From: Spironucleus salmonicida
Lineage: Eukaryota; Fornicata; Diplomonadida; Hexamitidae
DNA: 64,000 nucleotides
Assembly: GCA_000497125.2 (NCBI GenBank)
Contig: CM035317.1
Span: forward strand, 1,204,001-1,268,000
Direction: 5' to 3'
The position numbers and the translations under genes are program-made. Position 1 is the stretch's first letter. The number at the start of each line of letters is the position of its first letter. The notes below the pieces were generated by a model that was given only the letters and a program-made list of their open reading frames with translations, did no database searches and was not told the origin of the DNA. Positions 1 through 64,000 of this stretch are shown here, piece by piece.

Positions 1-1395
1 TGCAGAATTCTCAAATTATTCTCTGGCTTTCTCTATGACGTCCAGCGCGATCTCTCGATACAGTAAATATGCTTCAAATACGCTCCCGTTGTGTAAATTT
101 TCAGGAAAGCACTCCAAATCGCGATCGGAAAACTTTTTAGCTCTTTCTGTCTCTAGAAACTCACGGAAGCATGCAATCATTCGTTCTAAGTCTCCTTCCA
201 AATCTGTCGAGAACAGGGTTTGCTAGACCGTCAAAACGCCATATTTTGCCCCATTACGGTTCTTTTAAGCGCCTCCAATTTGCGCAAAAAACATCGTTAC
301 AAAATCGCTCAGAAACGCGCTTCCACAAACTTGAACACAGGTGAAAGGAAGGAAGAATGCTATGTTCTCGTTGCTCAAGTTTATTGGAAAACCGATTATT
401 TAGGCTAGAAACTGAGTAAAGTGGCTCAAAAAATCATCAATGCTTTTACTGCTTTCCTTTTCTTTCTGTAGTCGCTAAACGCAGAAATCGATGTAGTTAA
501 GGGCAGAATTACGAATTTTTAGAATCTCAAAAAGCTCTTTTTGGGCGTCTTCAGCTTCTTTTGGTAGCAAAATTTTGCGTGAAAACAGCACGCTCTATTA
601 TACAAAAAATAGTGCGTTTTGATAGTTTGCAGGTGCGAAAAATAGAGCAAAATTTTTTTAAATTTCAAAAATTACTGGACGCAAAATAGAGTACTAGATA
701 GCCTCTTAGCTAATGTGTTGCTTGAAGGAGCTCGCTGGAAGATTATCCCAAGCGGTGCGCATGGTCTAAAATATGGTTTCTAGGGCTTTTTGTGTAGTTT
801 AGAACTTATTTTTTTGAATAAGTTTTGAAAGAAGCGGGATTGTAAAATTGGTACTAATTAATTATATTAGCTCAGGTTTGAAATTTTCTGTTAAAATTGA
901 AAACTATTGTAAGTTTATAGCTAATAAATCTTGATTTGCCAAAAGTGCTTAATTCAAGATTTATCTGCGGATTTAACTGGCAATTTCAACTGTTTCCGAG
1001 TCTAATACGTTCGTTAAAAGTTGCTCTCCGGAACGAATTCGTAAAGAATTCGTAATTTACAACTTAGTTAGAGTCAGTTTCTCGATTTTTTCAGAGATTT
1101 CGGTTTTAGTGGCCGTTAAAATAGAAAGAGAATTTTCGTACTATTATGTGGCTTTGGAGATATTTGAAATTATAATATTAATCTTGTCAAACACTGCACC
1201 TAAGGTTATTGATGCGGTTTTGCATGCAATAACTGCATTTAAAGCAGTTTCTGAAGAGTTTTGAGCCTAAGGTTTGATTTATGACTAGATTAAATTTAAA
1301 TGTGTTTTAAGAGCATCTAATTAATCGTTTCCTATTGACTATAAAAAGTTAGCCGGAGAGAACGTCGGAGATGATAAGTTTGATAGATTTATCAT
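1..1395 (-). CDS. Vps53-like CATCHR tethering subunit (3' end outside window)
   Basis: With TAR read as Gln the frame is open from ATG at 1395 to the left edge, giving 465 residues with no stop, so the C-terminus is missing. Residues about 20-130 form a long N-terminal helical coiled coil. They end in a stretch (EISEKIEKLTLTKLQITNSL) whose spacing resembles the block of Vps53 that follows its SE-V-EIT motif. The rest is all-helical, as expected for the GARP/COG/exocyst class. If correct, the product is a Golgi or endosome vesicle tether. Upstream lies an AT-rich TATATATTAA-type element 20-35 nt before the ATG. A BART-like fold was considered for residues 400-465 and is weaker. The open frame is certain; the family is tentative. 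Confidence 0.5.
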
Positions 1396-2975
1396 TTTAG
1401 AGGAGTGATTTAATATATATAATAATTATATGAATTAAAAAATTAATGAACTGACAAAAGTGAAGAAAGTAATTAAATTATTTGTAGTAAATACTCATTC
1501 AATTAAAAAAATTATTACATGAATCTATAATATCATTAATTTATGATTTTTTCCGATACATATAGTGGTTGGGTGCAAAGAAAAAGTACAATATATAATT
1601 TAAAATATAGGAGGCAAAGTAAAGTTAAACTAGGCAATAGATGTTTCTAATGATGGATACTTAAATATGAAACACACCTAAACCATATCCTAAAAGCTAT
1701 TAAACTTTATCCTGCCTTATCATTTACTATTTTAGAATAAGTAGTGTATATTCAAAATTCGTATGTACAAATTTTATTAATAATTTTCAGAAAACTTTAG
1801 AAATAGCACGGGTTAGTACTTATTTAGCTATAATATTTTCTCTATTTACTATAGAAAAAGATGATGGAATATTTCTAATACTGAAATAAATCTGTATCTT
1901 TTTATTATAATTTTCATCATTATATTATGTTGACTAGATTCTTTTAATAGGACTGTCTTCTATATATTTGACATCAGAATTGAAAGATGAACGTTGGTGG
2001 TTTGAATTCACTCAAGATCTACTTTGATAATCTAAAGATATTAAAATTTCAATAACTTATAAAATTTTATGGTATTATTAGATTAACGTTAATATGAAAT
2101 ACCTGTAAATTCCATATTTCAAATTGTATAAGTTGGAAGATTTTACAATTTTCTGATATATTATTATATTTACTTGATATTACTGTTATTGGTTAGCAAA
2201 ATATAACATATTATATTGGTGAACTTAATTGTTTTAAGCTGAATAATACTTATATTAACAAAAATTGTGGTTATAATTATTTTATAGTGTAAAAATCATT
2301 TTAAATTTTTACTAATTTGAATGGATCCCCTAGAGTATACACATTATTATATATAATATTATCAAGATAAAGTGTCATTAGTATTTTACAATTTTAAGAT
2401 AGAATTGTTATTAAAATGTTAAGTAAACTAAATTTAAATAATTAACGTAATGATTCATATTTTCTATATAAAACAGACAATCGTTTTGTATCTCTCTATT
2501 TTACAATAATTATAGTTAAAACTTAAATATAATATACGAGGAATTTGAATTACGGCACTTGTTTTGCAAACATCAAAATTATAAGATATCAATATAAGAA
2601 TTATTAATGGAAAACAGTTTAATAATACATAAAAATTACTTTAGTAGATTTTGTCTTTGCTAATCTAGAATAAAGGAAATATAAAATGCTACAATTAATT
2701 ACCTGTATATTAAATATCTCTATCAGATTATTTAATTAGGAATAATATGTTACTATTACAATACTGCTGACGTATTAGCCTAATATTTATTGAAAAATAT
2801 ATACTCTAAATACATTAACATTGCTTATATGAATTACAAAAACAAAGTAATCCTGCATACACATTAGAAGGGTAAAACTGTACAGCATGATATTATTATT
2901 TAACTTAAAATTATAGAATCTTATTATCATAGTTAAAGTATTAATTAAAATTTATACGAATAACTAAATTTATAT
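1396..2975. other. AT-rich intergenic region, 1.6 kb
   Basis: The longest gene-free stretch in the window. TGA and TCA triplets are frequent on both strands, so no frame stays open long even with TAR = Gln. It contains A/T runs and TATA-like strings. I see no tRNA, repeat array or recognisable RNA gene. Confidence 0.6.
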
Positions 2976-2978
2976 TCA

Positions 2979-5900
2979 TCACTCCTGGCTTGCTAACATT
3001 TCAGCTTGTTCTACTCCCTCGCTAACATACATATCATAAACATTCTGACCTACACTTACGCTATTTTCGTCTAAAATCATTCCGTATTCTGTACTTTCAT
3101 CCATTTAAGCCTATGTACCGTCTTCCAAACCAAGTTCACACTCTTATTTAATAGGTGCAAATGCATTTTAGTTAACCTTTTTGAACTTAGTGATTGCTTA
3201 GACATTTTGCTGTGTTGGAGACATAATTCGTTACTTTCTTTACTAAGGAACAGCACTTAAGCTTGAAAAATCACTTGCCATAACATGATCATTTTCACCT
3301 TACATGATTCTCTCTTCAAACTCCAGATCAAACTGCTCTTTCTTGCTTTAGAAAGCTGGTTCATCAAATTACACGTTAGAAATATCACTAATACCAGAGT
3401 GTTTCTTATAATTATTAATAGTATACTCTTTCACCCCAGATTATTTAAACGCCTTTGGAATATTTAATTTTGTCTGAATTTCTACAGCTTTAATATCTGC
3501 ATAAGAGATTTATGAGTTAGCCTACATTGTTTAAATTGGAGCATCATTTTCATTAGTTATTACACTTTTCCTACTAATAGTTTACTGTTATTGCACATTA
3601 TAGTTGTCTGTTACTTCAGAAATACTCTTTTTTACTTTTTCAATTTTTGAAATATTGTATTCATCCTAGCTTTCCATTTCAATTCTCGTACTTTTCTAAA
3701 TCTCCTAAATTTCAAAATTAAATGTACTCTGACTGCTCTCGTTACTTATTTCATCAATATGAATTGTGTGTATACTTTACTATTTTTTGGCCAATTATGA
3801 ATAAATTTATGAAGATGGTTCTGTTTTTGGGGCTCTTGGAATTTACAAATTTGCTATTTAAATCTCATTTTCAATTCGTTTTTGTATACCTTTTGCCTCA
3901 CTTTTAGCAAACTCTTAAATTACTTCATAATTAATACTTTTTGCAAAGTTTGTAGCAATATGCACTGCATTTTATAGGTTTTCGTTTTTAATAACAGTAC
4001 AAACCTACGTCTCTATTTCCTTTTCAATTTCATTTGAAATTGGTGAAATTGGTTGCTTTAAGACAGTTTCTTCAAATAAACTTGAAGTTTCACTGTCATT
4101 TTTAGTTTAATTTAGTTATTGACATCCACTGCTGTACATATTTGCTGCAAATTTACTTCTAGGAGAAGATACTTTAATCAAAATTTATTATTCTGTTTCT
4201 TCTCGTAGCTCTTGTTTAATATAATTCTACAGAATGTGTTTTAATTCTTATTATTGTATAGCATCTGTATTTTATTAGATATTTTGAGTTGGATGAAGTG
4301 GGATTGAAATAGGCATTATGTTATTTGGATTTTCTAATTTTTCATAAGTATCAATTACTTAGAATTCAGTTTCTTTAAATTTATTCTATTAAATTATTGG
4401 GTAGCTGACGCGTTATTATTATTTAGAATGTTTTTATGTCTATTTAATTGGCGATTATGCAACTGGTGAGTTGTCAAACGAGAAATTTTCTTCTTACAAT
4501 TTTGCTATAATTTACTATACTGGTGTATTGGAAGAATGGTGACCTGTTTATTAGTAATTATTCATGAATAATTAGTCTTTGTTTTATTCAATTGCTTAAT
4601 TGTAGAGTTACTAATTTTACTAGTCAAAATCGCTATCAACAATGCATTCACCTTCATAAATTAGGTCAGTATTCTCTGCTTATTAACCACTGGTAGTTTC
4701 ATCGTTCAAAAACTCATTTGAAATATTATTTTATTATTGATTTTCCTCACCTTATTCAACAAAATCACTTCTAAGTTTATGTGAAGGTAAAAATTACAGA
4801 TCTTCAGAGTTGCAGTCAATTAATGGGGAACATATACTAGCTTTAGGAGAATTTAATTTTGGATGTGTGTAAATTTTCTATGATGGACTTTTGGGAGGTT
4901 CTATTATATTAAGTTCCATGAATAGTTATTATGTCTCAACGTTGTTAATGATTTCATCTTCAATAACCATTTTATTAGGCTAAATAATAGTTGTATGTGT
5001 TGGTATTCTACTGTCAATGGAGTTCGAATGTTAAAATTCTTGTTCTTATTGCTTCAGTTCCTATAATATAGTTAACATTTATTATTCATTTGTATTTTCA
5101 GTATGACAGTTAATTTCCTATATTTCATCTTAATGATTTTACCTAAGATTTTAGTTCCATTAAGTTTTTTATTCTATATCAGTAGTTTGCTAAATTTCTT
5201 AAATTATTTTCTTTGGAGTCTAAAGTTTTCTAGATGCTTTATTCAAAGATCTATCAACTGCTTCTTCTGGAGTAATTCTTAATTACTCAGGTATGGGTTA
5301 ATCTGAATGTGGAATGTTTAATTTATCTTTACTGGTTACTAATTCGTTAGACTTAGGGGAAGATTTCTTAGAGCTCATTTACGTCACTTTTTTATTATTT
5401 TCATCTACTATTTTGTCATTAATTTCCTAATTTATCATTTACTGTTTTTCCTATATAATATTAAATTATTTACTAACCTTCTCATCTTAAAACTGTGAAA
5501 GTTAGGAAATCTATTACTCTAGATCAAATGATTTATCTAAAGAATCCACATTTTTATTTGATTGTTGATTAGTTGACTAAGTAGATCGTAATTTTTGGAT
5601 TTCTTTCTAAAAATCAAAATTAACATTATTGACTGCCTGTTACTACCTTAAGATTTCAGCATTAGTTTATTCTACATGTTATTCCTTTTATTAGTGTTCT
5701 TTAACAACACGTAATTTAATGTCATCTAATCTCATACTGTGTTCTAAATCTAAAAACCTAATATTTCTATCTTCAAAGTAAATACCAGATTATGAAATTG
5801 ACTACTACATTTTTTCGCTGCGCTCTGCAGCCTTTTCAATATCCTAAATTTGTGATTCTAACTAATCTTTTTAATCTTTCCCAAAAAACTCTAGTTCATA

Positions 5901-6179
5901 CTTGAATTATTTTGCTTTCATTTCTTTGTTGATATTGAGAATTTCAGTTTGTATTTCTTTAACAGATCTTTTAGGTCCATCAGGTCTTAATTATTTAGGC
6001 TCAGTGACCTGTTCTTCTTCATCCATTGGTGCAATAATAGATGTTGACTATAATACTTCACTAAGGCGAAGAGATAGTAAATCATTTTGTTCTTTAAGTT
6101 AATGACGCTTATCAAAAACTTGATGATTAAGATTTGTGACATCTTAAGCTTACTTGAAGTGAGTTTTATAGATTGACAT
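2979..6179 (-). CDS. Gln-rich coiled-coil protein, 1066 aa
   Basis: A single frame runs from ATG at 6179 to TGA at 2979-2981 (1067 codons); a second TGA follows at once at 2976-2978 (GAG TGA TGA). Residues about 1-260 are charged heptad-rich coiled coil (EVLQST, KEIQTEIL, EKAAERSEKMQQ). The remainder is low-complexity, rich in Gln, Asn, Ser, Glu and Ile, with many Gln written TAA or TAG. No catalytic motif or membrane segment is visible. It could be a cytoskeletal or centrosomal scaffold, but that is a guess from composition only. Very AT-rich relative to the metabolic genes in the window. I do not recognise a family. Confidence 0.85.
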
Positions 6180-6299
6180 AAAAAATTCGGAATGGTATAA
6201 TATAAATGGTACTTTGTATAATATATTATATATGCTGCTAATTTTTAATAATTCTATATTATCATATGTTCATAATATGCACGTATGAAAATACACACC

Positions 6300-6482
6300 T
6301 CATTGATTAAGTTAATTTTCAGACTATTAATTCATATTAAAACTCTTCATTTTAGCTATTTATTCATCTTTTTTTAAGGTTTATAATTATTATTCTAAAA
6401 ACTTTTCTCTAAAATCATTTAGTTCTAATAGCGCTATTTTAGATTTTATTTCATTCTCAAATTCAACACTAACTTACATCAT
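6300..6482 (-). CDS. Small hypothetical coiled-coil protein, 60 aa
   Basis: ATG at 6482 to TGA at 6300-6302. The product is helical and charged (FENEIKSKIALLELNDFREK). The same frame is open further upstream to an in-frame TGA at about 6570, and upstream of that to an ATG at 6659. A longer product would therefore need read-through, selenocysteine or a sequencing error. A short true gene, the tail of a decayed gene, or chance are all possible. No family recognised. Confidence 0.35.
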
Positions 6483-7058
6483 AAATTCTTATCTTCCCTC
6501 TAAATGTGTTATTTTTAAAATACTGTCAGTAAAAATTTTGCGATGTTTTTTCTGCCCAAATCTATCACTTTTTCAGTGAAAATTATATTTACTCAGTTCT
6601 AGATAGGTTAAAAAACTACTACTATGATTGCCTTACTATAGGAGATATAAAAAAATCATAAATAAATTATAATGATAGTCGGATGGCATTGGAATGACAT
6701 TATTTTAATATCAAATTACATATTTAATTGAATTGTAGAACTGTTTAAAAGATATCACTTAATAATTATATGGTAATTATTATGATTTAGAAAATGTTGA
6801 AACCTATGATTCCCTACTCTAGCTGTGTTAGATATATGCCTTTAGGGAGTAAGCTGTCTCCAAAAGTATCATTCAAATCTTAAGATTTTTAATATGAAAG
6901 CATTTAAATTCAAAAGAATAACTCACATAAAATCTATAATTAAGATTTGCTTAAATGGATTTCTAATCCAGAGAAATAAAGACTAATAGAGATATAATAT
7001 ATAAGGCAGCTTGATATTAATTTTTCAACTTCTGATGAAGATTAAGATTTATGATTAA
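6483..7058. other. Intergenic region with possible upstream remnant
   Basis: AT-rich. The first part (6483-6659) is in frame with the small gene at 6300 but is interrupted by one TGA. The remainder has frequent TGA/TCA and no recognised RNA gene. A GC-richer island at 6800-6870 has no clear fold that I can support. Confidence 0.4.
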
Positions 7059-7481
7059 TCAAACAAATATTAGTATTAACACTAATACTAAGAAAAATGA
7101 GAATATCTTAATCATCAATTATTGCTATTATTTTAAATTCTCATATTTATTTGTAATTAATGCTACTTGAAGTTCTAGATCAGATATATGAATCTAATTT
7201 AATGAGATTTGTTTGCTTAAAAGTGTGCTAGAGGTATTAGCGCTATTAGAAGACAATGTAAATGACGGTTATTTTTTGAATAAATTATATAATTTTTATT
7301 TTTCTGACGCTGTTTCAGATATGTTATCATCCACAAATCCTAATAAAGAATTAAGATTCATTAAATTCTAATTATTCTTACTAGAGTCCTATAATTATTT
7401 TTTATAACTCTACTTTTATGAATTTTCTAGATATGCAAGGTCAAACATTTTTAGTAATCTATCGGTGGTCTCAGTAGGCAT
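7059..7481 (-). CDS. Tail-anchored membrane protein, 140 aa
   Basis: ATG at 7481 to TGA at 7059-7061. A polar, Ser/Asn/Gln-rich head of about 115 residues includes a helical segment (ISDLELQVALITNKYENLKQ) directly before a C-terminal hydrophobic helix (IFSFFLVLVLILIFV) that ends the protein. The order of helix, then membrane anchor at the very C-terminus, is the layout of SNAREs and other tail-anchored proteins. The SNARE motif itself is too weak to claim. The protein would face the cytosol on an internal membrane. It lies just downstream of the tRNA gene on the same strand. Confidence 0.65.
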
Positions 7482-7592
7482 TTTATTTATTGTCGATACT
7501 TAAATATCCTTATAAAATAACTTACATATTCCAAATTCCAAAAACGTATTTCCTTATATTAATTTTTCTTATATTATGTATTCATTAAAACT

Positions 7593-7665
7593 AGCCAACG
7601 TCGGGAGTTGAACCCAAGACCTCAGCATTACAAGTGCTGCGCTCTACCAACTAAGCTACGCTGGC
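7593..7665 (-). tRNA. tRNA-Thr (anticodon TGT)
   Basis: The 73-nt cloverleaf fits throughout. The acceptor GCCAGCG pairs with CGTTGGC, with one G-T. The D arm contains TAGCTTAGTTGG. The anticodon stem CAGCA/TGCTG encloses loop CTTGTAA, giving anticodon TGT for ACA codons. The T arm TTGGG-TTCAACT-CCCGA is intact. CCA is not encoded and there is no intron. It sits alone between protein genes. Confidence 0.95.
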
Positions 7666-7758
7666 CATGATAATTTAATAATTAATACTCAATACCGATT
7701 AATTCCAATTAAACATATCAATTCACATATTTCCTAACACTTATTCCAAACATAAAAA

Positions 7759-8751
7759 ATGAAAAACCTATCTGCTGATTTTGATTATTTGCTCACACAA
7801 ACATTCCGCCATCTAAAGCATCAAATTAAGAAGACACAGCTGTTTTTCTACGATCCATCGGCACCATTTGCAGTACCTGATGTCCCAAAATCGCCAATTT
7901 TTTAACTTTAGCCCCTGCTCGACAATGCGGAGATCTCGATAATAGAATTTCAAAAAACTATCTTAGAGATAAATAACAAGCTGAACCTGTTGAAAATCGA
8001 CCAGAAGTATATAAACCACAAAACAAATTCGGTTGAACAACATTCGTAAATTCACAAAAAACAACTCTCTGAAATCGACCATTTAGCAATGTAAAATTAG
8101 CAGCTTTTAGATCTAAAAAATGAAAATTATCGCACGAAACAGCTTTTTCCGCTGCCAAAAATCTAAAAAACTGAAGTACAACACAAGGACGTTTAGCGGC
8201 TCTAGATGCTTTTAAACGGCTTGTAAGAGTAGTTTACGAACCAAAGGATGGAAATTAACGCATTAAATGACGGGATTTTTGAGAAGCAAACGGAGCTGCA
8301 GTATCTGAAATTAGAGCTTGAGGAGCTTGAGGAGGAGGAAAGGAAGGTAGTTGTTAGGCCTGAAATCGAAAAATGCATTTAGTGTGTAGAAGTTGTTCCT
8401 CAGGAAGCTCAAACCAAGTAAATTCGGCACCCAAGTCCAACTAAATTTACACCGTTGAGCAAGAGCAAAAAGTATTTGACATTCGACTAAATCAAAAAAG
8501 AGGATATTCAGCTGGTGTAGAAGAAGATAATTTAACTGGGGATGTGAGTAAAAAAATCACTTTTTGACAGATTTGTATATTTCTAGGTAGCAGTCAATCT
8601 CTTATAGAAGGGAGTTAAGTGCTTGATTTACAGAAACTTGCCTAAAAGAGCGTGTCTGCAGCTTGTAACGTCTATAGTTAGTGTTGCAGAGGGTGATGAA
8701 ACTTTGTTTCTTTTTGTTAAAAAGGAGTTTTTTGGAATAATTTTAAGGTGA
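7759..8751 (+). CDS. Coiled-coil protein with a 27-nt intron, 321 aa
   Basis: Exon 1 runs from ATG at 7759 to 8543, exon 2 from 8571 to TGA at 8749-8751. Unspliced, the frame ends at TGA 8545-8547 after 262 residues. The region after that stop keeps a coding-like frame (VNLLQKGVKCLIYRNLPKRA) that joins exactly if the GT...AG segment 8544-8570 is removed. The protein has an N-terminal globular part, then a long coiled coil (EKQTELQYLKLELEELEEEE), then the spliced C-terminal tail. No family recognised. The shorter unspliced product is the alternative. Confidence 0.6.
8544..8570 (+). other. Candidate 27-nt spliceosomal intron
   Basis: It starts GTGAGTAAAA and ends CACTTTTTGACAG. The length is 27, so removal shifts the frame and bypasses the TGA at 8545-8547, extending the product by about 59 codons. 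The 3' end resembles those of two other candidates in this window (16884-16908 and 23341-23397), all with ACTT shortly before a terminal CAG. Fused branch point and acceptor sequences are known in Giardia and Trichomonas; the match here is inferred. Confidence 0.5.
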
Positions 8752-8989
8752 GATTTATGGCAGTTTATGTTTACTGATAGAGTTTTTTGTTTGTTATATA
8801 TAACAGGCCATAATTGTGCAGTTTTGCTGTTTATTATAAGTGGAATAAGAAGGTAAAAGCTAAGGTAAACACATTCTGAGTATATTTACTTTATTGCATA
8901 TACTATAAAGTACCTACTATTTATTGAAAACAGTGACTTGTTAAGTTTAGGTATTAAATATATAAATATTAAGATAATAATTGGTCAAA

Positions 8990-11900
8990 ATGGGTTGCGG
9001 TAATAATATGAAAAAGTTTGTTCCTGAATTGGAAAAGGAGGCAAGTGAAGAATAATAGTAAGATACTACATTAAGTACACTTGATTAAGTTTAACCTCAA
9101 GCAGTATAATTAAAATCTAAACCTAAATAAATCGATGCACTATATTAATAGCGATTAAGAGATTTTAAGCGTATTTCTTATTAAAATTAAAAGTTATACA
9201 GTTCTATAGATACAGATAAAAAATTTAAGGTTACCCCATCTGATATTAATAGATATTTTATTTCAATTAATGTAATGTTTGCACTATCATTAATATAAAG
9301 GTTCTTAGAGTTAACTGGATTTGACTCATATGGTCCTATAGAATTTTAATTTTTAATTACCGCTATTGATTATTTCAATAAATATACTAAGTTTTTATTA
9401 ATTATTGCTGATAATTCTGCTGTACGGACACCTAGGATTAAATAGATCATACAAAAAGGACCTGGAACAATGAGTATGATAGATTAACTTTTAGATAATA
9501 ATACTACAAATTTGTAACTACTGTCTTTATCAAAAGGTTTAGAAGATAAAGCCCCAGAATTTGATGATTTAATAAAGTAATTTTCAAAATTACATGAATA
9601 TCAGTAAATATAATTTATGAATATAGACATTAATGAAAATCTATATCTTAATATAGAATAGATATATGATTTTCTAGCTTAATAAGGATATAAAGGTAAA
9701 GACCATGATGTAAATATTTAATTCTATATTAAGTGTCCTACATATATTACACCATAAGATTTTTAAGGAATACTTAGCTCACCTAATTTCCCGATTAGAA
9801 ATCAGTAGTCATTGGAAGTTATACCATAAATAGAGAATCTTTAAAACTTAATTTAATAATTTAATGCATTAAGTCATGAGGAATAAGTTCTTTTTATGGA
9901 AGTTGATACACTTGACGAATTTTATGTGTTACCGATTTACGTATATAAGTATTTTATTACCAAACTTTAAAAGGACATGCATTTAAAGATAAAAACATTC
10001 TTCAGTTCTTTAACTTAAATTAGAGGAGATATTGATGGTTCTATAAGTAATCCTATAGGTCCGTTGGAATTTATATAGTTAGTTATTAAATTTAATAATA
10101 TTATTAATGTAGAGCTTAAAAAAGATTCACATCATTAAAAATTAGACGAATTTATCCCAGAATTTGATAGTTAAAAGGCAAAGAAATCAAACGACCTTGT
10201 GACGCTGCTCAAGGAATTTGGGAGACTGTCCGAGCAAATGCAGGAGATATTCGAAAAGATCGATCTCAACGAGGATTTCCTCCTATCACCAATTAACCTT
10301 TTCAATTGGATGAGGCAGAACGGTCTCGAGATGAAATTAGCCGAATACAATGGCTTCATCACCAAGTAGAGCCTTAACTCCGCTGGCCAGATCCGCCCGT
10401 CGGAGTTCGCGCAGATTCTAACTAAATTTGCGAACATGATACCGAATGTAAAGCTAACATCTCAGAAGACAGCCAAGCTCCAATAGTTTGCAGACGACTT
10501 CAGTGCCAACAAATCAAAGAAGAGCAACGACTTTGCAGTGCTGCTAAAGGAATTCGGTGCGCTTTCCCCAATGGTCTAAACAATCTTTGAAACTATAGAC
10601 GATAGGGAAGAATTCCTCATAGCCCCCCTTAGTCTGTATAACTGGATGAAGTCTAATGGTCTGAAGATGAAGCTAGGAGAGTACAACATGTACATTGACA
10701 AAAAGAACCTTAATGTAAACAACCAGATCCGTCCCAGCGAGTTCGTTGAAATTCTTTATACCTTCCAAAAAGAGCTAGTCAAAGTCAACCTTCCTCCTCT
10801 CGTTGAAGAATCAAAACTTAACGATATGGCTTTGATGATTGGTGGAGAAAGAATGCGGAAATCAAACGACCTTGCGACGCTGCTCAAGGAATTTGGGAGA
10901 CTGTCCGAGCAAATGCAGGAGATATTCGAAAAGATCGATCTCAACGAGGATTTCCTCCTATCACCAATTAACCTTTTCAATTGGATGAGGCAGAACGGTC
11001 TCGAGATGAAATTAGCCGAATACAATGGCTTCATCACCAAGTAGAGCCTTAACTCCGCTGGCCAGATCCGCCCGTCGGAGTTCGCGCAGATTCTAACTAA
11101 ATTTGCGAACATGATACCGAATGTAAAGCTAACATCTCAGAAGACAGCCAAGCTCCAATAGTTTGCAGACGACTTCAGTGCCAACAAATCAAAGAAGAGC
11201 AACGACTTTGCAGTGCTGCTAAAGGAATTCGGTGCGCTTTCCCCAATGGTCTAAACAATCTTTGAAACTATAGACGATAGGGAAGAATTCCTCATAGCCC
11301 CCCTTAGTCTGTATAACTGGATGAAGTCTAATGGTCTGAAGATGAAGCTAGGAGAGTACAACATGTACATTGACAAAAAGAACCTTAATGTAAACAACCA
11401 GATCCGTCCCAGCGAGTTCGTTGAAATTCTTTATACCTTCCAAAAAGAGCTAGTCAAAGTCAACCTTCCTCCTCTCGTTGAAGAATCAAAACTTAACGAT
11501 ATGGCTTTGATGATTGGTGGAGAAAGAATGCGGAAATCAAACGACCTTGCGACGCTGCTCAAGGAATTTGGGAGACTGTCCGAGCAAATGCAGGAGATAT
11601 TCGAAAAGATCGATCTCAACGAGGATTTCCTCCTATCACCAATTAACCTTTTCAATTGGATGAGGCAGAACGGTCTCGAGATGAAATTAACCGAATACAA
11701 TGGCTTCATCACCAAGTAGAGCCTTAACTCCGCTGGCCAGATCCGCCCGTCGGAGTTCGCGCAGATTCTAACTAAATTTGCGAACATGATACCGAATGTA
11801 AAGCTAACATCTCAGAAGACAGCCAAGCTCCAATAGTTTGCAGACGACTTCAGTGCCAACAAATCAAAGAAGAGCAACGACTTTGCAGTGCTGCTAAAGG

Positions 11901-13825
11901 AATTCGGTGCGCTTTCCCCAATGGTCTAAACAATCTTTGAAACTATAGACGATAGGGAAGAATTCCTCATAGCCCCCCTTAGTCTGTATAACTGGATGAA
12001 GTCTAATGGTCTGAAGATGAAGCTAGGAGAGTACAACATGTACATTGACAAAAAGAACCTTAATGTAAACAACCAGATCCGTCCCAGCGAGTTCGTTGAA
12101 ATTCTTTATACCTTCCAAAAAGAGCTAGTCAAAGTCAACCTTCCTCCTCTCGTTGAAGAATCAAAACTTAACGATATGGCTTTGATGATTGGTGGAGAAA
12201 GAATGCGGAAATCAAACGACCTTGCGACGCTGCTCAAGGAATTTGGGAGACTGTCCGAGCAAATGCAGGAGATATTCGAAAAGATCGATCTCAACGAGGA
12301 TTTCCTCCTATCACCAATTAACCTTTTCAATTGGATGAGGCAGAACGGTCTCGAGATGAAATTAACCGAATACAATGGCTTCATCACCAAGTAGAGCCTT
12401 AACTCCGCTGGCCAGATCCGCCCGTCGGAGTTCGCGCAGATTCTAACTAAATTTGCGAACATGATACCGAATGTAAAGCTAACATCTCAGAAGACAGCCA
12501 AGCTCCAATAGTTTGCAGACGACTTCAGTGCCAACAAATCAAAGAAGAGCAACGACTTTGCAGTGCTGCTAAAGGAATTCGGTGCGCTTTCCCCAATGGT
12601 CTAAACAATCTTTGAAACTATAGACGATAGGGAAGAATTCCTCATAGCCCCCCTTAGTCTGTATAACTGGATGAAGTCTAATGGTCTGAAGATGAAGCTA
12701 GGAGAGTACAACATGTACATTGACAAAAAGAACCTTAATGTAAACAACCAGATCCGTCCCAGCGAGTTCGTTGAAATTCTTTATACCTTCCAAAAAGAGC
12801 TAGTCAAAGTCAACCTTCCTCCTCTCGTTGAAGAATCAAAACTTAACGATATGGCTTTGATGATTGGTGGAGAAAGAATGCGGAAATCAAACGACCTTGC
12901 GACGCTGCTCAAGGAATTTGGGAGACTGTCCGAGCAAATGCAGGAGATATTCGAAAAGATCGATCTCAACGAGGATTTCCTCCTATCACCAATTAACCTT
13001 TTCAATTGGATGAGGCAGAACGGTCTCGAGATGAAATTAGCCGAATACAATGGCTTCATCACCAAGTAGAGCCTTAACTCCGCTGGCCAGATCCGCCCGT
13101 CGGAGTTCGCGCAGATTCTAACTAAATTTGCGAACATGATACCGAATGTAAAGCTAACATCTCAGAAGACAGCCAAGCTCCAATAGTTTGCAGACGACTT
13201 CAGTGCCAACAAATCAAAGAAGAGCAACGACTTTGCAGTGCTGCTAAAGGAATTCGGTGCGCTTTCCCCAATGGTCTAAACAATCTTTGAAACTATAGAC
13301 GATAGGGAAGAATTCCTCATAGCCCCCCTTAGTCTGTATAACTGGATGAAGTCTAATGGTCTGAAGATGAAGCTAGGAGAGTACAACATGTACATTGACA
13401 AAAAGAACCTTAATGTAAACAACCAGATCCGTCCCAGCGAGTTCGTTGAAATTCTTTATACCTTCCAAAAAGAGCTAGTCAAAGTCAACCTTCCTCCTCT
13501 CGTTGAAGAATCAAAACTTAACGATATGGCTTTGATGATTGGTGGAGAAAGAATGCGGAAATCAAACGACCTTGCGACGCTGCTCAAGGAATTTGGGAGA
13601 CTGTCCGAGCAAATGCAGGAGATATTCGAAAAGATCGATCTCAACGAGGATTTCCTCCTATCACCAATTAACCTTTTCAATTGGATGAGGCAGAACGGTC
13701 TCGAGATGAAATTAACCGAATACAATGGCTTCATCACCAAGTAGAGCCTTAACTCCGCTGGCCAGATCCGCCCGTCGGAGTTCGCGCAGATCCTAGATTA
13801 GCTAAAAGTTACTATCCCATTGTGA
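8990..13825 (+). CDS. Giant tandem-repeat protein with EF-hand-like modules, 1611 aa
   Basis: One uninterrupted frame from ATG at 8990 to TGA at 13823-13825 (1612 codons). The N-terminus MGCGNN fits N-myristoylation plus palmitoylation, so membrane attachment is likely. Residues about 1-398 are AT-rich, UAR-rich and contain divergent copies of the later module. Residues about 399-1600 are 5.3 near-identical 225-residue repeats. Each repeat holds two related modules of about 112 residues, and each module has two EF-hand-like helix-loop-helix units. Loops are DLNEDFLLSPIN and N-L-N-V-N-N-Q-I-R-P-S-E, in which several calcium ligands are lost. The last repeat is cut off and followed by 11 other residues. 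A calcium-responsive or structural membrane-cytoskeleton protein is plausible but unproven. Confidence 0.9.
10184..13790 (+). repeat. In-frame 675-bp tandem repeat array, 5.3 copies
   Basis: Units start at 10184, 10859, 11534, 12209, 12884 and 13559; the sixth is cut at about 13790. The period is exactly 675 bp (225 codons). Copies differ at very few sites: one codon at about residue 52 of the unit alternates Ala/Thr in the order A, A, T, T, A, T, and the first copy has GTG instead of GCG near its start. Such identity including third positions implies recent expansion or gene conversion. The array is far richer in GC than the first 1.2 kb of the same gene. Copy number in an assembly could be collapsed. 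Confidence 0.97.
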
Positions 13826-13987
13826 GATTATTTTTAATAAAAATTATTATAATATTCTAATTTATGTTTAAATTTGGCTTTTCATCATTCTCCAATATAT
13901 ATTATATAGTATATTAAAAATTAATAATTTTATATTTGTTTATAGTATTATATCTTAATATTAATAACGATATACAACTTTTTAAAA

Positions 13988-15097
13988 ATGCAAGAAACAT
14001 CAAAAATCGCATGGGCAACACTCTAAGATGTCAAGCATCATTTTTAAGATGCCTAACCAGATTTTATCTTGAAAATAACTACTCTAGAACAATGCTTGAG
14101 AAAGCTTTATGAATTCTTTTTAGAATCGTAACCTTCAGAGGCTCCATTGCTCTAGAAAGCTCTTGATAGTGCATTATAGCGTACAATTTCTCTAGAATAA
14201 CGAGTTTTAGAAGCAGAACGTATCTCTTAGTCATCTTCCGAGTAAATTAACTCAGAACGTCAGAAAAATACTAATTATATAAATTAAATCTAAAATTTAA
14301 AATCAAAAACCATCCCGTAACTTGAAGAAATATGTTCTTAAAACGCGAATTCTGCGCGTTAATGGAAATAAAAATGCGCTGAATTAGAAGCATAAATTAT
14401 CAATTTGAATACGAATTAGAATGGAAAATTAAATTCAATTTACACTGAAATGAAACGATTTTAGTAAATCATAAATGAGCAAAAAAGTTAAATAGAAATG
14501 AAAAATTAAAACTTAATTGATCTGTAAAAATCGGTATAAAACGGCGAAAAAAGACTTATAAAAGCTGTAAACGAAACACAAAATGCCAGCAGCTCAATTA
14601 TTCAGAAACTGTAGTTTGAAATTGCAACTTTGTAGTCTTAAATGCACAGTATGGGATAGTAAGCGATTTAGAGGTAGAATGATGAAAATTAGCGAATTTT
14701 GGAGGCACAGATTGCTTCGAAGCTAATTGAGAGCGGAAAAGATAATTAAATGCTTTTCCCTTAAAAAATAATGATGGGCAATGCTTAGAATGGAGAAAAC
14801 AGTAAGTAAAGTACTGGAATAGCATCACAACACAGCCAAAATATCTCAAACCCTGCTAAATCTAGTCAACTAAATGCTTCTTTAACATAGCTAGAAAGCT
14901 CGAACTAACCCGATATTTCCACATCTTTCATTGATGAAATCAATGTTGCGATGCGGAAGATGCGATCTGAACAGGTTTTCATGCAACAGCAACCTATTTA
15001 GAGAGGAAGTGCGGTGGTAGATTTAGGGCTTCAGCGGATAAATGAAAGACTGCGAAAGCTCGGTGGAAAAACCGTGTTTGAGGAGAGTGAGTTTTGA
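13988..15097 (+). CDS. Coiled-coil protein, 369 aa
   Basis: ATG at 13988 to TGA at 15095-15097, 370 codons. The N-terminal 60 residues look globular-helical (ITTLEQCLRKLYEFFLES). Residues 65-235 are a long coiled coil with many TAA/TAG glutamines. A Ser/Asn/Gln-rich linker follows, then a short basic helical C-terminus (LQRINERLRKLGGKTVFEES). An AT element (TATTATATCTTAATATTAA) lies 30-50 nt upstream. No family recognised; scaffold or cytoskeletal roles are possible from shape alone. Confidence 0.85.
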
Positions 15098-15649
15098 ATG
15101 CTGATTTTTTAAAATAAAAGCAGGACTGTACTGATTTAGTTTTTAGTTTCTTAGTAGTAAAAGTAATAAAATTGAAATTATATGGTGATTTTGGTTTAAC
15201 TGCATGAGGTGTCGTTAATAGTTAGACTATATTAATTTTACCAACTGTTATTTCGTTGTTTACATGTATGCATATAAATTTATAATAATGTAGTAAAATT
15301 AGTTTAGTATTTTTATTCTATTGTTTAGTAATGGATAAATATAAATCAAGCTAATATAAGTGTTGAATATTTTTTTGTCTTTCGTAACGAAATATCTTTT
15401 CTTCGTTTCTGCATAAGATAATTTTTATGATGTTATTATACAAGTAAGAATTTAATGATATCATTATTACTATAATTTACGGTGACAAATTTTGCTTTAT
15501 CGCCTATATGACAAATTATATTTACTAAAAAAATATTTTTCTGGAGATAAAATTCGAAATAGCTTATCGTAATAATAATTTAACTTCTTTCGTGAGTATA
15601 GTTAAATTTTATAAAATATAACTCGACAAACTTAAAATATAAACAACCT
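15098..15649. other. AT-rich intergenic region
   Basis: About 550 bp between two convergent genes (coiled-coil gene on +, H2A on -). Stops are frequent in all frames and no RNA gene or repeat is recognised. Confidence 0.5.
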
Positions 15650-16054
15650 TCACTTCTCACCCTTTTGGCTAGCTCTTAATTGTTAAAAGTACTCTTTTGC
15701 ACTCAAATTAAGTAATTTTTCGTTATAAACACCACATTCTCCAGAATTCACAATATTGACGTCTTTTAATAATTTACTTAAAAACTCGTCTTTTCTGATC
15801 GTTTAATTCAAAACCTATGGAGTAACACGTTTAGTTTTTGTGCGTTTTACAGCTTCTGCGCTAAGGTCCAAAACTTCGGTGACCAAAAATTCGAGAGCAG
15901 CAGAAACATATATAGCAGCAGTATTTGATACACGACCTACTCTAAGCTTCGACGATGTTGTGCGACATTTTAATGCACGTTATTTAAGGAGACGGTGAAC
16001 ACGACCAACTGGGAAGGTTAACCCTGATTTTTCTGAACGGGTAGTATTTGCCAT
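15650..16054 (-). CDS. H2A: Histone H2A, divergent
   Basis: 134 residues from ATG at 16054 to TGA at 15650-15652. It matches the H2A fold: tail with TTRSEKSGL, then FPVGRVHRLLK (usual FPVGRIHRLLR), TAAIYVSAALEFLVTEVLDL (usual APVYLAAVLEYLTAEILEL), KRVTPQVLNQTIRKDEFL and KLLKDVNI. Differences: about nine extra residues between the first two helices (KCRTTSSKL), the usual GN(Y/F) loop absent, Glu92 of the acidic patch replaced by Phe, and a C-terminal tail without the usual H2A or H2A.Z sequence. DNA packaging in the nucleus is expected. Gln in LLKQRA and TPQ is written with TAR codons. Could be a variant rather than the main H2A. Confidence 0.9.
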
Positions 16055-16709
16055 TTAGAATATTGGAAAGGACAAAATTTTAACTAATTTATGTATAATA
16101 TATAAATAAATTGGAAACTATGGATTAATTTTAACTATCAACTCTAATTAGTACACGACTGAGTAGAAGTAATATAGTATTGTAGAGTAAATTTGATATT
16201 AATAATATAACCTGCAAGAATTTCTAAGCGTTTTGTTATGCCTAGGATAATTACTCCACTAGTAGTTATATTAAAATAAGTATACGATTTAGCATCTATA
16301 TTACATCATAAATGAATCCAACAATTATCTCACAAAATATTTGTTAAAACATGACCCATGAAGCTGAAAATATGAGCAATATATTGCTATAATACTAGTA
16401 TAATACCTCCTTATTTTCATCTCATTAAATCTTAAAATTATATTCTATTAAACAATCTTATTTATTGGAGTATTTTTGAATAGACTTAAATTTCTATATA
16501 CATTTACAGGCTTACTATACAATATTTTTTCTGAACAATTTTCACACTATTATATATTAAACATTATATTAAAATAGAAATTATAATTTCTATCTAAAGA
16601 CCATTTACTCAAAATTCTAAATTAATACGTATAAAAGCAAGTACATGAAAAATTACACAATACACTAGTATTATATTAAGCTTATTGAAATACTTATGAC
16701 ATCAACAAA
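16055..16709. other. Divergent intergenic region
   Basis: About 655 bp between H2A (-) and the next + gene. AT-rich, with TATATTATACATAA just upstream of H2A and AATACACTAGTATTATATTAAG upstream of the + gene being likely promoter-proximal AT elements. No RNA gene seen. Confidence 0.5.
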
Positions 16710-17136
16710 ATGAAAACAAAGGTGATCCGAAAACTGCAAATCAGCATGAGCAACATAACCATCAACTCGCTGAATACCCTAGAGCAACAAATCAGCGATA
16801 TCTCGACGCAGCGAGACCCGCTCAAAATGCCAGCCAAAAAAAATCCTGCAGCTGCCGCTGAGGCAAACTACGTAGAATTTAAAGTTGATGATCGATAACT
16901 TCTCACAGAAATCGGACGATAACGAGTTCCTGATCGACTACAACGATACATTCGTGAGCAGAGACTGTTGCGACCGCCTGAAGCAGCAAATCGGCGCCTC
17001 CACAGAGGCCGCGAGCGACCTTATCGACCGCGTCTACCTGCTCCATCTGCATGCCGGAATGCTCAGGCGACAGCTGAAATAGCGCAATTACTAGTACCGA
17101 ATTATGCTGGATTTCCTTACTTCCACTCCAAAATGA
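16710..17136 (+). CDS. Small coiled-coil protein with a 25-nt intron, 133 aa
   Basis: Exon 1 is 16710-16883 (58 codons); exon 2 is 16909 to TGA 17134-17136. The unspliced frame stays open but becomes an Arg/Pro-rich string from about 16890, while the +1 frame there has ordinary composition and strong C/G third positions (DYNDTFVSRDCCDRLKQQIG). Removing 16884-16908 joins the two good segments. Domains: helical N-terminus (TINSLNTLEQQISDIS), Ala/Lys linker, then a helical C-terminal half. Its stop overlaps the next start in ATGA at 17133-17136. Alternatives: a 422-aa single product without splicing, or a longer spliced gene using a second intron at 17094-17170. No family recognised. Confidence 0.6.
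16884..16908 (+). other. Candidate 25-nt spliceosomal intron
   Basis: Starts GTTGATGATC and ends ATAACTTCTCACAG. Removal changes frame from the exon-1 frame to the one that carries codon bias downstream. The 3' end shares ACTT plus CACAG with the other candidate introns, and CACAG is also how Giardia and Trichomonas introns end. Confidence 0.55.
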
Positions 17137-17978
17137 ACGTCTTCGCAGCGCTGCGAGTCCGGAAATTCAGCGCTCTCAAATGCGCGTTTCGCACGTCCAG
17201 CGCGCGCTTTCTGGAGGCATCCGACACCCTGAAAACTGCGTTTCAGGCCGCGGCGGATCGCGATTCTGCGCTCGCGGCGTACTGCGTGCAGTCGCTTTCG
17301 GAGGCCGCGGAAACGCAGGAAATCGCTCATTTCATGCTCTAAACAGCAAATTTCACGCAGTTTCTCAAAGTTTGCCTGCAAAGTTCGTCCCAAATTCTCA
17401 TCGCGCAAACGCTCACTTTCCTGTCGAAACTTACCTGCGTTTCGTTTTTAGCCTGTCACCAATTCAAAATTGAAAACATTTTTCCGCTCCTTTTAGCATT
17501 ATCGACTGAGGAAAATTTTTAGGACAAAATAATTACGATTTTGGGGAATTCCGCCTCGGAAGTCGACGTTTTTGAGGAGCTCCGTTGCGTCCTAGAAAGA
17601 AGTCATAATAGCGCAATTTGGCCCTGGGGCTTCTACGTTTTGTGCTTCTGTGAAGATTCCTGTCCATAAACGATTTAAATTGCGCTGGAAATGACTAGGA
17701 AAGAGCTTGGGAGCCGATAGATGCTGTATTTGTTAAATGGGCTTAGAAAGGTTGCATAGCAATAGGGGGATAGTTTATGTCAAATAGGTGGTTTTTTGAG
17801 TGCGAAATGGTCAAATTTTAGCTAAAAATGTGAAATTGTGGCCCAGGAACTAGTTGAAATGTGGGTAGTAGCTTATGTTCGTGCAGATTTGATGGTTGGT
17901 GAGTTTCTACGGTCTAATTACGATGTACTGTGGGTGTAATAAATTGTCCAAAAACACGAGTTAGAAGGAGATTTTTGA
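17133..17978 (+). CDS. Helical (armadillo-like) protein, 281 aa
   Basis: ATG at 17133 to TGA at 17976-17978, 282 codons. The product is almost wholly alpha-helical with regular amphipathic segments (LAAYCVQSLSEAAETQEIAH, FLKVCLQSSSQILIAQTLTF), suggesting ARM/HEAT-type repeats, but no repeat consensus is firm. The first 500 nt are GC-rich with strong third-position bias; the 3' part is AT-richer. Its ATG overlaps the TGA of the preceding gene by four bases and the frame is the same as that of the preceding exon 1, so the two could be one gene. Function unknown. Confidence 0.7.
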
Positions 17979-18354
17979 ATCAATATTATACTTATTATTT
18001 GGTTATTTTATTATAGTTAATAAAAATTTTACGGTATTAATTTATTGTTGATTTATTATTAATATTAGATAAATTTATAATAATTAAGTAGTGTTAAAAA
18101 TCGGAATTAGTATTTTTAGTTATATAATATGAAATATAGTGAGATAAATTTAATTCACAAACTATTTGCCCATCTACTATTATTAACTAGATTTAGTGGT
18201 TTATTTTTATAATGACAGAAAAATCGTTTTTGGATTTACTTGAGGTTTAAATTGACTATTTTTATCTACTTAATATTTTGTTTTAAGAACCAATGTTTAA
18301 ACAGTAATATTACCATATTTCTGTATAATTATTTTTTCACCACTTCTTTATTAA
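17979..18354. other. Intergenic region upstream of transporter gene
   Basis: AT-rich, about 375 bp. A TGA-terminated frame from 18212 overlaps the next gene in another frame and is judged spurious. No RNA gene seen. Confidence 0.45.
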
Positions 18355-19569
18355 ATGGTGTAAGTATTCTCCTTATTAGTTTGGATCTACATTATCTCAA
18401 TGTTGGTATCTGGAGCAGGATCTACCTTAACTGCAAAAGGTATGTCTTAATTCAAAATTTCTCCGTCTGCTGGTGCGTCAGCGATAGTATTTAACCATCC
18501 TCATATTTAAACGTTATTCATGTTTATTGGAGAGTTTTGCTGCATCTTCGTGTATTTGATTACTGAAACTGTCCGTAAATAGCGTGGAAAAGAAGGTCCT
18601 AAGCTTATAGAAGGTAAAACATTTTACAAATTTATGCCACACGTTTTCTTATTCTTGATACCTACTGTTTGTGATCTTGCTTCATCAACATTTTTCAACA
18701 TGGCTATTTATTTTTCTACCGCTTCTGTGTATTAGATTTTAAGAAATGTTACTGTAATATTTGTAGCACTTTTATCCTTCATGTGGCGTGATTTCCGCGC
18801 TAAGTTTGATTTACCCCAAGCTATGGGTCTATTGATTATTTTCATTGGGGCTTCTACTATTGCATTAGCTTCAATTTTGTTTGGAGGCAACGATGCTTCT
18901 GCCGTAAATCCTCTCTTAGGTGTTGTTTTTACTTTACTTGGATGTTTCTTTGGATCTTTATGGTTTGTTACAGAAGAAATTTCTCTTCGTAAAATCTAAA
19001 CTGTAGGTTTAATTGGTGTAGCTAATGAAGGTGGATGGGGTTGTATTTTATATGCTATCCTTCTTCCTATCTATAACCTATTTGCTGACCCATTCAACAA
19101 GGATGATCCAAATGCTAAATTTGAAGATGTACCCGTTTGGGCATATTAAATGGGTTAGTCTTATGCAGAGATTTTACTTCATATTGCATATTCCATGTTT
19201 GTTCTTGTTTTTAATTTTACCGGTATGGAGATTACTAACCATGTTTCATCAGCTACTCGTACTACTTTTGACGCTTGCCGTTCTATTATTGTTTGGATTG
19301 TATCTTTTATAGTAGGTTGGGAAAAATGGCATACTGGTTCTACTCTTACTAGAATCCTTGGATTTATCCTTGTTACTCTGGGTGTTCTCATTTATAACAA
19401 TATTCTAAGGCTTATTCCATTCCTCAAGTAGTCTAATATTGAAATTTTTGGTAAATGGATAGGTAAAGGTGGTAAAGTGAATTCTACAGAAGTAATTGTA
19501 GAAGAAGGGATGCGTGAAACTGAAGATTAATAGGCTCCTATTAAATCAGGTTCAATTGTCCAAGAATGA
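18355..19569 (+). CDS. SLC35F6-like transporter (DMT superfamily)
   Basis: 404 residues from ATG at 18355 to TGA at 19567-19569, with about nine or ten hydrophobic segments. It follows human SLC35F6 in order: TM1 with SGAGSTLTAKGMSQF (SGSINTLSAKWADNF-like), HPHIQTLFMFIGEFCC, LFLIPTVCDLASSTFF, STASVYQILRNVTVIF, NFTGMEITNHVSSATRTTFD and GFILVTLGVLIYNN. The family belongs to the drug/metabolite transporter superfamily and acts in lysosomal or other internal membranes; the substrate is unsettled. The hydrophilic C-terminal tail (about 50 residues) faces the cytosol. The start was chosen because an upstream ATG at 18212 lies in a different frame and TM1 begins right after 18355. Confidence 0.82.
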
Positions 19570-19959
19570 TTATCTTCCTGTATTTTTCATATTTTTAAGC
19601 AAACAACAATGTTATAGTTCAGTTCTTATTATTTATATAACACAGAATAAGACTAATGCAGATTTAAGAATAATTCTGCTTGTGTCACTTTAAAATTTTA
19701 TGGAACTGGTATTGATTGACCAAAAGTAGTCTTTATAAAGACTAAAAGCCTTACTTCTCTATGTATCAATAAAAAGTATTGGCTTAAAAGTCATATGTTT
19801 CTCGAAAATAAATATTCTTAGTAAATTTAACTAACATTAGTATTATATAATATTATATAAAAATTTATTTATTCAAACCACTCCATATACTTGTATATTA
19901 ATATTATTATATGTTTATTAACTCCCAAACCCTTTCCACATTCACTTCACCACTCCCGA
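19570..19959. other. Intergenic region
   Basis: About 390 bp. It has a TATATTAATATTATTATATG element 40-60 nt before the eIF5 start, and a C-rich leader immediately before the ATG. No RNA gene seen. Confidence 0.45.
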
Positions 19960-20943
19960 ATGATCAACGTAAATTTCTCAAACGATCCCGACTATCGCTA
20001 CAAGATGCCGGCCCCCTAGCTCTAAAACATCGGAGGTGGTAATGGAAAAAGGTTTCTTTTCCAGAACATTGCACTTGTCTCGCAAAAAATTTTCAGAAAT
20101 CCTGAGATCCTCCAAAAGTATCTCCAGACAGAATTCGGCGCTTTCGGATGCCTCCAACAAGACGGATCACTCTCTTTGACAGGATGGTAAGATGCTCAAT
20201 CGGTTCTTGACAAAATCAAACAATTCATCTTCAGCTACGTTCTTTGCAAACACTGTGGAAACCCAGAAACCATCCAAATCATCGAGCCGAATCGTATAAT
20301 TTTCAAATGCAAGGCATGCGGAAAAGATTCGACAATCGAAGCTTGTTAATAACATTAAATTATTATGTGGTAATGTAAATAAATCAAAAAAACCGTTATA
20401 TCAGCTCGAGTTAAAATAGCTCCACGGGCGATTCGGAGTAAGATAGAAGCAATTATTAACAGCGACATCGAGAACAAAATTAACGTTTTAGAACGCGAAA
20501 TTTAAAATTTCATCGAAAAAGGAGCGGTATTAGAAGAAGAAGTTGTTGTTTTGATAGTTTCTGCATTTAACGCTAAAAGCGTAATTGAGGAGACTGATTT
20601 TGAGCTATTTTCAAAAGTTTGCAAAAAATTGAATTTTACAATCTAATAATAATTGTAAATATTATATAGTATGGAATGTGTATTCAAACAATTTCTATCC
20701 GTTTTTGCTGCAAATTCATATATGCTTTCTGGTATATTTTAAAAATTTTAAGTACTGAAAATAATAGATTCTCAGTGCTTCTTACAATTTAAAGAAGCTG
20801 AGCATTAGTAGTTTGTGCCAGAAGAGTTTCATGGAGAAATACTAGCAAACCTAAAGCCTTTTTACGATTGGTTTGAAAGTGGAGACGTTGAAGTTCAAGA
20901 AGAAATCGTCGAAATTGAGGAAGTGGAAGAAGAAACTGAGTGA
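19960..20943 (+). CDS. eIF5: Translation initiation factor eIF5
   Basis: 327 residues, ATG at 19960 to TGA at 20941-20943. The N-terminal GAP domain carries DYRYKMP (usual FYRYKMP) and IGGGNGKRF. A zinc finger has paired cysteines in CKHC (about residues 93-96) and CKAC (about 116-119). The C-terminal half (about 150-310) is a helical W2-type domain closing with FYDWFESGD and an acidic tail (EEIVEIEEVEEETE), which binds eIF1, eIF2 and eIF3 in other eukaryotes. The factor stimulates GTP hydrolysis by eIF2 at the start codon. eIF2-beta shares the N-terminal fold but lacks the W2 domain. Shorter than the human protein, mainly in the linker. Confidence 0.9.
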
Positions 20944-21006
20944 AAGTAATGGTTTTATAACAGATTAATTAGTTTAAATACTAAGTATTGGATGTTTAGC
21001 ATATGA

Positions 21007-21168
21007 ATGTATAGAGTTTTTGGCGATATACTGATTTGCGAGAAAAATGAATATTCGTTGGAGGTTTTATACAAAGCTAGTTAGTTTTGGCATTCTAGAC
21101 GGAATTTAATGGATGAATACTTAAATTTCAATTTCGATAAATTTTATTTCTAGTTATAGAATACTTGA
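21007..21168 (+). CDS. Small hypothetical protein, 53 aa
   Basis: ATG at 21007 to TGA at 21166-21168. The product (MYRVFGDILICEKNEYSLEV at the N-terminus) is rich in Tyr, Phe and Asn and has balanced charge, unlike translated spacer. It lies 63 bp after eIF5 on the same strand. An ATG at 21003 is in another frame. No family recognised; it could be noise. Confidence 0.35.
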
Positions 21169-21498
21169 CAACCTTTAAATATCATAACAATTAAAAAGGA
21201 AGTTATTATAATAAATTTAATATCAAATGTTAATCAATAAATTCAACGAAAAACAACTTTTACAAATTTTCTGACATCTAAGTATAAATAGTTGTTAAAA
21301 AAAGTAAGAATACTACTACTAATTTCTATTTTCGTATTTCTAATTAATAGTTCTGTAAATCAATGTTAACATAATACCACTAAATTGTGCTCATTTGCAT
21401 GATTTTCATGCCTATTTTTAGTTAAATTTGACTAAATTAAAAATTTATTAGAAGATTACAAAATCCCTCATGTAGTTATGATACTATCAATTCATTCT
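21169..21498. other. Intergenic region between convergent genes
   Basis: About 330 bp, AT-rich, with frequent stops. Nothing recognised. Confidence 0.45.
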
Positions 21499-22986
21499 TC
21501 ATAATAAAATTTCTGCAAAGGTTCCACTACCCCCGACTGGATACTCGCTTTATTCCTTATTACTCAATAAGCCTTTCACCTCATTAATTTTATTCTAAAT
21601 TCCACTAATTACACCGTCTTCACAATCCAAGTCAAATTCATTTTCCCGCTCAACTATCTCACCTCGTCCTTCAGTTACCCCATTGATACCACTAAACTCC
21701 TTATATTTTGTTGGCTAAAACCTAAAAATACAAGGTCCATCATCAGTTTTAACGCACACTGTCAGTACAGGATGCGTTCGATGCAAATTAACCTGTTTTT
21801 TCTGAATTTTTAAGACCTGGAACGGCCGAATCGATGCAGAAATTATTGGAAGGTTCAAATTTGTGATTTCGTAATACGCATTCGTCTAATAAAGTAGGGC
21901 ATTTAAAACCAGTTATTCGGTGCAAAGCGCAAAAGTCTGTGAGAATTCGCTTCGAAACAGCGCTAATGTTTTCAAATTGATATCCTTTTTCAAAGTGGTC
22001 TGCTAGTGAGGAGGTTTGAAGACGACAATTCGCTATGATTCATCTTCAAAATATTTTTAAAGTGGAAACTCAAAATTAAAATCAAATTAATCCAATATTT
22101 TTTTATAACCTTTTATTTCTTCCATTATTTCACTAAAACTGTCAAAATTTGCATACTAAATTATTATATCACAGAACTCACGCTTTCCATATTGGCATAA
22201 TAGTAACATGCCATCCTCTTCACGTGGTGTAATTCCTGTAAGCTACTAAATAATCTCCGCTGCCCCTGACTCGAATCCGTCTACCTTGAGCATATTCCGT
22301 GTATAAAGTGTTGCCTTAGAGTCTATTTTTTCTAAATTTTAAAATGTTGGCATTTGTACTTTGTCATCAAAAGAAGTTTTACAGTCGAAAATAGTCTAAA
22401 AGACGAATGTATTTTCCACATTTAAATAAATAAATATAACATTAATGAATTAGACGATAAGAATATTATTAGAAAGAGCAAAATCGGTTGGAAAATGGGG
22501 TAGAGGAGGGGCCATTTTTAATGAAGTAATATTGTTGTTGATAATCTAGTTCCACTAGCCAGACGGTGTTACAAAAATACCCTAAAACGATGTTTTTGCT
22601 AATTATGTACATCTAAAAAGTGAGTTATCGTCAATTAATACCGTATGAATGCAAGTTAAGGTCTGTGGTTGAATCAAGCCGTTAATAAAATGGGTGGATT
22701 CATTTGTGCTAAAATAGGCAATTTTATTTAGCTACCTCACCAGTATCGTATTAAAATGAGTAGTATATAGTTAATCTATTTTTGTGCGCTCGCCTGTATA
22801 AAAGCAGTTAAGTGGTGCAAGTGGATATGAAAAAGTAAAAATATGGCCATCGAAGGTCCCTACGAAAGTATAATGAGAACCCTCTGAAAGAGTAATTACT
22901 GATGGTTCATGATCGGTAAGAGTTGATTTTAGGTACGCACAGTGCGTAGCATGTGGTGAGATTGTATCATGATACGTCTCTGACAT
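21499..22986 (-). CDS. Hypothetical beta-rich protein, 495 aa
   Basis: ATG at 22986 to TGA at 21499-21501, 496 codons with many in-frame TAR. The N-terminal 330 residues have short alternating hydrophobic strands with turns (HYTFVGTFDGHIFTFSYPLA, IAYFSTNESTHFINGL), a pattern like a WD40/beta-propeller but without clear GH-WD signatures. A helical stretch follows (FSEIMEEIKGYKKILDQFDF), then more strands and an acidic tail. No signal peptide or membrane segment. A propeller adaptor is a reasonable guess. TATATTAATAATTATATATTAATG lies upstream; a shorter form of this element precedes many genes here. Confidence 0.8.
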
Positions 22987-23181
22987 TTAATTTTTCAATC
23001 ATAACATTAATATATAATTATTAATATATAAGTTTACTAATTCATAATAATATTTTTATATAATTAAAAAGTTAAATCTATTCTACAAATCTGGATATAT
23101 TAATATGATAGGTAATATAACATATTAAAAAAATGAAACATAGTTTTTTCACGTAGCATAAGTTACCCTTACTTTCTAAAA

Positions 23182-23565
23182 ATGTCTTATTTAAGAATAT
23201 TTAAAGACCAGATTATTAATTTAAAGTATTGTCGCCTTATTTATTAGAAAGAGAAAATGATTTTCAGAAGCATGAATATGAAAAGGTTTAGCTAGAAAAC
23301 CGCTTAATCTAAAAAAGAACACTATAAGAGGTCAGGAGATGTGAGTAAAATCCGCTATATGGCTTTCCTTAAGAACCATCTTATAAGTCACTTTCAGAGT
23401 ATTATCTTGTAAATAATAATTTTAAAAAAGATTGGGTACAATTTAAGTTTGATAACAACTTTTTCTATAAATTTTTATGGTAAACCTTTTTAAGATTAAA
23501 AAAAGAAATTTTAATGTAGGATAATTTAAAATTAAATAAAAAATCAAAAAATCGGATTATCATGA
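23182..23565 (+). CDS. Doubtful Lys/Ile-rich ORF, 127 aa
   Basis: The frame is open from ATG at 23182 to TGA at 23563-23565. Composition is Lys, Ile, Phe and Asn heavy, close to translated AT-rich DNA, so coding status is weak. It contains a segment (23341-23397) that begins GTGAGTAAAA and ends GTCACTTTCAG; this is 57 nt, a multiple of three, so splicing would keep the frame and give 108 residues. No family recognised. Confidence 0.3.
23341..23397 (+). other. Possible 57-nt in-frame intron
   Basis: The donor GAT|GTGAGTAAAA is the same as the donor at 8544, and the acceptor TCACTTTCAG resembles those at 8570 and 16908. The length is divisible by three, so the frame gives no evidence for or against splicing. 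Confidence 0.3.
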
Positions 23566-23965
23566 CTATGTCTGACTGAGTATATTTTAGAATATGATTT
23601 TATATCTTATGTTAACTTTGAGCAAAGTTAAAGTGGTATATATTATAGATTAATATCCTATCTATGAGCATATAAATAAATTGTATATTTAAATATAATA
23701 TTATGATAACTATAGAAACTATTCAAATAATTTTATAGTATTGTAGAGTGATATAATATATTAAGTATACACAAATCGTAAAGTATACATTATTCAGATT
23801 TGATAAATCTTCATTCACAAAGTTTATTTGTGAATTAATATATAAGTAATTTATAAATAAATAAAATTTCAATAAAATAAACAAATGTGATTTAATATAA
23901 ATCATATTATTATCATATATTAATAATGTATGGACTAAATCAGATAATACCCCTCCACCAAATAC
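23566..23965. other. AT-rich region upstream of MDH
   Basis: About 400 bp, extremely AT-rich, with ATATTATTATCATATATTAATAATG 40-60 nt before the MDH start and a C-rich CCCCTCCACC leader. Probable promoter; no gene recognised. Confidence 0.5.
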
Positions 23966-24937
<972 letters not shown>

Positions 24938-25000
24938 TACCTTTTGCATTATATAATTATAATTATATACTATTTTACCACTTCATTACCCTCTCCTACA

Positions 25001-27145
25001 ATGAAGCTCCCAATTACCAGAACTATCAAAATTACAAATTATCCTGACACAATTGAGCGTCCAGAACTATTTGCAGCTATATCTTAAATTCTTAGACCTG
25101 ATCGCCTCTATTATACTCCAAAATCATCGATAGCAGTATTCCAATTAGAATCAGAAAAAATAGACTTTTTGGAGTAAATAAAAACGTCTCCTATAGAACT
25201 TTTTGAGCATACTCTAAAAATTACAGATTATGAACTCGCTGCTCAGAAACCTACCATAGCTTCATAAAAACTTATTATTCCACTTTCGTTCAAAGATTCT
25301 AAAATACCTGAAAACCAGCATCAAAAAATGTTGTAAAGAGCCTGTAAAACTATAGATAATGTAAAAGTAGGCCCTTCTAAAGGTTATAATTTAGCAAAAG
25401 ACCTTCTCAAATCAAGTACTTATGAAATGGTAGTGTAACTGTAAAAAACAGCAACTGCTACTGAAGCTTTAAAATAGACGTAAACAATGCATAAATTTGC
25501 TAGAATTTATGGGACTAAGGATACGTAAATTATCATCCGTAATATTGGCATGACAACTACTTTTAGCCAATTTATGAGCATTTTTAGAAGTACATTCCAT
25601 TTTCCTACTAGAAAAGTTGTATTTAGCGGTAAAAAATGGGCAATTGTAACACTTTTTGATCGTTTAGATTCTGAAACATGTGTTAAATTAGCTAAAATTA
25701 AAATTAATGATGACACTTGCATTATAGATTTTTTAGGCGAAAATGAAACTAACATCGAAAATTAAGAAGAATTGGAGCATATTGAAGAAGATCACTCATT
25801 CGAAATTGTTGAGGATGAAGAAGAAGAAGAAGATAATTAAGCAGCTAAATCAGAATCCGAAGATTCTGAATCTGACGTTAAAATTTAGGTTTATGATCCG
25901 ACAAAGCCATTAGAAGATCAGTTAAAAGAACTTTCTAATTAGTAAACTTCAGAAGCACATTCAGAAGCAGTAAAAACTACTACAAGACCATAGCCTCAAC
26001 TATCTAAGTCAATCTAAGAGACAACACTTCCAAAACAACTTTTCATTTCCAACCTACCAATTTATCTTCCAAATTCTTTAACCAAATAACATACTGTGAA
26101 ATAAACGCTTAGGCGTCTAATTTTCAAATATTTTAGTCCTTTTGGTGTAATTGCTAGTGTTATAGTAACAGAAAAATCAGGAAATCTTAATGGCACAGCA
26201 TTTTTAACTTTTGAAGATGCCGATTCTGTTGAAAAAACTTTAGATCTCATTCGTTACATCTAATAATTTAAATCATAAGATACCTTAAAAACAGGTGTTG
26301 AATTAGGGAAAAACACGAATTTTGGATAGTAAATCAAGCAATACTGTAAAGAAAATGAAATTAAGCAAGTTCCATGGGAATTTTTAGACTTGAATTAAGG
26401 ATCATTCATCATAAACAGCTAAATTTTCTATGTATCGCGCGCACTCAGTAAAAATTCTCTTGATAAGAAATTACAGAATGAGAATATAAGGAACGAAGAT
26501 TTATATAAATTTTAAGCTAAAAACACTGGTTCTGGAGAAGAAAATAATGTGCCTCCATAAGATTTAGTCAAGCGAAATCTGTTATTTAAAGAGCTCAAAT
26601 TAAAATCACAAAATATCAATTTCCACTTTTCACCTACCAGAATTGTGGTCAAAAACCTGCCAAAAGATATGGATGAGCACGCATTTTGGCTGAGTATATA
26701 CAGATTTTATGCTTCGCGCAAGTTGATAGTGCCAGACGATACGTTCACCATTTCTGAAATGTAAAAACTGATGGATTTTAAGACTCGAAAACTTGAAAAC
26801 AAAGCATTTTACTTCATGATATAACAACTGAAAATCAGTGAAATTCGTCTTCCCAGAGAGGATACTAATACCTTTGATATGGCACGCTGCAAGAGGTTCG
26901 ACCTGCTGAAACGAATGGACGAACTTTCCGAATTGGGTTACTTTGAAAAAGCGACTAAATAAGTAGTTTTCTTAGAATTTGAGGATTCTAATGCCGCATG
27001 CGCTTTTTTTAAGCTAATTGACAATAATAGTTAGATTTTTGGAAGAAACAAAAGACCGATTCTCAGCTTTGCGGTTAGGGACGTTGGAAGGGAAAAGGGA
27101 AGGGATGGAAAAGGAGAGAAAAGAACTAAAGAAGATGAAAAGTGA
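25001..27145 (+). CDS. NOP4/RBM28-like protein with four RRMs
   Basis: 714 residues, ATG at 25001 to TGA at 27143-27145. RRM-like domains: degenerate at about 5-75 (RTIKITNYP), about 175-245 (TQIIIRNIG), about 345-425 (KQLFISNLP, with GTAFLTFEDADS as RNP1) and about 545-695 (TRIVVKNLP, with KQVVFLEFEDSNAA). An acidic Glu/Asp/Ser block lies between the second and third. The end of the last RRM, NKRPILSFAV, matches the RPI-EFA motif closing Nop4/RBM28, and a basic tail follows. Nop4 acts in the nucleolus in 60S rRNA processing. It follows MDH by 63 bp and converges on the transporter gene with 26 bp between stops. Another multi-RRM protein is possible. Confidence 0.65.
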
Positions 27146-27171
27146 GCATTTTTCACGAAAATAAGATTCAC

Positions 27172-28617
27172 TCATGGCCTGATTAGGCTATATAGCTGAC
27201 AGCTCATCGCAAGCACGTTAAGGCCTATTAAAACAAACGAAAAAACACTGAAAATTGCAGTTCTCAAAATGGGAAGTGGTTGTTATTAGACTTTTGCGGT
27301 CTCTATTTGAAGCAACTCATCTTTACTTCCGTTTTCATTGGCAGCTTATAGCTGATTTTCTTCATAATTGATTTCAGGAGACTCTTCTACAGAGTTATTG
27401 ATAGAGTCAGGAATATCAAGTACTATTCCTTATTTATACCATATCATTAGCCCACTCATTCCATATAGGAACATTCCTAGCAAGTTTGAAGTAAAAGATT
27501 GAATTTCGTCAATGGCACTCAAAAATGATGTTATTACAATACAAACTATGGTAACTGAAAATCCAATAATGTTATATTTTAAGTAGCCCTTAAATGTTGC
27601 CAAATCTGCATCAATTTTAAAGAATTAAATGATAGATCTGCGTATAGGATATAGCATGCAAGGGAATGATACAAAAACAACAATTGAAAATAGTAACATT
27701 ATGACTGTAGCCGTCTGATCTCCAGCAAAGGCCAATATAACATTAGAATTAATTTAAAAACATCCTGGATCAACTTAATTTCCACTGGCATCTCTGACAC
27801 AAGTAAAATCAAAAAAGAACAAAGAAAGAATACCAAAACCAGTATAAATACAAAAAGCCACTGGAATAGTGATATAAAAAACAGCCTATCTCATACGAAG
27901 TTTCATTTCAGGGACTGTAATATTAAAATCTTGAACATATTCACGCATTATGCAAGGAATTGATGCAGTCATTGAATAAAGACTCAGAAACATTGTTATA
28001 AAAGTAAAGGTTAAGATATAGTTATCGTTGGCAGGCCATACCTATAAAATTGGGGCTACATGATCTCTATTAAGGATCCTACCAGTAGCAAGCCAACTGA
28101 AAAATTGGCCAATAACGTATAATACCGTTAGGAATACAAAAAGAATACAGAAGCTACTGATAAAATTAAGAACTTTAATCGTTTTTAAAAGACTCAGTGG
28201 GAACATTACTAACAGTCCGCAAATAAACTTTAGACCAATTTACCAGGAGTTTTCGGTAAGCTAAGGAAGGTTAGCCCAAGTAGATATAGCCTAGCCTATA
28301 TTTCCAGCAGATACAGCGATATAACTGACTGGAAGTAGGCAGAAAATAATACTTAGATCAATGAGGAACGTCCAAAATCGTCCAAATTTAGCAGAAATCA
28401 TTGTAGTAAGCGTCGGTTGTGTGCATTTATTACGAGTATGCTCGTTTATAATTTAATGGAAAACGAAGCAAGAGAAAATAACGGCTGTCAAATTATATAA
28501 AACAAACCAAAATAAACCTATTCGTTATGCTACAATAGGAATAGATAGAAGTCCTGATCCAAAGCAGCAGTTAAGTAGTGTAGATGCAATTTAGAATTAA
28601 AGAGGCACTTTTCTCAT
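27172..28617 (-). CDS. Amino-acid transporter, AAAP family
   Basis: 481 residues, ATG at 28617 to TGA at 27172-27174, with about eleven membrane segments. The family signature is clear: STLLNCCFGSGLLSIPIVAQ in TM1, where the unwound G-x-G-LxxP motif binds substrate, then SLYSMTASIPCIMREY in the middle and SFPCMLYPIRRSI in a later helix. AAAP carriers move neutral amino acids with H+ or Na+ across plasma or lysosomal membranes. A long hydrophilic acidic loop before the last helix is unusual. The specificity cannot be read from sequence. Start chosen at the first ATG in frame before TM1. Confidence 0.87.
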
Positions 28618-29456
28618 AATATTAAGAAAAGATCTTTTAGAATTAGCATTGTAATATATTTATATGAATATTTATTAATTTTTTCGTAGATCTTTTTACA
28701 TTTGTTTCTATAAATTTTATCTACGAATATATATTAAAAAGTATACGACATCAGTTTAAAAAAGTTGTATAAATTATTATTATTCTAAATAAAATATATA
28801 ATTGATAAAACTTTGTAGTGCTTTCCTTAGTATACGATTTTTGAAAAATATATATTTAATGTTAATATATTCAATAATTCATATTATAGTAATTTGTAAA
28901 TAAACAGGTTGTTATTTATTGATAAAAATGAAAATAAGATTAGAATAGAATAAAAGTTTAAAATATTAAAAAAAGTAATATTAATAATACATGGTATATT
29001 ATAAATAGTTGCAAATTCTATAATTATTAAATATTTAAACATAATTAAACATATTATCGCACCTTGGCATAGATAAACTTGAATACTATACTACTATAAA
29101 TATACTTATGATTAACTTTTCATAAAGATAAAATAAAACCTATTAATAAATTATAATAGAATACCTATATTGCAAATTAAAATAAATTAGGTTATATCTA
29201 TATTGTTTCAGCAAATTTTGTTGTATTCATAATAGAAATTGAAAAAATAATAAAATTGTGGAACAATAGTATTTTCCTAACGAAGTATATAGTTTCCATA
29301 ACTCTTCATATTTTACTTTTTAAATACCGATGCATGGAAAGTCTCGTAATTATTAAAATTTTAATAATTTTATAGGAAGTGCATACAATGAAAGTGCTGT
29401 TTAAGATTAAATATTAATATATATTATCTTAAATAAACATATAGTTTATAATAAAT
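28618..29456. other. AT-rich intergenic region
   Basis: About 840 bp. Mostly A/T homopolymer and TATA-like strings, with no open frame of note and no RNA gene. Confidence 0.55.
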
Positions 29457-30608
29457 TCAAACAGTCACTATTTCAATTTTATTATCATGTGCAATAACTA
29501 ATTTATCGCCAGCTGAAGATACACCATGCACAACTGAAAAATCTACCTTGACATTATACGATATTTCAGATATAACCATAACTTATTTAGTAGATACTAT
29601 GCATAGCGATGAGTTAACTACGACTGCCTTGAAAATATTTTCTATTTCGTAATAGTCAATTATTTTACCTTCAAAAGAAACAATATACACCTGATTTTAT
29701 GTATATATTACAACTTTATTTTAATATATATGCATATTTTTAAATTAAAGCATCGATATAGGTAAAAACCATTTTACAAGTATGAAGCTTTCCATAGGTA
29801 AAGTCTATGGCACTGCGCTAATGATAGAAATATCTTTTGGTAATATCTGTGCATAGAGTAAGCCTGTATCTAGTGCAACTAGAAGAGCACTCTACTCTAT
29901 TTTTATACTTATAATGCAGTTAGACTCTATAATATCGTTAAAATTAATTGTAATAGCGCATACATTTCCTTTAATTTTTAGTGTATTATCGCACCAATAA
30001 TATTTTGTAGTATTATATATAAGAAATCCATCTATTTGTTACTTATCATATTCATTAATGATATAATCATTTCCAATTTTTTATAAAAATTTGGCAGCAC
30101 CTTTTCTTTTAACAGGTTTTTAATCAATCATTTCACAACCAGGGAATCCAAAAACTTGAACTTAATATTTAAAAAGTGATACAAGTTAATTATTTGAGAC
30201 AGAGAAAAGCTCTGAGGTAGCCCTAAAAATAAACCGTAGTTAATCATGAATTGCAACAAATACTCGCAAAGAATCTTATTACCTAACGAATATATAGTAC
30301 ATGTTTGCTATCTTCAATGTATCAAATTACTCTACTTAAGAAAACTGTGCTATAAAGGTAGCGGATGGTATAGATTTTAATGGCATTTACTTACTTTGTA
30401 TTTAGTTTTATAACAAAATTGGTTATGGTAGTAATTTCTATTACAGAATTGAATGATAAAGACCTTTTTAAACCAATTTACGCAGCAAATTTTTCTATGA
30501 TTTGTAATTTGTAACCTAGGCTTCATGTGAAAATTAGAACAATGTTCTATCATAACCTGACTCAGACAAATAGTCCACAATAAGTTTATTTACGTCAGAT
30601 GGTGACAT
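29457..30608 (-). CDS. LisH-domain protein, TBL1/Sif2-like
   Basis: 383 residues, ATG at 30608 to TGA at 29457-29459. The N-terminus SDVNKLIVDYLSESGYDRTL is a LisH dimerisation motif, and the following LLRKLVQKGLYHSIL resembles the F-box-like element after LisH in TBL1. The rest is strand-rich with weak WD-like repeats (VVIYTQNQVYIVSFEGKIID), lacking clean GH...WD pairs. In other eukaryotes TBL1/Sif2 proteins sit in histone deacetylase co-repressor complexes; other LisH-propeller proteins act at microtubules. The LisH is well supported, the TBL1 link less so. Confidence 0.68.
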
Positions 30609-30760
30609 CAGTGAAGATCTAAAAATATTGCTTAACTACATTATTTACAGTGGAAAGTAAATATTAATAAAAATATAGTAATATATAACTATTTACTTTT
30701 TTTGCATCTTCATTATTTAATCAAGAGATCATCTTAAGTTATCTAAAATGGTGCAAAGAT

Positions 30761-31180
30761 ATGGAATTAGATTGTATGACAAGTACAATTTCCGAAATAT
30801 AGTATAAACTGGTCAAATATATTAATAATATTTTATAAGATTAATCATATAATTATCCCTTTCCGCAAATTATGGATTAATGCTAAGTTGAGTAAACGAT
30901 TTCTAGAATCACTTAACTACCTGGAGTTTAAGGAATATTAGTATTATTAGATGATGGTTAAGTTCTGCGTACCACTTTTGATGAAGAAATGACTTAAAAA
31001 TATACTCGTTTAATACTTCAATTTGCGCTTTTAGCTATTGCATCAATACGCGATGCAGATCCATAAAATGAATTAAATTATTGTAGGGTTAGAAGTGATA
31101 AAAGGGAAATTGTTGTAATTCCAGACTAAAAATGGTTCATTGTAGTGGTTAGCAATATGGATGCAGAGTTCAGGTAGTGA
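30761..31180 (+). CDS. Roadblock/LC7 dynein light chain
   Basis: 139 residues, ATG at 30761 to TGA at 31178-31180. Residues about 45-139 match DYNLRB: GVQGILVLLDDGQVLRTTFD, then YTRLILQFALLAIASIRDAD, then ELNYCRVRSDKREIVVIPDQ and KWFIVVVS. Human counterparts read IVNAEGIPIRTTLD and TFLRIRSKKHEIMVAPD. The family dimerises on dynein intermediate chains in cytoplasmic and axonemal dynein and in retrograde IFT. The first 40 residues are an extra helical extension (YKLVKYINNILQDQSYN). An ATG at 30748 lies in another frame. Divergent from the LisH gene, with 150 bp between starts. Confidence 0.87.
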
Positions 31181-31250
31181 ATTTGTTTCAAAAATGTACT
31201 ATTTTATTTTAGATATTATATATTTGTGTTTATTATTTCATTTCACACTA

Positions 31251-31499
31251 ATGGGTTCTTGTTAGTAAATCAATGTGAACACGGCAGGCTAAATGTAATA
31301 ACTAGAGGACTACAATTCATACTAACTAGAGTAATAACTAGAGAAAAAAGATACATTATTCATGAAGCTTCAAAATAACTCCAGTGCTATACCAGAACTG
31401 CATCTTGATTTAGAGTTATCAGACGTTTAAACTGGTGACACAGAATAGATAAATAATGATTTTTAAGGTCTGATTAATCAGTATTTATCAGTAGAGTGA
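31251..31499 (+). CDS. Small MGSC protein, probably acylated, 82 aa
   Basis: ATG at 31251 to TGA at 31497-31499. MGSCQQ fits N-myristoylation at Gly2 with palmitoylation at Cys4. A Gln/Glu-rich helical segment follows (MQQLEDYNSYQLEQQLEKKD), then an acidic tail. No domain recognised. It resembles LAMTOR1 only in being a short acylated acidic protein, which is too little for an assignment. It converges with another MGC gene (31532-32050), with 32 bp between stops. Confidence 0.55.
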
Positions 31500-31531
31500 G
31501 TCCTAAATAAATTCTCTCAATATATTAGTAT

Positions 31532-32050
31532 TCAGTCAATATCAACCTCCACAAGGTTATAGTCATGTTACTGCCCTACCTTTTGGCTAGATAAAATGTA
31601 ATCTGTTATTTATAAATTCTAAAACTAGTCCAAATCTAGCACTGATGCACAATTCTGTTCGAGAACTAATAACTAATGCTTTTCTTCGAATTCTTGAGAT
31701 TATAATGTCTTTTAATTCAAATTTGGCACTGAATACTATATTTATGTTGTTTCTGCACTTGGAATTTCCGGTTCTATCACCATCTCTATATCGGAAATTG
31801 AACAAATTGTATCGTGTTCCCAAATATTAGATTCAGCAAAAGGAGAGTCTAAATCAAAGTCTAGAGGAACTTAATCTATTTTTCGTTTCTAACCTATCAT
31901 TAGTTAGAGTTTATCTAAAACTTACCACTAGGCTTCTGTAACCTTTTTATCCTCTTAGCTAGTCGATATATGAGAGTTGAAAGCATTCATCATTGCCGAG
32001 TCCTTAGAGTGTTCTAATTCGTTTTACTTAGATGGGCTTACGCACCCCAT
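31532..32050 (-). CDS. MGC-type acylated protein, 172 aa
   Basis: ATG at 32050 to TGA at 31532-31534, 173 codons. MGCVSPSK carries the G2/C3 dual acylation signal with Ser6 as in the myristoylation consensus. The body is acidic and helical with no membrane span (EDKKVTEAQWQVLDKLQLMI, VPLDFDLDSPFAESNIW). Probably a peripheral protein of the plasma or flagellar membrane, inferred from the N-terminus alone. No family recognised. Confidence 0.7.
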
Positions 32051-32146
32051 TTTCTATCATATGAGTATTATATAAATTTATAGATGTTTAATAAATATTT
32101 AATATTGACCTTTAATATAATGTTGATTATAACTAATAATGAAATT

Positions 32147-34450
32147 TCACTATTCCAAAAGTGCATATTTTAATCCACCAATATCTTGATTAATATCCTA
32201 AATAGTTTCTCTTTGAAACTCAATAACTCTTCCGTATAACTTACATTATTGAACTTTATGCATATTTTTAAAAGGATAAAATAGAAGCATTTCTATATCA
32301 TTTTCATTTTGAGCCTAGCTTAATGCCTTATTAACGGATGTTTACCCCAAGCTCAATAGCTTGCTCAAAATTATATATATATGTTTACTATCACATAAAG
32401 ATATTAATCTTTTGATGTCCTTTTAAATTTAAATTTTTTCTAAAACTAGATCAAACACATCTTAAAATTCATATCTACAATTAGCCAAAAATGTGTAGTT
32501 CTATATCTAAATTTATTGATTACTAAAAATTTTAAGTAACTAAATCGATGGAAGGGAAAAATTTAGTTGATGAAAATTATCTAGAATTTCGCTAATTGAG
32601 TATTTTTTAATAAGCTTTTTAAGTTACTACTCTTCCATTTAACAGGGAATTTAATTCACTTCAAATACAAGAATTTTATTTTAGTTAAACTAGAATATTG
32701 AATTTTAATTTAAATGCTTAAAAAGATTAAAAATCGATAGGCCTGAAATTTATGGCAAAAATTCACGTTTTCGTTCAACAAAAGGTGTAAAGTTAGTCAT
32801 TATATATTCGTATGCTTTTTAAACACCATTATATACCTAGTTTGATGTAAAATATTTACTGTAAAAATTAGTTTCAGAATAATCGATTTGGCTAAAAGCA
32901 GCTTTATATAATTTCTTTAAGCTACTATATTTATCACATAGTAATAAAATATACTTCAATAATATATATTAATTCTTTGTTTCGAATTCACCTGTAAATA
33001 GAACCAAAATAAAGCATATTCCATTGCAAAGTACATATTTTTCATCATTTTCACCTAGAAATTCTCCTATTTAAAGTGGAACAACGATATTTTTTAACTC
33101 GTCAAAGTTTTCATTTTCAATATTCTAGAAACAATTTAATAGTTCTTCATCAATTTTTGCACGCATATTAGGATGGAACAGTGTGTAAAATTAATTTGAG
33201 ATGAAAGATTGAGCTGAGAGCTAAACGCGAACCTAATTGATTAAATCTATCAAAACTTGTAAAGATTTTCTACCTTCTACAGGTATAAGTTCAGTGTATT
33301 ACTCTAAAAATAATATTAATATATTGTCATTTAAAATTGTTACTTTTTCTGTTTAAACATGAAATTTATGTTTCAAACTATGTTTTTTACATAGTTGAGC
33401 AACAATTTATTCAGGATAGCTAGATTTAATTATTATGAATAATTCATTTAACTCAACAAAATCACCCGCTACCGCACGTTCTAATGCTCGAAATGTAGTT
33501 AAAATTGGGTTTTTCCACGTCTATTATAGCGGGAAAATAAAATTTTTAGATTAAAAATCTGATTTTTCTTATTCAGTGCACTGCATCATAAAGAGACCCT
33601 TTAAAATATTATTTGGACAACCCTTATTTGCTTAAATTAATACACTTTTCGGGACATATTCACGTGCGTTCTAGATAAAATACTGATATTTTCGGCCCAT
33701 AAAGCAATAATAAACCACTTATTTCAAAGTCATCTACATATTATATGATTTTTACGTCATTATAGTACCGTAAAAACAATTTTCAAATGATTAAGCGTAA
33801 AAATCAGTTTGAAGTAAACCCATTCGTGCATAGCATTCTTTAATTTTTTAAAACACTTTAATACTATAAAGGCCTTCTAAGGCTTGTATTTCCGGGAGTT
33901 TTAAATTTATTTCAGGAGATGAACTCAGTAATTGAACCAAAGTGACAAAAAGAGCACAAAAAGCGTCCTATTTATTTGTTATTTCTTCTTTTAAAATTGA
34001 ATCATTGAGATATTCAATGTCTTCAAGAGTAGAAGGAAGATTTCTAATCCAAAAAGCTGATTTTTACTGAAGAAGTGGGATAAAATCAAATGAACGATGA
34101 TTTTGACTGATTTTTTCTTTTAAAAGAAGCACATTTCCAGGAGACTAATTTAAGAAGCTGAATATCTGTGGGTTTATTTTAAAATTTGCATATAAAAATG
34201 CATATTTTGTAGTATTAAACCTGCTGAAATTTATAATAATTGAAGATGCATTAAATGTAGAAGGATATACCGAAGTAAAAAATTTACATATTTATTACTA
34301 TAAAGTAATAGAATCAAATTATTAAAAATTTTAAGGAGATAGTTTTTACAAAAAATTTAATGAAAGAGGTGGAAGTTTGTTAAAAAAAGTTAATCTGGAG
34401 AGTAATATGTTAATTAAGTCTCTAAATTGATTCTTATTTTAGAGTTCCAT
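32147..34450 (-). CDS. Large all-helical protein, 767 aa
   Basis: ATG at 34450 to TGA at 32147-32149, 768 codons without a break, many Gln as TAA. Secondary structure is helical throughout with no low-complexity, signal peptide or TM helix (FRDLINILLSRLTFFNKLPP, AFCALFVTLVQLLSS, DIKRLISLCDSKHIYIILSK). A HEAT-like or vesicle-coat/tether solenoid is a reasonable shape prediction. No signature motif seen. AT-rich. An overlapping minus-strand frame (33925-34566) is rejected because its translation is Phe/Leu/Ser noise. Confidence 0.82.
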
Positions 34451-35241
34451 TTATTTGTAGGATGTATGGATAAATTAAATAATGAGCTGTTTCTAAGATT
34501 GAAAATCATCTTCTGGTTTTTTGAGTATTGTTTAAAGAAGTTTGAAAATAGAATCTAGATGTTCATGCTAGAAAAAAGAAAACAAGGATAGGTCGGGAAT
34601 TGATCCAGGATGTGTTGCATAATAAGTAGAAGCTTCTAGCTTTTAATGCATTGTTAACTGTAAATCTTTTTATTACATTATATTAAAGTTATTAGGTAGG
34701 TGTATGATAGTAAGAATAAATAGTTATATTTAATTTAGTGAATATTATTGCAACTCATAGAAAGAGTTTGAAAAAATATTGGCAGCTAATGGAAGTGATA
34801 TTATTTCATTTTTAAGTTACATTATAATTTATTATGATGGATTATTAGCAAAAAATGTTTATACTAAATGGTTAATTCTATCTGTTTAAAGCTACTCTTA
34901 ATCCATCTTTTTAAGAAGTGAAAAATAAAATTTATATTATTATATTAATAATAATGTGAGGATAAAATTACTTTTCATTTTTCCTTTCTTTTAAGATGTA
35001 AGAGTTTTTCTTATCATCGATCTATGATTAAAACTTGACTTTCTGATAATGATGAGCTTGTCATAGTTACTATGAGTATTCAATTATATTTTTATTATTT
35101 TAATTTACTTATATGTAAGCTATTCATGTCGAAAATGTATCTATTAATTTTTTATATAAGTATTAATTAGGATAATTAGTAATTTTATATGTTTTGAATT
35201 TTATATAGTATTATATATAAGAATATAAATCATGAATTAAA
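34451..35241. other. Intergenic region with a tRNA-like remnant
   Basis: About 790 bp. Around 34590-34660 the minus strand has a T-arm-like GGATCAATTCC and an anticodon-loop-like CTTATTA, but the acceptor halves do not pair. The rest is AT-rich with TATTATATATAAG 25-40 nt before the next start. No functional gene supported. Confidence 0.4.
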
Positions 35242-37350
35242 ATGTTGAAAAAATTTTAATCTTAGTTAAAAACTGTTCTTTTTAAGTAATTAGCGGATAT
35301 CAAGACCTAGATAAGGATTTAGTTATAAGATTCAGTAGATAACTATTAAACATAGGAGAATAACTAAGATTCAAAAACTTTATTTATTATAGATTTTTTA
35401 CAAAAAACGACAAATCTTCATGACTATATAGTTAATTAACAATAGTAATATGTTGATGAGTATAATAAGTTATATTCTCAGCTTTAATTAAAAATATCGG
35501 ATGTAGAGACTTAAAACGATTAATACGAATCTGAAAATACCAGGCTTATGATTTTAAGTTCATAGACAGAAATATAAGCTAAAAAGTTTAGTAAATAAAT
35601 ATCACTATAGCATAAAAATATAAAAAAATTAATTATATCCTTAGATTAAAAAGAAAACCATTTTAAGCAATCAATCCTCTACAAATCTGATGCTGCCAAG
35701 TAAGAAAAAATTAAGGAAGCACAGCGAGATTAAGAACTAAGATAACTTTTGTAAGGATTTTTGATTACGGATGATAAAGATATATCATAAATTGAATACA
35801 CAAATAGTAATAATGATAGTTTTAATGAAATATAATATAAGAAATCAATCTAAGCGTTAAAAAAAGAAATTTAATATCTTAAATCCTTAAAATAATCTGA
35901 TGATAAGGATGTATAGACTGAAGGAGCTGATTTACAAAGAGTACTTTTGTAACAAATTAAGAAACTTAAAAAAAGTATTCGTAAGATTAAAACAAATAAT
36001 TTATACGAAAATTCTAATATAGATAATATTCCTGATATTGAACTAATTTAGTCCTCTAGCCTGAGTTACGAATCCAGCTTGTCATAAGAAAATGAACCAA
36101 CGCGTTTAACTTCGGATAATGGTCTAGATGATTTACCAAGAGTTATTAGTAAATCTAGCTTACAAGTTATAACCTCTTATTCAAACTTAATTGAATCTAG
36201 GACTCTTAGCGCTCACTAATAGTCAACTTTAACTATGTCAAGAACTCAACTGAAACCATATTAATAAGGTAAATAAGATTGTGAATAGTTACTAGTTGAT
36301 TAAGAAACATAGTAGATCTGCAACGTGACAGGAAATACTAATACTGCTATTCATAGATCTTACCAACTGAAAGATTACAATAATGACGAGATAGATTAAT
36401 TAAAACTTCGTGAATGTGTGCAAATAGGCGCACTATCAGAAGAATTTTCTCATTCTTATAAAGGAAATAAAACGAAAAATTAATTAATTTAAACCATTCT
36501 TTCATAATTTGATTAAGAATTAGCAGATTAAATAGAAAAATAACACTAAAAGTTAAAAGATTAACTAAATTTTGAAATAGATCCTAAAAAATTTGATTTT
36601 GAACATGTTCTATAGTCAGTTAATTCTTTATAATAATAATCAAATTAAGATTAAGTAATAAACACTATTTCCTTAAAGTAAGTAGAAGAAATTTAAAATT
36701 TAGCATAAATTAAGACATTCATACTCCCTTAGATGGTTAAAAATAACAAGGAGTCGAATAGAAAAAAAGAATCACCAGGAAATACAGAGACTGCTAATCA
36801 GGTAGAAACGGATGTAAAACCAGTTAAAATTGGGGCTATAACCACATTAGAAGAAATTGAAAGATTAGCACCTAGTATTCCGCTCGTGGATGCGAATTCT
36901 TCCCTACTATAAAAGAAAGATTCGAAAAATACTCAAATGATAGATATTCCTTTACCAAAATTAGCAAATAATATGTTTAATTTAATGAAAAAGACATAAA
37001 AACAAGGTATTCCATTGGAAAAAACAGGGCGTTCACCTATTAAGCTTCCACGAGGAACACTTTATCCAAAAACGAAGGTACCAGTTTCTGGAAATTATTT
37101 TACTCGAATTGCAAATCCAGACTTGAAACTATTAAAATATGATATAGGAACACAGGTTTGCCTTTGCGATTGTTACAGGCTTGAAGAGTCTAAAATTGAA
37201 CTTTGTGATGTAAGAGCATAATTTGACTTCCTAAAAAAAGTTATTGGTAGATTGAGCGCCCAACCTATGATAGAATGGTAAGCTAGAGAGATAGAAGAAG
37301 GAAGAAGATAGGCAATGAAATTAGTTGTAAACAGACACCGTGTTAAATGA
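35242..37350 (+). CDS. Coiled-coil protein, 702 aa
   Basis: ATG at 35242 to TGA at 37348-37350, 703 codons. Residues 1-270 are strong coiled coil, very rich in TAA/TAG glutamines. The middle is Ser/Asn/Gln-rich. The C-terminal 130 residues differ: a basic, Pro-containing segment (TGRSPIKLPRGTLYPKTKVP), a Cys cluster (VCLCDCYRLEE) and a final charged helix. The Cys cluster could bind metal but has too few ligands for a named finger. Function unknown. It converges on the annexin gene with 109 bp between stops. Confidence 0.85.
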
Positions 37351-37459
37351 GTATTTATGCTAGATGTATTATTGTTACTAATACATTGCATTTCGATACT
37401 AATCCAATACATTTCTGGCATTTATTTATATGAATATTTCCAGTTTTTGTTTATTTCAC

Positions 37460-39103
37460 TCAAGATTTAAGATTCCACAGCTCTAATATTCCAGTTTCAT
37501 ACCACCCACTTGTATCTCTCTTAATAGCCCTTATAATATTTCCAGGATATGCCTGACAAATCCAGTCGTAGTACCTGTCACGAAACAGTGCAGTAACATT
37601 TATTAATAACGTATCATCTGTACCCATCCCTTTTACTGCATGCGAGACCAGTTAGGCGCACAAATTGGCTGGGTGGACGTTAAAATCATAGGCCGCTAAC
37701 ATGGCGGCTTCGGTGTGTCCTGAAAACTCCTTTTTGACAACATGCCGCAAGTTGATAAGATATTGCCTGTTGTATTCTGCCACGATTGCGTTGAACGAAT
37801 CATGCGACGTGGTGGTAAAAACATCAATAAACACGTTCTCACGTGTTCCTGGGCCTACCTCAGCCTTATGGAGCTGTGCTACTAAATCCTACACATCTCC
37901 ATGCTGCAGCTTGTCGTTCTTGAGCCAGTGCTTCATCAGGCGCCCAAAAGTCCAGAAGGGTGGGACATCGAACTCGATCGCGTGGTCAAGCGTCTTGCGA
38001 TACTTCTGCTGGTAGGCTAGGCGCACCTGCTGCTTGTCGTAGTCGTCCATCATAAAGACGTAGTAGATGAGCCGTTTCTCATCCGTTCCGAGCCCAGCGA
38101 CTGCGTGGTGGATACACTCGGCCCAGAGCTGGTAGCGCGGCTGCAGTGTGCTGAGCACCAGCTTTTCGAAGTTGAAAGAGGTCTCGAAGCGCACGGTCTG
38201 CGCCAACGATTTGTTGAACATCTGGTTGTATGCCAGCTGCATGTCCTGGAGCTGCTCGTTTGTCGCGCCCTTGACGCACAAAATCACCGCCTTCTCGCGC
38301 GTGCCTATACCAGAAAAGGCGCTGTGAAATGCCTGCGCTGCGTGCTACGGAATGGACATTCTGGAAGTTAGCATTGCGAACCCGAACATAAAATCTCAGT
38401 CCACGGCGTCCTCGACCTCTAGCGCGATCTCGCTACACGCACCATAGCAACTTACGGTCACGCGGCCAATACGCCCCCGGCGCCCGGCGATCCCGCCGCT
38501 GATGAATGCCATGTAGAACATCTAGCCAGTAGCACTCAGGTGCTCTGCGATGTCTCGGAGGTCGTTCCCGTTCAATACAACGCCGGATAGCGTGAAAATA
38601 CTGTACTCGTGCTGATTGTCGCTTCCAAAACAGAGTCCACGTACGATTTCGCTTACCTCGGCGCAAGATTTTGCTGGTGGTGGCCCCGGGAGGATTTTTT
38701 TGGAGAATTTGACCACGATCGGAGCGGATAGCTCGCTCACCCGCTGGTTCGAAATTAGCACCTTTTCATGCATCAGTTTCGCGAACTTCTCGCCGTCTGG
38801 GCCCTTGCTCAGGTCCAGCGTCGCGAGCGAGGCCGAGAAAACCGAAAACTCCTTCTCGATATCGTCAAACTGGAAGATTGCCTTACGTGACGGTAGGATC
38901 TGGCAGTTTCCACATTTTGCAGTTAAGAACGTGTGGGGCTGGAGGCGGAGTGGGGCTGAGATTAGAGTCGAAAACTGCTCGATAGAAAGTGAGTTAAAAA
39001 AGAGTATTGAGGACATATCATTGCTGCTGACGATGATTTTGATATCTGTGATAAGGTTGAACTGCTTCAGGCTCGTTTTCAGAGTTTAGAGCGAGATGGG
39101 CAT
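37460..39103 (-). CDS. Annexin with N-terminal extension (alpha-giardin relative)
   Basis: 547 residues, ATG at 39103 to TGA at 37460-37462. The last 310 residues hold four annexin repeats with type-2 calcium loops GIGTRE (about 266), GLGTDEKRLI (about 338), GPGTRENVFI (about 418) and GMGTDDTLLI (about 493), each with its downstream helices (SFNAIVAEYNRQY). The first 230 residues are a separate region I cannot name, partly beta (APIVVKFSKKILPGPPPAKS) and ending in a Gly/Arg-rich stretch (ISGGIAGRRGRIGRVTV). Annexins bind acidic phospholipids with calcium. In Giardia the alpha-giardins associate with cytoskeleton and flagella. Strong GC bias suggests high expression. Confidence 0.92.
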
Positions 39104-39531
39104 TAGGAGTGGAAATGAGATGACGTAATTATAGTTTAGTTGTGAGGGATAAATTAGCCGACTTGAATGTTAAAATTATAACATATTCTAAGAATAAAGA
39201 TGCATTCTCTGATTGGAGGTTGGAATTATTAATAAAGTAACGAAATTGCCGGTTAACATAGTTTGTGGAAAATAGTTTTTTTTTAATTTATACAGATTAA
39301 AATTAGTGCGTTTTATACATTTTAAGGTTCGATTATACTTTGTTCAATATTGCTTGACTCCTTACAATTGATGGTAACCAAGATTGCTATAATTGAGGTT
39401 AATTAAATTATTAAAATATAGTTTCGATTCGAAGCGTCATATAAAAAAATATATTAGAATCTAATTATTGATGATTCGTTAATTTGTTTTCAATACTATT
39501 ATATTATATATTATATTAAGTTTATTATTAA
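39104..39531. other. Divergent intergenic region
   Basis: About 430 bp between annexin (-) and the next + gene. AT-rich, with TATTATATTATATATTATATTAAG 25-45 nt before the + gene. No RNA gene seen. Confidence 0.45.
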
Positions 39532-40239
39532 ATGGAATTTGTAACATAATTTGAAACACTAGTCAATCGCTAGTTTGACTTACTGATTGTTAGGGCTAGA
39601 AAAGTGAAAGTCACATATTATGATGTTTAAGAAGATTTAGATCATCCGCTTGACTCCATCCACCCAGTATTATAAAATGCGCGTAATGCAATTCTTTAGT
39701 TTGCAATTCAGCTTGAAGAAACGGTACGCGAATTAGAAGTCAAGAAATAGGAAATGGAGGATGCTGAGCGGGTCAAACAGGAGTTATAACAAATAGGATT
39801 GGCTGAAGCGAATAATCGTAAATTAATCTCGTTTCTCTCTTCTCGAAATAGATCTATTGTAGAATCTATATGTCCACCCAGGATCACAAGAATAGCAACT
39901 AATAGTGATATCAAGATAGATCATTCAGATATGGTGACATCACTAGGCACGGTATAAACATAGATATAAGAATTCTTGGATGGAATCTAGGCGGATGATT
40001 TGCTACTAAAAGAGGCAATCGCCCGCGATCAGGTACTTTCAGATGAATTATATGATATTAGAAGGAGAATAGAACATTTAGATTCTGAGAATGGTCCAAA
40101 ACGGCGTCTACTTAATGTTAAAAAAAAGGAAAAGGATGTTTAGACAAATATTAGAGAGAGGGCATTAGAATTGAAATAAGCTGAACGTAAATAGTTCTCA
40201 CCGTTAACACGGACACGCAACACACCTAGATTTAAGTGA
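39532..40239 (+). CDS. Coiled-coil protein, 235 aa
   Basis: ATG at 39532 to TGA at 40237-40239. Two coiled-coil blocks, about 55-100 (QLEETVRELEVKKQEMEDAE) and 160-220 (DQVLSDELYDIRRRIEHLDS), flank a polar linker. The C-terminus is basic and Thr-rich (SPLTRTRNTPRFK), which could suit microtubule binding. No family recognised. Stop in AAGTGAGTA context. Confidence 0.82.
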
Positions 40240-40680
40240 GTATTGTGGGGTATAAAGCTAAATCGTATTTAAAATAAAGATATATTAGTCATTGTGATGA
40301 AATATAAAATTATAACTGAGTTCTTAAAATCTATATCTTCGCGATTAATGCAATTATTAGTATATATTTAATAGAATTACATGAAGTTAGTTTATTAAAA
40401 TTTTGATAGGTGACATCTATGGATAATTATTTTTATAAGTTTGGTTTATTATTCTTTTAATATAGAGAACAAACTTTTAATAAAATTATTTAGTATATAT
40501 AACTATTTTGGAAACTTCTTTAGATTACTATTTATAATTATATCAGAACAAGGTTTTGAAGGCTACGGTTTAATTAAAATTTGAGAAACCAATATTTGTT
40601 AATATTCTAATAATTAAGTCTTGGTAAATATAAATAATAATATTTTAAAAATTAAATTATTGAACACACTCACATGAAGC
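40240..40680. other. Intergenic region between convergent genes
   Basis: About 440 bp, AT-rich. No gene or RNA recognised. Confidence 0.45.
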
Positions 40681-40923
40681 TCATTGAAATTATTTCAAAA
40701 TTGCTACTAGTTCTTCTAACATACTGAAGCTAGTAGACGATGGTATTTGCTTTTCTGCTAATTTACCTTCTGATTTCATTTTATAAAATTTATTCTTCAC
40801 CTATACTATAGTCATGTATTACAGAAAGTTCTGTTAAATTTTTTTATAGTTGTTATAATAATGACTATGTCCTTGTATTATTGCATCTTCTTCTTTTTAT
40901 GTCCATACATGATATTCAGGCAT
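40681..40923 (-). CDS. Single-repeat Myb/SANT protein, 80 aa
   Basis: ATG at 40923 to TGA at 40681-40683. Residues 7-52 fit one Myb repeat: WTQKEEDAIIQGHSHYYNNY opens it (usual WT-eED), then KKIQQNFLQYMTIVQVKNKF, which is the helix-turn-helix with QVKNKF in place of QVKNRW. The middle Trp is replaced. A short helical tail follows (SMLEELVAILKQF). Single-repeat Myb proteins include telomere-binding and transcription factors; DNA binding in the nucleus is inferred. Confidence 0.7.
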
Positions 40924-41220
40924 TTAATTGAAATGAATGTAGATGATTAATAATAATTTATATGCTTAATTAAAATATTAATAAATAATTTATTTCTTTG
41001 AGTATAGGTATTATAATTTTTCACTTATATAATATTTATAAATTAATTTATATTTTCTACAAGTAATAATTTGTATTTAAATTATATATATTTCTAAAAA
41101 TAAGTTCTGTTAACCTAGCAATCAATATATAATATTATCTATATTTTAGTTTTATTTCTAATATTTTTATCACTATTATGTGAATTTTACAATTAATCTC
41201 AGCCACTCCAAAACCAAAAT
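40924..41220. promoter_or_regulatory. Shared upstream region of Myb and IFT27-like genes
   Basis: 297 bp between divergent starts. It is AT-rich, with ATATATAATATTATCTATATTTTAG about 85 nt before the IFT27-like ATG. Promoter role is inferred from position only. Confidence 0.35.
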
Positions 41221-41757
41221 ATGCCTATTGTTCGTGCGGAAGTAGCAATTTTAGGAGATGTTTAGACAGGTAAAACATCCCTTATTCATGCATTTTTAAA
41301 TGAGACTCCCAAATAAATCCTTCCAACTATGCTTCCAGAAATTTACTCTAAAAAACTCCGAATCCCAGAATCTGATACACATGTTGAGCTTTACCTCTTA
41401 GATACTCCAGCGCATCCTCTAGCTTGGCAAATAACTTAAAAAGCTATTACCGACTCAACATTCCTCATTCTAACAGTAAGTTCTACCTCGAAAGACTCAT
41501 TCGATTTGTGCTCTCATTGGCTCAGGACTTTCAGGGATGCTACAATGATCGAAAAACCAAAAGGGGTTTTAGTGGTTAACTAATTTGAAGGTACGAGTGT
41601 TATGAGCGAAAGCGAAAGTCAATCTTTTGCTAAAACACTGGGGCTACACTGTGTTTGGGTTAGTGTAAACTCTGGAAAAGATGTTGACTTACCATTTGCT
41701 ATGATCAGCCAATTCGCTTTTAATTAAAATAAGAGGGAGAAGGATGCTTAATAGTGA
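41221..41757 (+). CDS. IFT27: IFT27/RABL4-like small GTPase
   Basis: 178 residues, ATG at 41221 to TGA at 41755-41757. P-loop GDVQTGKTSL (Gln is TAG). IFT27 hallmarks are visible: LRIPESDTHVELYLLDTPA (human VPVPDTGDSVELFIFDSAG), DSFDLCSHWLRTFRDA (ESFNNCSKWLEKAR) and a C-terminus without prenylation Cys. Switch II lacks the usual DxxGQ, reading LLDTPAHPL, and the NKxD box is degenerate (VNQFEG), so nucleotide binding may be weakened. IFT27 pairs with IFT25 in the IFT-B train moving cargo in flagella. Another Rab-like protein is the alternative. Confidence 0.72.
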
Positions 41758-42074
41758 GGGATTTAATGTAGTTATCTGGATTTACTTTACATGATGCCAA
41801 TGTGTGCCTCATAAATAGTCAATATGAGTTTATAGGCATTGTAATTGGTTTCAAATTAAACAACTAACAATAATATTAGTATACTCATAAGTTAGATATT
41901 CTGCTTAAAACTTAATTTATAATACTGAGGAAGATACTATTTTATATAATAATGTAAGCAGCCTTGTATCTACAATTTATAAGAACCCCACCTATATTTC
42001 TTATAAAACAATCATTACTGAGAAATTATACTTTAACTGTCAATTTCAATTTTTCACTTCTAACTAACATTTCA
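41758..42074. other. Intergenic region between convergent genes
   Basis: About 315 bp, AT-rich. No gene or RNA recognised. Confidence 0.4.
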
Positions 42075-44378
42075 TCACTCCCCGAGCAAATCCACACCGA
42101 ATTGGCTCATCAATTCCGCGATTTTTACCTCCTTATTGTCTTCAACTAAGTGGTAAATCTCTTCGCAGATACATCCGTATTTCAAGCTGCAGCTACCGCG
42201 CTTCACTTTAAAAGCGCTAGTTAAAAGGTCGTTTTCCACGTTAAATTCTGTGAAATCAATCAGAAAATATTTAGGAATTTAGAACCCTTTAAGTCCCTTC
42301 TTTTTGCAAAATTCAGTTAATTTTATTTACATTTGAGTATTTAATGTATTATAATCAGATACTGACAATTTTTTACCGTAGAATTAAGGAAAAGAGTATT
42401 TTAAATATACCTTATTTAAGCTAATAATACAGATTAACCACTTCATCCAAGTTTATGCCCAAATGAAGCAGTTTTCACACGAATTGTGTTTCTATATACA
42501 TAATTCGATCTCACCAAGTTACACGAACTCACCTTAGCTCAATTTGATGATATTTTTGATCCGATCGACAATTTCCAGCTCTCCGGTAATGAAATTGAAC
42601 TGACCAATGTCAGCAGTAGCGAATTACTCGCCATTTTGTACGCAGTTTCCAGAAATCACTATTTCCCCGCGAGGAAACGGGAAATCGCTCACTAAATAGT
42701 CACTTGTGCTCTTAAGCGATATTTTGACATCACTAGAAACAGGCCATCCAACGCCCTTGTAATTAGACGCCAAATAGCTCTAAACGGTACCTCCAGCGCT
42801 AGTTTCGCTCAATCCATAGCCCTGAAATAGCTTACAGTTGAAGCATATCCTGAAGAACTAACCCTGATTCTGCTAGATGGCAGCAGAGCCCGAAACGGCG
42901 CCTCTGAGCCTCCCGCCAGTCAGGGATGTAATTTTGCTGAAGAAAAAATTAGTGAGCGGATTGAACGCGAAAGTCGTCATTTTTGAGGTCAAATCCGATG
43001 GTTTTGGGGTCTTTGCGCCGTCGAATTCGCTGTGCACGGCGTAGAAATTCGCCAAAAATTCGCGCTGTTTGGGGTGAATTTGGAGAGCGTTCAGCACGTT
43101 TTCGATACCGAAATCGACGCCATAATGTGCCTTGAACTGCGCGTCCAATGTCGATCTGCAGGGCCTGCGGTGATCGTTCAGGATCTGAAGTTTTATCGCC
43201 TGCTCGTTGTAGGCCTAAACTCGCAGATTCAAGCACAGTTTGAAGAGCATTCGAATCGGAAAATACGAGTTTTTGATCTTCTGGAGAATGCCGTCGTAGA
43301 TCTTCTGGACGACTCTGGGGACCAGGAAAAGTGCTGTTGGGGCGCAGGACTGAATGTCATCAAGGAGTGTTTTTGCCGTGGCTGAGATGTAGCCCTGCGC
43401 GCCAATTTGGGCGAAAGCGACCGTCTGAAGAACGCGCATGTAGATATGCGCCAGAGGCATGTAGGAAATCATATAATCTTGCTGCTCACCACCCTCTAGA
43501 AGACATTATTACTGCATTGAGAGTGCGACTGCCATGAAGTTTTTGAATGTTAACGAGACAGATTTTGGCAGCGAGGTTGTTCCGGAGGTAAAAACCAGTG
43601 TATACATAGAGTTTTCAGTCACATTGTTGATGTAAATATTTTCTGGGTTGTAGTTCAAAAGTGAATGGTAGGAGCCTTTAATGAGTGTTTTAAAGCTCTC
43701 TGGGACGTTGATTTTCGGATAAATATCTGGAAGCATAACTTTATATGAGGTAGTAAAGATTTCAAGAGAAGTTGGTGCGGTATAAGTAGGTTTTTTCTCT
43801 GATTTGTAAATAGGATTCGTAAATTCAGAGTCCATCTTAAGATTGATTTTCAGTTCTTCAGGTAGTGTAAAATCCCAGCTTTATCCGCTCATCCACTCTC
43901 TTTCTCTATATCCATCGTCAAAAACGTAGATTTAGATGTTAAATTTATTGAAAATTTCTTCAAATTTTGCTGCCTTGTCTACTTCGCAAAATATAATTTT
44001 TACGTTAGTGTTCGAAAGGATATGTTCACAGTCTTGGTTTGACTGGGTATCATACAATGGAACTGTGATTAAGCCTAATCCTGCCGCTGCTAGGTCAAGA
44101 ACTGTCCATTCGGTTCTGTTTTAACTGATAATACCTATATATTTCTCACCTTCCGAAATAACTTTTAGGCTTTACTATAAATTTGAGGCTAGCTATAAAA
44201 TCTCACTATATGAGAACCACCTGTACGAACCTCTAGCGTCAACATGATAAGTTCTTGTACCAAGGCATTTCAGGTCTGGATTCTCATTTGCTATCGATTA
44301 GAATAAGTGAGGGAGCGTAGGGAATCTTATATCTTGTTAGTATTGTTCTTTTGGTGGTGTAAATGGTATTGGGAACAT
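42075..44378 (-). CDS. ACSL: Long-chain acyl-CoA synthetase
   Basis: 767 residues, ATG at 44378 to TGA at 42075-42077, followed at once by a second TGA (42072-42074). It activates fatty acids to acyl-CoA with ATP. Motifs: AMP-binding loop YTLVFTSGTTSLPKSV (about residue 263), GYGLSETSAGGT (about 519), DRIKNIIKLSQGEFVQLGEI (about 606) and the C-terminal ENDLLTSAFKVKRG with the adenylation lysine. IISQNRTEWTVLDLA is the usual N-terminal block. The length is slightly above the usual 650-720. LC-FACS families are also present in Giardia. The middle (about 42900-43450) is GC-rich, the ends AT-rich. Confidence 0.96.
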
Positions 44379-44869
44379 TTAGAGATGTATTAGGAAAGGT
44401 AAGAAAAAGTGAATATTATATCTATTATATAACATGATATAGTTTTAGGCTTAAAACCTATATTTTTACTGTAAAGGATTTCAATATATATAATTTTACC
44501 CATAAAGTATGCTGAACAAAAAAATCATACTTTCGCTTATAAGCTTTACTTATTGTAATTAACTAGTGGCATACTTGATATATTTATTAAATTGGAAATA
44601 CTGTACTAAATTCTAAATTTATAACGTTGTTGAAACAATGTATAGTTGTATTAAAATATTGATATCTTCAAAGTTTATATAATGAATTATGTTTAAAAAA
44701 TTATAATATTGTATTCATATTGATTCAGTGCTTTTATTTTTGATAAAACAAATAAATATAGTCAAAAAATAAAACTATCTATTTTAATACTATAATTTTC
44801 AGTTTTATAAATTATTACCACTAATAAGTTATTATATGAAATTAAAGCTTATTAACTGGTTTCCTAAAA
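44379..44869. other. Divergent AT-rich intergenic region
   Basis: About 490 bp between two gene starts, very AT-rich. No RNA gene seen. Confidence 0.45.
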
Positions 44870-45412
44870 ATGAACCTAAATCTTAACTTCAAACTACCTC
44901 CACTCACCCTACCAACACAATATTCCGATTCAAACTTTGCTCATTCTTCAGATTAATCGTCAGTAAACTATGATATTCCAATTTTAGAACCGGATAACGC
45001 ATCATTAGGTATCCCTCCTAGTGAATAATCACCTGCTGATTTCTCATGGGAAGGAAGCCGTGAAAAACTCACAGCTTCGATGATTTAAGCAGCCTATATA
45101 GTTGTAGAAAAAGCTAATTAACTTAAGATTAAATAATAAGTAGAAGAAGAAGTTATGTAAATACGAGAGTTTTAGAATCTTAGTTTATCTATTCAATTGA
45201 CTGATTAATTGATGGAAAAGTTGAGCTAAATTTTTGCAATTGACCACACTATTAGTATCATGTTTAAGATGATTTAACTCTCAACTTCTATCAACAAAGC
45301 AGCGTAAGCAGCAATTGATGTTGATCACGCTGAAATACTATAATAGGCCATAAATGCAGTGGTTATCTATTTAGAAGCAGCACTAATATTTATTGACTGT
45401 CTTTTTGAGTGA
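44870..45412 (+). CDS. Helical hypothetical protein, 180 aa
   Basis: ATG at 44870 to TGA at 45410-45412. The first 65 residues are Pro/Ser-rich and probably disordered (KLPPLTLPTQYSDSNF). The rest is helical: a coiled coil (KANQLKIKQQVEEEVMQIRE), then Ala/Ile-rich amphipathic helices. No TM segment strong enough to call. No family recognised. Its stop is 19 bp from that of the converging membrane-protein gene. Confidence 0.75.
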
Positions 45413-45431
45413 ATTTATTACTGAATTCATA

Positions 45432-46469
45432 TCACTTTTCTTCAACAACGGTGTCGATATCACCACTTGTTACTAAATCAGTTACAGTAGGCTCATGTTC
45501 CCTGTCTACTGCTAATAAAACTTTCTTCCTTTACATTCTTCCTTTAACATCAATGCATTTAGTAGGGATGATAATAGCAGTTGCTACAATCATAAGAGTA
45601 CTAGAAACAGCAACAGCCCATACGTTCCAATAAATATCATACGTGATGAAGACGTTGAAAGTGCATGTAAATGCTGGTTTTACCTACTTAATAGTCATCT
45701 CATTTGATAAAGTCGTTAAAACTACGTTATCAATATTGGCTGAATAAGTTGTTGATAAATATGCTGCGAATCCTACCATATCCATAGTCCCCGTACTACT
45801 AGCAGTCTAATATAAATTAGGTGCTGGAAGTGCGAGTGCCAGCACCACAAGCTCTCCAGCCTTAGCTCCAAGCTGCTGATTTCCAAACCATGGCCAGTAT
45901 TTGGCAACTTGTGGGGGAGTAATGGGAGATTTGGACCATATACGTTCTGGAGCATCATCGTTGTATGAGTTCAAGGTAAACGCGATGGATCTCTTGAATT
46001 GTTGAGAGTCCGCATTAAAACCTACGATTTTCTGGGCAGCTAGGGGTTTTTTCGAGAAGTCCCAAGAAATTGTAGTGGAGGTGGCATTGGATACAGGCGT
46101 AGCGTCTCCAGTAGCAGGCTTGGCGGTCATATAAGGAGTGGCCGCACCACCCCAGATGGTCTGGGTGATACCGCCGATGACGAGCGGAGGGATATTACTG
46201 CCAGTGCCAATCTTGGGAGAGTTAACAGACAGAATCACGGGGTTAGTGTCAGTATTTCTGTAGCGGATGGATACGGGGGCACGGGACAGCATGAAGCGGA
46301 AGGTGATGAGGTCCTTGCCTATATACTGGCCAATTTGCGTGTCACTTATTTATACATTATTTACCTTGACTTCCGTCTCTCCATTAAAGTAGTTCGACAA
46401 CTTACAGGACCCTTAAAACCACTGATTGGTGTTAAAGCGATCCGTGAAAGCAATAACAATAATCATCAT
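45432..46469 (-). CDS. Single-pass membrane protein with large lumenal domain, 345 aa
   Basis: ATG at 46469 to TGA at 45432-45434. A short hydrophobic start (MMIIVIAFTD) may be a minimal signal. About 270 residues of strand-rich sequence follow (PVSIRYRNTDTNPVILSVNS, TSTTISWDFSKKPL), then one membrane helix at about 290-312 (WAVAVSSTLMIVATAIIIP) and a 35-residue charged cytosolic tail. Not cysteine-rich, so not a VSP-type surface protein. Strong GC bias in the lumenal part suggests high expression. No family recognised. The first of two adjacent ATGs was taken as start. Confidence 0.8.
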
Positions 46470-46636
46470 TATTAATAAATCAAAGGTATTAATAACGATA
46501 TATTATCTGTAAATAATTAAACAATGATTTGAAAATCTTTAGTAGTAATATATAATATTATAAGTAAATATAGTTATAACTCTACTAAACTAAATTAATT
46601 TATTATTGTATAATTATAGAATACAATAAATGCAAA

Positions 46637-46972
46637 ATGGGATGCGGATACATCTCATCCTTTGAGGAAGAGGTGATGTTAGTTAACAAAGGAATACATA
46701 TTCGACACATTTAATAGGGCTCCAAAGATGTCCCATTTATAGTTATTGGTTAGTAATAAGGAAACTAGGAAGATGACTAGGAACGATCATAGTAGTTATA
46801 GTAAAAAAATGGAGATGACAAGGTTTAGCTTTATTTAGATCATTAGCTTACGTAATAAGTTGTTTGGACAGATTTTGATACAAAGCATGAAGAAAGAAGC
46901 GATTCTTATGACCCTAATCTTACTAATTAAAATTAGGTAGGTCTCGGCCGAATAAATACAATATAAGAGTGA
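46637..46972 (+). CDS. MGC-type acylated protein, 111 aa
   Basis: ATG at 46637 to TGA at 46970-46972. MGCGYISS fits Gly2 myristoylation and Cys3 palmitoylation and shares its first four residues with the giant repeat protein at 8990. The rest is Gln/Asp-rich and polar, with no domain (DDQERSQQLQQKNGDDKVQL). Likely a small membrane-attached protein; function unknown. Confidence 0.65.
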
Positions 46973-48009
46973 AAAGTCTATAGAATATTATAAGCTAAAG
47001 TTTTGGATAGTTTTAATTCCAGTATAAGATTTTATAGTGGCCTACTTACTAGATTGATTATACTTGAGACTAAACTATGATCCATATATCCAATATATAA
47101 GCTGTTATAAATGAATATTATTAATTGATTTATAACGAATCTAAGATAAATAAATGAAAAGCATGTGGAATATACTACATCTTGCCTGAAAAATAATTAT
47201 TTTAAGAAAATATTAATATTATTCGATTGTTTAGCGTTCTCAATTACAGGTTAAATATAATGTCAAATAATGTTATAATATGTAATATTTTAACGCAAAA
47301 CTAAACTAAATCCATTAGTTTACGTTAATAGTATGCAATGTTTGTAAATTGCAAGTTATATACTAATTATTTGATTAATAAAGCTAATTACTATTTACTA
47401 CCTTTGATTTTACTAATTTTTACAATTTAAGTATATTTATTTTAATTTAATTCTTAGCAATATATTATAAAATCATATATAGTGTTAAAAAGTTGTATAA
47501 TTGATATTACTTTTATCTCTCAATCAGTATTTTTATTAACCCTACATTAGGAATTTTCCTTGTAGATGTTACTAATGACTATAGAAATTGAAATTTTCGC
47601 CTGAACTTTAATCTAAGATAATAAATTTTACAATATTAATTAACCAGACACTTAATTTTCTAAATGTCGGAAAAAGACAAATATACCTATTGCACTTATG
47701 CATGACAAAAGACGAATTACATTTAATAGTATTTCAAAAATAAAAATTACTGTTTTTGCTATTTTTATTTATATTTTTATACTAGAAATACTTATTTTTC
47801 TATAAGTTTCACAAATTCTTAATTTTGTTATTATTCATTGAATACTGATTTAAATTTCATAATAAACTTTTACTTACAAAAACTATCTAAATATTTTTAT
47901 ATAATATATAAATTCTTAAATATAAATTGTTTCAAAAACTAAAACTTGTCATTATATACTAATTTTATTTCTATAAGTAAAAACAGATTTGATTTCATTC
48001 CTTCTACAA
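46973..48009. other. AT-rich intergenic region, 1.0 kb
   Basis: No frame stays open with TAR = Gln, apart from short chance runs. It has poly-T/A tracts upstream of the alcohol dehydrogenase gene. No RNA gene or repeat recognised. Confidence 0.5.
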
Positions 48010-49221
48010 ATGGACTATTATGAAACAGTTGATATTTAGTCTATATCCAAGCTTATTCATGGCACAAAGAAGGGGTTATTTTTAGGTTTTAATGCAATCA
48101 GCAAAATAAATGACATTTTGGACGATATGAAACCATCTTGCGTTGGTTTTGTCACCTCCCCAGGCGCGTACAAAAAATGTGGAGTATGGGAGCCAATAAT
48201 GGAAGCCCTTAAAACCAGAAATATTTCATACTTGCATTATGACAAGATAATGACGAATCCCACCACGGAGGTTGTAGATGAAGCTGTGGCACTTTTCAAG
48301 CCCAAATACGATAAGAACTTCCTAGTAATTTCTATCGGTGGTGGTTCTCCAGGTGACTCCGCAAAATCCATTGCAGTGCTCCTTGCACACGCTGATAAGA
48401 ACTGCAGGTAGCTATACAAGTTCGAATTTGCACCAGAAAAGCGAGCAAACCTTGTCATGGTAAATGTTACACACGGTACTGGAACCGAATGCGACCAGTT
48501 CGCAGTCGTATCCATTTTGACTGGCGAAAAACATCCGTACAAACCCGCACTCGCATCTCCAGTTCTCTACCCCGATTACGCTATTGATGACATAAACGCC
48601 ATGCTCTCCATGTCTGCTGATATGGTCAGATTCACCTCCATAGACGCCCTGAATCATGTTACAGAGGGTGCAACGACCACTGTAGCCACGCCATACAGCA
48701 GAACGCTAGCCTCAGAAGTCTGCTACCTCGTGCACAGGTATCTACCTGTTGCCCTTAAGGACATGAAGAATCTGCGCGCCCGCTACTGGCTTACGTATGC
48801 CGCTGTGATCGGAGGAATGTGCTTCGACGAGTCCCTGTTGCACCTAACTCACGCGCTCGAACACACACTCAGCGCTGTGGTCCCCACACTCACTCACGGG
48901 CAGGGCCTTGCCTTGATCCAACCCGCCGTGATCCGTCACATTTGGAGTGCTGCTGGCCCGGTACTAATGCATGTTTTCAAGCCAATCTACGGCGAAACGA
49001 TGCTCACTGCGCAGCAGGCCTTTGACAAAATGCGTGCATTCCACGTTTCGGTCGGATTTTCTGGAAACCTAACTGGTATAGGGATTTAGAAATCTCAGAT
49101 AGAGTACTTGCTGGAGTGCACTGTGAACTGCCCTGGAATGGCCGGGCTTATCGCATTGAGCCCAGTTCCTTGCGACAACGAAGGCATTAAGCGCATTTTC
49201 GAAGCTGCATTTTTTGAGTGA
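48010..49221 (+). CDS. Iron-containing alcohol dehydrogenase
   Basis: 403 residues, ATG at 48010 to TGA at 49219-49221. NAD(P)-binding motif ISIGGGSPGDSAK (about 110), THGTGTECDQF (usual T-AGTGSE), then metal ligands in DALNHVTEGA (about 210, Asp and His), HLTHALEHTLSAVV (about 280) and LTHGQGLALI (about 294). The family reduces acetaldehyde or butanal to alcohols with NADH, the last step of anaerobic fermentation. It is a stand-alone type, not the bifunctional AdhE. Strong C/G third positions suggest high expression. Such genes in anaerobic protists are commonly of bacterial origin. Confidence 0.93.
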
Positions 49222-49246
49222 CCGAATTCAAATTAAATTTGATTTT

Positions 49247-50275
49247 TCACTTTTTCTATTGCTTCTTTGCGCTTTTTCCTCTTTTATCCTTAGAAACTAT
49301 GCCGTTTGTGCTGTTTTTCAGGTCCTCCATAGCGATTTCTTTAGCAGTTTCTCGGTCAAACTTTTCGATTAGCATGCTCTGTAATTTCATCATTATGTCT
49401 TCATTTAGAGGTTTCTAGAGTTCCGCAATACGGGTTTTGAACGTTTCTGACGTTATCGATGAAGTTTGAAGAGGGAGTGGATAATTGATTTCAGTTTGAA
49501 TTCTTTAATTAGGCGTTGGTGGCAATTGCTAATTTATATTTTTTGTTTAAAAATCATCAAATATTTTAGGTAGAATTTAGTCAATTGCGTGTCGGATTTC
49601 GAAGCCTAAATTGCTAGCAATTTCACTGGACAAGATTCCAATCTAATCTTTTATCATCACGTTAATTTGTTACTTCATTTTCTGCTCAAACACATTCTAG
49701 TTTTGAGAAATTTCTGTAATTTTTTAATTTTATTATTACTATATAGTGTCTACTGATTATGTATTTTATTTTCCGTTTTAAATTTCTGAAATTTTTTATA
49801 AATCTACATTTCTGGCGAAGTTCTGTAGATTCTCGATATTCTAGGCGATATCTGAAAGTTGACTTTAGATCTACGTTTTGTTGAACGTATAGTCATTATT
49901 AATTGATTATGTTTATGATTTAAGGTTTTATAATTCCGAATTAACGAAGATTTTGAATCCAGTGATATCTGTATTTTGAACATTTTCAAGCTGCTACGTG
50001 ATTTCAATTTTGAAGGATTTTTATCCATTTTAGTAGTCAATATTCTGTTTTTCAAGTACTTGTTGCATAAGAGATATAAGCCTAGTTTGGGCTGAAATAC
50101 GTTCTTCCTGTTGGATATGTAGCGTATTTAGTGTTTTGATCGTTTCTGTGGTAGAATTTAGCGTTAATTAAAATTCGTTGAAATTCTCCAGTTGTTGTTC
50201 AAGAAATTTCGTGTAGGCTTTGGGATCGTAAGAGGCTGGTTATGTCTTAATAAACTACTGTTTCAGTGTAGTCAT
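49247..50275 (-). CDS. Coiled-coil protein, 342 aa
   Basis: ATG at 50275 to TGA at 49247-49249. Nearly the whole length is heptad coiled coil (FLEQQLENFNEFQLTLNSTT, KMKQQINVMIKDQIGILSSE). The C-terminal 45 residues are charged and lysine-rich (KSTNGIVSK-like, ending KSAKKQQKK). Many TAR glutamines. No family recognised. Its stop is 25 bp from that of the alcohol dehydrogenase gene. Confidence 0.82.
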
Positions 50276-50454
50276 TTTGGAAAGAGTTATGAATATGTTT
50301 GTCTAATAGTTATAATAATATGATATGATTATAATAAATATAAATATAGTGTATAATATTATATAAAATAAGTATACTACTTAAAAATAGGAATAAATGA
50401 TGAATTATTATATCTAAATAATAATATATCTATTTTCATTCCTTTACAAATCAG

Positions 50455-51096
<642 letters not shown>

Positions 51097-51130
51097 GAAT
51101 ATATATTTTTATTTATTTTACAGATCAAAA

Positions 51131-51364
51131 ATGGACGAACGAAACTCTTTAATGTTTTAAAATGATTAACTAAAATCTGAGGCTAATGTTATATCAAAAT
51201 AGGCAAAAGCATATAGATAAAAGGAAAAACAGCTTGTTAAACAATATATGGAACTAATCAAGTGTATTGAAGATGATATTGTTGAACCATCTAACCGAAC
51301 AAAAAATTACGATTATTTTATGTATTTTATAGTAGTTATTCTTTTTGTAATTGTAATTAAATGA
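51131..51364 (+). CDS. Small tail-anchored SNARE-like protein, 77 aa
   Basis: ATG at 51131 to TGA at 51362-51364, 35 bp after Rab2. The head is one long helix (SEANVISKQAKAYRQKEKQL) followed by a C-terminal membrane helix (FMYFIVVILFVIVIK) at the very end. The layout is that of a minimal SNARE or other tail-anchored protein; a SNARE zero-layer residue is not certain. The neighbouring Rab2 makes a trafficking role attractive but does not prove it. Confidence 0.55.
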
Positions 51365-51398
51365 TTTATTATATAGTTTTATTTATTTTGTTAAATAA

Positions 51399-52958
51399 AT
51401 GCCAAAATCGATTGAACAACTGGAACAAGAATTGTAGCGAATTCGGTAATAGCGTAAGAGTGCTTAGCAAAACTATACATAAGTATAGAAAGAATTTAAT
51501 GATTTCAAAAAATAAAATGAGCCAAATGAAAAGTTGATAGCAAAATAGCGAAAAGACGCCAAAATTCAGCTTTTAGTAAATTAACTTAATAAAGAACTTT
51601 CGACTAGAGGATAATCTGTAGAAATTAAAAGTATTCGCTAGACTATTGACATGAGTTAAAGCGAAAAATTGAGTGTTTCATAACTATCGACGACCAAATC
51701 TAAAGAAGTTCAATAGGTGTAGTACTAAGGTAAACCATAAATTATATCAGTTAAGTAAGATAAAAATGTGTCAAAGAAAATATAAAGTGCATAAAATATT
51801 GTTTAAGTTTAGTGTAATGAAACTAAGGTTGATAATATTAATACTCTTCAGAAAGAGGAAATATTACTATATTAGTAATAAAATGAAGAAGCTAAAAATA
51901 ATGATGTTTAAAAATAATACTTAAACCCGGAATAAAGTCTGATCATTGAACACTATAATTTAAAAATATATGATTAAAATATTTGTGATTAAATTGTATA
52001 CAATAATATTTAGGCTCAAACAAAATCTAAAGTAGTTGTATTAAATGAAATATCAAAAGATTTAAAAGTAGATATAAGTCCAAAAGCAGATGTATAATTA
52101 AAAATTGTCACATAATAAGATCAGTACTTACTTATTTATGATAATATCGTTGATGAAAAAATATATTACTTCTAAGTTTTAGAAAAAGATCCTTCTGACA
52201 ATGAATTTGATGAGCTTATAACAGATAGCACTATTTAAGAAGACTCTGAAATTGGAAACAATAAAATTAGTGTTCCAGATTAATTAAATCGAAAACTCGA
52301 GAATTAATTAGATTCTGATAGTTTTAGTGAAGATTTAGCATCTTCAACTTAAATTACACAGTCTAAGTAATAGGTAGTAAAATAAGTACCAGAAGATTAA
52401 AAGTTTACTGATGAAATGTCAGAGCAATTTGATGAAGAACCGGTTAAGAAATAAGATATTATCTCCAAAGAAGCTAAGCCATAAATTAAGAAACTGTAAA
52501 AGAAAAAATCAGTCTAGAATGAGTCGAAAACAGAATCTTATATAAATGATTCTCTAATTTCTCAAGAATAAAACTAAATTGATGATAATGAGAATGTTAT
52601 CGAGACAAAAACATCAAAGAAAACTAAAAAGCATAAAGCTAAAGAGTTAAGTGGAACAGATGAAATTCCTATAATAGATACTAATAATTAGGTATAGCAT
52701 GAACATCTAGCTGCATCTTTAATATCGGAGGATGACAATCCAGTAAGACCAACGAGAAAGAATGTTAAAAGAGCATCAAGAACAGATGTAGAGTAAAGTT
52801 CAAAACTAAATTAAAGCTCTTTAAACGTTAAAACAGATGATGAAGCAGCAGAGACTTTTAATTCGTCGACTGATAAGTTACTTAAGGTGGTTAAAAAGTA
52901 AAAGAAGAAAATCAAATAGGAAAATTAGGTATAAGATGAATTGGTTATCGAACTATGA
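51399..52958 (+). CDS. Long charged Gln-rich protein, 519 aa
   Basis: ATG at 51399 to TGA at 52956-52958, 520 codons. The N-terminal 90 residues are coiled coil (IEQLEQELQRIRQQRKSAQQ). The rest is low-complexity: Lys, Glu, Asp, Ser and Gln, with acidic patches (DPSDNEFDELITDS) and basic clusters (KTKKHKAKEL, VKKQKKKIKQ). It contains an exceptional number of TAA and TAG codons. Probably mostly disordered; nuclear or microtubule-linked roles are possible from charge alone. No family recognised. Confidence 0.8.
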
Positions 52959-53093
52959 AATGTTTTAATATTTGTATAATCTTTATAAATTCTTAGAAAA
53001 TAGTAATGGTTTAATTATAATCACTATATTTATTTTTTAAAACATATATAATTTGTATTCACAATAAAAATTTCAATCAAATAGCATAGATAT

Positions 53094-53282
53094 TCACACT
53101 TATTACATAAAATCTCTAGGTTCAAATATATCTGCATCAGATTCTAAATTACGTGAATCTTATGGAATAACATGCTAAATACAGTGACTTTTAATACAAC
53201 AGGTTAGTAGTACTGCAATAACTGAGATACCAAATAGAATACCGATAATCGTAAGGGATATTTTCAGTATACTTTAAGTCAT
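53094..53282 (-). CDS. Small membrane protein, 62 aa
   Basis: ATG at 53282 to TGA at 53094-53096. One membrane helix at about 7-28 (LTIIGILFGISVIAVLLTCC) is followed by a Cys-containing juxtamembrane part and an acidic 30-residue tail. It could be a palmitoylated single-pass protein. No family recognised. Confidence 0.5.
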
Positions 53283-53516
53283 TATTCGTATGGAAATGGT
53301 GTGTAGAGATATTATAATAAAACGAAGGAATAAATACATTACTACAGGTTCTATATAATAATACTATTATGAATGATTTAGTATATAGATACTATTATTT
53401 ATCTCGCCGATATTTATTCCTATTGGTACATATCCTAATATTATGAATAATTTAATAGTTTCTTATACAAAACTATAATATAAATAAGAAATATAATAAG
53501 TAAAATGAAAACTGCA

Positions 53517-54002
53517 TCACATATCATTATCTATTCTCCTTACTTCAACAGTTAAAACGTGATTTTAAAATTTTGCTTTTGCACTTTTTTCATTAATTTC
53601 ATGAGGCAATTCCAAATGAAGACGGTGCAATTTACCAAACAAAGTTAACGTATTTTTGGTTATTTCTACATCCAAATTTCTAAAAACTTCTCCTGGAACC
53701 TCAATCTTTATAACCAGGAATTAAGAGTCCGCAGATGATGGAGTAAGTTATTAGAAACCTCCATAAACTTCAGATGGCTCAACCTATTACTTATAAATAA
53801 TGTCATATTTTGGAGCCTTGAAATTCATACCCAATGTTTGCTCGACCTATTATTAAAGCTTTTTTGCTGGGGAATATGCCTCAACATTAGGAATTTCCGG
53901 TGTAGATTATGACTATAAAGCTGAATCATAGCCATCTTCAACCATTTTCTGAAGAGCAAGTAAATCAGAAGTGTCCATTTCACAAACTTTAATTTTAAAC
54001 AT
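53517..54002 (-). CDS. DNAAF6: DNAAF6/PIH1D3-like axonemal dynein assembly factor
   Basis: 161 residues, ATG at 54002 to TGA at 53517-53519. The diagnostic block KYDIIYKQQVEPSEVYGGF matches the EYDIIYKQQVGTEDVF-GL motif of PIH1D3. It is followed by a CS-like domain (FLVIKIEVPGEVFRNLDVEI, LTLFGKLHRLHLELPHEINE, AKFQNHVLTVEVRR). The protein is a cytosolic co-chaperone that works with HSP90 and DNAAF2/4 to preassemble axonemal dyneins, so the organism builds motile flagella. QQ in the motif is TAA TAG. Length is close to the family's. Divergent from the next coiled-coil gene. Confidence 0.88.
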
Positions 54003-54055
54003 ATAGCCTATTATTATATGGTAATATTGTTATACATCTACTTCGAAAATTCAAA

Positions 54056-55006
54056 ATGGATGACGAGATGTTCAACATTCCCTCTGTAATAGTACAAAAA
54101 CTAACAGATTTTTAGAAAATAATAACTAATATTGAAATAAAATAAGCTTCACTCCATACTGAAAATACATTTTTAAAACACGAAAACTAATTACTTCGGG
54201 ATGATCTCAACGTGCTCTAGAACTCATTTTTACAGCTCCAGTAAGAGTAAATAAACTCAACCGTATCGATAAACAACCAGCTATAAATAATCCAGAACCG
54301 CTAATCCTCACCTCGTTAGACTCCCCAGACTCCCTAATTCCTCCTGAATCAACCAGATTCTCCTCCAGTTCTGCCGCCTTCCACTCCGCTGCAGGATATA
54401 ATTCCACTAATCAATCACCAAATAGCACAATTAGTCGCACCATTCAATTAGGAACTATCTGAAATCCATCGAAAAATCAACGAGTTTCCGTCAAAACGTG
54501 CTGTGCAAAACGCCATCAAAACGCGTTTTGACGCAGTTGAAGATGCGCTTACAAATTTCAGAGAAACCATTCAGGTAGTCTTGAAAAACAAGGCCGATAT
54601 CACCTCCGTCAACCTGGCTCTGTCTTCCAAAACTGATTTTTCAACACTAAAGCAGTGGATAGAAAAAGTTGAAAAAGAAGTCAAAACTCAAAATTCAAAT
54701 TAAATTTAGATTTCTCCTCCTCAAAATTAATAGAACCTGCTTGTAAAAATTCAAGCAAATTCAGCTAAAATCTCAGAAATTGAAGCAAAATTTTAATAAA
54801 CTAATATCGGAAAATTAGTTGAAAACCTACAAAAGGAAGTTAAAATGAAAGCTGGAATCCGCGATGTATAGCAAATATAGAACTTAATTAATTAAAATTA
54901 ACCAAATTTGGATCTTCTGAAAGTGATAAATCAAAGACCTACCCGGGGATAAGTAATTGAGATTTTCCGAGGGTTATGGGGAGAAGAATGTGGTAATATG
55001 AAGTGA
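54056..55006 (+). CDS. Coiled-coil protein, 316 aa
   Basis: ATG at 54056 to TGA at 55004-55006. Residues 1-85 are helical, a Pro/Ser/Thr-rich linker follows (QPDSPPVLPPSTPLQDI), then coiled coil with periodic KAD/KTD units (LKNKADITSVNLALSSKTD). That phrase pattern occurs in several elongated fibrous proteins but names no family. Only 53 bp separates its start from that of the dynein assembly factor. Function unknown. Confidence 0.78.
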
Positions 55007-55481
55007 AATTTTGGTAAAGATATAAGAGAAATTTCATAATTCTCTTATTTAATCATTCAATTGATAAATGAAAATTAAATTTATAGATAAATGATAATAG
55101 CAGGCACTATATAAAACATAAATAATTTTTAGCATGTGAACATGCTCTTAACATTCCAATATTTGCTAAGGGTTTAGTTAATTTCAAGGAGGGTATAACT
55201 GTCTATTTATTATAACTTAGTTTAGCCGATAAATTTATATTTCTACTTGCAAAATAATTTTTACTGCTACAAAATAACATTCTCTTGAGCATATAGTATT
55301 AAATATAATAATTGTTATAAATTTAGATGTTACTCCTAGTAATAGCATACTACTTCTAATTATACATTATATGTTCAACTTCTAAAAATATTACAAATAA
55401 ACTTATTACTATTCAATTTTAAACTCTAACTATTATTTGAAAAAGCATTCTAGTGTAATGCATTTAACCCTATAAATCACT
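55007..55481. other. Intergenic region between convergent genes
   Basis: About 475 bp, AT-rich, with frequent stops. No RNA gene seen. Confidence 0.45.
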
Positions 55482-56309
55482 TCACATCATTCCCCTCAAG
55501 CTCTCAACTAGTTTTTAGCTTCCTCTAAAAGTTGAATTGTATACTTGTCCCCTTCTTCCATTCACAATCTCCGTATCAACACATCTCAATTTGTTGTTAA
55601 CAAATTCCAAAGTATGAGCATTTTACATATCTATTTTACTATTTTTCATATTCTATACGGTCTCAAAAATATCCTAATTTCTACTCTTTTCAAAGTCTTT
55701 CAATTGAGTCTAAAATTGCATTTTGAGGATTTATTGCTATTTAACGTGGATATGATCGTAGTACTTTATCTATTTTTGGCGCATTTCATTGAACTGCTGG
55801 TTTAAAACATCCAAATGACGTTGTTCAGCTTTGCATGCCAACTCCTTGACATTTATTGCAGCTTCAAATTTTTTCAATTTCATAAGGATTTGATATTCTC
55901 TAATGAGAATAAGATATTCTCTATTTTAAACCTTCTATGGTACTTTTTGGTCAATTTTATGTATTAAGCGTTCAATTTCGCATTGCTATATTTCAAGTAA
56001 CTCTTATAATTGCTAATCTTACTTTTATATTAAAATAGTATAAAGTTTATCTTAGTTGTTTACAGTTCTTTCAAGTGCAATTTATTCTGCCTAACTTAGC
56101 TTGAGAAGTTAGTCATGTTAACGTTGAGCTTCTAGTTAGTGAAGGTCAATCAGATGGGACGATTTCAATGATAAAGTTTGGTTGAAAGCTTCTAAAGCTT
56201 AGTGTGGGTCATCTAATTTTGTCGCTATCTGCATTGTCCGTTGAGTACTGGTCATGGCAGAAAGTGTATCGCGTTCACGTGGTTTTATCTATGAAAGCGT
56301 TTTGTTCAT
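55482..56309 (-). CDS. Coiled-coil protein, 275 aa
   Basis: ATG at 56309 to TGA at 55482-55484. Nearly continuous coiled coil (QLEAQRQHDQLLKLSQAEQI, LQELLEIQQCEIERLIHKID), with a basic, less coiled C-terminus (NGRRGQVYNSTFRGSQKLVE). The size and composition would suit an axonemal or basal-body component, but no signature is seen. Many TAR glutamines. An AGTGA lies three nucleotides after the stop. Confidence 0.8.
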
Positions 56310-56432
56310 ATTGCGGGTGAAGTGGTTAGAGAATTACAATATTTTAAACATAAAATAATATGAATTATGAAAATTTGGCGGAATTAGAATACTTCTAAAT
56401 ATTATATATGTAAAAGATAAATTATTGTACTT

Positions 56433-57398
56433 TCAGTTTCCGAATGCCATTTTCTTTTCATTCTCTAACTCTTAAATTGTTAGGCTAATACTTTTATTAT
56501 AGAAAGGTTCAATGCTTAATTTTTAAATTTCCCATCTACCATCCACACAAATACATGGAACAGAACAGAATAAACTTTCGGGAATTGAATAGAAATTTCC
56601 TGCTTACGCTTATATTGACACGCTTACAATTTCCCCTTATCTTGTACCTTGGTGCCAGGATTTAATACAATCCAGAGCACCATGCGCTGCGCTGAGGGCA
56701 GAGCTTGCTCCTCTAGCTTAAATAATAGAAGCGCCTCTTTTTTATATTATAGCTGTAATATTTGATATCCAGTCTTGATCAAACACCACTTTTTTGCCAT
56801 CTACTGTAACATTGCTGAAAATAGGTACCATCGTAGTAGAGTGATTACCAAATACGAAAACATTTTAAACTCTTCCTGGAGTTACATTACACTTTTTAGA
56901 TATCTATCCGATTGCTCTATTATGGTCTAATTAAGACATAGCTACTATATTTTTGGCAACTTTTGGAGCAAATTTAGCAAGAATAAGTGCATTTGTGTTA
57001 GCTGGATTACCCACTACTAAAATTTTAGTGTCAGGTCTAGAAAATAATTGAATATTTTTTCCGGCCTCTTCAAATATCTTTGCGTTTTTGTACAAAAGAT
57101 CTGAACGTTCCATTCCAGGACCACGTGCAAGGGCACCTAACATAACAATGTAATCAACATTAGAGAATGCTTCTTGCTAATTACCCACCTCTATACCGTG
57201 GAGACGTTAAAATGCACAGTCTTCTAACTCCATTTAAATTCCGGTAGATGAGTTTGATCCTTCGCGTTCAACAAATACAATAATAACAGGTTAATCCTCA
57301 CCAAATACCCATCCTTTGGCTAATTCTGCCAAAAAGGAGTAGGCAATATGACCAGAGCAACCAGTAACTGCAACGCGGATTGGAGCTTTGAATACCAT
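56433..57398 (-). CDS. MDH: Malate dehydrogenase (copy 2)
   Basis: 321 residues from ATG at 57398 to TGA at 56433-56435. Same architecture as copy 1: [63 protein letters not shown], catalytic His in FGNHSTTMVP, ARGASSALSAAHGA. It differs at many residues and in codon use: AT-richer with more TAR. The nucleotide loop reads GCSGHIAY instead of GGAGQIAY. The frame stays open upstream to an ATG at 57482; the added 28 residues (MLRSIQNFINYLKNSNIY...) are basic and amphipathic and could be an organelle presequence. The family is certain; a different compartment is only a possibility. Confidence 0.95.
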
Positions 57399-57589
57399 TT
57401 GTGAAACTTTCTGTATAATTTTTACGATATAAATATTGGAATTTTTCAAATAGTTAATAAAATTTTGTATACTTCTGAGCAATAAAAAACTATACTATTT
57501 ATAGTAAAGTAAATATAATTATAAAAAACTGGACTATAATAGTCAATTCTTTTTATAAAACTAAGGTAAAATATAAATTCCCTTCACTC

Positions 57590-59077
57590 TCACTTATACT
57601 CAACAGCGCTATTGATACTATCATTAAATTGACTAGGCTTATTTCCGTCAGGATTTACAGGTGATGGAGGAGGTTATTCAGCGGCAGGTTCTTCAATTTT
57701 TTACTATTCTTCCACTACAATGGGATCCACTACTTCAGCTAATGGTTACTATTCCTCGACTACTGGCTCTTGAGGAGTAGCTGGTGATTCTTAAATAGCC
57801 TCTATGCATTTCTTTTCACCTTCTTAACTGTATCTCATACTCTTGTTATCACTCATCTCAAACGGCGAGGGAGCTGATATAGATTAAACAACATTTTACT
57901 ATTCCTAAACTGGCTCTTCAATGATGCTTTTTTCATGGTAACTTTCATCTCTTTCAGCACGGAAAGATCTACCATCACTATTTTCAAAGGGACTAGGACG
58001 AGAAACATCTTCTGTTTTAGCAACTGAGGCACGTTCTAATATACTCTCACTTTTATTAACTTTGAGTGTATCAATTTTATCTATTTCACCTTTATGTTCA
58101 ATATAGTCGATAGTCTCACCAGATCTAATCTACTAAATTCGTGGCCTGAAAGCCAAAGTGGTTGCTATAAGACAAGCATCAAGCTTATCAATTTTACCGT
58201 CGTTTTAAACATCCGCTAGTGTAGCCATCTTTTCTATTAAGTCTTAAGATGCCCCTACTTCTAAAGATTGAATTTCTTAAAATATGTTGCTAACTTCAAT
58301 TTTATCTGGCTAGGTTTCATAAAACTATTAGAATTTAGGAAGTAGTCTAGATATGATATCTTCTGGTTTGTCTGAGACAACAACTTCTTCCTTTTTAACC
58401 TCTTCAAGTTAGCCAACAAATTCTGCTAATTTTTCATCTTGTGTTTTAACTGTAGACTCGTAATGAGAGGCATCAGGCATTGAAAATTATTATTAAGATT
58501 AAACTGACTTAAACTCTTCTAATTGCTTCCATGTTAACTAATTTTTCAATATAATTTTATCAAAAATGTCATTTGGATCAACATCTGGGTCCACACCATT
58601 GTCTTTAGCGATTTAAGCTGCCTCTAATGCTGTATTTCTTTATAGTAACGCATCCGTCCAAGTTTCAGTGAATTATTAGTCATTTTAAAGCTCTGGAAAT
58701 TATGCTTCAGGAAGGAACTACTTGGTGTCAACCTCTTCAGAAGGAACTACAGTAGGTATTTCCTTATCCATAAGAGGTAGATCAACGCCAACAAATATTT
58801 TCTTAACAACACCACCCAAAATTAAAATAAAAACTGGTCTGCAACGACCATGGAAGCGTCGTGTCCAAGGTAATATATCAGATGGGGCGCGTACAAAACG
58901 GATTTTAGCATTTAAATAAGTTGTATAATATCCACGGAAAACACCTTCAACAGCAGGTGATGGGCCAGCCCAACGCTGGTATATTTCTAGAATTACTAAA
59001 CCTGGATATTCAAGGTGTGGCAAAATTTCATATGGTGATTGTATATCGATTTAGAATTTCTTTTATGCTTTTGACAT
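57590..59077 (-). CDS. Thioredoxin-like flagellar protein (NME8/TXNDC3-type), no CxxC
   Basis: 495 residues, ATG at 59077 to TGA at 57590-57592. Residues 25-110 follow the thioredoxin domain of NME8/TXNDC3 and outer-arm dynein light chains: GLVILEIYQRWAGPSPAVEG (usual VVDVYQAWCGPCK), ending in FHGRCRPVFILILGGVVKKI (usual YRGKCEPTFLFY). Both catalytic cysteines are replaced (WAGPS), so no redox role is expected. The middle is helical, with one EF-hand-like segment (DVQNDGKIDKLDACLI). The last 150 residues are acidic, Pro-rich and disordered (EQPPPSPVNPDGNKP). No NDK domain is present. Dynein-arm association is inferred by homology. Confidence 0.65.
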
Positions 59078-59253
59078 TGCGGAAATTAGGAAATGGAGTG
59101 GAATATATAAACATTATTTCTATATAATAATATATTACATAAAATGGATGATAAAACAAACACAAACTTATATAATATTTTACTATTATTGTTAATTTTT
59201 AACCTGAAATTTTACCATTAACTTATATTTAACCCAATATAGAAAGGTTATCA

Positions 59254-60411
59254 TCACTCAATAACTTTATTCATCCTGTAACTGACTAAACATCCATAAA
59301 CCCAAGCCACAATCGTCACGATCATGATAAAAATACTGAATACAATTGCAGTAGGGCTTTCCTGAGGTGGTAAATCAGCACATTGAACAACAATCTTTCC
59401 ATCATACACGTCATTACATTTCACGATATCAAAGATATTCTCATTCGCTCCCAAACTGCTAATAATGAAGGTCTCGCTATCTCTGAAGGGGAAAGTCTAA
59501 ATTGCATCCTAAAATTGTTATAACGCGGAAATTTACTTTGATTTTCCATTTCTTTCAACTTGTACCATTCTAAAATCACTAGAAATGATATTATCCAAGT
59601 TTGCCTTACATGAACTTTGAACTGAAAAATCGATGATTTAACGCAAATAAGCATCATTTGATGAAATAAATTTGGAATCACCAATGAAATTTCCGACTAA
59701 AAAAATATATTTTTGGGAATAAATTGCAGTCTAATTTTGTGTTATATAAGTGATTAAATCCCCTGGAATGATATCATTTTGACAAAGTAATGTGTATTAT
59801 AAAAGATGCTTTTAGAAGTTAATGAATTAATTTTAAATTTAATTTTCCACTTCTTTTATGAAAATATATTCATCAAATTTCGGAAGGAAATCCGTGCAGT
59901 TTTAATCAACGGTGGCACTAACATATTGCTTTGCATTCTTGTGGTGGAGAGCGAAAAATCCTTCAAAACCAGCAATAGAGAGAGCACTATATGCATTTGC
60001 GGAATTCGACGTTATTTTTACAGTTAAATTACGTAAAACATCAGTAAATAAAGCGTTAAAAGGTAAATTTTAGTTAACTTTCAAAGAAATGCCGAAAAAT
60101 GTGTTAATTTCTTGAGGAAATGCAGCTAGCATTGGGTCCAGAATTGATGAAATAAATGCTTAGTATACAAAGAAATCAAGAGGTTTAAGATCTAATTAGG
60201 CTGTGAAAAGCTTACAGTAGGTATTACATGAAGGTAGTTTTTCTGGATTAAACGTATAAGGTATTTTGTTGATAAATGATAGAATATCGGATTTTTTATC
60301 TGTCACTACTTAAAGATATAGATTCTCCATTTCTGTATCACCATTATGTTGGAATTCATAGTCCGATGCACTCTATGGATATAGGTTCTTCTAAAGTACC
60401 AGCAAAAACAT
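59254..60411 (-). CDS. Type I membrane protein, 385 aa
   Basis: ATG at 60411 to TGA at 59254-59256, with a second TGA following (59251-59253). The N-terminus (MFLLVLQKNLYPQSA) may be a short signal. About 330 residues of mixed sequence follow with a few cysteines (SCNTYCKLF, SVQSSCKANL, VKCNDVYDGKIVVQCADL). One membrane helix (AIVFSIFIMIVTIVAWVYGC) at about 355-375 precedes a short basic tail. It has the same layout as the 345-residue protein at 45432. No family recognised. Confidence 0.78.
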
Positions 60412-60724
60412 TTTGATTGTAATACAATTAAGAATATAATATAATTAAAATCAGATTATTAATTAAATAAATCGTAATAAATAAAATATATTATACAATA
60501 AAACTTATATATTCAATATTTAAAAATAAAATATAATGAATATTTATAATATAAAAATATAGTTTAAAATTATTAAACATATAGTTTTTCGAATTAACTA
60601 TTAAACTGTAGTTTCGATCTAGGTTATACAGATTTTATATTATGATAGATAATATAAAATATATTCTTCTTTTTTTAATATTAATAAACAATACATATAG
60701 GTAGATATATTCAGGTTTTAAAAA
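60412..60724. other. Divergent intergenic region
   Basis: About 310 bp, extremely AT-rich, between two starts. No RNA gene seen. Confidence 0.45.
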
Positions 60725-61375
60725 ATGTCTGATAAAATATCTCCAGAGTTCACTGCTAACGTATTAGCAGACCTTTATTGTAAATAATTGCATTCATAAT
60801 CATTACCAGATACTAGTGAAGTATATGCAGAAACATTATAATAGTTTACAAACTCTCCATTGATTAATATTCTTTTAAAAGACACAGTTAATAGCTAATA
60901 TTAATCATCAGAATAAACTAATGGCTAGAGCTACATGAATATTACCAAATATAATAACGATATCGTACAAATATTATAGGATAACCCTGATCTACATGAT
61001 AGTCTTAATAAAGAAAAAGAGAAATCTCAGAGTGTACCAACCTCTATCAGTGAGAATACCAGGTTAACTTGGACTTTATCTATGGAACATAGATTAAGTA
61101 GTCTTATGGACTAAAAAAAATCTTATGTTTATATTACATAAATTCTAAATGATGAATTTGGCCTTCAAATGAAACCAAATTAAGTATCATAACGATGGAA
61201 TAGAGTTCAGAATCCTGCTATTTTAAAAGGTAGATGGATGCAAGAAGATATAGAAAGACTAGAAGCATATATTAAACGAAATTTATCTGTATCTGAAATT
61301 CATTCCAAATTTCCTGGAAGAACTCTATTATAAATTCAGAAGCGAATCAAAATACAGAATACTCAAGCATAGTGA
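60725..61375 (+). CDS. Two-repeat Myb/SANT protein, 216 aa
   Basis: ATG at 60725 to TGA at 61373-61375. The C-terminal 110 residues hold two Myb-type repeats. The first is TRLTWTLSMEHRLSSLMDQ to NQVSQRWNRVQ, with W-E-H-L and QRWNR recognition-helix pattern. The second is ILKGRWMQEDIERLEAYIKR to TLLQIQKRIK, with GRW-ED-LE as in KGRWT-EED-L. The N-terminal half is polar and probably disordered. A nuclear DNA-binding regulator is expected. Stop context TAGTGAATA. Confidence 0.75.
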
Positions 61376-61459
61376 ATAAATTTGCTTCTCCTGTCATGGC
61401 TATTTTTAGAATTATATGTAATATTATATAATTCATAACATTAATAACGCAAATGCAAA

Positions 61460-62293
61460 ATGGATGAATTTTACACACATACACCCACTCATGAGTTACG
61501 CAAAAATCCAGTTTTCCTACGGACACCATCATCTTTAGAGAAAAAGCGAGCAAATCTACCTTAGGTACCAAGGTAGTAGCTTCAGTCTAAAATTCTTCTT
61601 CAGAAATTTAATGAAAAACCAAAAACTCCCTAATCGCCTTAAAAATAGCTGTAATCCAGGTAATCTCCCATTAAAGTAAACCCTGCCCTGAAGGCCAATT
61701 CTCCATATAGAAAGCATAACTTCTACAAGGCTTAAATGGTCGTACCTCAATAGCGGGGCTAGTCTCAATAGTCTCAAAATATAAGGACTATTATCTCGGA
61801 TACATGCGGTTCCTTCGATATGGAGCCTAATTTTGATGTAAAACCTGATAGTACTTAATTTGATCAAAAGCATACCAGCCAAACTGATGAGTCTGGAATG
61901 CGCACTGTTGATTTCTCCTAAAGGTATGAGCAGTAGTATCAGTTAAATACATATGTGTCCCCTAAGCGAGAAATTCAGTTATCTGAGTATTGTGATTATG
62001 ATGAGTAGGCAAGGACAAATATTCCGTTTTCTGGTAGTATCAAAATTGCACGAATAACAAGGTAGAGACAAGAAACTGCCCGATTTTAGTTAGCTACTTA
62101 AGAAGTTAATAACCATCAGTTATATAGCACAACTGATACTTACAATCAGAATTACTATTATGAGTAATAGGATTCACCTAATGTAGTTATAAGTGAATAA
62201 GCTATAAATTTAGATGATGTCGAATTAAGTGATAAGAGCGATTTTAACGCTCCTGATGAAGAGTACTAAATTATAGATGAAGATTTTGATTGA
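61460..62293 (+). CDS. Disordered Gln/Ser/Pro-rich protein, 277 aa
   Basis: ATG at 61460 to TGA at 62291-62293, 278 codons. The N-terminal half is basic with repeated Ser-Pro/Thr-Pro sites (PKTPQSPQKQLQSRQSPIKV), typical of CDK/MAPK targets or microtubule-associated proteins. The C-terminal half turns acidic (LDDVELSDKSDFNAPDEEY). No folded domain is visible. A TATTATATAATTCATAACATTAA element lies about 20-40 nt upstream. Function unknown. Confidence 0.75.
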
Positions 62294-62646
62294 TAAATTT
62301 TATACTGTTTTAGTTTCTGATTAGATATCAACAATAATTTACAGTGTGACTTTTATTAAATTTCTAATTTAAATTAATATTTATAAATAAGTTCAATATT
62401 TTCTAATTATTAATTCGTAAATTTCATACAGTCTTATAATATTTAAAAAATAAAACCAAAATGTCAAAAAGTCTTAATATGTTTAAAGGTTCTCTAAACT
62501 TTAGTATTTCATAGATGATAATTTAATACCATATTGTCATACAAGTATGCGTCAGCAAATATCATGATTGAAAAATATTTTGATCACAAAATTTGTAATA
62601 TGTATTTTATATGAATTACATCATTACCACTCCACTCACCACTTAC
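62294..62646. other. Intergenic region
   Basis: About 350 bp, AT-rich. A 37-codon frame begins at 62461 but is too short and featureless to call. No RNA gene seen. Confidence 0.4.
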
Positions 62647-63549
62647 ATGCCTCATAAGCCTTCCCAAAAATAGAGAAAACTCCCGAAACCAACAAAGTCT
62701 TTCCATAAGACTTCAAACTCTGTATAATCAAATCTTTTCGCTCTTAACTAGGCTTTAGATAATTCTAATATTGAACTAGCACTTTAGATTTCTTAAAAAA
62801 TACTTTCATCTCCATCTGCGTCCTTATAAGAACTGGACGAGGCATTCTAGACATTTTCAGCTGCTGGTGACAGCTAGCGTGCCATTTAAACTCTGAATAT
62901 TGCAATATCTAAGGAACATTTATCTACGGATGCTGCCTATCGTTTTATAGCAAGATTTTCGATATCTGGTTCTGTAAAAGATCTTGAATAAGCAATAAAT
63001 ATTATTCCACGTACTAAGGAACACTAAGGAACACTTATTTTTGCCTTAGGACGTTTACATGAATTTTAGCTATCAAATGATCTCGAAAAATCAGTATTAA
63101 CTCTCCAAAAACTAGCTGAGGCTGATTCCACATCAGCCATATTCAATATTTAAAAGGCATGTCACTTCCTTGTTTAGAATGATCTAGTATCACTTGAGGA
63201 ACATTTACTTACATTTTTAGATAGTTTTTGGGAAATTCCGGCTACATAACTTCCTGATTAGCCATTTCTTCTTGGTCTATCTCGTTGCTTATCCACAATT
63301 TCATAATTTGAAAATTCTGAAAAAGTTATAAATGCAGGATTAGAACTGAGTCCTGATGATCCAGTTCTTGTACACGAATTGGCATGGATTTGTAATCTAG
63401 AGGGAGACTTCGAAGAAGCTATTTTGTTATTATAGAAAGTTGTTTATTTATATGGGGACCAAGGTGCAGTAGAGTAAGCTAAAGATGCTGAGATGAAAAT
63501 TTAATGGATTTAAGAGTAAATTATTTAAGAAGGTTAGAAAGTGGAGTGA
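62647..63549 (+). CDS. TPR-repeat protein, 300 aa
   Basis: ATG at 62647 to TGA at 63547-63549. A basic N-terminus (KPSQKQRKLPKPTKSFHKTS) precedes helical repeats. The last are TPR-like: LSPDDPVLVHELAWICNLEG then DFEEAILLLQKVV, with the W/L-x2-L-G-x-A spacing. Earlier repeats (SVKDLEQAINIIPRTKEHQG) are looser. TPR proteins act as scaffolds or chaperone partners; a basic N-terminus with about four TPRs also suits ribosomal-protein chaperones such as Acl4, but this is a guess. Stop context GAGTGAAAA. Confidence 0.65.
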
Positions 63550-63840
63550 AAAAGTGTTCATAGTCATTTTTACTAAATTAATATAAAGAAGAGCTAAATA
63601 GTATGCAACAGTAGATCATCATTGCTTCCTTGGCATAAAATCGATAAAAATAGAGCATAATATATAATTTTAACGATTACTACTCTAATTTAAGAATATC
63701 TCTGATTTCCTAAAAAATAAATTTATAGTTTCTATGTAAAATAACATAACGCAAATTCGAAAGTATTAACTATGGTTATATATAATAACAAATATAGTTT
63801 AAATGAAACAATATATAAAAAAATAACGTCACTAATAGTA

Positions 63841-64000
63841 TCAGAAATCGTCTAAAAGGTGCTTGCCTTCTACTTGACCTTTTCTTCTACTATTCATTAA
63901 TTTCTTCTTTGGTTATACATTCATACCACTTTCAAAATACTCCAATGTAACAGCATCTTTAAATAGCGATGAAAATATTGATCCCATTTCTACACTGGTA
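63841..64000 (-). CDS. Short or partial gene at the window edge
   Basis: TGA at 63841-63843; the frame is open to the right edge. An ATG at 63987 would give a 48-residue basic protein starting MGSIFSSLF, which fits a myristoylation signal (Gly2, Ser6). The frame is also open for the few codons upstream, so this may instead be the C-terminus of a longer gene. The C-terminal part is Lys/Arg-rich (QPKKKLMNSRRKGQVEGKHL). Not recognised. Confidence 0.4.

Follow-up and report, generated by a model that had tools for sequence, protein, structure and literature searches.

A locus in the diplomonad Spironucleus salmonicida raises two questions: what kind of protein is encoded by a reading frame built largely of near-identical 675-bp repeats, and what has the repetition done to the gene itself? 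We addressed both in a window of 64,000 nucleotides (contig CM035317.1 of assembly GCA_000497125.2), to which all positions given here refer. A 35-base primer sequence published for S. salmonicida (PMC3916229) has exact matches at four places in this genome.

Gene architecture and the tandem array

Under NCBI translation table 6, in which TAA and TAG encode Gln, the gene is a single, uninterrupted reading frame on the forward strand (Table 1). We take the ATG at 8990 as the probable start codon, judging by the TATATA motif upstream and the AAA preceding the ATG; a TATATA element and a run of A before the ATG are start features of the kind described for S. salmonicida in the promoter account of PMC3916229. 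The frame is also open further upstream, to an ATG at 8696, and such open upstream frames are common because the code has one stop codon. None of the neighboring genes (7759–8547, 13988–15097 and 2979–6179) has a Pfam match at E ≤ 0.001, and the 14.47-Mb assembly yielded no second copy of the gene at E ≤ 1 among the best candidates scored.

Matching the sequence to itself at a lag of 675 bp delimits an array of 3608 bases, from 10183/10184 to 13791, in which units of exactly 225 codons follow one another in frame. Compared in pairs, the five complete copies and the partial one of 233 bases differ at 0, 1 or 2 bases. Two sites vary across the array, both changing the amino acid: at the first (GTG/GCG), copy 1 encodes Val and all others Ala, and at the second (GCC/ACC), copies 1–6 encode Ala, Ala, Thr, Thr, Ala and Thr. 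Copies 2 and 5 are identical, as are copies 3, 4 and 6 over the length of the last. No silent difference separates the copies up to 13791, and one silent change (ATT/ATC) occurs at 13792, right at the end of the last copy. With so few differences between copies, the expansion is recent. The back-and-forth pattern of Ala and Thr would arise readily through unequal exchange or conversion, and not easily through one-by-one duplication at the end of the array.

During assembly, repeats this similar may be collapsed, expanded or polished into a single consensus, and either the copy number or the uniformity could in principle be an artefact of that kind. We regard this as very unlikely: the published assembly, if it is the same one, was built from PacBio reads with an N50 of 14.6 kb at 161x (PMC9509377), a read N50 that is four times the array length and exceeds the length of the whole gene, and every copy leaves the frame open.

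Each unit is itself composed of two modules, A (112 residues) and B (113 residues), with a protein identity of 56% over 91 residues and a DNA identity of 58% over 273 nt. The DNA identity barely exceeds the protein identity, which indicates that the A/B duplication is old and that its silent sites have been rewritten. Diverged copies of the module also occupy the N-terminal part of the protein, where residues 187–387 match one unit (E = 1.5e-14) and N3, N2 and N1 are 28%, 25% and, more weakly, 23% identical to A (E = 1.2e-5 for N1), these blastp E-values being optimistic because the search set comprised four sequences and composition correction was switched off. The total is fourteen modules: three N-terminal, six A (the last one cut) and five B. 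The initial annotation had described 225-codon units repeated 5.3 times in frame from 10184, a near-absence of silent changes, a recent expansion, an older duplication of a 112-residue module within each unit and diverged copies in the first 398 residues; this description is borne out throughout.

Table 1. Features of the gene and its array (positions in the 64,000-nucleotide window)
Feature	Position	Strand	Remarks
Candidate TATA box TATATA	8959..8964	+	31 bases 5' of the proposed ATG; promoter description in PMC3916229
Whole gene	8990..13825	+	1611 codons plus TGA stop, code table 6; ~187 kDa, pI 5.6
N-terminus MGCGNNMKK	8990..9016	+	candidate N-myristoyl (Gly2) and S-palmitoyl (Cys3) site; acylation putative
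Diverged module N1	9110..9520	+	residues 41–177, approximate limits
Diverged module N2	9521..9832	+	residues 178–281, approximate limits
Diverged module N3	9833..10183	+	residues 282–398; 28% identical to A
Tandem array, 5.35 copies of 675-bp unit	10184..13791	+	lag match; GC 43.6% vs 25.0% in N-terminal part
Module A of unit 1	10184..10519	+	112 residues; EF-hand pair at unit residues 17–79
EF-like loop A.1 DLNEDFLLSPIN	10262..10297	+	by eye; beta bridge at loop position 8 in model; loop positions 1, 3, 5, 12: D, N, D, N
EF-like loop A.2 SLNSAGQIRPSE	10370..10405	+	by eye; beta bridge at loop position 8 in model; loop positions 1, 3, 5, 12: S, N, A, E
Module B of unit 1	10520..10858	+	113 residues
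EF-like loop B.1 DDREEFLIAPLS	10598..10633	+	by eye; loop positions 1, 3, 5, 12: D, R, E, S
EF-like loop B.2 NLNVNNQIRPSE	10706..10741	+	by eye; loop positions 1, 3, 5, 12: N, N, N, E
Unit 2	10859..11533	+	lag match, copy comparison
Unit 3	11534..12208	+	lag match, copy comparison
Unit 4	12209..12883	+	lag match, copy comparison
Unit 5	12884..13558	+	lag match, copy comparison
Partial unit 6	13559..13791	+	module A to ~residue 79, within last helix of EF-hand pair
Unique C-terminal tail DQLKVTIPL	13796..13822	+	sequence

Relationship of the modules to EF-hands

When searched against Pfam, one unit matches EF-hand_7 (PF13499) at E = 2.6e-4 over profile positions 2–66 of 67, the best non-EF family reaching E = 0.038; the score of 21.7 bits lies below the curated cut-off of 30. 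A far stronger match of the whole protein to the same family (E = 7.3e-20, 71.5 bits) was set aside as evidence, since repeats sum weak scores: by the same summing, the unrelated families LPD39 and PuR_N reach 1e-12 and 1e-11 for the whole protein and pass their cut-offs. In the PDB, one unit matches CML18, a calcium-binding protein, best (E = 3.3e-4); of its 14 matches up to E = 10, 10 are named as EF-hand proteins. All of the best 60 of 96 PDB matches of a five-module profile are EF-hand proteins, named or otherwise known as such (best E = 0.0058). These searches lend support, albeit weak, to homology between the modules and EF-hands.

Modeled alone, module A reached a mean pLDDT of 67 (medium confidence), with block means of 76–88 over residues 31–90 and values below 50 for residues 18–28, which include the first helix and the start of loop 1. 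Its predicted helices (17–23, 36–45, 52–61 and 72–85) form two helix-loop-helices, and DSSP assigns beta bridges at residues 34 and 70, that is, at position 8 of both loops, where true EF-hand pairs bridge. Foldseek and VIA-align searches with this model each returned a best 50 consisting nearly entirely of EF-hand proteins, titled or otherwise known as such, at low significance. The prediction weakly supports a paired helix-loop-helix fold for module A. A model of four modules (450 residues, two alignment rows) had a mean pLDDT of 43.7 and a pTM of 0.21, and we draw no rod arrangement from it.

The initial annotation had called the modules EF-hand-like and had named structure prediction as a check for helix-loop-helix pairs. 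The pairs are present in the one module modeled, at medium model confidence, and the Pfam, PDB and profile matches agree with the designation; the single-unit Pfam score stays under the cut-off. One could instead suppose that the modules are another helical repeat, matching EF-hands by chance through Asp-rich and PSEF motifs. Such a repeat would be in keeping with Pfam scores under threshold, with the low significance of the fold matches and with the remaining 4 of the 14 PDB matches, which are designed armadillo repeats aligned over another part of the unit. We consider it unlikely, given that different methods converge on the same residues and that the model places a beta bridge at position 8 in each loop.

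Whether the modules bind calcium is a separate matter, since missing ligands bear on calcium binding and not on the fold; such ligands are absent from many true EF-hands as well. In the array unit, no loop of the four pairs Asp at position 1 with Asp or Glu at position 12, and over the five distinct modules 2 of 10 loops do so, while Gly occupies position 6 in 1 of 10, the loops having been chosen by eye and the second loops of N1–N3 being the least certain. The loops of the N-terminal modules are likewise mostly incomplete in calcium ligands. Because no array loop carries the pairing of Asp1 with an acid at position 12, the array is likelier, judged by its residues, to use the EF-hand fold structurally than to sense calcium, and the calcium tuning put forward in the initial annotation is weakened by the same count. 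A calcium-tuned elastic filament of the kind suggested in the initial annotation, in which calcium at many loops would make a membrane-tethered rod change in length or in stiffness, could appeal to the EF-hand ancestry suggested by Pfam, the profile and the module model, and to individual loops: B.2, with Asn at positions 1, 3 and 5 and Glu12, may bind calcium weakly, and the second loop of N3, anchored by hand, reads Asp1, Ser3, Ser5 and Glu12. Set against the four array-unit loops and the scarcity of Gly6, this filament appears quite unlikely.

Known relatives and a candidate membrane scaffold

A database search of the full protein with residues 1–640 gave one match among 7816 candidates, a protein of 1837 residues (P0001); residues 178–623 alone gave none among 4142 candidates, and residues 399–735 within the full protein none among 7200. 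Besides P0001, no relative appeared among ~5.8 billion proteins, a collection that may include few diplomonad proteins in the right code, so that the missing matches carry little weight. P0001 is likewise a single protein of many tandem EF-hand pairs and aligns at 22% identity with 30% of the 640 query residues (E = 2.1e-8). Unlike those of the array, however, the hands of P0001 are canonical, with EF-hand_7 matching 23 stretches (E = 3.3e-295), and its units are not near-identical; what the match reflects is probably the EF-hand pattern in general. The absence of a close homologue in the protein database searched accords with the earlier statement that no described family has this unit. In the titles and abstract starts of the open-licence literature on S. 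salmonicida or diplomonad EF-hand repeats, we found no such protein described, the term 'EF-hand' is absent from the main text of the 2014 S. salmonicida genome paper, and nothing relevant appeared among the open-licence papers listed on giant repeats of near identity or on tandem repeats of protists under biased conversion.

Compared with the EF-hand_7 superfamily, module A shares two predicted helix-loop-helix hands with 12-residue loops and a hydrophobic loop position 8 with its predicted beta bridge. It differs in its sub-cut-off single-unit score, in having mostly lost the calcium ligands and in the length of the module (112–113 residues), to which the model adds a further helix at either end.

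The protein begins with MGC and has lysines at positions 8–9, along with Asn at position 6, a residue less favored for acylation; acylation of the N-terminus, as suggested in the initial annotation, is plausible. The calflagin/FCaBP proteins of trypanosomatids carry their EF-hands behind Gly2-Cys3, and the Met-Gly-Cys is present here too if the proposed start is right. In calflagins, Gly2 is myristoylated and Cys3 palmitoylated, and this double acylation is crucial for flagellar location (PMC10939215). Calflagin/FCaBP proteins have four EF-hands only and bind calcium, and the likeness would be a functional analogy at most. Neither the best 25 of the 30 Pfam families for the whole protein nor the 12 families for a single unit include the FCaBP model PF22592, and calflagin was not among the Pfam and PDB matches listed.

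A different comparison is offered by EFCAB6 of mammalian doublet microtubules, in which multiple EF-hand motifs are likewise found in one structural protein (PMC8595878). By analogy, the S. salmonicida protein could be an axonemal or microtubule-associated EF-hand array, its modules serving as structural contacts along the lattice. EFCAB6 is a multi-EF-hand protein of the inner junction (PMC8595878) with a periodicity of 16 nm in mouse sperm (PMC10663601), diplomonads bear eight motile flagella (PMC4931700), and the matches of the five-module profile include axonemal DC3 (E 0.09) and radial spoke protein 7 (E 0.12). EFCAB6 itself, however, is absent from the 14 PDB matches of the unit and from the best 60 of 96 of the profile. 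Moreover, an acylated N-terminus would suggest the membrane and not the tubule lumen, and we know of no membrane anchor in EFCAB6; an axonemal array of this type seems fairly unlikely to us.

The explanation we prefer, and consider about evenly poised between right and wrong, is a lineage-specific scaffold of ~187 kDa, composed of about fourteen degenerate EF-hand-pair modules behind an acylated anchor and lengthened by unequal exchange. As the calcium ligands are mostly lost, the modules would most likely be compact binding beads strung along a long scaffold, not calcium switches. The N-terminus, probably myristoylated and palmitoylated, would fix one end of the protein to a membrane, plausibly the plasma membrane or that of the flagella, next to the microtubule skeleton, and the array would extend inward from there, presenting many equal binding sites between membrane and cytoskeleton. 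Unequal exchange and gene conversion between units would allow the array to grow, shrink and stay uniform, thereby setting its length. Proteins with many EF-hand pairs are a known kind, as are proteins with near-identical long repeats; both features, combined with a candidate acylated N-terminus and worn calcium loops, would amount to a novel type of scaffold in this fish parasite. The sharper interest is genomic and lies in the change of composition within one reading frame at the first codons of the array.

The composition step at the array edge

Third-position GC rises from 0.18 to 0.56 at the array edge, a step that the initial annotation had overlooked. Counting the array on one unit only, which avoids double counting of copies, GC1, GC2 and GC3 pass from 0.33, 0.24 and 0.18 in the N-terminal part to 0.47, 0.27 and 0.56 in the array unit, and fourfold-site GC from 10/107 to 40/85; the share of TAA/TAG (TAR) among Gln codons falls from 36/40 to 3/12. 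Over codons 1–623, the best single GC3 change-point lies after codon 395, with splits at 392–401 within 2 log-likelihood units of it; the first codon of the array is 399. This change-point has a likelihood ratio of 102.5, against a maximum of 17.6 in 500 permutations.

Among 129 sampled reading frames of at least 200 codons, the use of TAR declines with rising GC3, from 81% in the lowest bin to 25% in the highest, so that the two parts of the gene resemble two different gene classes. Duplicated regions of the S. salmonicida genome are given an average of 44.7% GC, against 30.7% elsewhere, in PMC9509377. The values for the array and the N-terminal part (43.6% and 25.0%) echo that contrast, but do so inside one reading frame.

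Both parts of the gene share promoter, chromosome place and translation, and gene-wide explanations, such as expression level, therefore fit poorly. Tentatively, and at a confidence that falls short of probable, we propose that the array records GC-biased gene conversion in one gene: exchange would have raised GC, most of all at third positions, and swept out most TAA/TAG codons, with the single-copy first 398 codons staying AT-rich. The main alternative is the insertion of an already GC-rich copy. Translational selection we put second, as both gene parts lie in one reading frame. Should biased conversion be the cause, duplication itself would reshape the codon usage of an altered genetic code in a diplomonad, sharply at the array edge, and the within-frame contrast makes copy-to-copy conversion directly testable.

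Steps of this size are not confined to arrays. Counted from the ATG at 8696, the ORF has a GC3 split difference of 0.38, which ranks fifth of 38 sampled ORFs of at least 500 codons; the four with larger steps (0.58, 0.55, -0.42 and -0.41) yielded no tandem repeat with a period of 60–1500. Judged by their translations, two of them (L047 and L039) look like frames running into non-genic or overlapping sequence; the leucine-rich L032 looks like a genuine mosaic gene, as L040 perhaps does. Because steep GC changes thus occur without arrays, the biased-conversion reading is weakened. In its favor, the two other tandem arrays found in the 20 sampled loci are both GC-rich, but together too few to settle the matter. 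The one in L045, a locus with no Rfam match, has 68.2% GC, but its adjoining 0.9 kb has 67.3%; the one in L031 has 67.5%, compared with 31.2% for the rest of that locus.

Composition step within the EF-hand-like repeat gene

Within this single gene, GC3 (third-position GC) steps sharply from 0.18 in the single-copy N-terminal part to 0.56 in the array of 675-bp units, while glutamine is encoded by TAR in 36 of 40 cases in the former vs 3 of 12 in the latter; both shifts fall at the first codons of the array. Elsewhere in the window, a frame resembles a core histone (Pfam Histone, E = 9.2e-7).

Coordinates of the features (L, sampled loci; C, contigs of the S. salmonicida assembly)
Feature	Location	Position
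N-terminal part	window	8990-10183 (+)
675-bp array	window	10184-13791 (+)
Histone-like frame	window	15653-16108 (-)
Leucine-rich frame	L032	5863-8436
1193-bp tandem array, satellite-like	L045 (C5, about 700,911-710,000)	911-10000
66-bp tandem repeat	L031 (C1)	8439-8989
Primer matches	C2	466112-475210

Composition at other sampled loci

In the leucine-rich frame, which contains no tandem DNA repeats, the last 160 codons have a GC3 of 0.78-0.79, up from about 0.2. The 1193-bp copies are near-identical, match no Rfam family at gathering score, and have 68% GC, against about a third genome-wide. The 66-bp repeat carries open frames on both strands, with 67.5% GC compared with 31% in the remainder of its locus.

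Primer matches on contig C2

Four matches to a published cysteine-rich protein primer (PMC3916229) lie 3021-3022 bp apart, a regular spacing that suggests a tandem gene array.
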